From NCBI GenBank assembly GCA_000611775.1, contig KK106981.1, forward strand, positions 10,009,183-10,073,182: a stretch of DNA of 64,000 nt, in the 5' to 3' direction. The notes beneath the pieces were generated by a model. It worked only from the letters and a program-made list of their open reading frames with translations, was not told the DNA's origin and did no database searches. The DNA is from Umbilicaria muhlenbergii. Its lineage: Eukaryota; Ascomycota; Lecanoromycetes; Umbilicariales; Umbilicariaceae. This document shows, in pieces, positions 1 to 64,000 of this stretch; the stretch's first letter is position 1, and each line of letters opens with the position of its first letter. The position numbers and the translations under genes are program-made.

Positions 1-783
1 ACCTTGGGTGCTCGGCCACTGGGACTTCTGGTAACCTGGAGGGCATGCGTAGGAGCACATGGCCCCCTCCTTACAGCTTCCGCCTGAAACTTCAGTTGAC
101 ATTTCCACGACTTGGTCGCCCTGGATCACAACATTCTGGACACCAGACCAGCCACCAATGTTGAGCCACGGGATCTCGATGGCCCCATAGGCCGAGGGAA
201 ACTCGGAGCAGTCAAGCTCGCCATCAGGGAACTCTGTGTCGAGGCCCTGACCTCCAGGAGTAGCGCTTGAGCTCGAATAGCTGTACGCCGAGGACACTGC
301 TGCAGAGGTCGCGGGAGACGAGGTCGACGATGCGGCTGCAGACGAGGGGGCTGCATACGAGGACGTGAGAGTTGTCGCGACATCCTGGGCTGAAGAAGTG
401 GAAGGTCTCTTTTGGTAGAGTTGTGCACCTACGCCAGTTGCAGTTGAAGTAGCTGTCGAAACGAAAGCCGTCGAAGTAGATGCTGCCGAAGGGAATGCTG
501 TCGAAACGGGCGTTGCAGCGGCAGAGGATGCGCAGTCGAGATCGGCTCCTTGACCGTTTGCCCATTGCAATGTGCCATTGGCAATACCGCCGCACACATC
601 AGCCTGGGAGATTGTTTGGCCGTTCAGCTCGTATGCAACGACGGTCGGACCTGGAACGCTGACGACTTCCGTCTCCGCAGGAGAGCGCTTGTCTGCATGG
701 CGGTGATGATGTCTGTGCGGCTGCGCTGCGACGATGGATCCAGCCGTCGCGAGCGTCAGCGCAATGTTGGTAGAGAATTTCAT
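1..783 (-). CDS. SUN-family (GH132) secreted cell-wall protein, 3' part missing
   Basis: The frame starts at an ATG at 783 and stays open to the left edge of the window, giving 261 residues with no stop, so the C-terminus lies outside. Residues 1-20 form a signal peptide ending in an Ala-Ala/Gln cut site. A His/Arg-rich stretch and a Lys-Arg pair near residues 32-33 look like a Kex2 site. A Cys-containing block ([11 protein letters not shown]) comes next, then a Ser/Thr/Ala-rich linker, then the start of the SUN domain with its Cys-rich signature ([15 protein letters not shown]). The family (Sim1/Sun4/Uth1/Nca3 in yeast) acts in the wall at septation and daughter-cell separation and has been described as beta-glucosidase-like. 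Which member this is cannot be told. No intron is seen in the visible part. Confidence 0.93.
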
Positions 784-3700
784 TCTGTCGTAATCGGTCG
801 CAATGCGAAATCGATAAGGATTGGAGTGAAGTCTATCGAAGACTTCTTTGGATTGCCGTGGGTCGCGTGCTTGACGTTGCGTTCAATTGATATTGTGCTG
901 TGATAGCTGGTTGATTGTGCAGTGAGAGCTCGAAGGTCCTGAAGGTAAGACAGCCAGTGTCAGTATGCGCTCTCTGCTGTGCGACGGTGAAGAAATGGGC
1001 GGAAGTGCCAATAGCGATAGCCAGTATCGCGGTGTGTAATAGTGCAGGATCTATGACCAATTGTCGCGGAGCAGAACAGACATACACTGAGGGACTATGG
1101 TTGTAGCAAGGTAGGACGGTGCGTTCTGTACAGTGACTTGATGCGACAGGTGAACTGCTGGTTGTGTTGTGAAAGCTAAGCTGCTGATTGTAGGAGGTGT
1201 TTTCAAATGAATGTGGGAGGAAGTGCAACTTCCTGGACGGCTGGGGAAAGACTGCGAGAGCAGCGTGAAGGCCCTCAGGGTGAAGCAGCAATGAAAGTGA
1301 ATGTGTGGATGAAGGATGGAGGGAGGCAGATGAGAGAAACGGGAAAGGAAAAGGAAAAGGAAAAGGAAAACACGGCACGCTGGGGAATGGCGAATGGAAT
1401 GAGGGAAATTGGGGGCAGTTTGCGCGGCTGGCTGGGCGCTAGCAGGGGTGCAGGGGTGAGCGGACATTGGATGTGGGTTCGGTGAGCCAATGAGAGCACC
1501 CGCGCGGAAACTCTCTTCCACGCTCGGCGCTGATCTCATCAAAAGAAGACGACGATCATTCTCGCGCTTCATTATTCTCGCACACGACATGAAAGAACGT
1601 TCCAATCTGGCACAATGGAGGGGAAACGACAAGGCAGAAAGAAGTCGAGGAAGCACAAGAAGACTAAGTGAAAGCCTTGAAACAGATGGATGACAAGACC
1701 AACATACCCAGTTTGTTCTCACGACCAGTGCTTTGTTTGAAGATTGTCGCGGACTCTTGTCGCAGACAAGAAGCAGCTGGGTGAAGGCGAGTTTTGTTGT
1801 TTCGTCAAAGGGACAGTGCTAGCCTGTGCAACCGGGTGATGGTATGAAAGAGAGTGAATTTGGTGACAATGAATGGTTCAACGGTGCGATGCGAATCACT
1901 AAAGGAGCGTGGTGGAGACTGAAGACGAGGTCGAATCAAGGTGCGAAAGTGGGCAGAGCCAGGGCTTTTCTATCCCAGCGGTTCAGCATGCTCGGATGCA
2001 GCGCAAAGTCTATGGAGCACCATCCTACCCATCCTTTTGCGCCCAACTTCATCCCTTCCCCACCACCCACCTCATCCTTCGCTCTGCGTGCTGCGGCACT
2101 GCCAATGAGAGGCCACCGTGCTGAAATCCTTTTCCACCTCGGACCCCATTTTTTTGTTTTTTGTCTTTTGAATTTTTTGGTTGTGGCCGAGGGGGTCAGG
2201 CCGTCTCTTTGACCACAAGCCACGCAATTGCCTGCGCCTGTTCAGTGTGCAAGCTCTCGTTCCTGTGGCCCTGTCCGAATTCGAACGAAAGCCAAAAGGT
2301 CGATAGTTCGAAAAGCAAAAAGACAAATGGCAAGGATTGGACGGCCCGGGCTGCTGACCGTAGCCTCTTACCCCTGACTGGGCCGCTTTGTGCACCAATG
2401 AGATCCACATCCGACCCGGAATCTGGCCTCGTACCTGCACAAAAGCCGTGCCACCGTGGCCCACGGAGCGCGATGCAAGGGCGTACCTGACAAGGTCATG
2501 GGCCCTCGGCTCCGTAAGGTAGCGCACCAATTTCTGACGGATGGAGGCATGGATGATGCTGAATAAAATGGCATAAAAGCACAAAACATCATCCCGTGTT
2601 TTTGCACATTGCACATTTTTCCACCGTGCAGCAGCCACCTACGTTCACGTGCATCGTGGGGGATTATGTCATACGGATAGGATCAGTGTTGGATTGGGGA
2701 GCATGAGAGCGTCTCATGACCTGATTGGCCTTCCTGCTCGACTCCAGAGACGCAGCGTCAAACAGGTAAATTGAAAATCAGAGTAACCACCAGAATCCAG
2801 ACCACCAAACGTGCCAAGGGCATTGCCTCCTGTGATGATGGTGTGGACAAACCTGTGTCGAAGAGATTACTCGTAGCCTTGATTTGATTTTGTTTCGAAA
2901 AGTCAGAAGAGTCGCCCAGAAGGAAACTTGGGTCCTACGCGGCGCACAATTGTTACCACACTGAAACTGGAGTCGTAATCGAAGCACGCATCTCCCAAAC
3001 TTCCCAAACGTTGTGCCTCACGGAGTCCCCCGACTAGGCTCAAATATACGTTGGGCTGAAGAACCTAGCCAACCGGTCGAGACAGCGCGAGATGGAGAGA
3101 TGGCCTAGATGGACCGAGGTCGGCCTATGATCTGACGTACACCCTCTCTCGGGACCTCCTCCGGGCTGGTGGGCAATGAAAACGAGGAGGACAGGCTGCC
3201 AGCGCATCAAGCAGGTGCGGCATACGCCGTGTGGGGGCATATATGAGCCAGCATCCAACAGCAAGCCTTCCGCCAGTGCGACTCGTCAAAGCTGCAGAAT
3301 GCAGTCGGATGACGGGCTTGTCTGCTGGCACTGACGGTGGGATGGGCTTGTGTGAAGGGTGAAGTTGCATGCAAGGATAAGGTAGTCCCTCAGTCGGAGT
3401 CCAGCGGCAAGGCTTATCGATAGATCGACCCGACAGGGCTACCCGTCCCAAGCGATAGCCTGCCGTGCGCAAGGTCCCGTCCGAATAAGAAAAAATGGCG
3501 CATCCATCTGGCAGGCAAGGTAGGATGGGGAAGGTGTATGGAAAAGGCTTTGAAAACGTGCCGAGTAATTATGCAGCGAATCGGACGAATGGGATGGTGG
3601 AGGTCAAATTAACGGTATCAATCCTTTGCGGGAACTTCCACGCCTGAAAGAAATGCCTGCAAGTCCAAGAAAAGAGATGTGTTCTGCATTCACTACGGTG

Positions 3701-5572
3701 TGGAGACACCAACAAGGAAAAATCCTAACAATGCGCCAAGGTGGCGAGGGTGGGGTAGAGAGTGCTGGGAATACGAGTGGGGAGGTAGTACCTCGTAAGT
3801 CGCACCCACGGTCGACGATAAGAGAAAGTTGGCCTTGCAAGGCCCTGTGTGCAGACATGCCATGAACCAAGCTGTCACGGCGGCAGCTTGACCGGGACCT
3901 GACAGTCGGAACTTCACGACCTTCTCACCGTTCTGGCGGTGAACAGATCCTTGGTTCATGCTGGCCTGCGTCGTGCGTTGTCCCCATGCTGCGCCGGCCA
4001 TCCTGGGGAGAGTTGGGGGCGTGGGAGAGCTGTGGGGGGGAGGATCCCAACGGGGTCGTTGAACCATCACCGGAGAGGTGTCGACATCAGCATACATGTA
4101 CACTACTCGTCCTCCGTTGCGAGATTGGGTTCGAAAGATATCGGTGGGTACACGTAATCGACTGGTTGTGCTTGCCACCCTGAAAGGCTGGGGTAGGCCC
4201 TGCTGGGGAACGAGAACTGTACGTGGTCAGAAATCAAATCCATGCGCAGCACATTGCAAGGGCTACTCGAAGGGACAGTGGCTCCGTGCCATTGTCACAC
4301 AATACCTTGGTAGGTGTATCGGATGTCCATCACGTATAGAGTCAGACGTGCCTCACCGACTTTCTATCCAGACTTTGCATTGGGTTGTTGGCCAACTCTG
4401 AAGAAAAACCAGGCTCCGACAACCAAAGGTCTTTTGACTGTGGTAGGAAGTGGCGATATTCAACATCGAAAGAAGGGAATAAGAGTGCAGCCGAGTCTCT
4501 TCGAAGGTAACAATACCAAGGTACAGGCTATCTTCCGTTCATGATTCTCTCTCAGGGCTATGGAAGCCTACGGGGACCTCCGAATCCTCTCTTCTCCGAC
4601 ACCATAGGACCGACTTCGGCCGACACCGCAGAAGGCAGAAGTTTGCATTGCCACGGTTTCGAACCAGTGGACTTGGCGTGTTGCGCCCAGAGGGCTTTTA
4701 CCTGCGTACATCTCCGGTGTTGAGGACGACATGGCCGTCCCGTAATTCTAGCTGCCTAATCATCCACACGCAAGCCGCTACCGTCTTATAGTAGTATACG
4801 AATTAGGCTAGCATGATCTGGTGCACAAACTGAAAGTTATCAAGAGTCATATTGTCCATTGATGGAACATCGTCACGCGTCCAGGGGAGGATGCTGCAAT
4901 TGGAAGGAGCATGTCCGACTGTGACATCAGAGAATCTATCTGACAATCTAGCAGGGGCTGGAAAGTGGTTGGATTCTTGATATTCCTGCTACAAATAATA
5001 CCAGTTGCCAATAACCCAACACAAAAGCAAAACTCATCTCGACGCCTTTTAAGGTGGCGAATGTGTGTGGTATCATCTAATTCAAAGCGGGTGACATTTC
5101 CACCTCAGAGTAGAACAATAAAATCAAGTACAGTATGCTCGCATGCTGTTGAACCCCGTACCAGTGGTTTAAGGATGTGCAAGAAACGAACGTAATGTGG
5201 TCCAGCTCGTGATGGGAAGTGTCAGGTGTCAACTTCGCCCAGAGGTCCTGCCAATATAACCATAATATGGTACAGAGAAGAGACTGAAAGGTAGACTCTA
5301 GAAGGGACCTATGCAGAAGGAAAAGAATGTGTGCAGAGAGCGCCCAGCAATACCTCCTGCTTCCCATCTGTCGTTAGGTGTTTGCAGTCCAGCTGATCTG
5401 GTGGAAAACAACGCCGTGTGGAATGCAGGTTTGCTGTAAGTAGAACCGCGAGTGAAGCCTGATTACGGGAAAGGTAACCCAGCGTTGTTGCTGCCACCAA
5501 TTCCAATAAAAGGCTCAAGAGACTCCAATGCCAGGAGTGTCCTCCGATGATCTGGACGCTTTTCTACCCGGT
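784..5572. other. Gene-free interval, 4.8 kb
   Basis: Upstream region of the SUN gene on the left and downstream side of the Ser/Pro-rich gene on the right. Open frames on both strands are short, overlap each other and show no recognisable domain or splice pattern. A GA-rich tract near 1340-1370 and a T-rich stretch near 2148-2180 stand out. A perfect 11-bp inverted repeat occurs at 3861-3871 and 3950-3960. No tRNA or transposon was recognised. Confidence 0.6.
1347..1370. repeat. (GGAAAA)4 hexanucleotide microsatellite
   Basis: Four perfect GGAAAA units with one partial unit before them, about 560 bp upstream of the SUN-family start codon. On the coding strand of that gene this is a pyrimidine-rich tract, a common feature of fungal promoters. 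Any regulatory role is inference. Confidence 0.9.
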
Positions 5573-6781
5573 TCAACCTCTACCCCCTGCGGAACTAACG
5601 GGAGAACTACTCCCCGAGCGCACAAGAGCACCTGGCTCTTTCCCCGCTCTGACGAGCCTTTCGACCAAGTCCCTCTGGCCTGCTTCCCCGAAGCTGCCTA
5701 ATGAGAGCTCATGGCTTTCGGCGCCTGCGAGCAGGTAGTCGGTTTGCTCCTCCAACATCATCGGCGTCACTGGCCCTGGACTACCGAGGGGGTTCAACCG
5801 CGGCGACACCGGTCTCGTCATGCCATTGGTAGATTGTGCAGCGGTGCGGGGTTGGCGCGTGGCAGTCGTGATGATGTCGCGCTGATATTGGTGGATTTTG
5901 TATTGTGCGTCGGAGAGTTGGCGTGGAGCGGGTTGGGGCGGACGAGCTGAAGAGCGATACAGGGCGGACGGACGGCTGGCGGTTGACGATAGAGATGGAC
6001 TCGGAGTGGTACGTTCATAGTTGCTGGGGTGGTAGCGTGGAAGCGCTGGTAGCTGTAGCGGTTGTGCCGTTCGGCGGGTGTTGCTGTGCCGCGGTTGCGA
6101 GGGAAGGGTCGAGCTGTTCATGGTTGGAGAGAGCGGCGAGGAGGGTGTATAGAGCGAGGATGCGTTCTCTTTGTGCATTCGTGCAGAGGCCGTGGACAGT
6201 AGGTTGTGCTTCCCCGTGGTGATGTCCTCTTGCACGTGTAGGGAGGCCTTGGAGACCAATTGCTGTTTTTGGGGCGAGAGTTCCTTGGGTTTGCGCTCAC
6301 TTTGTCTTTGGAATGAATAAGTGGGGCGCAAGGATTGGGAGATGGTCGGCCTCAGTGGGGAAGTGTCATGCCAAGGGAACTCGTGGCCTGCCTTCTCCTC
6401 GCGCGCCGTCAGTGGCGTGGTGGGTCGCGAGATAGGGTCGCGGCGGTGCAGAGGGTTCGCCGTAGGGATTGCAATTGGTGCCGTTGTCTGTTCGGCCAGA
6501 GAAGCGGAAGCAGAAGTCGTAGCAGTAGCAGGGCCGCGAAGCAAAGTAGATGCCGAAGCAGATGGATCCAAAATCGAGGTGGAAGTTCTCGCGTGTTGCT
6601 CCGTAATCGGCACAATCTGAATCTGCGGCGGCCTCGTCTTCCGAGCTCCGAGGGCGGCGTGCGAGTCCCTGTCCTCCTCTTGTGCACTTGACGTCGTTGA
6701 TGTGGATAGGCGGCGAGACGGTTGTCTCTTCGACGACGATGAGGGCAAGTCAAATGCATGAGTAGGCGAAAAAGACGCCAT
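5573..6781 (-). CDS. Ser/Pro-rich hypothetical protein, 402 aa
   Basis: A single open frame from an ATG at 6781 to a stop at 5573. Most of the protein is low-complexity Ser/Thr/Pro/Arg/Gln and is predicted to be disordered. The only ordered-looking part is the C-terminal third, with a Pro/Gly-turn segment (SPRLNPLGSPGPVTP) followed by a short acidic/hydrophobic stretch (EEQTDYLLAG) and a likely amphipathic helix (GQRDLVERLVRAGKE). No signal peptide, membrane segment or catalytic motif is visible. I do not recognise the family. The length of the frame and its biased but non-repetitive composition favour a real gene. A spliced 5' exon cannot be excluded. Confidence 0.65.
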   Translation of the reverse strand: MASFSPTHAFDLPSSSSKRQPSRRLSTSTTSSAQEEDRDSHAALGARKTRPPQIQIVPITEQHARTSTSILDPSASASTLLRGPATATTSASASLAEQTTAPIAIPTANPLHRRDPISRPTTPLTAREEKAGHEFPWHDTSPLRPTISQSLRPTYSFQRQSERKPKELSPQKQQLVSKASLHVQEDITTGKHNLLSTASARMHKENASSLYTPSSPLSPTMNSSTLPSQPRHSNTRRTAQPLQLPALPRYHPSNYERTTPSPSLSSTASRPSALYRSSARPPQPAPRQLSDAQYKIHQYQRDIITTATRQPRTAAQSTNGMTRPVSPRLNPLGSPGPVTPMMLEEQTDYLLAGAESHELSLGSFGEAGQRDLVERLVRAGKEPGALVRSGSSSPVSSAGGRG

Positions 6782-7849
6782 TGATCAGCTCAGCAGCACG
6801 CCGACGCGCGCCTCGGGCAGTGAGTGCTATGCCGAATCTTTGTCCGTGCCGGCTTACCCACCTCCGCCTCGTGCCGGCTGCTTGCACACGGCGCCTCACA
6901 CCCACTCGTGCCACACTTCCTCGCAGCGTTGTCGACCTTGTTTGCATCAATGCCGTTAGCCATTCGATGCGACTGGAGCTGAAGACCAAGGTGGGCATGG
7001 CAAGCTAAATGGACGGGAAATCTGACACAGCATGACGTCCCCATTCCCATTTCCATTTGCCGTGATCCCCGCCAAAAAAGGGAAGGAGCTGCTCACCTTG
7101 GCCCACCACACGATTGCCGCGGGTGCACAGCTTTGTCTGAGCTTCGCCTCCCTACCGTTTCACGTCTTGCCTGTACAGCCGCATGGTCGTGATGTTCGAC
7201 GAGGAGCTTGGTGTTTTGTCGTAGAAGTAACAGCTCCTCGGGGTAGTGAGTCTTGTTTTCGGATCTGTGCTGAGGTGCACCACTGTTTGACAACTGGAAC
7301 GGAATCGGAAAGCGTCACGACAGATGGTGGCCGTCTACGTATATACGCTTCAGATATTTCCCCTCGGGCCGGCAAGGGTGAGACGTTCACCTGGGGGCAT
7401 TCACAACGGTTGGAGAACACGCGGCTAACGCTTGGTTCCACCATCACAGGCGGGGATTTGTCACCGGCGAATAGGGAAGAGGAAATACCGTTTCATTCAT
7501 CTTCACTTCTCGCCTTACCAACTTCAAGCATAAGAACCAGGTAACCACAGTCAAGCAATCGTTGGTATATCCTGTACGATACGCGCTTCAAAATAACCAT
7601 CTGCGATCAAGTACACCTGAACGACTGTACTTGTTCCTCAAACTACACAGCCTCTGATCATCACGTCGCTGTTGACCATCCGACATGGGAACTGCCCTGA
7701 AAGGAATCCTAGGAGCAAACATGCACTCTCAAGCCGGGGGGGATGGATAAGAAGAGTACCAAGGAATGCGACTGTGATCATTGTCAAGTCAAAACGAGCC
7801 ACGAGCCAGATCGTGAGGTGTCGCATGGTTCCGGGGCTGATAGTTGGAG
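6782..7849. other. Intergenic, 1.1 kb
   Basis: Promoter side of the Ser/Pro-rich gene and 3' side of the first Ppo gene, both on the minus strand. Open frames here (for example one on the plus strand near 7032-7544) show no domain. Nothing else recognised. Confidence 0.55.
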
Positions 7850-10800
7850 CTACTTCAGCGGCGGCAACTCTCCGTCCCAATGAACCTTCATCGCTGTAGC
7901 ACACCATATTCAGTAGGTGACACCAAAGGAGCCTGCCCACAGAGATACGTACTGGTTGGGAAGGGGAAATAACTCCCATGATCTTCTCTCATGTAGATGT
8001 AAAAGCCGCCCTCCCGCGGGATTTTCTTGAGCTGTCCAGACGGACCGGGGGCGCGTCGAAGATTATCAAGGCGGCCAACAACCTTCAGCATGGCCGTCAA
8101 AGCCACCCGGCTCGCATCCCGGCCCAGGCAGGCATGCGGACCATCACCGTAATGGATATAGGACTCCAGAGGCCGATCAATGCGGACACTGTCAGGCGAC
8201 GGGAAGATGTTGGGATCACGAGCGGCGCCAACCTGGGTGACGAATTAGCATGCCCGGTGGGGGAAGTGAGTCGCTGGCGGATCGAGACACGTACAAAACT
8301 GCAGAAGACCTTGTCACCAGGCTTCACAGAGACTGGGCGCCCGCCATCGTCTATGGTCATCGCCGCTGCGGCCTCGCGGTACGAGCCGAAAGTGCCGTTG
8401 AGTCTTATCCCTTCCATGCAGTAATGAAGGAGACAATCGTCTGCCTCAGGCGTGTCGAGTTTCGCTAGCCGGTTGATCTCAGGTAGGTGAACTTTGCCCT
8501 CGTCTGAGAGATAGTAGTCGAGCAATTGAGTAAACTACACCTGTCAGTACGTCTGCTCGATCTTGTACAGAGATGGGGCAGCCTAACCACTTGAGCCTGA
8601 TTGGCAACCATTGCCGTAGCCGTTGGAAGGATCTGGGACCACGTGATTTCATTCACCCCGAGACCGCTTTCCAATAATCTACGGATCATGTGCACCCCAT
8701 AATCTTTCAGCGGACTGTGGTTTTCCCGCCTGCCATCCACGAGATTCGCGACCCAACCCGTCATATGAACAGCTTTGACGTTTGTCTCGATGAGTTTCCC
8801 GAGTTGCTGCGTGACCGCTCTGGCGGCGAGGCGTAGGGGGAAGGACTTGGCAGGATCCAAATCGAAGAAGATGCAAACGAAGATGACTGCCAGCACCATG
8901 TACATCTCTTGCTCCGAGTATATCATGTGAGGGCTCTCCGCGGTTTTTAGGGGCAGAGAGAACATCTGTGCCGCAAAGTGAATGTGGGCTATATTGCCGA
9001 CGCTGTACGAGTAATTAGTGTAAGCAACTACTATTTGACGGCAATCGACTCGATACTCACTCGCGGGTGATGTCGACTTGGTTGATCCCTGCTATTTTGC
9101 AGGATTTCTCCCTGAGCAGCTTGAGAGTAATATGCTCGTAGAAGTCCTTCACTTCCTGATGCCATTGATCGCGGTACAAGGCCTTGCTCATTAACTCTCT
9201 CTGCTTCGAGTGGAAGGGCGAGTCCCCCGACAACATAAAGTCGAAGCCACCCTTACCCATACAGTACCCGGTGGCTGCCCCCCAAGTGACTTTGAATTGT
9301 TCAGGACGCTCTAGAATGTATTTCGCTCCCACATACGAGGTTAGATTCACACGAGGAGGGATGGCGGCTGGCCGATCCCAAGTGTAGTGCTCTTCGCGTC
9401 CAAGGTCCCGCAGAATTTTCTTGTTCTCGGATGGAATCGTCATGGGGTAATGGGCGTAAATGGAGTTGGGTTGGAAATGCTTAGGAAATGCTCGGAGGAA
9501 GAGCTTGTATAGGACGCAGCCTTGTTCTACATTCAGATCGTACTGGACCTCATTGTAACCCCAGTTTGTCAGATTCTTTGCGTGATAGTCGACCTGTGAT
9601 TGACCGTGAGCCCGGCGGAGTAAGAGCAGATGACTCCAGGGTACTTGCCGTGTAAAATCTATCGCCTCGAACTAGAGCGACAGCATCGGAGAGAATGGCT
9701 CGAGAGATTGTGAACGTAGGAGCAATCCCAACTCCTGGGACCATTGGTACCTTTGCTGATTCGCTTACTATACCAGGATACATCTCAACATAATCCGGGT
9801 GTTCGTAGAGATGACGAAGCTGATCAGCAACATTGGGGTCCTGAAGGCCATGGTTAGTAACAGCGTTCAAGGGAAGAAGTTGTAGGGTACGAATCAACCG
9901 GATTTATGTCCTCAAAAGTTGCATGAGGTTTAAGCCCGAAGAATTTGCGGAATTCGTTGAGTGAGCCCAAGCCCCATTTTCTAGCCTGCTGCATGCCTGT
10001 ACGCCAGTGTCAGCAAAAAAAAGTCGTGCCAGAGACTTACATAGAGAGCGCTCAACAACATACCGAGTATCTCGATTGCTTTCATACACGTGGGGACGTT
10101 GTTAGCTCCAAAGGATCCTGCCAGTTCGAGTAAGCGATATTCTTGTGATTGACAGCAGATGCTAAATACAGACCCGCGGTGTCTTCAATAGCTTCCGTCA
10201 TTATTTTGACAAGATCGTCATCGTTATAGGTACCATCTGGCTGACGTTTTAAATGTGCGAAGGGCCGTTTCTGTGGGTCTTTATCGAGACTGTGTTCCCA
10301 TTGACCCAAGCCTTTGAGAAGCTCCGGAAGGGAAACTTCGTGTGCATCTTTCCCAAAGAGCTCTTTGTATAATTTCTGGGTCCATTCGTCGTCTTTCTCG
10401 GATATGCAAGAATGCCATCGGTAGGCCAGATTGAACTCTGCGGACACCTGGTTGCCAGTACCACGTGGCGCGCCCTCCTGACCAAAGACCCCACCCATTT
10501 CGACACGAGGGTCCTATTTAAGTGAGCACCATGAAGCAAGCTTGAACAGGGCATGACGTACCAATGTCCATGTAGTGTTGCTTCTGTTGAGGTTGACAAT
10601 TGTGCGGAGATAGTCCAGCAGAGTGATGTTGATATAAAGTCCACACGTGATCAGACGACCGGTTTGGAAAAGGTCATTGTCATATTTTGCCCAAGACTTC
10701 TCAGCCATCTCATGGGTGAGTCCTTCATTGGGCTTGGTAAAGCGACCACCCTCGTTGATAACCGCGAGTTGCTCGACAACATAATTATGGAAGCTTCCAC

Positions 10801-12007
10801 CGGATAAGCTCATCTGAACACACTCTGTCTGTAGGAAGATGACCTACCGATTAAGCATGATGAGTAAAACACCACAACCAGGGGGGAAACCAAGTAATCT
10901 CTCTTCGGCGAAACAATCAGGTTTCAGCTTCCCATCTTTAAATGTCCGAATCTGGTCTTGATCCTCCTGAACATCGCCATACAAAGGTGACAGGTCCAGA
11001 TACGAGGAGGTTTGGGAGTTGTTGAAGTCATTGTGATCAGTCTGAAACAGGTCTATAAAATGATATTTGAATCAGCACGTCGCTAAAATAACGTAGGAGA
11101 AGCGATGACCAACCATGGATGATCAACGATGCCCAGTAGAAAAAAACGCTTGACACTTTGTTAGGGTGGGGGGTGAATGTTTTCCGAGCGAATACGCTGT
11201 CGAAGACGAGGGCTGGATCCGGAAGAGCTCCAGGCTGAATTGTTAGGGGATGAACGCTACGAGCGTACGGTGTGTTGGCTGCTCCAAGACGCGGAAACAT
11301 AACGTTGTTGTAAGAGCCATCTGCTTGGCGGTAATTGTACTTGTCACCAAAGTAAGAGACGGGAGGATGCTCGAGTGAATTCCAAAGCTCGGTGATGAAG
11401 GAGTTGGTTAAGTCAACGCGGTTCTTGGAAGATTGTGGAAGGGCGCTGACAAGCTAGATCAAGGTTTAGCCGGCGGAGACGAGCTCATGAAAAACAGACT
11501 CACCTGGATAACACGTTCCATCAAGTAGGTCTTGTCATCAGCTAGCTCACCGGTCGCTTTCGTTTTCATTACCCCCATGAGGGTGTTGACATCCTTAAAC
11601 CCAAGATGCTTGAGATCATCCATGAGTCCCGAGGGCATATCGTGGTCAAGGTACGCCCCATCGCCAGATTGTGTCGGCAACGGCCTCCTTGAGGCATGAA
11701 TCAATTGAGCATACTGTTCGAATGTGCTCGCTACTTGCGTACGACCTGCGCTGTGGTCTTCAGGCTCTTTCTCCTTCTTCTGCGGAGTGAGATTGCTGCG
11801 TCTCCGTTGCGGATCGGGCTTCGTCGACAAAGAGGATCCATCAACTCCGTTCACGCCTTTGACACCGTTGGTCTGAGACTCCTCTTTCTTCCCCTTCCTG
11901 AAAGTGGAAGAGAACCTTCGAAGCATCTTGGACCTTGTCCCAATGGCGAGCAGTACAGGGACAAGAAAGATGCTCAAGAGAGTTGTTACAAGACTGACAG
12001 AATTCAT
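7850..12007 (-). CDS. Ppo/linoleate diol synthase-type dioxygenase-P450 fusion (both haem sites intact)
   Basis: Thirteen exons (11504-12007, 11114-11453, 10848-11052, 10562-10793, 10174-10513, 10064-10117, 9899-9996, 9649-9840, 9061-9593, 8588-9002, 8295-8534, 7953-8232, 7850-7893) give 1158 aa, the usual length for this family. Residues 1-20 form an N-terminal hydrophobic segment. The animal-peroxidase-type dioxygenase half has the distal His (about 281, IIHDLFQT) and the YRWH motif with the catalytic Tyr458 and proximal His461. The P450 half has the I-helix ANQAQ (Asn967-Gln968), the EGIR ExxR motif and the haem ligand Cys1086 (YGDGPHACLG). The first half makes a fatty-acid hydroperoxide and the P450 half rearranges it. 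The Asn-Gln pair is the signature of diol synthases (PpoA, 7,8-LDS) rather than allene oxide synthases. The intron after exon 8 has a GC donor. Products are oxylipins that affect sporulation. Exact regiochemistry cannot be read from sequence. Confidence 0.93.
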
Positions 12008-14049
12008 TTGCTAGGGCAACAACAACGACTACGGACAGATCAAGGGTGAGCTGATATACGAGCTCAGGGTACCATGTACCCTGAAAAGATAAGAGCTGCT
12101 TTTTGAGATCTGCCCCGTGTTAGATGAAGTAATAGTTGCGCAGCCAATGGAAGTTTGAGAACATGATGCGGATCAAGCTCGAACGATTGATCGAGGTAGG
12201 TTCGATAGGGTGTGTAGTATGCCTCTCCAGTCGGAAAAGCGGTCAGGCCTCATCAAAGGGCCTGTTTACTCTCCGAGGAGGCCATATGAGCACACCTCGA
12301 CGCACCGTACGGCTGCAGCTTGCCCGGAACTCTTTGCGAGATGGCGGCGCCATTGCCAATAAGCCCCGCGGCACGAAGCGCTGATAGGTGAGGTGGGTGA
12401 TTCCGTGCAAGTACTCTGCGTCGACCAACGGCCTTGGTGACATGGTGATGGAGTATTGTCTGTGCAACACATGCCGCAACGGTAGAGCGGGGAGATATGG
12501 TTCACGTAACAGCACCAATGATCAGATGTAATTCCTGTGAATCTTGTCCCTCAGTGCTAGTGCGAGCAGTGGGTCGCAGTAGAGCATCAGATTGCGGGTG
12601 ACGATCCGAAGCCCTGAGTGCATATGTGATACGTCTGAGTCGCTGCTCTGCACGAAGGGATGCAGACATCGTTCCTTCTCCCCGCAGTGGGTCAAGGAGC
12701 ATTTAACACGGGGGCTGGCTTTCCGGAAAGGGACTATCACCAGTAAGTCCAATGGACGGCGTCTGCAGGGCGTGTTACACACACACTGATGCATCAGCCC
12801 GACCTGGTGCGGGCACTCTTGGCACAGCTCAGATTGCAGCGCCCTGACTCTCTCGTATCCAGAGTTCCAGACAGATAAGAGGCCATGAAACACAGGGTAC
12901 ACGATCGGTGCAGAATGCTTTGCTGTTCGCGCCGCGAACCCAACCTCGGCCCAGAGGACGTTGGTGGAGCGGAGGTCACTTGGCAGCGAGGGTGTTACGC
13001 TGGGAAACATAAGCCTTCCTTTACACGAAGTTCCAAGAGTACGGAGCACTAGCGTGGAGTATCTCCCTGGTTGATCTCTCGCACTGCACTTCGTTACAAA
13101 CTACACGGCGGTACGGAGTAGGGCAACTCAGGGTACATGATGGACGAGGGGTACCCATGCTAGCGCCTACATCGAGAGCAGAGGCGGTGCGCAATGCCAG
13201 CTGCGAGGAAGGAGGAAGGAGGAAGGACAACCTCGCAAGTCGCCATCTGAATCTCCGTTATTTTAAAGTTCTCATCCTGATCGCTGGATGAGCCGACTCG
13301 GCAGAGTAACCGCACACTGCAGCTCGTATCAAAGATGACAGACCGAGTATGAGAAGACGAGAGGACGAGAAGGTGGCTTTCCACCGACGAGCTGAACGTG
13401 ATCATGTAATGCGCGCTGATCTGAACACTCACGACCATGGCGTCTGCAGACGGAGGTGCACTGTTAGCGATTGGCGAATCCACTTCGCCTCTCCCCACCT
13501 ACCACGACTGATACTCAAACGCTCAATCCGCTGGCCTGAGGGAAACTGCTTGCATTAGGGCAATTAGCCCATCTGTCCTCGGCTGTCCGGCATCCCCCCC
13601 TAACGATACTTGCAGCAGTACTGAAACACCGCCATTCGCTCTTTCTCCATGGATATATGATCGCCATGGCGATAGCAGTAGCAATATGCGGTTCTAAATG
13701 CATAAGTCAGTGCGGCAGCAATCTGCAGAACGAGGTTGCCGACATGCTTGCCCCGCCTTCAGCTTCGCCTTGCGTAGAGGCGTGCGGATAATGTTTGTGC
13801 GTGTGCAACATCACCGTACGTGTGCAGGGAGATGGTGCTCCCATAAGCCCCATGAGCTCCCCGGAGCTTCTTTCCTGGCTGTGGCCGGATGGCTGGTTTG
13901 GTTCATCACGATGGAGCCAACCGTTTAATTTATGTGGACATTGGGGTTAATCTCGTAGTTGAAGGCGTTCAAGTCCGATTGTTGTTACACTAGAAAGATC
14001 ATCTCCATTTCCCTCGCAAAGACAGTCAATATTCCTATGTTTACTTACT
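12008..14049. other. Gene-free interval, 2 kb
   Basis: Shared upstream region of the first Ppo gene (minus) and the DUF2235 gene (plus), so it must hold two divergent promoters. Short open frames on both strands lack domains and splice structure. Nothing else is supported. Confidence 0.55.
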
Positions 14050-16120
14050 ATGCCTCGTGTTAACCGCAACTCTCTTGGACATCCAAGCGATGTACGCCAG
14101 GGCTCTGCAGGCCCAGGCTACCGCCGCGACGGTACAGAACGCAAGAAACTCGTTCTCTGTTTTGATGGCACTGGCAACAAGTTTCAGGGAACCAGTGCAG
14201 ACAGCAATATATTGAAGATCTATAGAATGCTTGACCGGGAGGATGGCGGATTTCACTACTACCAGGTAACTCCCACTTTGCTTCTTCTGACTTGATGATA
14301 CTCAGTAGAATCGTAAAGCCCGGCATTGGGACGTATGTGACTACGAGGTCTTTGTCTCATACGAGCATGACCGCACGCCTGAATTCATGGTATCAGAAGG
14401 CCAAAGACTCCGCCGTCGGTGATTTTACCATCACTATCACTACAATTGTCGCTCGGCATACTAATACGATTTCCAGGCACGTCGTTCGATGAACATGTGA
14501 TGGGAGCCTACACATTCTTGATGCGCTACTACTCCCCTGGGGACGACATCTTCTTCTTTGGTTTCAGTCGAGGCTCCTATACAGCACGGTTCCTCGCAGA
14601 AATGCTCGACCATGTCGGTCTGCTTAGTGCAGGCAACGAGGAATTGATTCGGTTCGCATGGAAGACCTTTGCCCAATGGCAGCAGAGGCACGGCAAAGGC
14701 CCGGAGGAAGAGAAGAAGAAAAGACAGATGTTCGAATTCATGCGCGGTTTCAGGGAGACTTTCAGCCGCCCTGTAAGACGGATTCGGTTCTTGGGGCTTT
14801 TCGATACAGGCACGGCCCCTCTCCTCTCAAAGAGCCCCTCGTGCTGACCGATATCTAGTGAACAGTGTGCCTAGGTTTGAAAATGCTTGGATGCAGAGGA
14901 GTAAATTCCCTTACACAGCCAGAAGTTCTGCAAAGGTAATTCGGCATGCGGTGGCGATCGATGAAAGACGGGCGAAATTTCGCCAAGATTTAATCTCTCA
15001 GACGAGCATTAAGGAGTCTCACCGCCATCATGACCATCACCTGCGCAAGGGCAGGACCAAGACAAGGCAAGACAAAGGGCAAAATCAGGACGATCAACTG
15101 GCCATTCCAGAGGCGCCTGAACGCTTCAGAAGGCCGAGCCAAGCTCGACCTCTTAACGACGAGGAGCTAACATCGCGCCACCGTCGTAGCTCTCAAAGAG
15201 GTCGTAGCAGATCGGTCAGCCCCGGCAAAGCTGAGAGAAAAAGGTCGGAAAACGATCTCGACTCTATCAGCTCGCAGGTCTCATTACAACCTCCAGACAG
15301 AGCAGCGGAGCAAGATGAAGACTCCGAGGACGAGGAAGCTGCGCAAGACATCGAAGAGATATGGTTTCCCGGCTGTCACGCCGATATTGGCGGAGGGTGG
15401 CCCTTGTCCGCCGGTGAGGAATGCCCTCTGAGCCACTGTCCTCTGGTGTGGATGGTCAGGGAAGCGCAGAAAGCTGGTCTACAGTTTAATTATGAGAAAA
15501 TGAAGCGCCTCCAATGCCACGACGACGACTTCGATATGTTCTCCGCATTGCCCAAGGAGACGCTAGCGGCATTTCATGGTTTCGACATACCCGAGGTTCA
15601 GGTCACTGGGACCCCTGGCTCTGAGAACGGCCCTCGTTTTCCGCAGGGAGGTTTGAACGAGAAAGGGCAGCCGCAGGAGCCGTTCGAACCAATGCCAAAG
15701 TCCGAGTTTTTGGAGACGTTGCACAAAGCAGCTACAAAGGGCAAACTGCATGACTGTCTCGAATTCAACAATGGCCTCCCCTTCATTTCTGTCCTTTCAT
15801 GGAAGATTATGGAATACCTTCCTTTCCGCCGTATGGACTTGCAATCTGATGGGTCGTGGAAGTCAATCTCATGGCCACTCCCCAAGGGCGAAGTGAGGGA
15901 TATACCCGAAGATGCCCGGATCCACCACAGCGCAATCAGGAGAATGGAACACGACGAGAACTACCGACCCGGTAATCTCATCATCGGCGGTGGTGGACGT
16001 GGGATCAAAAAGGCACCTAAGAAATACGGAATCGGGCAGTGGGAAATCTTCAAGGAGGAAGGAAACCCCGTGGGAGAGACCTTTATTCGGAAAGGTCCTT
16101 ATTCCAATGAAAAGATGTAG
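14050..16120 (+). CDS. DUF2235 (Tle1-like) alpha/beta-hydrolase, 636 aa
   Basis: Four exons (14050-14265, 14319-14418, 14477-14809, 14859-16120). The N-terminus after about residue 32 reads [12 protein letters not shown], the start of the DUF2235/T6SS phospholipase effector Tle1-like catalytic domain. The nucleophile elbow is GFSRG (Ser136), followed by [17 protein letters not shown]. The later family blocks [14 protein letters not shown] and [10 protein letters not shown] (His390, Asp392) are present, the latter expected to carry catalytic Asp/His. A charged insertion rich in Ser/Arg/Asp/Glu (about residues 255-380) separates the blocks. Such proteins are widespread in filamentous fungi as presumed cytosolic lipases or esterases with unknown substrate. 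The third intron begins with GC, a GC-AG intron needed to join FDT to VNSVP in frame. No signal peptide. Confidence 0.9.
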
Positions 16121-17266
16121 ATAGACCTTTGGCGCATGACTATTTGAGCTAATGATGACCTTTCCTCACTGCTTGGATTACTGAGGCATAGCCGTGACAC
16201 ACTGAGCCGGCGACGGGTTGATCTTTTCGGAGACCGGGACGGTACAGCACCCAAGGTACCTACGATTGTTACATAGGAATTTAGCTTAGACCGCATTGGC
16301 AACTCTCTAGTGATCCGAGGATTAATAATTGATGCGAGGAAGAAACAGCAGACTCAAAAGGCGAGTGATGACGAGGTCCGATAGCATGACCGGGCGGACC
16401 AGACGTCCTTTAAAATACCCTTCTCTTGTTTCCCAAGAGAATGGGTCATAAGTCAGGAGTAGAGGGAGATTTCTCTCACCAAAACTCTTACCAAGCCATT
16501 GCGAATTTCCCAGTGCTGCTAGGAGAAACTTCCGTTCCCCGCGCGGGACTTGGCGAAGATCAACTGGCAGTTCTCTTTCTATCCACGCCATCTGACTGAT
16601 CTTCTTGTATATATTTGCAACTGTTGTACTCGTGATGGATATGCTGAAGCAGAAACGCAAGTCGAATGGGGTCTGACGCTCGTGGCAAGCGGCATTGAAG
16701 GTGGTGAGTCAAGGTGGCCGGCGAATTGCAATGCTCCGGCTCCGGCTCCGCGACCCTCAGTATCATACGACTGCGCGCTCCTCAGCCTACTCGGAGTAAG
16801 CCGAAGAATCTCTACCTTACCCATGCCGAACAACTGTGCTGCGAAAAGCTGCTCAGACCTGACGAACTTTTTGCATTCCCATCTTGTGCGACACGACGGC
16901 TTGATTGAATCTTCTTGATTGCTTGGAAACGATTGAGCGGCGCTGCCATGCCTTCTACAGTGGGGCCAATCAAATCCTGTGAGTGGCAATCATTCAATGA
17001 TTGTATCTGTCCGGTCTGTACATCGGCCCTGTTGTCTGTTTTGTCGAGTGCCAACACATATCTGTCCTGCACATGTTTTTGTGCGGTTTCAATACACTCA
17101 AACTTGATTCAATCCGAAGTCTGGAAATTCGCCGTCCAAGAAGCATCCTTACCGTTACTTTACGATTATGTACCGGAGGAGATAAAAGCCTGACTAAGAT
17201 AGCACAACAATCCTTAAGGCTTTGAGCACCGATACGGCCAGATCGCTTTAACTTATCACGATAGAG
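16121..17266. other. Intergenic, 1.1 kb
   Basis: 3' side of the hydrolase gene and promoter of the bHLH gene. Opposed short open frames without domains. No feature recognised. Confidence 0.55.
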
Positions 17267-18262
17267 ATGAAAGACGCCACTGCCCCTGCGGAGTCTGGTC
17301 CGTTCGCCCATGCGGAATGGGAAGCGTGGCTGAAGTGGGATGGAGGAGATCAACTTCCATCGCCGACCCTTGGCCGCCGGACCTCCTCGTTTCCCATGGC
17401 TACGCATCACGAAAACTCGGGCGCCTCACCACATGGCTGCCAAAAGCAGGATACTGCTGACATGGAGAGTCTGGAGAGCTCAAGCAAGGATCAGGATGCA
17501 GAGCAAGAGGAAGTCCAGGACTTGACATCGTCGGAATCATCGTACCCTCTCGCCCAACCCAGGAACCCTAAGAGGAAAAGGGAGATCATGGCGTTCGTAG
17601 AGGATGCTGGCATCAAGAGTCCTTCGATGAAGAAAAAAAGCCACAATGTGGTCGAGAAACGATACCGAGCAAATCTCAACGACAAGATTGCGGCTCTTCG
17701 GGACAGTGTGCCAAGCCTTCGACGGATGTCAATTACAACTACCAAGGACCAGATCACGGGACCGTCTGGAAATGCCGAGGATCTCCACGTACCTGCACCT
17801 CCACCCCAAAAGCTAAACAAAACAACAGTCCTTTCCAAGGCGATTGAGTATATCCAACATCTTGAAAGACGCAATCGTTGTTTGGTAGAGGAGAACAGCA
17901 TGCTCTGTAATCAGAGGGACGGTCTCATACGACACCAACATCTAGATGCGGCCGAGGTAAGGGGACCGGGAAATGGAGATGTTAGTGGGGACGGCGCTTC
18001 AGCTCCCTTTACTCAGCTGGGAACCGCCGTTAAGATCACAATGAATTCATCAATTGGGCCTCGAGGAATGATTTCCGTGCCCGAAAACATCAGTAAGCTT
18101 CGACCCGGCTCCCTACAATCTCATTATGCAGATCAGTCATGTTATCGTAGTTCTGGGGCGTTGCCGTCGCGAAGCTCTGGTCCGGGCGAAGCTGCTACTG
18201 GAGACCCACCCCAGGAAACCATGAGCAAGCTCATGGTTGGAACGCTTGCTGGTTTGTGGTGA
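17267..18262 (+). CDS. Short SREBP-type bHLH transcription factor, 331 aa
   Basis: A single open frame from an ATG. An acidic, Ser-rich N-terminal region precedes a basic helix-loop-helix domain at about residues 122-215. The basic region is KKKSHNVVEKRYRANLNDKI, with the Tyr after the first Arg that marks the SREBP class. The loop is long and holds a Pro-rich insertion. Helix 2 (TTVLSKAIEYIQHLERRN) runs into a leucine-zipper-like stretch. The protein ends just after KLMVGTLAGL, a segment that in full-length SREBPs lies shortly before the membrane part. No transmembrane segment is present, so the factor should be soluble and nuclear without proteolytic release, like the soluble SREBP paralogs of filamentous fungi. 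A 3' exon that I failed to find, or a late frameshift, remains possible. Confidence 0.88.
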   Translation: MKDATAPAESGPFAHAEWEAWLKWDGGDQLPSPTLGRRTSSFPMATHHENSGASPHGCQKQDTADMESLESSSKDQDAEQEEVQDLTSSESSYPLAQPRNPKRKREIMAFVEDAGIKSPSMKKKSHNVVEKRYRANLNDKIAALRDSVPSLRRMSITTTKDQITGPSGNAEDLHVPAPPPQKLNKTTVLSKAIEYIQHLERRNRCLVEENSMLCNQRDGLIRHQHLDAAEVRGPGNGDVSGDGASAPFTQLGTAVKITMNSSIGPRGMISVPENISKLRPGSLQSHYADQSCYRSSGALPSRSSGPGEAATGDPPQETMSKLMVGTLAGLW

Positions 18263-19188
18263 CTGGACATGGCTCGTCCGAAGTCTCTTTGACGGCTCTC
18301 CGTCGTGCGGCAGTCCTCACTCGGCATGTTTTCTGGGTGGGTTCAAGCGCTCCTCGTAACGAACTCGATTGCGCCCTGAAGCTTGTGGCTGCTATTTAAT
18401 GCTACCTTACCTAGCCGATCCGAGCAAATATCTCATGGGCTGGTGAAGGAGTCCCCGCTGATCTCCAAAGATCCTCGCAAAGGGCCAACAGCTGCATCGA
18501 ATACTGGTCCGTCAGCATCATCCAGGTCCTTGTTGAGATCCGAGCCAAACAACGGTTTGTGTCACACATCATGATAGACGCTTGTAGGCGGCATCGAGCG
18601 TTTCAGATTCAGTAGGGCTGTACCGTAGCCGCGCGTCGTGATGGAGCTGGTGGGTGAAGCTTGAGTGTACGGAGGTAGTTATCATAACGCAGCAGCAGGT
18701 GGACATGCATTGGACAGCTCGCAACTATATTTATCTCTTTCTTTGAACTATAGGCACTCTACCTCATTGCTTCTTGGGACCAATCTTGCAGACACCCTGA
18801 AGGAGAGAGCCCCTTTTAGAAAATCATGTGCTGTTAGCTACTCTGTCATTCGAGATTTAGGGATTACAGCAATTTGAGGCAACTGTTCCAAGCATCCCGG
18901 GTCAAGCAACTCCGCCATCATACTGGTATTGCCGCTACGGCGCAGGCTATGCAGATGTAAGATTAGAAGGACCGTCGTTGGAAGGTGAAGAGGACCAAGG
19001 CGCATGGCCCCTAGATCACTGCACATGATCCAGTGCGGACCTGGAGCAAGTTTTGGAGGCGAAGAGGGAAGAGTCAGTAGACGATATAAATGCAGACGAA
19101 GGCCAGCCAACTGAAACGGATTTTCTCTTGATCTGCTCCTCACGTGTCTTTGAAATTTCTTGCTGTCGTTAGAAAGACGCCGCTTTCG
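18263..19188. other. Intergenic, 0.9 kb
   Basis: Between the bHLH gene and the decayed membrane-protein gene, both on the plus strand. Just past the bHLH stop another frame stays open to about 18400 but shows no clear homology. Nothing else seen. Confidence 0.5.
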
Positions 19189-21435
19189 ATGATGGCGGAG
19201 AAACCGGACTCTGGTATTCATGCTAGCGCCTCAGCCCGCTCATCTCCCCCACAGAGCCCATCTCCCTCTGGCGGACAGCAGACCGCTGAGTACTTTCCTA
19301 CATTGCGGAGAAGCGACACTCATGAGCACGCGTCAATACAGTCTGCATTCGCATATCAAGTCAAGGAATCCCCAAGTCCTGAAGAGAAGCTTACATCGAG
19401 CTCCACTCCCAGCCATAATCGTAAGCTACCGTCCAATTCGTCCTGTGTTTGCTGCAGCCCCTGCGTCCACCTCTTTTACTGACGTCTTTGAATAAACTCC
19501 ACAGGGCCTGAGTGTTGCTAAGATCCCTTCTAGGATCCCGCCAATACCCAGAGTCCTTTACCGAAATCATACAAATTTCACTCCACTGAACATGTTTGCA
19601 CAGGGCCCCTTCCCAATGGAGGAACAGATGGAATCAAGCGCCCAAAAGGAGGGCATGCATGGCTATATAGCCCTGTTCAACAGGGAAAATGGCTATTTCT
19701 CAACGCATTCTTCCGATGGTTCGCCACGCTTGCACTCCTTGCTCTCATAGGAGGAGTCCTGAGGGCATATCATGTAAGAACGATCATGGACAAAGGAGAC
19801 ATACTATGGTTTAATGCAATCAATCTTGGTCTTTGCCTCGTCCTGGGCCTCAACCTTGATGTATGTGGTCCCGACCTTGTATGGCTTGATGCACATCGTG
19901 TTCATTCCACTAATTCTGGCGCAGGCAGCAATGGGTGCTCTGGCGCAAAATCCGAGATGGTGGATATTGGCAAGGAAGCTGCATCCCGCTTATGAGGTCT
20001 ACACAATTCCCAATCCATTCTCGCATTTGTTCTCATCGATGGTATAGTTTGATCTCATCATGGGCTGTGATAGCAAGCGTAACGTATTACGACTGGCCTG
20101 ACTCGCGAAACGCCGTCCATTGGTTGGGCTGTGTTGTATGTGTTACCTGCTTGTTAACATCGGATTGCAAGGTGGTGTGGCGATGCTTGGCCTCACCTAC
20201 AGTATAGAGATTTCACAAACAGCAGTACTTACACGCCTTGGCGAGACGAGTGTGGTAGACTTATCATACTTCAGTTCAAGCGGGAACGGCCAAACAACAA
20301 GCGCAAAATCTACCCTAAATGAACAACAGGCAGTGGCTAATGCATGGGGTGCTGGAGCCTCCAAATTCTCAACGAGTTACGGTGAGAATTACGCACACTT
20401 CGGCATTGACTTCGGTTTTAATGATGATCTGAAGACCTGAATCTACTACTTCAGTGATGATTCCTCGAAGGACTACGATATCTCTGACATCTCATCGCGA
20501 AGCTTGAATTCTACATCCGAATGTAGAAGGTGCGATGTTATCGACAGCCGCGTTGTGCCCGGCGGCGAGGGTGGAACCGAGACAGCAGTCATATAAATTG
20601 ACGGCAGGACGAATCATACACTCAAGCTCTCTACGGCCATCGTCGGTGGCGCAGCTTATAAGACAGACACCAGGCAAACCTGTGGTCCACGATGTGCACA
20701 GGTGTTGGTTTATCTAGGCACTGACCTAACCGGCAACAATCAAACTGCGGCGGTCTTTCAACTGTAATACCACGGTTTCCCAAGTCAATCACATAGATCA
20801 TGGCGCTGGTCTGACGCTCACGGAACAAGAAGAGCTTCCCGATACGCAAGCACGCATAGCTGCGGGCGCAATAGGGTTGGACGGAACGAACAGTACTTTC
20901 CAGAACCAGAGCTACACACTAGGTGACTTTTGGGCAAGTTCCCCCGCTTCCTGATGAGGAGACCATGGCTCAATACGTCTCTCGCTTTGTGATCGGAGTA
21001 ATCCTGGCCGCCGACAGCGACGGTCAGAACCCCAAGATTAACATAACGGACGGCGTAGAGCCGTACACGGGATCGGTCCTCAATGTTGAAACCTGGCGTG
21101 GAGTCCCGCGTGTTGCAATCATCATGGGGAGCTTGTTGCTAGCGCATGGAATATTGTTCGTCGGCGCGACAGCTGTGGCAAATACGGTGGTCGTGAGGGA
21201 CGACAGCTATCTGTCGTGCGCGAAGCTCTTACGCCACGTAGTCGCTCAAGAAGGGGAAGCCGGTGGTGGAGGTGATGGGACCGTTCTGAAGGGCCAGCAA
21301 ATCGTGACCGAATTGACAAGCGCCGGGCGAGGTCATATCGACTATGGCTTTCGAGGTGTCTTTACCCAAAGCGGGCCAAGGGCGTGGGATATGAACGATG
21401 GGGATTTGAGCGATGTCGAGATTAAGCAGACTTGA
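19189..21435 (+). pseudogene. Decayed fungal multi-pass membrane protein gene
   Basis: A host gene of a fungal family with N-terminal membrane segments, a large extracytoplasmic domain and a C-terminal membrane segment. Plausible introns join ATG 19189-19420 to 19505 onward, remove about 19870-19924 (GTATGT...CAG) and remove the 51 nt before TTTGATCTCATC (GTCTAC...TATAG). Recognisable blocks are WLFLNAFFRWFATLALLALI, RWWILARKLHPAYE, FDLIMGCDS, VNIGLQGGVAMLGLTYS, CGPRCAQV, NCNTTVSQV and RFVIGVILAAD. The reading frame is interrupted by TAA 19519, TAG 19531, TGA 20099, TGA 20438 (at an expected Trp) and TAA 20594, and it shifts near 20759 and near 20935. Every stop can be explained by one C-to-T or G-to-A change. 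Family function unknown. The alternative, additional unseen introns, does not fit the continuous similarity on both sides of the stops. Confidence 0.7.
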
Positions 21436-21913
21436 AAGGCCGGCCTGTACAACCACAGATGCAAAGTATTTTTGTTTTTGGCGAAGGGCATTCCAGAGGC
21501 GGGTGCAATAAGGGCTTCAGCAGGATTCTCTCAGCTTCGTTGGAAACATCGTCTCTTTGCTCCGTGTGCTTGGCAATGTTTCAACCATCTCAGTCTTCCA
21601 ATACGATATCTTCTGTTTGCAGTCTGCTTGGTTTGCGAGGGGTTCAATCGATCTCACTCTTCCAATACGTCTCGAGCTAACCACACAGAAGTCCTTGATT
21701 CAACATGATGACGCACAGATCCGATATCCCGCTTCGAAATACAATCTGCTGACTCTTCTGATCTGATCCATCTCTCTCCAATGCTCACTGCACGTCAAAT
21801 CCAAAATCCACCAAAGCGCACAACCTCCCCCTCTGCACCCGGCGAAAGCGTCCTCACCTTAAACGACCTCCTTCTGCACCTCCACCAGCTACCACACACC
21901 CATCAGCACTCTC
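21436..21913. other. Intergenic, 0.5 kb
   Basis: Lies between the decayed gene and the 3' end of the small coiled-coil gene. It contains the imperfect duplication listed separately. No gene recognised. Confidence 0.55.
21558..21672. repeat. Imperfect tandem duplication, two units of about 55 bp
   Basis: Unit one (about 21558-21610) and unit two (about 21620-21672) share TGCTTGG, TTCAA, ATCTCA and TCTTCCAATACG in the same order and at similar spacing. The copies have diverged, so this is an old local duplication. No function suggested. Confidence 0.45.
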
Positions 21914-22288
21914 TCACCTCATCCCAAACCCCCAACTCACCAAACCCCTCAAAACCTTCCTCTCCGCAATCCTCCCCCTCATCTCCTCCCTCAGCTCCCC
22001 AAACTCCTCCCGACACATCTCAACGCGACGGTCAAGGTAATTGCGCGAGCTGTCATACTCCTGCACGGCGAGAGTGAGACGCTTCTTTTCCAGCTTGAGG
22101 AGGGCGTGCTGCCAGTGGTGGAGGCCGAAGTGGCAACTGTCGTAGCGGTCGATGAGGAGGTCTTGGTGGGATTCGTTGGTTTGGAGTTGGGTGAGGAGGG
22201 AGGTGAGGCGGGCTTGTTTGGTGGCGGGGGTTGGGGGGGCGGAGGAGGGGGGTTGGGATGCGCTGGGGGGTCTCGGGGTGTCGGCCAT
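21914..22288 (-). CDS. Small coiled-coil hypothetical protein, 124 aa
   Basis: The first ATG of this frame is at 22288; the frame is open further upstream but only with a GTG. The first 25 residues are Pro/Ser-rich. From about residue 26 the protein is a long charged helix (TSLLTQLQTNESHQDLLIDR, then HALLKLEKKRLTLAVQEYD and REEFGELREEMRGRIAERK), typical of a coiled coil. No enzyme motif, signal peptide or membrane segment. I do not recognise the family. The clear amphipathic pattern and G/C-biased third positions support coding. The antisense strand also holds a long Gly-rich frame, which I take as its shadow. Confidence 0.65.
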   Translation of the reverse strand: MADTPRPPSASQPPSSAPPTPATKQARLTSLLTQLQTNESHQDLLIDRYDSCHFGLHHWQHALLKLEKKRLTLAVQEYDSSRNYLDRRVEMCREEFGELREEMRGRIAERKVLRGLVSWGFGMR

Positions 22289-22739
22289 GGTTGTGCGGGT
22301 GGTGCTGGCAGGGGGAAGGCGATGGGTTTGGGGTTTGACGTCGGTGAGGGTGCCGGGGGTGGTGAGCTTTGGTTTTGGATACACTCGGCTAATTCAGGGC
22401 TCGTTGATCAATGAATCACTTATAGTATCGTTCTGTGGCGCCGATGTCGGGCGTAAGGACTTGGTAAGGGGTAATGTCCAGCTGGGGATCCCCTTGACTG
22501 CTCTATAACCACGAAAGACTTTGAGGTATATTTACATATCGCTTGCGAAGATAAGTTGTCAAGGGGTCCTCCGACTGAGGACGGCCAAAAGGAGCGGTAT
22601 TCGGGCATCAGGACTTGAAGAAGGAGCACTTGCAAATGTTCACATGGACAAAGACACAGATACGCACAAGGGCTTCCTTAGATCTATGAGAGGATACTCA
22701 AATACCGTTGCTGTCTGATATGCTGCTTAAGCCCTTCCA
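22289..22739. other. Intergenic, 0.45 kb
   Basis: Promoter of the small coiled-coil gene and 3' side of the aldo/keto reductase gene. Nothing recognised. Confidence 0.55.
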
Positions 22740-24225
22740 CTATTTGTAAAGCGCTACGCCCCATTTTTCGCTGAAATCGACACTTCTACCTTGGTCTTCC
22801 TCTTGCTTCAGTGAATCGAGCTTCTTCACATCTTCTGCTGGCAGCTTTCGAACAGCCAGATTTTGCTTAATGCGTTCTGAACAACTCAAGGTCAGCAAGC
22901 TACCCGACATCGTTACGCATCGTCGACTGGATTTCCGCAGTTGTTTGGTCCCAGAACCCTGGAAACGTACCTTCGCTCTGACTTTTCCCCAACGGGACAG
23001 TTCCTCTTCCCACCGCCCAACTCTGCAAGCACTGTCCCAGGCCCATATCATTCTTCTTGGCAACTTCTTGGACTGTCTTGTTATCTAGTAGCCTTTGTCC
23101 GTTCGGCTTCTGCCCGGCAAAGGGGCAGTAGCATGTTGCTACAATATCGTGCTTGTGCATGAAGTCAATAAGTTCAGTATTCGGTAGCCATGGATGCGCT
23201 TCGATTTGGTTGCATGATATCGGAACATCGATGGCGTAGGGTAGTATCTCCTCGAGCTGTGCTATCGAGAAGTTCGATACGCCAACGGCGCGAATTTTCT
23301 CGGTAGACACGAGGCGTTGCATGGCCTGCCAATTTGGAACATAGCTGCCCTTCACTCCTGTACACAGTCGTCAGCCTGCTGGTTCCTTGATCTTCTTTGA
23401 CTTGTCCGGCTCTTGCATGGTAGCCAAGGATCTAGCCACCTTCGGCGATTCCAAATGCTGTTTTCGTATGATGACAGACACTAAGATACGGTTGTGGTTG
23501 TCACCGAAGGCCCAGCGGCCTAAATGTGACGTTCGCCGAAACAGGAATATTTGCATTGAGTACAGGCCAATGAAAACAACATCTTGGGGAAAAGATGACA
23601 ATGTATGCTTACCTACAGCCTCGCCAAAATTCTTGCTCGAGTACTCCAGATCTACGATTTCCTTGCCTGTCTCTGGATCTATCTGCATACCCTGTTCTTT
23701 CAGGGGTATATCTTGCCCGGCTCGAGCTTTCTTAAGGCCCTCCCTGGAAGTCGATTTCATAGCAAGCGGCCAGTGCGCCAGAAAAAGGTCCACGTATTCG
23801 AGGCCCATGTTTTCCAGGCATTTGTCAAGACACAGCTCGATAGTGTCAGGATGTGCGAAGTGCGGCCAGAACTTCGTCGTCACGAATATCTCGGAGCGCG
23901 GGATTCCAGATTCTCGGATTGCAGCACCGACCTCTTCATCCACCTTTAAGGAGTTCAGCAATTTATTGACAAGGACAAAGAGATATTGAAGGATAGGGTC
24001 CATACACCATATTTCCAAGCGCAATCAAGATGCCTGTATCCGGCTTTCAGGGCTGCCAAGGTCGCATCTTTGCACCACCCCGTCCCGCCTGGCAGATTGT
24101 CAATACGTATAGCTGAAACTGGTATGAATGCCCTTACCTGCGGCCCAGGTTCCGAATCCTACGGAGGGCAGGTTGACAGTCTTGCCGCCGGCAACCTTCA
24201 TTTGAAAGTGTGAAGGTAAAGACAT
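22740..24225 (-). CDS. Aldo/keto reductase, 359 aa
   Basis: Five exons (24138-24225, 24006-24088, 23613-23943, 22917-23357, 22740-22876) give a continuous NADPH-dependent aldo/keto reductase. The N-terminus reads NLPSVGFGTWAAG. All four catalytic residues are present: Asp51 and Tyr56 in GYRHLDCAWKYG, Lys81 in VTTKFWPHF and His114 in LFLAHWP. The mid-barrel signature IRAVGVSNFSIAQLEEIL and the substrate-side IEAHPWLPNTEL follow. The usual IPKS cofactor motif is changed to VPLGKSQSE, so the Lys position is uncertain. It should reduce aldehydes or ketones in the cytosol; the substrate cannot be inferred. The protein is somewhat longer than the usual 310-330 aa because of an insertion at about residues 125-150. 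The last splice junction is the least certain. Confidence 0.88.
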
Positions 24226-25018
24226 GGCTCGTACATCAAGAATCAAATGTACTCCAATTACAAGTCTGAAGAGAGAAACACGCGATACGAAAGAGGGGGG
24301 AATTTCTAGAAAAGGGTCGGTTTACTGTGTCGAATTATCTTTTTGGGCAGGCAATGAATCCATGTGCAACAGAAATCGGACTGCAAATATCAATTCTTTA
24401 GATGTATTGGTGGACAAGAGAGAAAGGAGATTGCTTGCAGGAATGCTGTGGGGTTGGAGATGGGGAAGGCTTGAGGAGTTGCTTTCTAAGAACGGCGGAG
24501 CACGTCATCTCGCTCTAAAGCATGCCAAGAAAGCTATACCCCTGCGAGCCCTGCAATAAAGCCCTAGACACATGGAAACCTTTCTTCTGCTCTTGTGTGG
24601 TCTGATTTGACATAAGCTCGTCGGTGATGATGATAAGGCACGCGGTCCAGGGCCCTTTGTGTCGCTTTGCTTCTCTCCAATTAGCACACAAAGTCTGCTC
24701 TCTGCCCTTTCTCGTTCTCTTTCTTTTCACACGGCGGCTTGCCACGCTTGATTGCCCCCTCAGGGAGTGTGCTTGAGAATCTAAGATCAGGTTCGACGGG
24801 AGTGCCCTGCAGAGGCTGGAGCTGTTTGATACTGTCAGTAACAGCATGGTGACTGGTGAAAGTAGAAGCCAACCGGGTAAGTCTGTGCCAGATCCTGGTA
24901 CGCAACAGTGACATCTGGGACAACCGGATGGCTGAAACACACAAGTACTCGAGTGACGTTTACGAGATATGAGTGTCCCAATTGTGTAGAACGGCATTGA
25001 CAATTCTCCGTCGGTTGC
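24226..25018. other. Intergenic, 0.8 kb
   Basis: Promoter of the aldo/keto reductase gene and 3' side of the NTH1 gene. Minus-strand open frames at 24515-25003 have no domain and only continue past the NTH1 stop. Nothing else seen. Confidence 0.5.
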
Positions 25019-26346
25019 TCAACCGTCCTCCACATCCGCAACGGTCTTCTCTTCCTCTTTGACCATCGCATTATCATAGTTGACCTCAACTTTCACATTC
25101 CCATCAGGCGTCTCCACCTTTGCCGTACTCTCCTTCTTCACTCTCTTTACCGTGGTCTTCCTCTCGATCACCGCGCTAGGACACAAGCCTCTCTCACTCA
25201 ATGTACAGTCGCCACATTTACGGCCGACGGGCAAGCAAATAGTCTGCCCAAACCCCACCAGCAAATGGTTGATGTCATGCCATTTCTCTCTGGGCAACCA
25301 GCTCTCCAAAGCCGCCCGGGTTTCCTCAGGCGCCTTGGTCTTATGCCATCTCCAAAGATTCGTGATGCGGTGCACATGCACATCTACCCCTATACCTTCC
25401 GTTCGGCCCCACGCAGCACTCAAGCACAGGTATCCCATCTTAGGCCCTACCCCGGGGAGGCTAGTTAGGCCATCGATGGTGTCAGGAATGTCATTTTTGA
25501 ACTTGTCGCGAAGGATTACAGCAGTAGCTTTGATATAGCGGGTCTTGTTATTGTGAAAGCCTACAGCGTAGATAAGTTCGTTGAGGCGCGCCGGATCGAC
25601 TTCGAGTATATTCTCGAGTATAAGGCCAGGCGGAGGGAGTTCCGTTTGCAAGCGGCGCATCGCAACGGCAGTCGTAGTGTCTTTGGTTTGGGATGATAGC
25701 ATAAGGGCGATGAGGGTCTGGAAGCGCTTGTCCTAATAGAGTGTCAATGTCTCGGTACATATCGCCAGAAGGATGGAACTGAGCATACGCGTGGAGAGGC
25801 CTGATCTTCTGCAAGCGTCTCGCAGCCCATGGTGTCGACGGGCGCGAGGACCATCTTGCGCATTTCTGTCACGGAATTGTAGATCTCCTCCCAATTATCG
25901 GGAGGATGAATCTCCACTTTCCGGTTCTCATCGACGATCATCTTCACAGGCTGTCGCCGCACTTTCTTGGGCTTGCCGTTGTCAACGTCTCCAGATTCGA
26001 ATCCCCCTTGCCGAGGCGCCAATCTCTCGGTGGTACTGCTAGATATGCTGGTCACTGTCGTGGCTGGAGTGTCCGCTCCTCGTTTCCGCTTTCGTGAAGG
26101 AGAAGGTTGAAGAGTGTCTTCAATATCCCGAGTTTCTACTGAGAACGCCGATGAGAGATCAGACTCGTCATCGCTGGGATCATCCGGCTTCGCCTCCACT
26201 GTTATGTCCGGCTTCAGCGAGCCATTGGCGGCGTATGCGCTGATCGACGCGGCAAAGGACCGTGTCTGGCGTCGTGTGGAAGTGTTACTAGGAGAGAACC
26301 GTTTTGCGAATTTGGCCGTCTCTCGAGATACGCGTGAGGTGCGCAT
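25019..26346 (-). CDS. nth1: Endonuclease III homolog (DNA glycosylase/AP lyase)
   Basis: Two exons (25789-26346 and 25019-25732), 423 aa. The helix-hairpin-helix glycosylase domain spans about residues 150-370. It has LMLSSQTKD, the hairpin LPGVGPKMG with the catalytic Lys284, and GVDVHVHRI with the catalytic Asp303. The [4Fe-4S] cluster Cys residues follow as [11 protein letters not shown] with one more Cys eight residues on. The enzyme removes oxidised pyrimidines in base excision repair. The N-terminal extension of about 140 residues starts Arg/Ser-rich and almost free of acidic residues, which would suit mitochondrial import. It later carries basic clusters ([16 protein letters not shown]) that could be nuclear signals, so dual targeting is plausible. 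The C-terminal tail is Lys/Glu/Val-rich. The start is the first ATG followed by this tail-like sequence; an upstream in-frame ATG at 26469 is less likely. Confidence 0.95.
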
Positions 26347-27343
26347 TTTTTGAACCTGGTGTCTTCTTATTCTCCTAGAGTGTCCTGTTTTCTCATGGTC
26401 TGTCTTTATGATCTGATTTGGCAATGAGAATCTTATGACCAGTTCTGGGAGCCACTTTAGTGGCCGCAAATATGTCGGTTTTCCACTTACTAGACAAACC
26501 GTCTAGGTACACTTCGCGGAGTAATAAGAGCTTAGTGGACAAACACTGCGAGTGAAGAGGTTTTGGCTTGGGATTGCCCTTTTCCTCAGCCCTACACCAG
26601 AGCCCTGTACCCCTCTCCGTACTTTACTGAGTCCGTCTAGACCGAGTTATCTTCATCTTGGGCGGAGGTAGCGGGGAAGGGCGACCAAATCACTACTGTG
26701 AATGGGTACAGGTAGCGGTATGTCGGTATAGGACCGACTCAGACTGAGCGTGATCGCTGGGGTTGTTTGGGGATGTTTCTCATCGTTTGCTCGGTTGAGA
26801 TCCTCCCTGGTATATCTAATCAGACCCCATTTGTACCTTCTAACGGTAACGTTATTATATAGAAGTCATAGTGAATATTTCAAACAAACTTGTTACAGGC
26901 CTTGGCTTTCAAGGACTCTTGTGATGAAGAAGCAGACATCGAAGAGCATCAATAGTGCACTCTTCGCGAAGGCGTCAATCTGGTCAGCATATTAACCTTG
27001 CCACCAGGTGTGTGTGGTAGATGCACAACGACCAACTGCTCTCTGGCGCTGGCTCAGGTCCATTCAATCATCATTGCAGCAGCCGTAGAGGAGAACCAAA
27101 TATATGTTGCGAAGGAAGCACGCCTCATCCACATTGCACCGTGAAAGTATATCCGATTGACCAGCACGATCCTTCAGAAAACAAGATTGACAACTCGAAA
27201 GCAACACGAAGCCAATTCTCGACACCTTCCTAGTCCCCTCCACTCCACTCCACTCCACCCTCTTACGCCAGCCTGATCGTTCTAGCCACCCCAACCCCCT
27301 CTCCATTCTTCATTCTCACACCCTCCCCCCTAATAACCACCTC
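26347..27343. other. Intergenic, 1 kb
   Basis: Promoter of NTH1 and 3' side of the second Ppo gene. AT-richer than the flanking genes around 26800-27000. No coding frame with a domain was found. Confidence 0.55.
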
Positions 27344-30300
27344 TTAACGTGACCAAGTGCCAGCACCACTGCCAGCACCACTACCAGCCTCAGCCCCAAC
27401 CCCAGCACCAGCCCCAGCACCGGCACTAGCACTAGTACCAGCACCAACACCCCCTCCCACAGCCTTACCGCTCAACGCATTGTAGCTTCCCCCAACTCTA
27501 CTGAGGGAATGCAGGCCGTAAATCTTCTCGATCCCATGTCCGACTTCCGAATTATCTCCATCGACATCGGAGTCGTAGACGCCCTTCCCTTCCTCGGGGC
27601 CGTCGTAGCGGAGATTCCAGGCTAGAGGGGAAGAGGGGGGTCAGTGTGGTTTTGCAGTACGGGGCGATCTTTCGAGGTTGGACAAAGACTAGGGTAGATA
27701 CAGACGAGGCGTGCAGCGGGTGGTGGCAGCCTGTAGCCGGCCGCGGAAGAGAAAAGGGAGAACAAGGGGAAAAGGGAGTGGAGAGGGTGGCTTACTGGTC
27801 GGAAACGGCACGATCTGATCCCACTGCACGGTCATATACCAATATCCATCATGCACCGGCGTCTCGACCGTCTTCAGTTTCCCGCATGAATCGTGGGCTG
27901 CCCGGAGGCGTTTTAGTCGGGCGGCATATTTGATCATTCCGGTTAGACCGATTATTGTGAGCTGCTTGCCGTTGAAGGGGGCGGTTTCGGAGTGGCCATA
28001 ATAGATGTAGCTGCTCAGGGGGCGGTTGAGGTTGATCTCGGTGGGATTGGGGAAGGCTTGGGGATCTTGAGAGGCTGGTTTCTAGATGGTAGAATAGGAG
28101 TGAGTAAGAAGGAGGTGGAGGCTATTTCTTATGCTGAACAGCGTGGTACATTTGAGAGGAGAAACGGGGCGGCTGCGACAGAGAAGACATACTACTTTGA
28201 GAATCAAGACATCGTCTCTCTTTACAGTCCTGGTCACCTTTTCTTCGTCTTCACCACTCCCCTCGGTCCCATGTAGTGAGGTATTGGGATCGTCTTTGGT
28301 CGGAGTACGAACGATCGAGAGGTCGACAGCTATTCGCTGGACCTCCAACACCCATCTCATTAGCTTCTCGTCTGCATCTGGCGTATCCTGGCTTGAGAGA
28401 TCTTGGATGGCTTTCCAGTATTTGGGGTGGTCGAGGAAGTAAGCGATAACCTCGGTGAACTGGATGCACTTAATGCCACTGCTTAAAGCGACGAAGAAAT
28501 GAAGGACTTACGGTGAGAATACTCTTGTGCGTTGCATCCAAGGCAGCCGCCAACATAACCCCAGCTGCCTCATCCGCCGTCTTTCCCTTCTCTTTAATCA
28601 GCGCTCTTGCTACCATGGTACCAAACTTCCTCAACTCCTTGACTTGACCATTGTCATCTTTGGTTCCGTAGGATCTTTCGAAAAATTCGAAGAGTCCTGG
28701 TTGAGCGTCGCGGACTCCCTGCTCCGTCAAGTGCTTCAAGAATTTCATGGAGTCCCTGTAGGCCATACGACGTTTCCAAGTAATTGTTTCGTCGGAATTA
28801 AAAATTAGGTCGTCCTGACAGTTGGTGAAGTGTTGGTAGATCTGGTTCTCGCTGTACTTCTGGTCCCGCTGGTCTACCTGTGTCCTCATTTGGTCGCCAA
28901 AGCCAAGGAAATCTGCCAAGAATCTTGTCACGATGGGAATCGCGTAACTAATTGTCTCAGTTAGTGACGAAGACGTTGCCAAGGATGCATGGAAATTCAT
29001 GAGAAAGCAAGGGAAAGATATAGGGATGTCTACACACTCTCTAACTATATCGATCTGGTAAGCCACCCCTTGGAATTTGCGACGTTCTCGTATAGCAATC
29101 TCTTGGGACATGTTAACAAAGTAGTCCAGAAAAAGCCTTTGTTTCTCTTTGGTGACCATCTCATTCAACAGATCAGTCCCATCGTCGAGCCAGCCGGCGT
29201 TGGACATTATAGTATTCTTGAGGAGACCGTCCGGGGAAGATACTGTATCACGGACACCTGGGTTGACGTAGATATCCTTCTTCGCGAGAATCACATTCTG
29301 GATGGTACTGTAATCCGAGATTTCTATCGGAGCCAGCGGTTTTGCTAGACGTTTACCAGGTATAATTCTGCGAATCTGATCTGGGTCGTTTGGGCTTGCT
29401 GCTTCCAAATCTTTTGGAGTTTCTGCTAAATCTTTAAGATATTTCTGCTCCGCAGCCAACTCCATGTTCTTGGCTGGTGTGTACAAGGGTTGCCAAAGAT
29501 AGATCGAATTGTACTTGAAATGGCCTGGAAAGGCGCGTTGGAAGAGTCTGTGGAAGACAGAGCCCTTAAGGATCTTCGGGTCCGATGTAACTTCATGCAT
29601 ACCCCACGCGGTGAGGGATGCAACATTCCAGTCCTATCGCAGAAGCATCTGGCGTTAACGATGATGCTAGTAGAATGATGGGGGGTAGAAAGATGATAGC
29701 AGTCTCAGACGCCAGCAAACCTGACATCCTGGGGCAACTTACAAGGGTGTAAAACCGATCAGATCGAACAAGTGTAACAGCGTCCGAAAAAACACCTCTC
29801 CACAAGGCAGTCCCACTGCCGTTTGGACAGCTTGTCCCAGGGTCTAGATTGCTGCCCGCTTTTTTCTTCGCATCCCAATCACCATTACCCTCACAAAACA
29901 GTCCTGGATACAGTTCGACTAAGTCCGGGTCATCGTACAAGTCACGAAGCGCATCTTGGATTTCTACATTGCCGTTGATGTCTTCAAAGCGTGTGTGCCG
30001 AGTCAATCCAAAGAATTCACGAAACTCGTTCAGCGTTGCCAGCTCCCTGGTAATCACGACAAGTTAGCAACAAATTCCAGTAGCCTTCACTCAAGCATGT
30101 TCTAGTGGTAGTAAACACGTGTGGATGATGGGGTGGAGCGAAACGATATATGAGGAGGAGCCCCGGTCAAAACCCCTCGAAGAGTGCTCTCATTTCGTTG
30201 GAGGAGAGGGTCTTGTTCATCTCAAGGGCTCATGCTGTAGGGGCACATGAAGATGGGGAGGATTTCCAAAACTAACCACTTCCGTGCTTGAAGTATGCCT

Positions 30301-32225
30301 AAGATTTCGATGGCTCTGAAAGCCTTCGGAATGTTTCGTGGTCCGAATTGACCTACCACGAAACATTTAGTGAGACGTCTTCTTGTGGAATCATAACAGA
30401 AGATGTCGCTGGAGCTGTTGCGAAGGGACGTCATACAGATAGGATCTTCCATGACAGAAACCATCTCTTCGACTAGCTGAGCGTCATTAAACTTTCCCGT
30501 TGCTTCATCCCTTGTGAATGGAAACATTCCAATTGGTTTTCTATCCTGATCTAAAGTTCGATAGCCCAGCCCTTCAGGCATGAACGGCTTTGCCATCTCC
30601 GCATCGTGTCTTTCCTTCTCTGTATCATCCTTCTCTTTGGGACTCAAAGGCCTGCTGGGGGGACCGTCTATTGCCATCCTCATAAGTTCGACAGGTATGT
30701 CAAGGCTGTCGAACTGCGCTTGTGTCAGGACCACACCACCTTTACCATTATCTTTGTTAACAAAACACCTGAAGTTCTCGTGGAGAAAGTCCTCGGTCCA
30801 CTTTGCATCTCTTTTGGAGATGGGACTGTGGAACCGGTAGAGGACATTAAACTCGACCGAGACTTGATTCCCGATGCCGCGCTGAATGCCTTCTTTGTTG
30901 CCCTCCCCAGGTATCTCTATGCGTGGGTCCAGAGTCCATGAGGTGTCCTTTGTGTGTAGCCGCATCAGCACCTTCAGATAGTCGTGGATCGAGATGTTGA
31001 TAAAGAGCCCGCAGGTGATTCTACGTGGCCGAGAACGTCAGTCCGACCCCGCGTGCACAAGTCAGTAGAGAAAGCAATCGAACTACATACAGCCTTGCGG
31101 TCTGGAAGAGATCTTCATCTTGCTTTTCTTTGGCGGCTATCTCGGCCTTTTTCCTGTCTTCGGGGGACAAACCGCTGTAGTAGTCGGATTCAGAGGGCGG
31201 CAAGGAGAATTTGTTATTCTCGTTGATCAATAACAGCTGCTCCGCCACGTAATTATGAAATCTGTTGTACATGATCAAATAAATGCAGACACCGGGAGGC
31301 TGCGCTGTGAGGCGATTTTCGGCAAAGCTGTCTGGTTTCAAGAATCCTTTCTCCATCTGTCGAACTTCCAACTGATGAGCACGATCACGTCCATACAGAG
31401 GGGTCAAATCGAGGTAGGAGGAGGTTTCGGAGATGTTCTTGTCGTCTGAGTTGGAGCGAAAGATGTCTGAAATCCCAATAAAGATCCAATATCAGCTACC
31501 AAGAACGTAGATTCATAAAAAGACGGTCCTATTCTGACCGTGGATGATGATGTTTGCGTGACAAAGTAACATGTTCGAAATTCCTAGTTGGCTGACCTTC
31601 CGGGTTGCGGAATCTTCGGCGGCCATCAACACTGTAAGTGGTTGAGTGAGACGACGTTACTTCTTACAGACGCAAGGGTCTAGGAGTCATACAATCGAAA
31701 AGGTCCCCAGGGTCTGGACGAGCTCCTTGGATAGCCTGTTGTGACGGGACCGATTTTGCGTACGGTTCCCCAGCTTTTCCAAGCTGAGGGTGCAGGAAAT
31801 TCTGGAAAAAGCACCAAATATCAGGTTGAAAAGAGCCGGCAACAGAAGGCAGGTCGTTAGAATATGCGTACGTTTGCACTTCCATCCGCAGTTCTGTATT
31901 CAAAAAGTCCTCCGCGGTAGCTCAGAGGTGGGTGAAGCAGAGAGCCCCACAGCGTGTGGACATACTTCGCCGTCAGGGCTTTCCTCAAGGGATCATCTAC
32001 CGACAAAGCAGCACATTGGGCCACCGCTTCCTCAGTCTGTAGACCTTGGAGATGAGCTTTCAGGAGGCGGAGTCCTGCAGGAAGATCGGAACGCAGAGAT
32101 TCGAAATTGAACCAGCTCCGTGTAACAGGGCGCTGGTCATGTAAGGATTGGTCGCCGTGGAAGACGGACTGCGCATCCACATCTTTAGCTGATTTAAATA
32201 GAGAGGAGCCAAAGAAGGATTTCAT
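27344..32225 (-). CDS. Ppo-type dioxygenase fused to a P450-like domain lacking the haem Cys
   Basis: Twelve exons (31872-32225, 31693-31801, 31539-31631, 31091-31466, 30437-31020, 30277-30352, 29743-30046, 29038-29633, 28512-28947, 28196-28459, 27796-28081, 27344-27621) give 1251 aa. The dioxygenase half is complete: distal His185 (IIIHDIFR) and YRFH with Tyr372 and His375, where the paralog has YRWH. The P450-like half keeps an ExxR-type motif (EVQR) and the end PFPTTWNLRYDG. Its I-helix reads LAAALDATHKSI, not ANQ, and the haem loop reads SYIYYGHSETAPFNG with no Cys. It should therefore make hydroperoxides but not rearrange them by haem-thiolate chemistry, as known for PpoC/10-DOX types. 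A Gly/Ala-rich tail of about 50 residues ends the protein. The introns at 30353-30436 (84 nt) and 28948-29037 (90 nt) are stop-free and divisible by three. Confidence 0.9.
27360..27453. repeat. Degenerate GCx-trinucleotide array encoding the Gly/Ala tail
   Basis: The 3' end of the second Ppo gene is a run of imperfect CCAGCA/CCAGCC-type units. On the coding strand these read as alternating Gly and Ala codons with some Ser, Val and Glu, just before the final TWSR and stop. Repeats of this kind change length easily. Confidence 0.8.
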
Positions 32226-34084
32226 TGTGGGGGGTTGGCAGTAGATGGAAACGGACAGTCACTGAAGAACCAAGGCGCTGAGTAGAGAGAACGTGAAAGG
32301 TTGCGAATTGCATATTGCATATTGCAAGTTGCAAGTTGCAAGAAGCAAGAAGCAAGAAGCAAGGGATCAGGTCAGGAGCACTGCAGGGCCTTTCGATTCA
32401 CTTCACCCTAAAAGGGAAGCCCCAGCACACGACCCCTCTGCGGCCCGAGCTCCAGTTTCAGTAGGACACGCGCGGTGACAGCCATGATGCAGGCCTGTGA
32501 GTCAAGACAAGCCCCACTGTTGTCTTGTTCCTCTTGCGGAGCAGAAAGTGGATAGCCTAGGATGTTACTGATGAGGCTGGCTGAGCAGTGTCAATCACTT
32601 CATCCGTCTTCGGGCCGTTCAACCCATCGCTCGGGTCTAGCCGCGGCCCTGACTTGGAGAGGCAAAACCCGGACCGCTGAACAGCGGCAGTGGCTGGTTG
32701 AAAAGGCCCAGACCGTACACGGTTGTCGAGAGCTGAAGGTGAAAGATCAAAGATGTTCAGGTCGTTGACCGATTAGGTCCGACGAGCTATTCAATCAACC
32801 GCTTGCCCGCATCAAGGGTCACTTGGTGGACCGTGGTTGAGATCATCTGAATCCAGCACTAAGCCCATACCAACCGAAGACAGTCAGTAACGAGATCTCC
32901 TGGCATCACAGAGGAGCATATAAGTGAAAGCAGGTGAATAACAAGGGATCAAAGAAAGGATGTTTCAAAATACCAAGCTCCCTTCCCAGCAACTTCCGCC
33001 TCTGGACAGTCTCTTGAGTCCTCTCTCCCTCACTACGACTTATCATACAAAACCAGATGACATCGAACAGATGTTCCTTGTCAGGGAGCACACCTCGTGC
33101 TCATGTTCATGGCTTAGTCCAGATAGCTAACACTTATTCTACTGTAAGAGACGCAATCAACAGACACCATGGAGCTGAGCACTGGCTGACTGATACTCCA
33201 ACTATGCACATCTCATGCAAACTTTTGTGGTTCTGGGTCTCCCCCTGATATTATGAGATTAGAGTGACTGCAAGTACGTCCATCCGTACTGAAAACTACG
33301 CGCATAAAGGCCGTCAGGTTACTCGAGGTGTGCAGAATCTAGTATGTCGCTGTCGTGGTGGCAACGTTCGCAGCCAACAAGACCAGGTGAACATCTGCAA
33401 CCGGAAGATTCGATCAATCTGTACCTAGTCTTCACACTGGCATACGGCAGCATAGGAGATAAGGTGAGATCAAGTGCTGAGTCGAATGATCGTTAAACCT
33501 TTGTGTTGAAATTTTCACTGTCGCCTGCTTAGTGGCTTGGCATCCCCCCTCTATATTCGCACCACTTTTCGTAGCAATTGAACCCTAGTCAATCTGTTGA
33601 ATAAATTCAACACTATGGATTCATTCAACGTGGACTCGGGCCCCAGATGCATACTATATCACGGATCAGTACTCATACTCTATGGGTCCAATCAGTCCGA
33701 ACCGAGCCTTCCACTTCCCAGGGACTCGACGTAATGTGCAACGTTACTGAATCTATGGCATGCGTCCGCCCGGAACCCTCTCGGAGCCTGAGCAGGAAAG
33801 ATCTGGGAGGAAAACAAATGATAAAGCTCGGAAGGTTCTCGTTGAAGGTCCATAGGTTTTGTTACAACATACGGAATAGTGCATGCTACTTCCATCCTCA
33901 CTGAACTGCACTTGCACATCTGTAGACCGCATAACTCTCCTACTTCTCACATGAAGTCTCTTACTCTTAAGTCTTATAGACTTAGCCGTTTGTCATTGCG
34001 AATGGCTCTTTTGGCATTTGTGCTAGCACCTCCTTAGCATTTCCATGCCATTGTCAAACCCTAAGCTTCGGTTCTGTTGTACGC
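32226..34084. other. Gene-free interval, 1.9 kb
   Basis: Upstream region of the second Ppo gene, followed by the upstream side of the broken DUF3176 gene. Apart from the 7-mer array no feature was recognised. Open frames are short and without domains. Confidence 0.55.
32308..32363. repeat. 56-bp array of eight 7-mers in three blocks
   Basis: Eight contiguous perfect 7-bp units: TTGCATA twice, TTGCAAG three times, then AAGCAAG three times. Neighbouring blocks differ by one or two bases, so the array looks like a series of stepwise expansions. It starts 83 bp upstream of the start codon of the second Ppo gene, in its promoter or 5' UTR. Confidence 0.92.
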
Positions 34085-36026
34085 AGTAGCGTATTATCGA
34101 CTACGGCTCCGACGTATGCCCTTCTACCTCCTTCACATGAGGCAGGGATTAAGGACACTGCGCCTCATGACGACAATTATGAAAGGCGTATAGGCCCATA
34201 TTTGGACAACGCTGGGCGTCCTACGACTCCGGCCGGTGTAGCTGCCGCCAACACGAAAAAAGGGAAGATCGAGACCGACGAACGTGGCCGAAAGTCCAGT
34301 TCTTTGCCACCGACTGAAGATGAACAAGTAGGCCTGCACCCTCCAGCGTCTACCCTCCTCTCGTTCAACAATGCCGTCAACGAATGGTGGTGGTGGGAAA
34401 TCCTCGGGTGGTTTCTAAGTCTCCTTGCATTGGCTGCTTTTGATTGCTGTTTTCACCACATACGACAAAAAACCTGCACCTCGCTGGCAACTCGGCATTA
34501 CTCTCAATGCGATCATATCGATATGCGCAATTTTAGCTCAGACCACGATGTTGATTCCCATCGCACAGGGTATAAGTCAATTAGAATGGCGCTGGTTCCA
34601 TCGCAGGCACGCTTTGAGTACGATGCAGCTATTTGACGATGCGAGTAGAGGCCCATGGGGAACTTTCCGTCTCCTTTTCAGCATGAGAGCGGTGTTAGTA
34701 CCCTACCATTGCACTGTCTTCAAAATCATAGTTGAAAGAACCAACACGCTGACTGCATCTTCGAGACATCTGCCGTCCCTTGGAGCCTTGATAGCTATTC
34801 TGGCATTAGCGATTGAGCCTCCTATCTAACAAATCGTTTCATACCCTCTTGGAAGGGTCAGAATTGGAGATGCAAGCGTCAGCTGTGTACGAACCTATAA
34901 CATAACCGGTCAGGAGACTATTTGGGCACTTCCAACCTATGATATAGATCTTCCCATGAAAGCAGCAATCAATCAAGCCATCTTTTCGGAAACCACTCAG
35001 ATGGTCTTTGGATATTCGACAGGAAACTACACATGGCCAACCTTTCCCTCTCTTGCTATCTGCAGTCACTGCCAGGATAGAACTACACAATGATACTGTT
35101 CCGGGCCTACCTACAGTTCTCTACACTACCAATGGTCTCAATATATCCCGCTTCCCCGTCGGCGAGGAGGTCTTGTGTAGTGCCCAGCTGGCGGTTCCGG
35201 ACCTTGGATATATCAACAACGCCATATCCAATTTTACTGCCCTTGGCTGCATTGAAGAGCCATCAGCTTACGAATGTGTTCTATTTTGGTGTGTACAAGA
35301 AGCCAGTGCCTCAGTCACTGCTGGTAAATACCATGAAGATGTTCTTACCACATGGAGCAATGTATCCCTCCAGAACTTAGGATGCATTTCAGACAGTAGC
35401 GATTTCTGCGAGGAGACGATGTTAGAGGGAAATGAAATATTGCTCTTGGTCTCGAGAATAGCACTCATAGCACTACAAACTATTCTCTTGGTATTGCGCC
35501 CCAGGCGATGTTTACACAGTATCTTAGCAATTTCTTTACCGGCAATGTTTCCACCTTAGAGGCTTCACAGTTCTCCTCGGATTTCATGGGAGCTCTGATT
35601 CCCTCGCGCTCTTCTGGTGCCGAAGTCAAGGGCGGAAACCTAACGAACATCCTAGAGTTGATGAGTAACTTATCGCAAAGCATGACGATACGAATGCGCC
35701 AAAGCGCCGTCAACAACCACAAGGCTCAGATCACCGGCGACGCTTATGAACTTGACTCATTCGTTGAAGTTCGCTGGGTGTGGCTCGCGCTTCCCCTGGC
35801 CCTTCTGCTGCTGACTTTGATCTTTCTGCTGGCGTCGATCAGGACGAGTGCACGCGCGGAAATGATGCCTTGGAAGTCCTCCTCGATTGCGCTGCTTTTC
35901 CACGGGCTTCCGGAGGACCGGTGAGCTATAGCAAGCTCGGTGGAGCGGCGGGCGGAGATGAACGAGGTTGCAAAGGAGATGAAGGTGCAGCTTGTGAAGA
36001 CGGATAAGGGATGGAGGCTCATGTAA
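34085..36026 (+). pseudogene. Broken DUF3176-family membrane protein gene
   Basis: A host gene of the fungal DUF3176 family, recognised by blocks in order: NEWWWWEILGWFLSLLALAA, TYDKKPAPRWQLGITLNAII, ISQLEWRWFHRRHALSTMQL, FDDASRGPWGTFRLL, a TGNYTWPTF block, a YWCV-like FWCVQEASASV block, a membrane segment (VWLALPLALLLLTLIFLLA) and the usual end KVQLVKTDKGWRLM. The blocks fall in different frames. A TAA at 34827-34829 replaces a likely Gln and a TGA at 35922-35924 interrupts the tail, with frame changes near 34435, 35080 and 35440. The start could not be fixed; the open frame before 34200 has no convincing ATG. DUF3176 proteins have no known biochemical role. Sequencing errors could explain single shifts but hardly all of them. 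Confidence 0.7.
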
Positions 36027-37121
36027 CACTGGGCTTCATGTCAATTCCACTGGTGATAGATACCCGCCAGCATCATGTGAGGAGATTCAAGCGCGGTTAA
36101 CAATTGCGGAATGGAAGGTCAAGTGGTTTCAGGTCTTATATCAATTCAACAAGTGATGAGTTTCAACTAGCATGAGGTAAGGAGCTGAATACAACTATTG
36201 ACGCTGTTTAATGATCTATGGATGAAGCAACCGATTTGCTGTCGAAAGCGATCAAGAGCCTCCCATACATATCTAGCCGCAACCTAGAAATCGACTTCAA
36301 GGAAGATAATGGAAAGGACTAGGCTTCTTTTATCGTTTCTACTCCCGATGAATATCCGTCAGCATGAAGCGACAAGCCTTGAACAACGACTCCGTTCCTC
36401 AGAAAACCGTGTTTCGAACTTGTTCTCCAACCAACCAACACCCAATTACCCTAACTCGCTCCGCGCTCCCCAGTGCACCTACACGTACCATCCTCATCCC
36501 CCTCCCTACCCACTATGCCATAAATCCCCCGGAAGAGCACAGCCCCACACGATCCCTCATACGAACACTAACTCCCTCATCACACAGTGGCACATGAGCC
36601 TAAGTCTATCCTTGATGCTGCCACGGGTCCATGTGCTGGAGATGCGTCCAAAATAGGAAGACTCAACCCAGCCCCAGCCTTGACCCTGGCCTAGTTCTGT
36701 CGAAAAGCACTCTCACACACAGGAGCATAGATAAGAGGTAGTAGTATGAGATGGAATGAGGTGCTAAAGAACAGAGCGTTAACTCCATGTCCGCCCAAAG
36801 CTATAAAGCTAGCTGGTAAATCAATCTCTCATCTCCCCGTGCACACCACTCACACAACCCCATCACCGTCAAAGAAAGTCCACGAAACGCCTGATACACC
36901 ACACATGGTCCTGACAGATTCGGACTATCGTCCACAACGGTAGACCAAACCACCGCATCATATATGTAGACAAGAAATCACATCATTTACGCAACCAGAA
37001 TCTCGTTATCCGACCCCCCCGATCCCCTCCTTCTCATATCACAACCCTCCCATCCCCGCAACCAAAGCCTCCAACCTCCCCTCCAAGTACTCACTCCCCC
37101 TCTGGCCTCTCAGCCCACCAC
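36027..37121. other. Intergenic, 1.1 kb
   Basis: Between the 3' ends of the broken DUF3176 gene and the large disordered-protein gene. Pro/Thr/His-rich open frames on the plus strand (36309-36943) come from C-rich, low-complexity DNA and I do not call them genes. Confidence 0.5.
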
Positions 37122-39677
37122 TCATTTCCCCCATACTCCCAGCATCCCTCCCAGCATCCCTCCCGCCCCCACCCCCAAATCTACCTCCAAATCCACCCCC
37201 GAATCCCCCCACCTCCCCAACCCCACCNNNNNNNNNNNNCTCCCCCTCCCGCCTCCAACCCCCCCACCTACAAACCCAGCACTAGCATTAATAACCGCCA
37301 ACAACGCCGCCTCCAACAACCGATTCTTCCTCTCCATCGCCTCCAACCTCATCTCCATCCTCTCCTCCATCTCCTCCAACCACTCTTCCCGCTCCCTCTC
37401 CCTCACAACCCCCGGCGACCGTTCCGGATCCAGCGGCGTCTGCGACCGCTTCGGCCTTACATGCCCCTGCTGGTCCGACCGCTCCCGCTCCCGCTCCCGC
37501 TCAAACCCCTCTTCGTCCGACGAGGGCAACGATGGCGAATGCGAATACTGCGAATGCGACGGCATGGAGTGGTCGCGCTGTCGAGTTCGGTTTCGGTTGT
37601 TTCTCCGCTCTAGTTCTGGGGAGCTGTTGGTGTTGGGTGCGGTGCTGCCTTGGTGTGCGTCAACAGACATCCAGCTGGTGCGTTTGGGAGTGGCGTCGGG
37701 GGACTGGGCGGCGACGAGCATGATTGGGGACACGTTGCTGGGATGGCGGCGATGGTGGGGGTCTTGGCGGCGGTAGGAGGTTGTGGTGCTGGGGCCGCTG
37801 AAGCGGGGGGTGGGGTCGTTGTTTTTGTTGTTCTTCTTGTTGTTGTTGGTGGTGGAGGAGGCGGAAGAGTGGGCTGAAGAGTAGGATTCTTTGCGGGTGA
37901 GGGAGGGGGTGTCGGTGTGTTTGGAGGCGGTGTCGTGGTTGGGGTCGGGGTCGGAGGGGTCGACGACGGTGGTAGTGTCGGGAGATTTGAGGCTGTTTCG
38001 GCGGGCGCGGCCGCGGTCGAGGTCGCGGCGTTTGAGCGCTTTGGTCGTGGTTACCCGGCGGCGGCGCCAGGCGGCTAGGGTTTCGGGATTCATGCTCATG
38101 GTTGAGGGGGAGTCATTGGTTTGAGTGGAGGATCTGTTGGTGGGTGGGGCGAAGGGGGGGTTGGATGATAGCGGCCAGTGTGGCTGAGGTACGGTCGCAG
38201 ACTTTATCAGGGCGGTTGTTTTCTCGTGACTGTTGTCTGCGACGTCGTAGTGCGAGTGTCTTTGGTTCTTTGGAGGTGATTTGGGCGGTGATGGGAACTG
38301 CATTGGAAGCGGCCGCTCGGGGCTTTGCTCGATACGTAACGTGGGGCTTCTGGTGTCGACGGAGGTGCGATGTATCATAGTGATGCCGTCCTGGCCTTCA
38401 GGCAACGTAGGAAGCGCCCTTGTCGGTGCGGGACCGGGCTTAGGTGGCTTGCGCATGGCGACGCTGCTGTGGTGGCCTGGAATGTCTTGGGGACGCATGT
38501 ACTCGGCGCTTTGCGCACTCATGACGATGCCCGATGAAGTATCGGAAACTATATCCTCTGCCAGAGATTCGTTGGCTGATTGCATAGAGGAGCGTGTGGA
38601 CTGGCTGTCACGCGGTAAAGGCGTAGGTAAGTCGTTGGAGACAGAGCGGACTGACTGGCGCGAAGGGGCTTGAGGTGACCGAGATAATGGCGCTGATTTA
38701 GGTGATAATTGTGCTGACTCGGTGACCACTTCGATAGCGATTGGACCGATTTGTTTGTTAGATGTTCGACCGAGACTTTTGCTTGAGGCTCGAAGTGGTA
38801 TCGCAGTGAGGTCGAGCACACTCGAGTTGGCACTTCCAGTAGACGAGAGAACCTCGCGTCCTCGCGGAGATTCGGCAGGGATCAGTTCGAATCGAACATT
38901 GGAGCTGTGAATCGCAAAGTCTTTAGTTTTGGGGTCGTCATTAACATGTCTCGGGACGAGTGTATCAGAACTGGAGATATGGGGTTTGCCATCTTTTCCG
39001 AGTTTTCGAGCTGCTTTTGTCTTGGTTTCCCCTGATATCAAATGAGGGTACTCTCTCGAGATTCCCAAAGCATCACTGAGCTGGAAGGATTGGGATTTCG
39101 GTATGGTCGGTGTTTGAACGGACTGGCTGACAATATCGGCTGCCGCTGGTGTTTGACTGGGAACAGTGGGCGAGTATGACATAGTCATCCTTTTCTGAGC
39201 TGGATCTCTGTAGTCGTTCGCGCGGTAGATGGAGAGGTTGGCGGAGCTCTTGTATGCCGACTCGTCTACAGCGATATGAAGATATTTCGCGCCAGCTATT
39301 GACTCTTCGTCCCTTGTGCGCTTTGGCAGGGCCGCGCGAAGCTGCTCTTGTCGCTTCGTTGAAGAACGCCCGAGCTTCCACAACGTCCCCAGAGTAGACT
39401 TTTTCAGTTTCGAGTTCGTGCTGTACAGATGTGATTCCGGTTGCTTAGGAGGCTCGACGCTGTTAAGGAAGGATACTATTTCCGTCACCTCCTCCCCTGC
39501 CCTCGAGGGTATCGGAGCAAGTTCTTCTCGTGGTTGAAACGACTTTTCTTTTGGGATGGAGGGCGACACGACTCGACTGTTCCTCGAGGGAGTGGGTACC
39601 TTAGTGTCGGGAGCAGGAGCCAAGCTATAACCCATCTTTGTTAAAACGTCAACCGCAGATGCTCGCTCATGTTTCAT
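37122..39677 (-). CDS. Large disordered hypothetical protein with C-terminal coiled coil (assembly gap inside)
   Basis: An open frame of 851 codons from an ATG at 39677. Residues 1-30 (AVDVLTKMGYSLAP) look like a short ordered N-terminal motif. A basic block at about 90-120 (KSTLGTLWKLGRSSTKRQEQ) follows. The bulk is Ser/Pro/Arg/Asn-rich and disordered, with His/Arg-rich runs. Near the end a strongly charged helix (EEWLEEMEERMEMRLEAMER, then KNRLLEAALLAVINAS) forms a probable coiled coil with a hydrophobic cap, followed by Gly-rich sequence. Twelve N bases cut the Gly-rich end, so the last 45 or so residues and the stop are unreliable. The family is unknown to me. It may be a scaffold or polarity protein, but only the coiled coil suggests this. 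Confidence 0.7.
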   Translation of the reverse strand: MKHERASAVDVLTKMGYSLAPAPDTKVPTPSRNSRVVSPSIPKEKSFQPREELAPIPSRAGEEVTEIVSFLNSVEPPKQPESHLYSTNSKLKKSTLGTLWKLGRSSTKRQEQLRAALPKRTRDEESIAGAKYLHIAVDESAYKSSANLSIYRANDYRDPAQKRMTMSYSPTVPSQTPAAADIVSQSVQTPTIPKSQSFQLSDALGISREYPHLISGETKTKAARKLGKDGKPHISSSDTLVPRHVNDDPKTKDFAIHSSNVRFELIPAESPRGREVLSSTGSANSSVLDLTAIPLRASSKSLGRTSNKQIGPIAIEVVTESAQLSPKSAPLSRSPQAPSRQSVRSVSNDLPTPLPRDSQSTRSSMQSANESLAEDIVSDTSSGIVMSAQSAEYMRPQDIPGHHSSVAMRKPPKPGPAPTRALPTLPEGQDGITMIHRTSVDTRSPTLRIEQSPERPLPMQFPSPPKSPPKNQRHSHYDVADNSHEKTTALIKSATVPQPHWPLSSNPPFAPPTNRSSTQTNDSPSTMSMNPETLAAWRRRRVTTTKALKRRDLDRGRARRNSLKSPDTTTVVDPSDPDPNHDTASKHTDTPSLTRKESYSSAHSSASSTTNNNKKNNKNNDPTPRFSGPSTTTSYRRQDPHHRRHPSNVSPIMLVAAQSPDATPKRTSWMSVDAHQGSTAPNTNSSPELERRNNRNRTRQRDHSMPSHSQYSHSPSLPSSDEEGFERERERERSDQQGHVRPKRSQTPLDPERSPGVVREREREEWLEEMEERMEMRLEAMERKNRLLEAALLAVINASAGFVGGGVGGGRGXXXXXVGLGRWGDSGVDLEVDLGVGAGGMLGGMLGVWGK
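37228..37239. other. Assembly gap (12 N)
   Basis: Twelve undetermined bases inside a C-rich (Gly-coding on the minus strand) low-complexity stretch. The true length of the gap is unknown. Confidence 0.99.
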
Positions 39678-40772
39678 AGATAGGTGGAACTGATGTCAAA
39701 GCAAGAGAAAAAGATATCAGCATTGAAAGCGGGTGACACAGCGTCGATACCGGGATACGTGCATTCCAAAGGGATTTTAAAGGGACCTAGGGAGGGGGGG
39801 TCTGTATGAAGCCAAGGTACGGGCGACCGCAGGAGGTCCCCGCCTGTCTGTCGCAAGGGATGTGCAGTAAGTGACGACCCAGGAAAAATTAAAGCTCCCA
39901 AAGTCGCCCGGAAATATGTAGACAGACTTTGACTGCCACGACTGCCTCGACTGCTAAGCACATGGCTTTTGTCGGCGAGAGTGGCGCCGTAAAGCACGTT
40001 CATTATATGGATCTCCGTCGTATGCATAATGGTCGAAGCAGACACCGAGACGGCAGGGAACTTGATGGTTGCACAAATAAAGGTGCAGAAAGCACGGAGT
40101 TGCGACAAGTCCCAGAGTGTGTAGAAAGGGAAGCAAGGGGCAACATCTTGCGAGGTGGGCACGGCGGGGAACCTTTTTCTGGCGAGTCAACAAGGATGCG
40201 GGCGCACAGGAATCGATGCACGTCCATAGTGCGCAGGCGAGTGCGCAGGCGAGTATGCAGGAGTCGCGTCCACTGTCAGTTACATGATGATCTGGACGTC
40301 GATTATGGCCTCGAGGGCAGGAGGAAGGCGCAGGCGCAGGAGATTCGGGCCATGTCGAAAGCGACAAGTGACAATAAGGGTGTGCTTGATCCTCCACTGC
40401 CCTCAGGCCAAGCCATGCAGGCCCCTTGAGGAACACGTCGGCAAGATCGGTAGGACGGGCGACACAGGGGAAATGGCCATTGAGGGGAGCTCAAGGAGGT
40501 GTGCACCACATGCTGTACGGTCAGATGGGCGTTTACGCCGATTGAACCACACGTGAGCATGCTGAGAGCACGGGTATGGCCACGACACCCGTTGGAGATG
40601 CTCAGAGTCAGAACCACAGTCTATCGCAGTAGCACAGAGGCGGTGGTGTATAACCAATTGAAGAGGGGTTTAATAATAGTATTACACTGTAAATGCAGGT
40701 AGATAACACCGCTGGCTATGCTCCACACATGCAACTCCTACCTCGAAGATCCAACTGCAGTCTCCGTCGTAC
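39678..40772. other. Intergenic, 1.1 kb
   Basis: Promoter of the disordered-protein gene and 3' side of MRS2. A small direct repeat (GTGCGCAGGCGA) lies near 40230. No coding evidence. Confidence 0.55.
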
Positions 40773-42567
40773 TCATGCCTGCCCACGCGGCCTCCGCTTA
40801 AGAACCGGCGGGAGAGCCTCCGCTGCCTCCACGCCCGCCAGCGCCTCATGTCGAGCCTCCCTTAACCGCTTCAGCCTCTCCCCTCTCGCTTCCCCGGGTA
40901 AGGCCGGCATTGGATCTACGTCTCTCCAACTGCCTCTGCTCCTCCTCCCCTGCTCTCCCCACATGCTGACCCTCTGCACTTTACGTAGCTTTGTCAGCCC
41001 GTAACCGCACACGATCGCGGCGAAGATGAACGATGCGCCGCTAACGCCAGCGAAACCGAAGTCGGACTCTTCGAGGAAGTTCTTGAGATTCATGCCGTAG
41101 AGAGCGGCGATGAATGCGCCAGAGCCAATGCCCAGGGTACCAATGCTGAATTTGAGGTCGAGCAGCATGAGAGAGTTGCGATTGGCGTCAAGGATGGCTT
41201 TAACGCTGTTGACATGTCAGCAAATTGACGATTGCTCTAGAGTCCAAGTTTGGGTCTGATTCCTTACATTTCCTCGGTGTTGCGGATGTTGCTGACCAAG
41301 TTGCCGCTGACTTGGACGATCTCGTCACATACTTTGTGGTATGATTCCAGTAGCATCTCCACCTCGGTATGGTTTTGTTGCTCTCTGACAACACCACGAT
41401 CTCTCTCGGTCAGATACATGGCCGCCAAGTCCTCATCGTCATCCAATAGGTTATCAATCGCATCCCTGACCAACCTCGCCCTCTGCTCAAAGGTACCAAG
41501 CTTTTTAGAATAGATTAGAAGATGCCGTAGTTTGTCTCGATCAATGTCCTCTTCCAATTCTCGGAGTACCCCAACAACCGGTTCCCTCACTCCTTCAAAC
41601 TCCATTTCTAGACCACCCGTGACACTGATAAGTACCGCTTCAAGTGCGCGGAATTCGTACGGTAAACCACCGGCCTGGCGTGACCCTTCTTTCTGGCGCA
41701 GTTTTCCTCCTAGTTCATACATGAAGCTGGATTGAGTGTAGGAATCTGTAGAGCCATAGGCGTCGAAAACAAGCACCCGATTCGATTTGATGAGGACACG
41801 TAGGTGGAGGAGATTGATAAGAATCGCGGAGGGCCGCACGAGGATGTGTGGAAGCAGGGAGGAATCAATCTTTCGAAGGTCGCGTGGCAGGAGGCCATAC
41901 TATAGAGGTTGCTGTCAGTCATCCTACGTAGACTGTGTGGGCAATGAGCATGTCCGAAGTGAAATACCTTTGCGATTAGCTCCGCCTTTTTGAATTCACC
42001 ATTGACAAGAGTGACATTTCCATTCTCATCGAACTCGGTGCACCGTAGCTTGAGCTCGTTCGAGGCCTTTCCTGCTATGCTACGCCCTAGTGTCGTCTCT
42101 GCTCCGTCGGACAAGAACCCTGGAAGAAGCGGTAGATCATGGGGTTTCAGTGCGTCGTCGAGATTTCGTCTCTTGAAACCCCAGAGCCGCCTGAGCAGCG
42201 GCCAGGTATCTGTGGATGCGTGCCGAGTCCCGTCCAGACCATTTCGTAACTGGTGAGCACTGGCAACATCTTGTCGTAGCCGAGTAAAGGTAGACGGTTG
42301 CGCCTTCCAGGCAGGGCGCAGGAAGTCGAGGTTCAGGACCGACGCCTCAACAGTTGCCTGAGGGCGTGGACTGGTACTGAGGCATCTTCTGGATGACTGG
42401 CCTCGAGGTAATGTGTTGTGGCGTGGGATTCGACTCAACGCGGTGTTGCTGGTGTAGCCGTTTGCCTGTGTGTTCTGCGTGAAGAAGTAATGGTTCTCGG
42501 ATTGCGTCCGCAAGAACCTTAGCAGGGTCGACGATGGCACGCACACACTCCTATACCTTGGTCGCAT
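40773..42567 (-). CDS. mrs2: Mitochondrial inner-membrane Mg2+ channel MRS2 (CorA family)
   Basis: Three exons (41968-42567, 41268-41899, 40773-41205), 554 aa. The N-terminus to about residue 115 is rich in Arg/Ser/Thr/Asn and suits a mitochondrial presequence. The MRS2 core follows: KLRCTEFDENGNV, ELIAKYGLLPRDLRKIDSS, ILVRPSAILINLLHLRVLI and the long stalk helices with LEEDIDRDKLRHLLIYSKKL. The last exon gives TM1 with the pore signature YGMN (GMN at 448-450), a short acidic loop (FLEESDFGF) and TM2. The C-terminal tail is basic. The protein lets Mg2+ into the matrix, where it also supports group II intron splicing in yeast. The start at 42567 is preferred over an upstream ATG at 42702 because the sequence between them is not presequence-like. 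Confidence 0.95.
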
Positions 42568-43058
42568 CTCCCGTGGAGGATCCCCACACGCTCTTCGTGG
42601 GTTATGAAAGTCGAGGTGTTTGTTCTCGAAGATTTTGGGATCGGACGGCAAGATTCCGCTACGTTTGCCCGTCCTAACAAGCCATGCAATAATTTCATAC
42701 AATGCTATTGAGATGAATTTCTACGTAAGATGTCCGTGGACCATTTCACACGTGTTGTGTTTCAGTCGAAACGACCTACACCACGCATACTTCTCACAAT
42801 CACTCCTATGTTTTGTGAGATGTATGATCATATCGATTTCCAATTCCAGATAGCCTAATAACACATCATTGGGGTGGATGAAACGCCGTCCAGACGCCTT
42901 CGCTGAATGGCGTGGAAAACTCGTGCCCTATCCCCGATTGCCTTGAGCTCCACATGCAATGCAAGACAGTCATACCACATCGTAAAGACGATAGCGATCC
43001 GATACTTGATAGTAAAACAGCACTCGGCATGGCTTTTATTTTCATTGACAAACGAATA
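42568..43058. other. Intergenic, 0.5 kb
   Basis: Promoter of MRS2 and 3' flank of LAS17. AT-richer than the coding flanks. Nothing else recognised. Confidence 0.55.
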
Positions 43059-45136
43059 CTATCTTCTTTTAGGTGGATCGTCCCACTCGTCATCATCATC
43101 TTCATCGTCTACAGGGTTTAAAGGTCAGCCAGGAGGACGCAACAAGAAAAACCAGCAGAAACTTACCACTCGCACTGACTCTCTTATTCCTCTGGCTTAG
43201 AGCCGCAGCGAGGGCGTCAGCCAAACCGCCTCCACCACCTGCTGCGGGAGTCGGAGGAGCAGCACCTCCAGGAGGAACGTCCGGAACCGCTCCGGGAACC
43301 ATAGCAGCACTTCTGTCACGTTTTTCTTGATCACTGACTTTCTTTAACCGCCCGCCGCCGACTCCTCCGGAAGCTCGGATTGACGCCAACACGTCCTCTT
43401 TGCCACCAGTTGGTTTCGGTAACGGTGGCGCATTTCCGGCATTTCGACCAGGTGGCAGTGGAGGTGGTGGCGGGCCGCTTCCCGGAGGCATCGGCGGAGG
43501 TGGAGCGCCACCAAAGGGTAGCGGCGGAGGCGGAGGTGGGGCTATTGAAGGACCCGGAGGTGGAGGTACGGGTCGGGCCATAGTAGGCAGAGGCGGAGGA
43601 GGCGGAGCAGCAGCTGAAGGCCGAGGACCAGGGAGAGGAGGGGCGGGCGGCGGTCCAGACGACGAGGCAGGTACGTTTGGGGTTTTGGGAGGTAGGGGCG
43701 GAGGCGCTGCATGAAGGGGAGCGATAGCGTGTGCGGTCGAATTGTCTTTGGCGGTGCGTGGCGGAGGTAGCGGTACGGAGCCACGACTTGGAGGAGGGGG
43801 AGGTGCTGCTGACGAAATTCGCTCACCAGTGAAGGGGGGCGGCACACCAAATTTTTGCGCTGGATGGTCCTCATCTTCCATTGGCGTTTTCGGTGGTCTT
43901 GGAGGAGGTGGTGGGCCAGGATTCGTCACATTAGACGAAGCTCGCTGCCTTGCTGGAGGGGCTGGTGCAGCTGTGTGAGCGAATTTGCCAGCGTCTGCAA
44001 TTGGTGGCGGTGCCCTGAACTTCGTCGCTGGACCTCCGCGCGGTGGTGATGGAGTTCGTTCAGGAGACCTTGGAGGTGAATCATATTGCTGTGCGTTCAT
44101 ATTTTGGCTATCTGGGCGTTGCCTTCGTGTTGGAGGAGGCGCCGGAGGTGGCCCTCTTTTTGATGAGACACTACTCCCAGTATTTTGAGAGCTTACTGAA
44201 TTTAATCTCCCTGGAGCCGCTGGAGGAGGCGGAGGAGGTGGAGGAGCTTGCCCTCGGCGGTCATTGTTGAACCCATTCGAGGACCCTTCGACACTGCCAT
44301 TGCCTTCGCTCGCTTGCTTCTGCTCAATATAAGTTTTAATAAACTCAGAGTTTTCCTCAATTTGGTCCTCTGTGATACCCATCGCTAACAGTTCGCCGAG
44401 GATGCCTCTCCACGAAGGGTCGACCATGTCTAAAGAAGTCCCTTTGTTACTAATAGTATCCAGCTCTGCAAGGTTGCTGTGATCGCGCGGTGGAATCATG
44501 GATTGTGGGTACCGCTGCGGCTGTGGCTGCGGCACACTTGGCGCCGATGAAGATCTCTGGCCATGTAGCAAGCTGGTCAGACCGCCTAGGCGGCTATGCG
44601 ACTTTCCGTTCGTCAGTCCTCCACTCGGTGCTGGACCCAGGCCTGAACCTTGAAACGGAGTAGCCTTAGTACTCTTGCTGGCGTGCTTCTCCCGCTCATC
44701 CATTTTCTTCTTAAACTGTTTCGCCTCCTTCTCGTCCACAAAAGACAGGCCCGCCATGCAGTCCTCCAGCTCGAAGGAGTGAAAGAAGGTGCGGTCCTGA
44801 TTGTAGTAGAACGGATCGTAGATCTCTTGATCCCATATCACCCCTCGATTAGAGGACTATGATCTCATCAGCGAGTGCTCCCGTTCACGCTTTATGGAGT
44901 GATGTGGGTTGTAAACGAATGCATACCGAGATATCGATCAACTTGATCCAGAAAGTATTGCCCACCAAGTCGTTGGAAAGGACAACCGCACCTTGCAATC
45001 CCGTATACGTCCATCGCTGCTTATTTGGATAGGCGACATAGAGTCGCGCAACAGCAGCTGCCTGGATCTTATTGGCAGACTTAGGAACGGTCCTTTTAAT
45101 GATCTCCTTGTCGCTGTCTGACAACGCAGAAGGCAT
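43059..45136 (-). CDS. las17: WASP homolog Las17 (Arp2/3 activator)
   Basis: Three exons (44927-45136, 43167-44856, 43059-43108), 649 aa. The N-terminal WH1 domain (about residues 10-125) includes ARLYVAYPNKQRWTYTGLQG, FWIKLIDIS and FHSFELEDCMAGLSFVDEKE. A linker with Ser/Gly-rich sequence follows, then a very long proline-rich region (about 220-560) with many runs of five to nine Pro that should bind profilin and SH3 proteins. The WH2/V motif (EDVLASIRASGGVGGGRLKK) binds actin. The last exon is only 50 nt and encodes the acidic Arp2/3-binding end with its essential Trp (DDEDDDDEWDD). No CRIB domain is seen, as usual for fungal Las17. It works at cortical actin patches in endocytosis. Confidence 0.95.
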
Positions 45137-47177
45137 AGTGAGGTTGAGGTACCGCCCTGTAAGCGCTTGATGAAGCTGGCTGAGGGGATAGCGACCTGCG
45201 GGCTATCCTGGCTGCGTACACTCGTTTCCCTAGTACGCTTGCAGTTGGCCCTTAGGCTGGTATCTCAAAGATTCTCATTTGAGTGAGCATGTAGACCAGG
45301 TGCGTTCCAACGAGTGCAGTCTGTGAGTCGAACGTAGAATGTAGAGCCACAGCGCATAAATATGTTGTGAATGATAATTCCGCGCAATTCCACGGGAAGA
45401 CCCAGAAACGTAAATGACTGTGGTGGTGTGAATACTGTTTAAGTTGCTGAAGTCTTGAAGCCTGGCTGATTGTATGTCCCCAGTCCCAGCTCGGTCATGC
45501 CAAGACGACAGAAATCTGCCCCGTCCTCACCCTTTATCGGGAATCGGGTGAGCGCCGCTCTATTGTCGCGCGACGCAGGTGATCAAGGTATCGCGCGATC
45601 CTAGGTGATCCTAGGTGAATTCCCCTACGTGTGGGGGTGAGTTGCTGCCTACGGAGTAATTCCCCGTTTTTCGAAAACCATTACGTATCCTTTTATATAT
45701 CGAGATTAGCATTTCGTTGGATCTACCGTGCTTGAAACCTACGGCTAAGGTAAGATCGAGGCAGCGTGTCAATAAGAAAAAGCGGCAGCGAGGGAAAGGA
45801 GATCTAACATCAACCTCGTTTCTTCGAGCTTTATTGAAAAATTTCTTCCTGTCTTCATCAACCCTCTCTACTCCTGGTTCTTTCCAGCCTTTCGAAGCAT
45901 TTAAATATTGAAATGCGCGCATAGTATTTTTACATTGCATGCTTCCATAGATGCGGCTTACTAACCAATTACTAAGCAAAATTTCACATCAGATCTTGTA
46001 CTCAGGCCGGTTTTACCGGAGTTCCCAAACGAGTGCACCGGAATTGCACTTTTCACGAATATCTTCACAACCTGAACAGGTCTTTAAAATTGCTCAGCTG
46101 CAGAATCATAGAACTAGCGACGCTTGGTTGTCGTACCTTTAGAAGTTTTCCTTTATCTGCTGATACTGTGAAGTTATTCAGCTCTTGAGGTTGAAAGACT
46201 GCCGAACTCCAGAAGTTCGCTTTTTGGGGATTCCGTCAAAACCCGCCTGAGTACACTAGTTATATTATTATACCCGCTATTGAGCACTATCCAGCCGGAC
46301 CTATCTACAATCACAACCTATCCCTAGCCTACTAATAGCAACTACCTTCGAGTTTCCAGGCCAGTTCGTTTGAGTCCTCCAGGCTTGCTGCGTCAGGCCA
46401 GTCCTTTGGTACAAAATAGATACCTACCGCAAAAAAGGCCACTTCGCCTACCTCGAGGCCTGGCGCGAGCCCTGCGCCGCCCTCATGGACGGGCCCGACC
46501 CCCCTCGGGCTCTGCGGCCCCATGCTCAGTCCGTGTTATGATTGGCTTGATCCATACCACATCCGCGGATGACTCAAGGCGTATGCAAGCGGTACCATGC
46601 TCGCAACTATGCAGACGTGCTGTCTCGTCACTAGTCAGGCAGCCGGGCTGGACTCGATTGCCACATTTGAAGCCGCAAAGAGCGGACCCCTCACGGGCAG
46701 GAGCGCCGTCACTTGAAGCCTTGGTGAGGGATTTGTATAGTCTCATTTTGTACTGGTCTACGTGGATCTATACCGAGTCAGTGGCCGATACCAAAAGCGA
46801 GGACATCGCCGATCATGGGCCATCAATTCCGCGACCGTGATCAAGAGCGTCAGTTCCAAGGATGCTTGGTAGTGGTAGGCCCCAATACCAACGACCTGGT
46901 AGTGTAGGTGCTAGTATGCATTGTGAAGTCCTACGGTAGGTGAGAATGAGAATTGATCGCCCATTACATTTGTGCTAGCGCAAGGCCAACACCATGGTTG
47001 GGCTCTAAATTCTCTAGATTCTGGTATGCAACCATCCGGAACTACTCATGGTCGGGGCACATATATGCTGTCGACCTTCACAATCCACAGAAAGGCTGCC
47101 ACAATCTCTCCATAGCCTAAGAAATAGGAGCTTTCTTTTCAGAAGGGTGGACATCTTGAATAGTGGGCTCAAGTAAG
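45137..47177. other. Gene-free interval, 2 kb, with an AT-rich island
   Basis: Divergent promoters of LAS17 (minus) and the A-T-C synthetase (plus). A 12-bp-scale direct duplication (GATCCTAGGT twice) lies near 45598-45618. The part at about 45640-46330 is visibly richer in A and T than its surroundings and holds opposed lysine/phenylalanine-rich frames that end in stops. From 46340 to 46850 composition becomes G/C-rich again. I cannot assign either part to a transposon family. Confidence 0.5.
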
Positions 47178-50100
47178 ATGCTCACTGAACTGCATGGGAA
47201 TCCAATTCCCAAGAGCTCACTGGGGTTGCTCGAGCGCTTCAACGAGACTATTGCACTCTATCCAGACAACCTGGCTTTAGCATGTACCCATCAACCACCA
47301 AACTCCTACGGGATCGAGAGCATCGAGCTCGACAACAGCGAATATCTAAAGCATCCCTATCTCCGATGGTCTTACAATAGCTTAAAGCACGGCGTTGATC
47401 GGCTCTCCGCTGCCATCGCCCGACAGGGAGTCCGAAAGGGCACCCCGTTATTCACTTTCATAGGCAATAATGTCGAATTTGTGCTCTCCATGTGGGCTGC
47501 CCACCAACTTGGATGCATCCATGTCCCTCTTAATGCACGCAATTTCTCGAACTATGCGGAAATCAAGCACATGGTGCAGACTGTGATAGATTATCAGCAG
47601 GCAGCATCTGCTATTGTGTTAGCCGGCAATCCCGAGATTGCGCGAAAATTTGACGATTTACTCTTCACATTCGGCTGCATCAAAATCGTGGTCGGTAAAG
47701 AAATAGAAGGATGGATTCCACTCGCGGACCTGATGATGGGGTCAGATAATAATTACTGTTCGACACAGACCGCCTCAGAGAGTGCTTCACCACAGATCAC
47801 TGTGTTCTTCACTAGTGGCACTACATCTTTGCCCAAGGGTTGCCTCACCAACTGTTCTGACTGGATCACCTCACTCGACGGCTCTCTTGAATCAACTTCC
47901 AAGGGGGACATTGCAGTGGTGCCCGTGTTGAACAATCATGCCTTTGGCTACATCTGTCAGATGGTCGCTTTAACCAGAGGCGCTGCTATAGTGTTCCCCA
48001 GCGACACATTTGCTGCACAAACACTGATGGATGCCATATCAATGGAAAGCTGCACACACATTTCCCTCGTACCCGCTATGATCCACGCTTTCAAAGGGGC
48101 AAGACCTAGCAATGGAAAGAGGATCAAGTCATTGAAACGAGTCACATTTGCGGGCATGCTTTTACAACCAGACGTTCTGCAGCGCTGTCTCGACGACCTT
48201 GGAGTTAGTCACGTGGAAAACTACTACGGAATGACGGAAGGAGCATTTGCTACCACAGGTTACCTCGAGAACGTTGAGGACCTCTTTAAGGGAAATGAGG
48301 TGGCCATTGGCATCCCGTCACGAGGCTCCAAGATACGGATCTGTGCTCCTGACACCAAAATCCCGCTTCCTAGAGACTCTCCTGGCGAACTGCACTTTTC
48401 TGGTAACGCGGTGGTAAAGAAATATATGGGCCGCGACACAGACGATTTTTATGTAGGAGACGACGGATGCCAATGGTTTATCACTGGTGACCAAGCAGTC
48501 TTTAGTGATGAAGGAAAGCTGTACATAGCGGGGAGGTACAAAGACATGATTGTTCGAGCAGGAGAAAACATCTCGCCCGCAGCAATCGAGTCACTACTCA
48601 ATCAAGATAGTGACCTATACGCTCTCAATCCACAGGTGGTAGGCGCGTCAGATCCTATAGCTGGCGAGGTGCCGGTCATAGTCACTAATCGAGAGGTCGA
48701 TCACACAATTCAGCGGTTGATTCGCGATACGATCCTCGCTAAACTTGGTCAGATCCATATCCCAGACGACATCCTCTCCGTCCAATCTCTCGGCCTTCAA
48801 GATTACCCGCATACTACATTAGGAAAGGTCCAAAAGAACAAACTCGCTGCGTTGGTTCGCAAGTACCGCCAAGAGCCCAAGTCCAATGAGCTTAACGAAG
48901 ACATTCGTCACTCAAGCCTCGATAGTACAGTCAAGCGAGTTTGGGCTCGCATGGTTGGCTTGGACATTGATGAGATTGGAATCCACATACGCATCAATGA
49001 CTTTGCCGATAGCATCAATATCCTAAGAGTTCGGGATAAGCTGATGAAAGAGACTGGCAGAAGTGTTTCGCTGGCCAAATGGGCCGCTGCAGATACCGTT
49101 GCGGCAGAAATCGAGCTGCTTCGCCAAGCTGAAACAAATCACTCACATACTTCGGATCAACACCAGCAGCGAGAGGGACCACCGAATGCAAATGACATGG
49201 TGCATCTCACGGACAACCCAGATCTTCTCTCCGTTACAAAAACCCTGGTGGAAGAGACGATCTCTCCATTCGGACTATGCTGGGAAGAAGTTCAGGATAT
49301 AATGCCAACTACAGATTTTGTGCAGACAATCTGCCGAACAAAGTTGGTTGATACTTGGAACAACCGGACTTCAATTCTTACGAACAATGCAGATTCAAAG
49401 GTTGGTAGCATCATGCACAGACTCTACCTTTTGTGATGAACGAATCTGACATGGATAGCAAATGCGTGCGGCAATTGAAACAACTCTGCGTTACAATCCA
49501 GTCATGTTGTCTTTCATTGTTGTGAACACCTCGAAACTCGGTGCTGACTTGGGACTCTACGTAACAATGCGCCAAAGCAAAAAGCTCCTAGATCAGTGTA
49601 TTCTCGACCTTGGAACGGTCGAAACTATGAATGATGTGCGAGATCTGACAATGAATTATCCATACAAAGATCACGCTATGCTCCCAGGTCCACTCTTCCG
49701 AGCAATCATTATTTTCGTAAAGGAGAAGAACTCCGCGGCTATCATCCTCAACGGTTCGTTCTTCAAGTTCAAAGAAACCTAGTCAAGTACACTAATGAAT
49801 ATTATCTAGTGGCTCATGCAGTTCTTGATGCGACGTATTATACCATGTTCAACGAAGATCTTGATAGAGCGCTATCTGGTCAGCAGCTGACTCCCCATAT
49901 TTCGTTCAAAGTCTGGGCAGATTCTTACTATACTTTCCGTAAATCTCCTGCTGCTCGTGCGGCGGTAGACTACAATAAGATCCAACTGCGCGAAATGTTA
50001 CAGCACGAACACGCTCTTTGGCCTCTGTCCACTCCAGAGCTAGAAGTTGCACCTGAACGAGCCCTAATCGACGGTCACTTTACAACGTTTCTTCTCCACA

Positions 50101-50774
50101 TTCTCCCCCTCCGAGATGCACATCCCGCCCTTACGATGCCAGTGATTCTCAAAGCCGCAACCGTTTTACTTTCCATTTACCACACTGGCCACACTCACGC
50201 TCTTTTTGCAGATCTCGCAGCCGTCCGAGCGCAATTTCCCTTCGTCCCGAATTCCTTTTTATCTTTGGGCTCGTTTGACGGTGCCAACGTCGGCGGGCCC
50301 ACTTTCACCTGTATTGTGAATCTCATCTCCTTCCATCCTCAAGAATCAGTGCTCCAATTCCTCTATCGCATCCAGGAGACCCAGATCGACCAGATCAAGC
50401 ACGCCAACGCGCCATGGCACGAGATCATGCGAGAGCTCGGTCCAGGCGCAGAGGCGCTACTTCCTCGAACCACGGACTCGCTTCTGTTCAACTGGATGCC
50501 GGGGCTAGGGGCCATGACGCTGGGCGCGAGCCCGTATACCAGCATGGCCGTCACGCAGACGCACATCCGCACCAAGCTCGGCATGCTGCTCAATGTCGGC
50601 ATGGCTGGCAAGGATGGCAGCCAGGTTGTCTTGCTGCTCCAGGGCGCGATAGCAAATACGTCGACGGAGCGGGTCACGGCCGCTGCGGAGGGCATCAGGA
50701 GGATTGCGACGTGGCTGGTCGATAAGGGGAACTGGGAGGAGCCGGTTGGTGGGTTTCTGCAGTGCTTTGAATGA
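47178..50774 (+). CDS. Monomodular NRPS-like A-T-C synthetase, 1160 aa
   Basis: Three exons (47178-49400, 49459-49753, 49810-50774); the first ATG is at 47178. The adenylation domain (about 1-560) has FFTSGTTSLPKG (A3, Ser213), NYYGMTEGA (A5), FITGD (A7), GRYKDMIVRAGENI (A8) and TLGKVQKNKL (A10), closer to acyl-CoA-ligase-like than to typical amino-acid A domains. The carrier domain follows with the phosphopantetheine Ser612 in NDFADSINILR. The rest is a condensation domain beginning DIMPTTDFVQ. Its HHxxxDG motif reads VAHAVLDA: the second His (842) and the Asp (846) are kept, the first His and the Gly are not. NAPWHEIMREL and LLFNWMPGLG mark its end. It should activate an acid, load it on Ser612 and pass it to a nucleophile. 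No TE, reductase or tailoring gene is next to it, so the substrate and product are unknown. Confidence 0.92.
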
Positions 50775-51356
50775 ACCAGAGATGATGAAGAACTCGAGCT
50801 TGATAAAGTCGCTCTAAAAGCACTTTACCCTTTTGAAGAGCCTCTCAAATTGTGGGATACAGATATTTCAATTTTTGCTATTTTCTTAATATATACTTAT
50901 TATTGTCCTTAGCGCTATCCTCCGCCTGATAAGCTCCCTGCTTGTAGCCATTAGCTATGGCCCTCTCCAGCAGCTTTTCTGCCGGTGTTTCTTTCCAGCC
51001 CATGATCGTATGGAATGGAGGGAAAAGTCGAGAATGAATGTGGTGGTGGAGAAGGTGAAATGCCAGAATTAGCGGCACGCCGCTTCCATTTTTCGCCCAT
51101 CTTAGAGCTTATTTTTGTGAGAGGGAGCGCGTTAAGGGTTGGTAAGCTCGCTCGCTAAAGCGGCAGCATCTGGGTTTCTGTCTTCTTCTGGCGCCAAGAC
51201 CTGGGCTTGGCATTCGGCTATCATTTGACGCTTCGAGGGTTACGTAGTTGTATGAGGGTACGAGTCCTTCTCTCACTTGACCTACCCTTCAACCATCACC
51301 ATTCCCCCAACGTCTTTCTATTCATCACCTCAAATACCAATCAGGAACTCATCAAC
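50775..51356. other. Intergenic, 0.6 kb
   Basis: Between the synthetase stop and the small acidic gene, both on the plus strand. AT-rich around 50860-50910. The minus-strand frame at 50878-51078 has no domain. Confidence 0.55.
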
Positions 51357-51661
51357 ATGCCAGTCCACCCAAGTGAAGAAGAGGCCCCCACTGGCCTTAC
51401 CGAAAAGATAGCCAAGGATCCTTCATCCGCCACCCCTTCGACAGCCAGTGACCACGAAGCGCACGACAACGAGCACACGCCGGGCAAAGCTAGTACACAG
51501 GACTTTCAGTCGAAGGGACCTCAGATCCCGCTGACAATGGATGGTCGGTCGTCATACAAGTTTACAACATGAGAAACACTGCTAACCCACCACGGTCAGA
51601 TATGCCACCTAAAGCTTCGAAGGAGGAACTCAAGGCAAGAGCCGAGGAGTTGAACAAATGA
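51357..51661 (+). CDS. Small conserved hydrophilic protein, 82 aa
   Basis: Two exons (51357-51543 and 51600-51661) joined by a 56-nt GT-AG intron. The protein is acidic and disordered at the start (VHPSEEEAPTGLTEKIAKD), rich in Ser/Thr/His/Asp in the middle, and ends in a compact motif (DMPPKASKEELKARAEELNK) followed by TGA. I recognise this ending, with the PPKASKEELKARAEELNK helix, as a small protein that recurs in Pezizomycotina, but I know no function for it. No signal peptide or membrane segment. It is short enough to be missed by gene callers. The ATG is the first in frame after an upstream open stretch that starts with a non-ATG codon. Confidence 0.72.
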
Positions 51662-51861
51662 AGATGGTCGCGCTTGGTATTTGTGAGCATATCGTTATCC
51701 ATCATGTGCTCTCACTTTTCTAACAGTACCGTAGATGGAAAACCCCCAAAGCAAACCATTTATTTAGGCGCTTGGACGGATTACATTGGGACCAGATGGA
51801 TCAGCTCAGAACATTCCACACGAGGTTTGCGGCGGAGAAGAGCGAACAGAACAAGTTCTAG
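51662..51861 (+). other. In-frame open extension behind the TGA of the 82-aa gene
   Basis: After the TGA the same frame continues for five codons (RWSRL) to a good donor (GTATTTGTGAG). A 50-nt intron-like stretch ends in CTAACAG at 51726. The frame then runs 44 codons in phase (LFRRLDGLHWDQMDQLRTF is part of it) to a TAG at 51859-51861. It could be a C-terminal part lost to a nonsense change (TGG to TGA), a read-through extension, or chance. Confidence 0.35.
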
Positions 51862-52258
51862 AAGTGTAGAGTAGTGCCACGAATGGTCACGATTTCCCTA
51901 CGACGAGTGCCTCTATAGGTCCTCTGTGAGCGTAGGACATGCCCTCCTAGCCCTTTAGCCACTTGACTCATGAATTTTTGGATCGTAAGGACGGCTTGTG
52001 AAAAGACACCTGACAGAGTTCTTCCAGACTCCCTCCCACCAGTCTCTACAGTCTTCATTCATACCGCTGGATGCTCTACAGCCCCTTTGTTGCCGGACCA
52101 CCGTGCTCTTGATGGCGGGGATACCTTGTCGTGCCAGTGACGTAACAAGCAAAGCCGAAAGCAGCCTCGGCAAACCTTCCAAATGCATAACCACTTAGGA
52201 CATGCGCTTCTCGCAACACCACGACTGTCGATACCACGTAGAGCATGAAGACCTCCAG
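51862..52258. other. Intergenic, 0.4 kb
   Basis: Promoter and 5' leader of RAD1. An in-frame ATG at 52202 could extend the RAD1 protein by 19 residues. Nothing else seen. Confidence 0.55.
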
Positions 52259-55200
52259 ATGCCCTCTGACAATGCGCAGCCACCGGTGAAACTGTCTCTA
52301 CCTCTCGAGTATCAGAAGGATCTCTTCACAGAGGCGAGGTAAGTCGATTTCGGTGCGCAGTGGCTTTTGAGTACTAATGCGAGTTGCTCAGAGCAGAAGA
52401 TGAGCTCGTCCTGTTGGCCCGCGGTCTTGGACTGCTGCGGCTTGTTACAAACCTTCTACACTCATACGATGCTGCTGGAAATAATCTGATTGTGGTGGTG
52501 GGAGCCGATGAGAGAGAGAATGGCTGGATCGGGGAAGGTATGCATGAGGTAGGATACATCAAGCGGGACAACTAGCGACTGACATGAAATAGCGCTGGCG
52601 GAGCACGCTGCTGTGAGCAGGTCGCCGCTGGCAAGGGGATTGAGTCAGGTTAATACCGATATGATGAGTGTGGGTACCAGGTAGGGTTCGATCGCAAGAA
52701 GAATACGTAGGACTGGTGTCTGATCTAGGACAGGGAAAAGATGTACTCTCAGGGGGGCATATTCAGCATTACTTCAAGAATATTGATTGTTGACCTGCTA
52801 TCCTGTACGACGAATATGCACCCTGTCAGGAGCACCCACTAAAGTGACACAGCATTATTGAAACCTGAGACCGTCACTGGCCTGCTTGTGCTGCATGCTG
52901 AAAGGTACGTGCAAACGATCTATGGACAGCCTATCCCTGGAGCGAAGGCTTACCGACGGTAACGTAGAATTGTTGCAACATCCACAGAAGCTTTTATTAT
53001 ACGCATCTATCGCCAACTGAACAAGGTGGGATTCCTGAAGGCATTCTCAGACGACCCCCAGCCATTCACCACTGGCTTTGCACCCTTGGCTACCATGATG
53101 CGGAACTTATTTCTCAGAAAGCCGTCCCTATGGCCGCGTTTTCACGTTACAGTAGCAAAGTCATTAGAGGGTCGCAAAAAGGCAGAAGTCATCGAGCTTG
53201 AGGTACCTATGACGGACGGAATGAGAGACATCCAAAATGCTGTTCTGGAGTGTGTAGAGGTCAGCATCGGGGAGCTCAAAAAAGCTGGCACCGGACTTGA
53301 GCTAGATGATTGGACACTCGACAGTGCTTTACATAAGAGCTTTGATGTCATTGTGCGCAGACAGCTTGATCCAATGTGGCATCGAGTAAGCTACAGGACT
53401 CGACAGATTGTCAATGATTTGACTGTCCTACGAAGCATCTTGCAGTCAGTATATCTATCGCGGAGCATCCGTATTACTGATGCATCAATCTAGTGCCCTC
53501 CTTACGTACGATGCTGTTTCCTTCAATCGATATTTAGATACCATACTGGCAACACATCAGCCTCCTCCCGGCTCAACACGACAAAACCAGTCGCCATGGT
53601 TGTTTCTCGACGCAGCTAATACTATCTTTGAGACGGCAAAACGTCGAGTCTATATCGGCAAAGCGAACGAAAATGAGCCACCGGGAGCATCAAGGGCTCT
53701 GCCGAATACGCTTCGTCCTGTACTAGAAGAACAGCCTAAATGGGCTATACTTGCAGAAGTGCTTGAGGAGATTGAGAGAGATGTGTACTTCAATCCAACT
53801 GTCCGTGATGACTCAAACGGCACAATACTTATCATGTGCTCCGACCAAGAAACTGTTCGCCAACTCCGCGAGTATCTTCAGACCGTGCATGTCCGATCGG
53901 AGCAGCCAAATGAGGATAATGATGGCGACGGTGCAGCAGATTCTGGACCGAAACCTTCGGCTGATTTCATGATGCGCAGGAAGTTGCGTAATTACCTGAA
54001 TTGGAAGAAAGACTTTGCAAGAGTCAGTGCCTCGCTTTTCGCCGAGAACCAAAAAGCCCTCAATGGCTTTACCGACCAGAAAGGTGCCAACGGGTACCGA
54101 GGCAAAGCACCTCCAAACAAACGACGCCGAGTCAGAGGTGGATCTGCAGCTGCAGCTGGTGGTGGTCGCCCTGTCAATGGTAGCTTGCAATTTGCAGCGG
54201 ACAAAGAATCTCAAGTCGCTAGCCTCCTAGCAGAGATTCAACCTACAGACGCAGATTCTTTGCAGAAGGAAGAAGCTGCGGTGGATGACTTGGAAGAGAT
54301 GGAAGAAGATTATTTCGAACTTTACGAAATGAATGACTTGGTTGTTGTGCATCCTTACGATGGCGATATGGACGAGCATGTCCTCGAAGAGGTCAAACCG
54401 AGATACGTGGTCATGTATGAACCTGATGCAGCCTTCATCAGAAGAGTAGAGGTATACAGGAGCTCGCACAACGACCGTAACGTTCGAGTGTACTTTATGT
54501 ATTACGGAGGTTCAGTGGAAGAGCAGCGGTACCTAAGCGCTGTCAGAAGAGAAAAGGACGCATTCACACGACTTATCCGAGAAAAAGGGGTAAGTACCAT
54601 GGTTTCGCAAACCCTTACGAGTCGCAAGCCTAATCACAGTCTAAGAACATGGCCGTCACCCTCACCCTCGACGGCAAAGGCTCAGACGACCCACAAGAGC
54701 AATTCCTCCGCACAGTAAACACCCGCATCGCTGGCGGCGGCCGCCTAGCCGCCACCGCCGAACCCCCCCGCGTCGTCGTTGACGTCCGCGAATTCCGCTC
54801 CTCGCTCCCCTCCCTCCTGCACGGCCGCAACATGGTCATCATCCCCTGCATGCTCACCGTCGGCGACTATGTCCTCTCGCCCACCATCTGCATCGAGCGT
54901 AAATCCGTGCGCGACCTCATCAGCTCTTTCAAAAACGGTCGTCTCTTCAACCAAGCCGAGACGATGCTTCAGCACTACAAACATCCCATGCTCCTCATCG
55001 AATTCGACCAAAACAAGTCTTTCACCCTCGACCCTTTCGCCGACCAGACTTCTAGCATCGCCACGGCGGCGAACCCCTCGGATCTGCAATCGAAACTCGT
55101 CCTCCTCACCCTTGCGTTTCCCCGCCTCAAAGTCATCTGGTCATCCTCACCCTACCAAACGGCCGAGATCTTCGAAGAGCTCAAGAAGAACCAGGACGAG

Positions 55201-55458
55201 CCCGATCCCATCAAGGCGGTGCAGATTGGCTTGAACGCCGGCGAGGATCCGGCCGATCAGAGTTTCAATCAGACGCCGCAGGAGATGCTGAGGGCGGTTC
55301 CTGGCATCACGGCGAAGAATTTGAACAGGATTACGTTGGAGGTGGCAAATGTGGCCGCGGTGGCGAATTTGTCGGAGGAGGAGTTGGATCCGCTGGTGGG
55401 GAAGGAGGCAGGGAGGCAGGTGTACAGGTTTTTCAATCGGAGTGTTTTTGAGGAGTGA
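52259..55458 (+). CDS. rad1: DNA repair endonuclease subunit RAD1/XPF (ERCC4)
   Basis: Eight exons (52259-52338, 52392-52537, 52593-52680, 52734-52804, 52853-52904, 52968-53444, 53494-54589, 54646-55458) give 940 aa, the normal length. The degenerate helicase half has KLSLPLEYQKDLF, ENGWIGEALAEHAAV, GGIFSITSRILIVDLL, LVLHAERIVATSTEAFIIR and VGFLKAFSDDPQPFTTGF. The ERCC4 nuclease domain has VVDVREFRSSLP (Asp716), GD at 743-744 and the active site ERKSVRDL (Glu754, Lys756, Asp760). The C-terminal helix-hairpin-helix pair (about 880-935) includes LRAVPGITAKNLNRIT. With Rad10/ERCC1 it cuts 5' of bulky lesions in nucleotide excision repair and trims flaps in recombination. Exon 8 has stronger GC bias at third positions than exon 7. 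An upstream ATG at 52202 is possible but less likely by family length. Confidence 0.96.
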
Positions 55459-55857
55459 AAGGGGGTAGTTGGGATGGAGCTATAGGACGGAGATTGATGG
55501 TTTTGCGGTAGAGAATTAGATGGGACTGATGCTCGTCACGGACGAACTGGGTGTTTAGGAGGGATAATATTTCTCTGTCCCTGCTGAAAGTTACGCCTAA
55601 ATTCTAAAGCGCTGTGCCAAGTCCCAAACCCCTGGAGAGCAGATACTCCGACTAATGCAACGAGAGGATTGCTCCAAAAGGTACCAGTTTCGGTACCGTA
55701 GTGACGGATTAGAACGCCATGGCCATGTAAGAAAACCTCCAAATTCGAATGTTTAATAAGCGCCGAAGTAAATGCATTGCAGCGACACCGCGCTGTCCTC
55801 CCAGAAATAAAAGTCTGTTCCCAAACTCCTGAAAATGCGAGTGGATTAAGGTAAGTA
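55459..55857. other. Convergent 3' intergenic, 0.4 kb
   Basis: Shared terminator region between RAD1 (plus) and SEN1 (minus). The open frame on the minus strand at 55536-55883 partly overlaps the last SEN1 exon in another frame and is not a gene. No terminator motif stands out. Confidence 0.6.
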
Positions 55858-58800
55858 TCATGGTCGTTTCTTCTTCGGCACAATGAACGGATTCGCGTCT
55901 TTCCGCCTCCCCGGCTTCGGCGGTCGGACCGGATTCATGGACTGTGCTGCATGAGGCCTTGACGCGTTCTGAGACGGTGGCCGTACTTTGTTTTGAGGCG
56001 GTAAAGGAGCCTAAACATGTAAGTGAAGATCAGTCAGAGTGCGGAATCTGAGCGCGGGACATACTCTGGTAGCCGGCCCAGCTGCCACGGAAGGATCTTG
56101 CGTGACTTTAGCGGTGCTTTTGGGCGGAGCAGGCGATGTCGACTGTACGAATGCTGGCTTCGGAGGCAATGACGGGTGGGCGGGCGGTGCAACGGTATGA
56201 GGGGTCGGAGCGGGTTGTGAGCTATTGTAGCGTGGTGGTTGCTGGATGTGATATGATACGTTAGCAGAACCGGTAGGAACACCGTTGGCTCTCGCGTGGT
56301 TGAGTCTGTTGCCCTACAACTTGTGAGTAATACCAACGCCAGTGTGTGGAAAATGCTTACGTTGCTTGACTGGGCTGCCGGGCCCATCAGTTTCGGTCCC
56401 TTGGGAACGCCGGCTGGAGGTGATGACTCCCGCTTTCTCTTTCCTTGGACAGGTCGATTAACATTCTTGGCCATCTTACCCTCCTCGCCAAGTGGTGGAG
56501 TCTTGCGGGATTCTCTGATCGTGGGCACCTTGGCTTCATGGTCCCCCATCTGCCATTTCCGGCCTTTTTGAGGGAGCCGCTGCAGGGCACTCTTGTGCTC
56601 TGCCTCTTGTCTGCTGACTCTCTCCTTCTCTTTCCTAGGCAAGGGGACAACACTGGTGCAGGTTTTGGCTGTGTGGCCAAATTCTCCACATTCGAGGCAA
56701 CGATCGGCGACGCACTTCACCTTAGTATGTCCAGCGCCACCGCATCGATGACATTTGCCGAATATTGCCAGTTTTACATCTTCTCTGTCACAGTTGTTTG
56801 TGTAGTGTGCGGGGCTACCGCACATATCGCAGACAGCTTTGTTGTTGAGTCCGTTGGCGCCGCCAGACGGTCTATAAGGTGGTGGTTTGGTTTCTTGAAA
56901 CATCTCATCTTTTGGCGACTCCGGCGAAGCAACGGTACCAGACGAGACCTCTTCCATACTCACATCCACCGAGACTTGTTTGATGGAAGGACCACGGGAC
57001 AATGCTGTAGATGGGCCACCTAATATAGGTGCGTCGGTCATCTCGATGTCTTCAACAACGTTACTGAGTTTCCGTGAAGTCAAGGCGTTGACTGGAGAAT
57101 CGAACGTCAGGTTAAGCATTGGTTTTCGTAACATCCCAAGCAGATCTCCACCTGTATAACGGTCGCGACTCCTAGCGTCTTGTATTAGACCACCCCAAAA
57201 CTCGCCTTGCATGAGTGACTGTGAATTCCCCAGAACCCACAGAGAGGACTTCGCGCGCGTTAGACCAACGTTCATACGCCGTATATCCGCGAGGAAGCCA
57301 ATGCCTCGATTGGGAGATGCCCGTACGCAAGAGAAGATGATGATCTCGCTTTCTCGACCTTGAAACGCATCTGTTGTATTAAATTCCACGGTGGAGAAGA
57401 TACCATCACCGAATTTCTGAGCGAAGCGTGACCGTAGCTCCCTTAGCTGACTCTTATAAGGTGTGATGATCCCAACTTTGCCTTTGAAATCGTAGCCCTT
57501 GCAGTCGGTGATCAGGCGATCGAACAGCTGCAGAGCTACGTCAAGCTCCGCCACATTGATGAGTGAGTGCCCGCGAGGGGCGCTTTGGTGTGTTCCTTGA
57601 ACGTCAAAAAACCGATAAGGCCCGAGGATCTTAGACTCATGCCACGGCTGCTTTCTTAGGTTGGCCATGTTCGGGCCATCGAGGAGCCTTCCATCATAGA
57701 ATGCTTTGCTTGGGAAGAGACTAATCTCTGGGTGCATCCGATACTGAGTGTCCAGTAGATGGACGTCATTTGGGTGGTTGGTCTGCATCCGGACGAACAA
57801 GCTCTGTTCGTATTGGAATCGAGCAGCCTCCCGCGACAGGACCGTAGGTGGAAGCTGTTTGGGATCTCCCACAAGAATACACTTAGAACATCCGTACTTC
57901 AGAGGAATCAACGCACTGAGCTCAATGGATTGAGCCGCTTCATCGATGATCACCGTCTCGAACTCGATGCTGAGAGACTGGAACATCTCATGGCCACTGC
58001 CACTGAGAGTGGCGCAAATGACATGCGCACCATCTAGCACCTCCTGCTGAACCCTACGTCGACTGATCTCAGCATCTCTGGCGGTAGTATTGCCACTATC
58101 ACGAAGAGCATCAATCTTCGTGCTGAGCTGCTGCTTCTTCCTCTTCAGCAAATCAAACTCTCGGTCGAGCTCGGGAGGCACCTTTTCTCCCTTCCCCTTG
58201 ACCTCATCCAACTTAGCACGAACATTGTTCAAGTCCTCGGAGGTCGCCTTGTGCTCCATCATGATCTTATGGATATCTTCTCCTGACCTGGTTTTTTTCC
58301 CGTTTGCGAGGTTGAGTTTTGCGTTGACCAGCTCTTCGAGAGTCACATCGATGACATTCGTGTTAATGGCATCACTACGACCAAGTCGAACGATCGAGAG
58401 TTTGTGGAACTCGCCATCAATGGTCTTGACCCCGTCCTTGAATCTCATAACCAGCTCGTCAACTGCTGCATTACTGGGCGCGCAAACCAGCAATTTTTTA
58501 GAGGCTGACGGCACCACCGGCCGTTGACCATTGCCATTTGTCAATTGAGGACGAGCAACCGCAACACCTTTGTTACTGTCACGCAAGCTGTTGGTCAACA
58601 ATGCGCCAACAATGGCAACGATAGTCTTGGTCTTTCCAGAACCAGGAGGACTAACGTGATCGGATTAGCATACACAAATAGCTTCAAGGAAAGGCGGGTC
58701 ACGCACCCCTGAATTAGCGTGAACGCGTCGTTGTCGATAGCGGACCGAACAGCTTTGGCCTGCGCTGTGTTGACCTTGTAGTTGGCAACAACAGGTTCCA

Positions 58801-61800
58801 GTTGTTTTCCAGAGTGTTTCAGCAATGGCGACGGCTTGGCCTTAACAACCTCATCGCAAAGGTCATAATACTTCAGACCTAACAGTGCACCGTACTCACG
58901 CTCCAGTGGGGTTATGGAGGATACCTTGACCCCGTAGATCGTCGAATTTGGTACCATGGCGGATAAAAGGTCGTTTCCGACATTGACTCTGTATGATATG
59001 TCAATCACGTTCTTCTTGCGGGTGATGTTAAAAACCCTGGCAAGACAATGTGGCTGCCGAGCATCCGTTGCTGGTGACTGGCCCTTGGACATCAAAATGA
59101 TATCCGCTTCGCTAACTCCGAGCTCCTTGCCGTCCGCCATCGACATTGTGGTGCTGACTTCAATGAACGAGTCTACCGTGAGGCGATTTGCCACCTTGAT
59201 CTCAAAAGGCTTGAAGTTACCTTCTTCCTTGGATTTCAGAAAACCTTGCCAGGCTTCTAAGACCAGTAGAGGCTCAAACGTATTCTGATAGTCTAAAGGA
59301 TTTCGAAATGTACTTGACACCAAGCTGTAATCATCTCGGTCAGAATTCGGTGGGAAATCGCCCTCGTGAAAGAAGTCCCAGCTAAGGATCGTCTTGTGTA
59401 GCGACGAGAGGTCGGGCGCCAAGCGTGCACGCATGTCCTTCGCTGACCTGACTTGCCTTATCTTTTTGACAGGACCCTGCGCCCTTGCCTGCTGTAACTT
59501 GCTCGCTTGGTAGTCCTTTACAGCGTTGGACACCTTAGGAGCCCTCGTAGCGCCACCAAACAATTCGTGGTCAAGTTCATCCCCAGATTCCGACTCGGAC
59601 CCCGAAGATACCATCATTGACGGTCCTTGAGGCGCATGATCCTTGCCTCTCACGCCTCCTATAGAGCTCAACGCAGAGCCCTCTCCAGAAGTCTGCTCAG
59701 CAACGCCTCTTAGGGGTATGTTCTTTTTCAACCTCGCCAATTGCTCTGCATCTCTTCTCCTTTTAGCCTCCCGTTCCTTCTCACGCTTTTCGCGGAAGGA
59801 TGTGCGCTCAGCCTGAAGTTGGGCTTCTGATTTCGCGCTTGCGCCTTTGATTCCTTTAGACTCAGGGCGTATGGGCAAGGCTGGTCTGCGAGATCCAGCT
59901 TGCGCCAGGGCTGCGCTTGATGCTCGTTTCGCTTGCTGTTCTTTCAGCATTTCGACTGAGCGACTGACAGATAAGATGTCATCGTCGAGGATATCGGAAT
60001 CTCCATACTCGTCTTCGTCGGTGATTTCGACGACCTCCCGCGAGGCTTTTGCTTTGGCGCCCCATGCTTCTAGGTCAATGGTACCGAGTCGTGTCTTTTG
60101 GGCTAAGCCAGACCGCGGTATCACACGCTGGCCCCTCGCTGACTGGCTTGGTCCCGATTCTATAGATTGGGCTCGGGAGGAATCAGACTGCTCTTGGTCG
60201 GTGTCGATCATGCTGATGGCCCGGCCGAGATTGTCTTCTAAAGCTCTTGCAAGCTTAGCCTTCTCTTGTGGCGTCAACTTTGTCTTCGCTTGAGGGCTTC
60301 CTTGGATGACAAGCTCGAGGAAGTTGCAAGGGGCCTCCGTTAGGGTCATCTTCCACTCGGTAAGCCGGCCCAGGACCTTCTGGACGAGCTTTACAGAAGT
60401 ACTTGCTAAAAACTCGTCACGAAGCCTGAGCCACTTCACCATCGACTCCATAATCCTAGCTGGGTGTCTTAACAATTCCTTTCCGGCTTCACGGCCCCTG
60501 TTCTCGCCAGTGCCATCCTCCTGCTTGGGAAGGACAGCAAAATTGATAGCGCTCGCGAATATGCTGTATTGGTCAAAGAAGCGCTCGGAAAATTGCATGG
60601 TGTCTCGACAGAACTCCTTCATTACCGCGGACTCGTTTTTCCCTTGGCGACTCCAAGCCTCCGTCATCTCGTAGATGACTTTGAGAGCGTCCCATTGATG
60701 TTCCCAGAAATGCTCGACGGCTTTGATCTCGGCCATAGTCGAGAGGGTACGGGTACGAAGCAGCCCATCTTGCGCATCACAGAGTATGTCAAGCACGTCA
60801 GCACATGTTTTTAGCATGCGGGGACAAGAAGCGAAGGTTCGTTTTTGAGCAATTCGTCGAACGGACCAAGAAAAGCTGTTCAGTGTGGTCTCGAAGAAGG
60901 TTACCAGCAAGTGACCGATAGCCTCTTTCCGGGCGGATTCGGAGCTGATGCTCTTAATGAGATTGACGCCAGCCTCGTACGTATTGGCATCGGCTGAGAA
61001 CAAGGAAGCGACGAGCGCAGTTGCGGTCTCAGGATGCCGAAAAAGCTTGTCCAAATCTTCCGGGTCGAAGTCATTGATGCGCTCTAGCATCTGACAGACA
61101 AGATGTGTGAGATGCCCATATGTGACGTTAAACTCGCTCTTCTCTTTGTAGTGATTTTCTGCTGTCTTCGTCTTGAACTTTTCTAGGCCGGTCAGGTCGT
61201 TGATGCCTACCAGAGCGGCTTTTGCTAGTATAACACTGCCACGGTCTAGATTGTGAACCACCGCGTCCCAGATCGCAGGTGAGTATGAGGTGAACCCGTG
61301 CGGGAGGCTTTTATCCTCTTGGAGAGCTTCTTGATCCGTTCTTAGTGATTTGCACTCGAGAGCTAGGGCGGACTTGATGACCCTCAAACAGTGCTCGGCG
61401 AGTCGTTCGTGGTACTCATGATCACGTGGTAGACTTGGAATAGCGAGAATGCGCTTGATATACTGGCTCACTACGTCGAGCGTTTCTGCAGCCACGACCC
61501 GCCCTACCGCGTCGAATATGGTCTTTTCCTTGTTGCAATTGGTCAGAGTCCAACTAAGAACCCCCAGGCCTACTTGATAGCATTCGATCTTGGCGAATGT
61601 CGGAAACCTATCTGCCTGCAGGCGATCCATAAGTTGGAATACGAGGGAGCGACATGCCGCTGGCTGATGAACGGTCTGCAGTGATGCCATGAACGGCTGG
61701 ACCCAGGAAAGCATATCCTTTAATGCTGAGAACTCGTACCTCTCATCTGACCTAGCATCCATAATAAACCGGTCATATTGGGGGTTGTTGAAGACCTGCT

Positions 61801-62928
61801 CGACAACCGTTGTGGGAGAGATTGCCCCCATAGAGTCCCAGAAATCTTCTGGGGATATCTCCAAAAACCTCTGTATGGTTTGCAGCAGGAATCTCAATCC
61901 AGCCGTGTCGTGTTGTAGGTGCTCAAGAGCAAGTCTGAAGACATCGACCTCCATGGCTCGCAGGGAATGTGTAATAAGGTCCTTGTCAAGCTTATCGACG
62001 ACAAGCCTCATGCCACACCATAGCCGTTGTATGAAGTTCGGGTCTGCAACAGTACCGGATGCAAGGGTCAGATTCCGGAGAAGTGGATCTCGTACAGCAA
62101 AATCGAAGTCCTCTTTCGTAGGACGAACAGGATATTTCGACCATGTCTGCAAAGCCCAAAAGCAGCGGGAGTGGTCCGGATCAAACAGAAAGACAGTGGC
62201 TGCAGGTACGTATGACGTTACTTGGAGTCTTTTATTGCTTCGGACCATCTTAAAAGGCTCGTCGAGGTGTTGCCGTACAAGATCGTAACTGGTAAGAAAG
62301 GCCTCACAGCTCAAAGCTTCGAAGATAGAGAGCAGTGCGGCAGTTTCCAATACTTCTTTGCCTCTTTTCTCGGGAGCAGTGTTCCTCAGTGTCCGGGTTG
62401 CATTCTCCAATCCCCGCTTTATCCGGTCGACGTCCCGATCATCGAAGATTTTAAAGAATGCCGCAACTTCTTGATCATCATAGTCGCTGGTAATGTCAGC
62501 ATTTCTTTGCTCGGACGCGTACCGCGACCGTGGTCCCACGAAGCCGACTCACTCCTGTAGCTTCTCCATTGCCCGCCGCTTCGCCTTGTAATAGTTTATG
62601 ATGCAGATATCACACTTGCCCAACTGTTCGTCTATATGCCGCTTAAGATACTCTTGATGAGGCACCACATCGTCGCCATCATAGGCGAAGATCTGTAGGC
62701 ATTCGAAAACGAGGTCACGACGTTGTGCTGTGTCCTCCGGTGTTAATATCTCCCGTCTGACACGCTGCCCTTCCTCTATAGTAGAAGGGACATCGTTCAG
62801 TTCACAGAACCAATGTAAATCTGGAGGCAGGCGCTGCAATATTCTGCGGTGACATCCAATGTTAGCGGAAATAGAAAGCCCCGACAAGACCGATCTCCTT
62901 ACTGAAGTTTAGCTAGAATTTCCGCCAT
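55858..62928 (-). CDS. sen1: SEN1-type RNA/DNA helicase with three CCHC zinc knuckles
   Basis: Six exons (62903-62928, 62553-62843, 58707-62486, 56361-58650, 56065-56313, 55858-56010) give 2262 aa. The long helical Sen1 N-terminal domain fills about residues 1-1000, followed by a charged linker with basic and acidic runs. The superfamily 1B helicase core starts near 1290: GPPGSGKTKT (motif I, 1366 on), DEAAQSIE (II), GDPKQLPPTV (III), YRMHPEIS, FQGRESEIIIFSC and VGLTRAKSSLWVLG (VI). After the core come three CX2CX4HX4C knuckles (from about 1973: CDMCGSPAHYTNNC, CHRCGGAGHTKVKC, CLECGEFGHTAKTC). A basic linker with GKRKRESSP and a Pro-rich end with PKKKRP, a likely nuclear signal, close the protein. 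Sen1 unwinds RNA:DNA hybrids and ends transcription of non-coding RNAs. Yeast Sen1 is not known to carry these knuckles. Confidence 0.95.
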
Positions 62929-64000
62929 AGCTGCTTTCAGACGTTATCTGAGGGGCTTTCCCCCATATACAGATGGCCCCTCAATGATAGTCTACTTGGT
63001 TCCTCGGTGGCTTTTAATCTGACCGCTGGCATTCTCACAGGATTCAGCGGTGTCTACAATGTAACCAACAGATCTACGAACGAGAGATCTTGGGTTTGGT
63101 ATCCGAGAAGCGTGCCAGCTGTAGACCCAGAGAGAGCAGGGCTACTTGTCCTTCAGAAGAGGTGAGGGAGGTGTGAGCCTAGCCGAAGTCATTGGGGGAC
63201 CGGTCGATGTTGGGGAGAAGATGGACTGAAGGCACTGATGTTACTCAGGAGGTAGGTGACGCGAGCGCGAGGCGCACGGACAGAAATTAAGTGGATCGAA
63301 CGTGCCGAGCGGTGTTCGTCTCTACTCAAAGAACCATCTCACCATCTCCTCGTCAAGCTCACGTGGCTTCCAAGTGATACTGCATGTTAGCTGTCTGAAG
63401 TCAATGTTGAGCAGGTCGAATTGTCATTCTAGTCACAGCCTTGCTTTGATCATGACATGTGACCCGGGCGAAGTTACAGACGGACCTGATTCTTAATCCT
63501 TATCAATGAATTCTCGAACCATTTACCTACCACCAGCATGTCCCTCATGTGTCTACCCATGACTGGGACTTATCCAACCAATTCACACGGAAACAATAGC
63601 TGCATTAGCCATGACGACCCCAAGGTGCCGTATCTTTCAAATCAATATTTCATCTGGATGCCGAAAACTGTACACAATCAGAGATGATTTCATGTTTTGC
63701 ATTGTTGAATTACAAGGATAATTAAGGCTTGTCCACGTTGACGGTAAGCGGAGGACAAAAGAAGTACCAGTCTCGAACAGAGGACCCTACAGTAGCTTAA
63801 CAACAAAAGCCATATTCCCGATATCTAGGATTGGAAATTGTAGAGACGGGTAGCTTTTACACTTACAGCTTGAGTGGTCCTTCCTGTCCCTCTTGGGTTT
63901 ATGAGCAGCTGCCGGCCCCCAGCTAAGGACTTCCCCTTAATTGTGTCCTTGCGCCTGATGGAGACCTGTAAGCCTTACCATTTGCCTAACATATCCTAGC
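62929..64000. other. Right-end interval, 1.1 kb
   Basis: Promoter of SEN1 and the sequence up to the window edge. Short open frames on the plus strand have no domain. No tRNA or repeat found. A gene beginning outside the window could have its promoter or 3' end here. Confidence 0.5.

What the first reader, a model, noticed from the sequence alone, without database searches (positions are those of the whole stretch)
47178..50774. Stand-alone A-T-C synthetase with an altered HHxxxD motif
Canonical NRPS modules run C-A-T. Here one protein is A-T-C, with no release domain and no cluster partner in view. The A domain has ligase-like motifs (SGTTSLPKG, GKVQKNK). The condensation motif reads VAHAVLDA, keeping the catalytic His and the Asp but losing the first His and the Gly. 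C-terminal condensation domains in fungi often release the product by ester or amide formation, so this enzyme may join a simple acid to an alcohol or amine, alone in the cell. The motifs are seen in the sequence; the reaction is inference.
Basis: partly seen in the sequence, partly recalled or inferred. Interest (0 to 1): 0.72.

Follow-up and report, generated by a model that had tools for sequence, protein, structure and literature searches.

The report
Unclustered single-module A-T-C fungal synthetase
A fungal gene encodes one enzyme that probably activates a simple, perhaps aromatic, acid and joins it to another small molecule; enzymes of this build are already known, so it is a mildly interesting new example.

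Summary
The gene has three exons (47178-49400, 49459-49753, 49810-50774), 1160 aa, each with host-like codon usage. The adenylation domain is certain and CoA-ligase-like, with Asn253 at the EntE Asn235 position, where amino-acid-activating domains carry Asp (recalled). The carrier domain is weak but plausible (Ser612). The C domain is only weakly supported by sequence. Pfam gives nothing and PDB only a chance-level chain, but an HMM from 13 C domains scores 9.3 bits against at most 7.0 in 3000 shuffles, in two collinear pieces, one at HxxxD. A count of matched invariant residues did not discriminate.

The altered motif (AHAVLDA) is not alarming: in AneB, a fungal A-T-C enzyme with QHxxxD, the second His and the Asp are essential and the first position is not. 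The proposed reaction is also known: AstA esterifies a terpene alcohol with benzoate or 4-hydroxybenzoate. The likeliest reading is an AstA/AneB-like single-module ester or amide synthetase. Less usual are the lack of a recognisable cluster and a C domain beyond Pfam's reach. Substrate, acceptor and activity are untested, and no fungal collection was on hand for orthologs. New member of a known kind, modest interest.

The parts
47178..50774 (+). A-T-C gene, 1160 aa in three exons
47178..49400 (+). exon 1 (741 codons): A domain, T domain, start of C region
49401..49458 (+). intron 1, 58 nt, GTTGGT...CTGAC...TAG
   Evidence: contains the in-frame TGA at 49434-49436
49459..49753 (+). exon 2
49754..49809 (+). 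intron 2, 56 nt, GTTCGT...CTAAT...TAG; it splits the Val codon just before the HxxxD motif
49810..50774 (+). exon 3
47346..48863 (+). adenylation domain (about residues 57-562)
   Evidence: PF00501 1.3e-46; best NCBIfam model a long-chain-fatty-acid--CoA ligase subfamily at 193.3 bits, AA-adenyl-dom 127.5 bits, none of the 25 shown reaching its cut-off; feruloyl-CoA synthetase and 4-coumarate--CoA ligase among the best PDB chains
47814..47840 (+). A3 P-loop motif SGTTSLPKG (residues 213-221)
47934..47936 (+). Asn253, aligned with EntE Asn235
   Evidence: may be off by one (Asn252 also present)
48822..48842 (+). A10 motif GKVQKNK with Lys550 (residues 549-555)
48927..49106 (+). thiolation (carrier) domain, residues about 584-643, Ser612 in FADSI as presumed phosphopantetheine site
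   Evidence: PF00550 E 0.0024, below its cut-off
49275..50771 (+). condensation-like region, residues about 700-1160
   Evidence: weak support; negative or undecided:
49812..49832 (+). AHAVLDA (residues 841-847), HxxxD with His842 and Asp846
50325..50447 (+). best profile-matching C-domain stretch (residues 1012-1052, ISFHPQESVLQFLYRIQETQIDQIKHANAPWHEIMRELGPG)

Best explanation
A self-contained single-module synthetase of the AstA/AneB sort. The A domain activates a carboxylic acid with ATP (probably not an alpha-amino acid, plausibly an aryl acid such as benzoate, hydroxybenzoate or cinnamate) and loads it on the phosphopantetheine arm of Ser612. The C-like domain then uses His842, positioned by Asp846, to deprotonate a free alcohol or amine that attacks the thioester, releasing an ester or amide. 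Shown: gene model, A domain with intact motifs, HxxxD motif, no recognised linked cluster. Inferred: acid class, working T domain, C fold, acceptor, activity.
For: Intact A motifs and strong PF00501. CoA-ligase character and Asn at the EntE Asn235 position. Carrier-like domain with Ser612; PF01648 matches at two places in the genome. The C region scores 9.3 bits with a 13-member C-domain HMM, against a best of 7.0 in 3000 shuffles (1515 listed). Among 146 other ORFs only EntF (119.0) and a C-domain fragment of a C(partial)-A-T-R protein (9.5) score higher; the next is 0.8. The two matched pieces are collinear and nearly keep the profile's spacing (186 against 194), though the HxxxD piece alone scores below zero. 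AneB: QHxxxD; H794A and D798A abolish product, Q793A, Q793H and S801A do not (PMC10720950). AstA: A-T-C, benzoate and 4-hydroxybenzoate esters made in vitro (PMC5024094). SubK: A-T-C, predicted to make nicotinate and benzoate esters, which the whole pathway yields in A. nidulans (PMC13107220). One aromatic ammonia-lyase match in the genome.
Against: No Pfam match for the C region at E up to 10, whereas the host fragment that scores 9.5 with my HMM is seen by PF00668 at 5.8e-4. No PDB match better than E 0.16 to an unrelated chain. hhalign probability only 5%, although its score beats 100 of 100 shuffles and 26 of 26 other window frames. A match to 7 of 15 invariant C-domain columns is reached by 18 of 120 shuffles, and H plus D together by 10 of 120. 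No clustered acceptor-making genes recognised. Asn253 is one residue on a 24%-identity alignment. No ortholog, so no test of conservation. In a survey of 38 fungal genomes most monomodular NRPSs lack a complete A-T-C module (PMC2823734, passages), so the architecture is a minority one.
Confidence: 0.58

Rival explanations
1. LpsB-like trans module: the protein loads a non-amino-acid starter and its C domain hands it to a second, unlinked NRPS rather than releasing it. The C(partial)-A-T-R protein on contig C3 would be the only candidate partner seen.
For: LpsB of ergot is A-T-C, loads lysergic acid and passes it to LPSA or LPSC (PMC8902786, passages). A C(partial)-A-T-R protein exists in this genome.
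Against: The two genes are on different contigs (C1 and C3). No multimodular NRPS was found: PF00668 rings once in the genome, in a PKS-like protein, though this count is a lower bound and missed the partial C domain on C3. That partner's own C domain matches only the later part of the model (positions 228-276 of 456), so it seems to lack the half that carries HHxxxD.
Confidence: 0.15
2. The C region is a decaying relic: the A-T half still works (as a ligase or tethered thioester) while condensation is lost.
For: The motif departs at the first His, the Gly and the later Ser; the Pfam model does not recognise it and invariant columns are matched no better than in shuffles.
Against: His and Asp, the two residues shown to matter in AneB, are kept. 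Exons 2 and 3 keep frame and host-like codon usage. Changing the first motif position or the Ser does not abolish AneB activity.
Confidence: 0.17
3. The C-terminal region is another member of the acyltransferase superfamily or an unrelated domain fused to a CoA-ligase-like A-T, with HxxxD by convergence or chance.
For: No Pfam family at all matches it at E up to 10. H plus D fall into register in 10 of 120 shuffles.
Against: The weak match is to C domains, the only family profile tested with filters off, and is collinear at two places. No BAHD, AATase or other transferase model rang (filters on).
Confidence: 0.1

Closest known systems
AstA (Aspergillus oryzae astellolide pathway)
   Same: single A-T-C protein; activates aryl acids; makes an ester with a free alcohol (PMC5024094, passages and sections 8 and 10)
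   Different: AstA is 1338 aa, lies in a sesquiterpene cluster and is recognised by Pfam Condensation (1.3e-12 in its table); ours is 1160 aa, without a recognised cluster, and not recognised. Sequences could not be compared.
AneB / ThmA / FlvI (terpene-amino acid single-module NRPSs)
   Same: single-module, A-T-C (AneB, ThmA); AneB has the first motif His replaced (QHxxxD) and works through the second His and the Asp (PMC10720950, passages and sections 18 and 21)
   Different: these use amino or imino acids (Pro, Trp, dimethylpipecolate) in terpene pathways; our A domain looks like an acyl/aryl-CoA ligase
SubK (subrubine pathway)
   Same: A-T-C predicted to esterify nicotinate, N-formyl-valine or benzoate; subrubine esters 1 and 3 were made in a host carrying the whole pathway (PMC13107220, passages)
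   Different: clustered with alkaloid genes; sequence not compared
LpsB (ergot)
   Same: A-T-C loading a non-amino-acid carboxylic acid (PMC8902786, passages)
   Different: passes the acid to partner NRPSs; no multimodular partner seen here

Membership tests
Fungal single-module A-T-C ester/amide synthetase (AstA/AneB kind) | domain order A-T-C in one protein with nothing after C | tested here: inconclusive
   A met; T below cut-off; C only by weak profile match
Fungal single-module A-T-C ester/amide synthetase (AstA/AneB kind) | catalytic His and Asp of HxxxD present | tested here: met
   His842, Asp846; importance from AneB mutants
Fungal single-module A-T-C ester/amide synthetase (AstA/AneB kind) | condensation by free alcohol or amine, product released | not testable with these tools
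   needs enzyme assay
Fungal single-module A-T-C ester/amide synthetase (AstA/AneB kind) | gene clustered with acceptor-making genes (typical, not defining) | tested here: not met
   families recognised nearest the gene are MRS2-like, WH1, ERCC4 and SEN1; aldo/keto reductase and haem peroxidase lie 15 kb or more away (26 of 58 frames scanned)
NRPS condensation domain (PF00668) | match to family model over its cut-off | tested here: not met
   no hit at E up to 10; own HMM 9.3 bits with filters off
NRPS condensation domain (PF00668) | two-lobed chloramphenicol-acetyltransferase-like fold (recalled) | tested here: inconclusive
   single-sequence model of exon 3 has mean pLDDT 39.3
Carrier protein (PF00550) | match over cut-off with a phosphopantetheine Ser | tested here: inconclusive
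   18.5 bits, cut-off 20.8; Ser612
Amino-acid-activating A domain | Asp at the 235 position (recalled) | tested here: not met
   Asn253 aligns with EntE Asn235; EntF's own stretch is gapped there, so the contrast with Asp is recalled

The most novel reading that the evidence does not exclude
An unclustered A-T-C synthetase that serves general rather than secondary metabolism: a constitutive maker of an aryl or acyl ester or amide of a common cellular alcohol or amine, with a C domain from a lineage too diverged for current models, in a genome where no multimodular NRPS was found.
Probability: 0.15. Interest if true: 0.55.

Novelty: new member of a known kind. Interest (0 to 1): 0.3.

Why it matters
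If active, it would be a compact ester- or amide-forming enzyme whose product must be found by other means than cluster mining, and its diverged C domain would widen the models that currently miss such genes. A survey that screens A domains against CoA-ligase outgroups (as PMC2823734 did) might pass such genes by. It would not change the picture of how single-module A-T-C enzymes work.

Tried and rejected
Relatives of the C region: in the host genome only the gene itself matched (3 of 3 matches); none on plasmids by tblastn at E 1; none in the prokaryote genome collection or viral contigs by pattern plus tblastn (9 and 1 pattern matches, none confirmed). The whole protein likewise found nothing in the prokaryote collection (5 pattern matches, none confirmed). 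The A-T part finds CoA ligases and NRPSs at 23.8-25.4% in the 10 of 1729 plasmid records listed. No fungal genome collection was on hand, so orthology, synteny and C-domain phylogeny against CT and starter domains could not be done.

Structure: exon 3 alone folded without an alignment gave mean pLDDT 39.3 and only helices; rejected as meaningless and not searched. The spliced protein was not folded, because it cannot be read in one frame.

Counting matched invariant residues in an alignment with 13 C domains: not above shuffles; not used as support.

L018 (contig C6), the closest of the 13 host AMP-binding loci compared (26.6% over 503 columns; the genome search scored 14 of 48 candidates), was checked for a following T and C in the 9.9 kb around it. 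By eye none shows among frames of 100 aa or more, and its own frame matches AMP-binding alone.

L007, whose 247-aa frame scored like our C region, is a C-domain fragment (PF00668 5.8e-4, below cut-off) ahead of an A-T-R frame; L009/L037 is A-T-R, like an aminoadipate reductase. They are not A-T-C paralogs; the former served as a positive control.

BAHD transferases (PF02458) match at three places in the genome, but no such model matches our C region.

Full report
Observation. The gene at 47178-50774 does not read through in one frame: exon 1's frame ends in a TGA at 49434-49436. Enumerating splice pairs gave 24 single-stop combinations, 6 of them GT at both donors. The chosen pair, with GT..AG ends and branch-like sites, gives introns 49401-49458 and 49754-49809 and a protein of 1160 aa. 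Codon scores trained on five long window frames are positive in the proposed frame of all three exons (0.131, 0.200, 0.145) and negative in the other forward frames; one reverse frame of exon 2 is at 0.035.

Domains. The A domain is unmistakable: PF00501 at 1.3e-46. Of 152 PDB sequences matched (60 shown), the best are a feruloyl-CoA synthetase, a fatty-acyl-CoA synthase and a 4-coumarate--CoA ligase. Of 102 NCBIfam models matched at E up to 1 (25 shown), a long-chain-fatty-acid--CoA ligase subfamily is best at 193.3 bits, while the amino-acid adenylation model has 127.5; none of the 25 shown reaches its curated cut-off. Aligned with E. coli EntE and EntF, Asn253 falls on EntE Asn235; that this position is Asp in amino-acid-activating domains is recalled (EntF is gapped there). 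Lys550 lies in the A10 motif, aligned with EntE Lys520. Identity to EntE is only 24%, and an off-by-one (Asn252) cannot be excluded. The carrier domain is below Pfam's cut-off (18.5 against 20.8 bits, E 0.0024) but has a Ser in FADSI.

The C region. Pfam lists nothing at E up to 10, and phmmer against PDB lists one unrelated chain at E 0.16. I built an HMM from 13 C domains: one from a host PKS-like protein and twelve plasmid stretches taken from the 40 rows shown of 547 records. With filters off it gives 9.3 bits on the C region alone (7.1 on the whole protein), in two pieces: residues 818-858 around HxxxD (below zero by itself) and 1012-1052 (7.2). They lie in the right order and at nearly the profile's spacing. 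Of 3000 shuffles (1515 listed), none reaches it; the best is 7.0. Of 146 other open frames, two score higher: EntF (119.0) and a 247-aa host frame (9.5); the next is 0.8. That host frame is itself a C-domain fragment, seen by PF00668 at 5.8e-4, so it is a positive control; but Pfam sees it and does not see ours. hhalign gives 28.55, above all 100 shuffles (best 23.94) and all 26 other window frames tried (best 18.98), but with a probability of only 5%. The number of C-domain invariant residues matched in a multiple alignment (7 of 15) is reached by 18 of 120 shuffles, so it says nothing. My judgement is that it is a C domain, much diverged, at roughly 85%.

Surroundings. I scanned 26 of the 58 other window frames of 150 aa or more; 12 had a family over its cut-off. 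Nearest the gene these are an MRS2-like transporter (41-42 kb), a WH1-domain protein (43-45 kb), an ERCC4-domain protein (54.6-55.5 kb) and SEN1 (56-62.5 kb). Further off are haem-peroxidase pieces at 29.6-31.5 kb and an aldo/keto reductase at 23.4-24 kb. Genes made of short exons could have been missed. PF00668 rings once in the host genome, in a protein with KR, carrier and terminal C domains. That search goes exon by exon and is a lower bound; it did not list the partial C domain of the C(partial)-A-T-R protein on contig C3. PF01648 matches at two places, one inside a long frame; which would prime the T domain is not shown. One aromatic ammonia-lyase match lies at C1:10265705, about 0.2 Mb away on the same contig. 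It could supply cinnamate but is not a cluster partner.

What is known. AstA, A-T-C, makes benzoate and 4-hydroxybenzoate esters of a sesquiterpene alcohol in vitro and needs phosphopantetheinylation (PMC5024094, passages and sections 8 and 10). AneB, A-T-C, joins proline to terpene alcohols. It has QHxxxD; H794A and D798A abolish product, while Q793A, Q793H and S801A do not (PMC10720950, passages and sections 18 and 21). SubK, A-T-C, is predicted to make nicotinate and benzoate esters (PMC13107220, passages). LpsB, A-T-C, passes its acid to partner enzymes (PMC8902786, passages). Among monomodular fungal NRPSs a full A-T-C module is a minority: most lack it in a survey of 38 genomes, which also set CoA-ligase-like A domains apart as outgroups (PMC2823734, passages). 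One such protein is listed in Parastagonospora nodorum (PMC4205913, passages). I found no paper on an unclustered enzyme of this kind in six searches, but these searched words in open papers, not sequences.

Verdict. A real, probably functional single-module A-T-C synthetase, best read as AstA/AneB-like: new member of a known kind. The altered motif is not an anomaly. The remaining interest is the lack of a recognised cluster and the diverged C domain.

Noticed in passing
45998-46254: A short repeat with imperfect terminal inverted repeats (25 of the first 35 bases), MITE-like, about 0.9 kb upstream of the gene. One other copy is 91% identical (C2); seven more matches lie elsewhere, six at 68-69% and one partial at 75%.
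   Followed up: partly
46515-46805: A 291-bp stretch 99% identical to one other place in the genome (C1:4197397-4197687), where longer open frames run through it on both strands: perhaps a recent duplication of a gene fragment upstream of the A-T-C gene.
   Followed up: partly
50890-51044 and 45498-45652: Further dispersed repeats on both sides of the gene (one other match at 83%; three others at 75-82%, two of them partial), so it sits in a repeat-bearing pocket.
   Followed up: no
L036:2676-6889 (minus strand): A C(partial)-A-T-R protein: its condensation part matches only model positions 228-276 of PF00668 below cut-off, and no HHxxxD half was seen ahead of it.
   Followed up: partly
L001:1-2817: A PKS-like protein (KR, carrier) ending in a condensation domain with HHIAIDN, the only PF00668 match listed in the genome.
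   Followed up: partly
L035:4502-6040 (minus strand): A ligase-like A domain about 22 kb from the start of contig C6, the nearest relative of our A domain among the host loci compared.
   Followed up: partly
14777-16117: Open frame matching the T6SS Tle1-like catalytic domain family (PF09994, 4.3e-26), unexplored.
   Followed up: no
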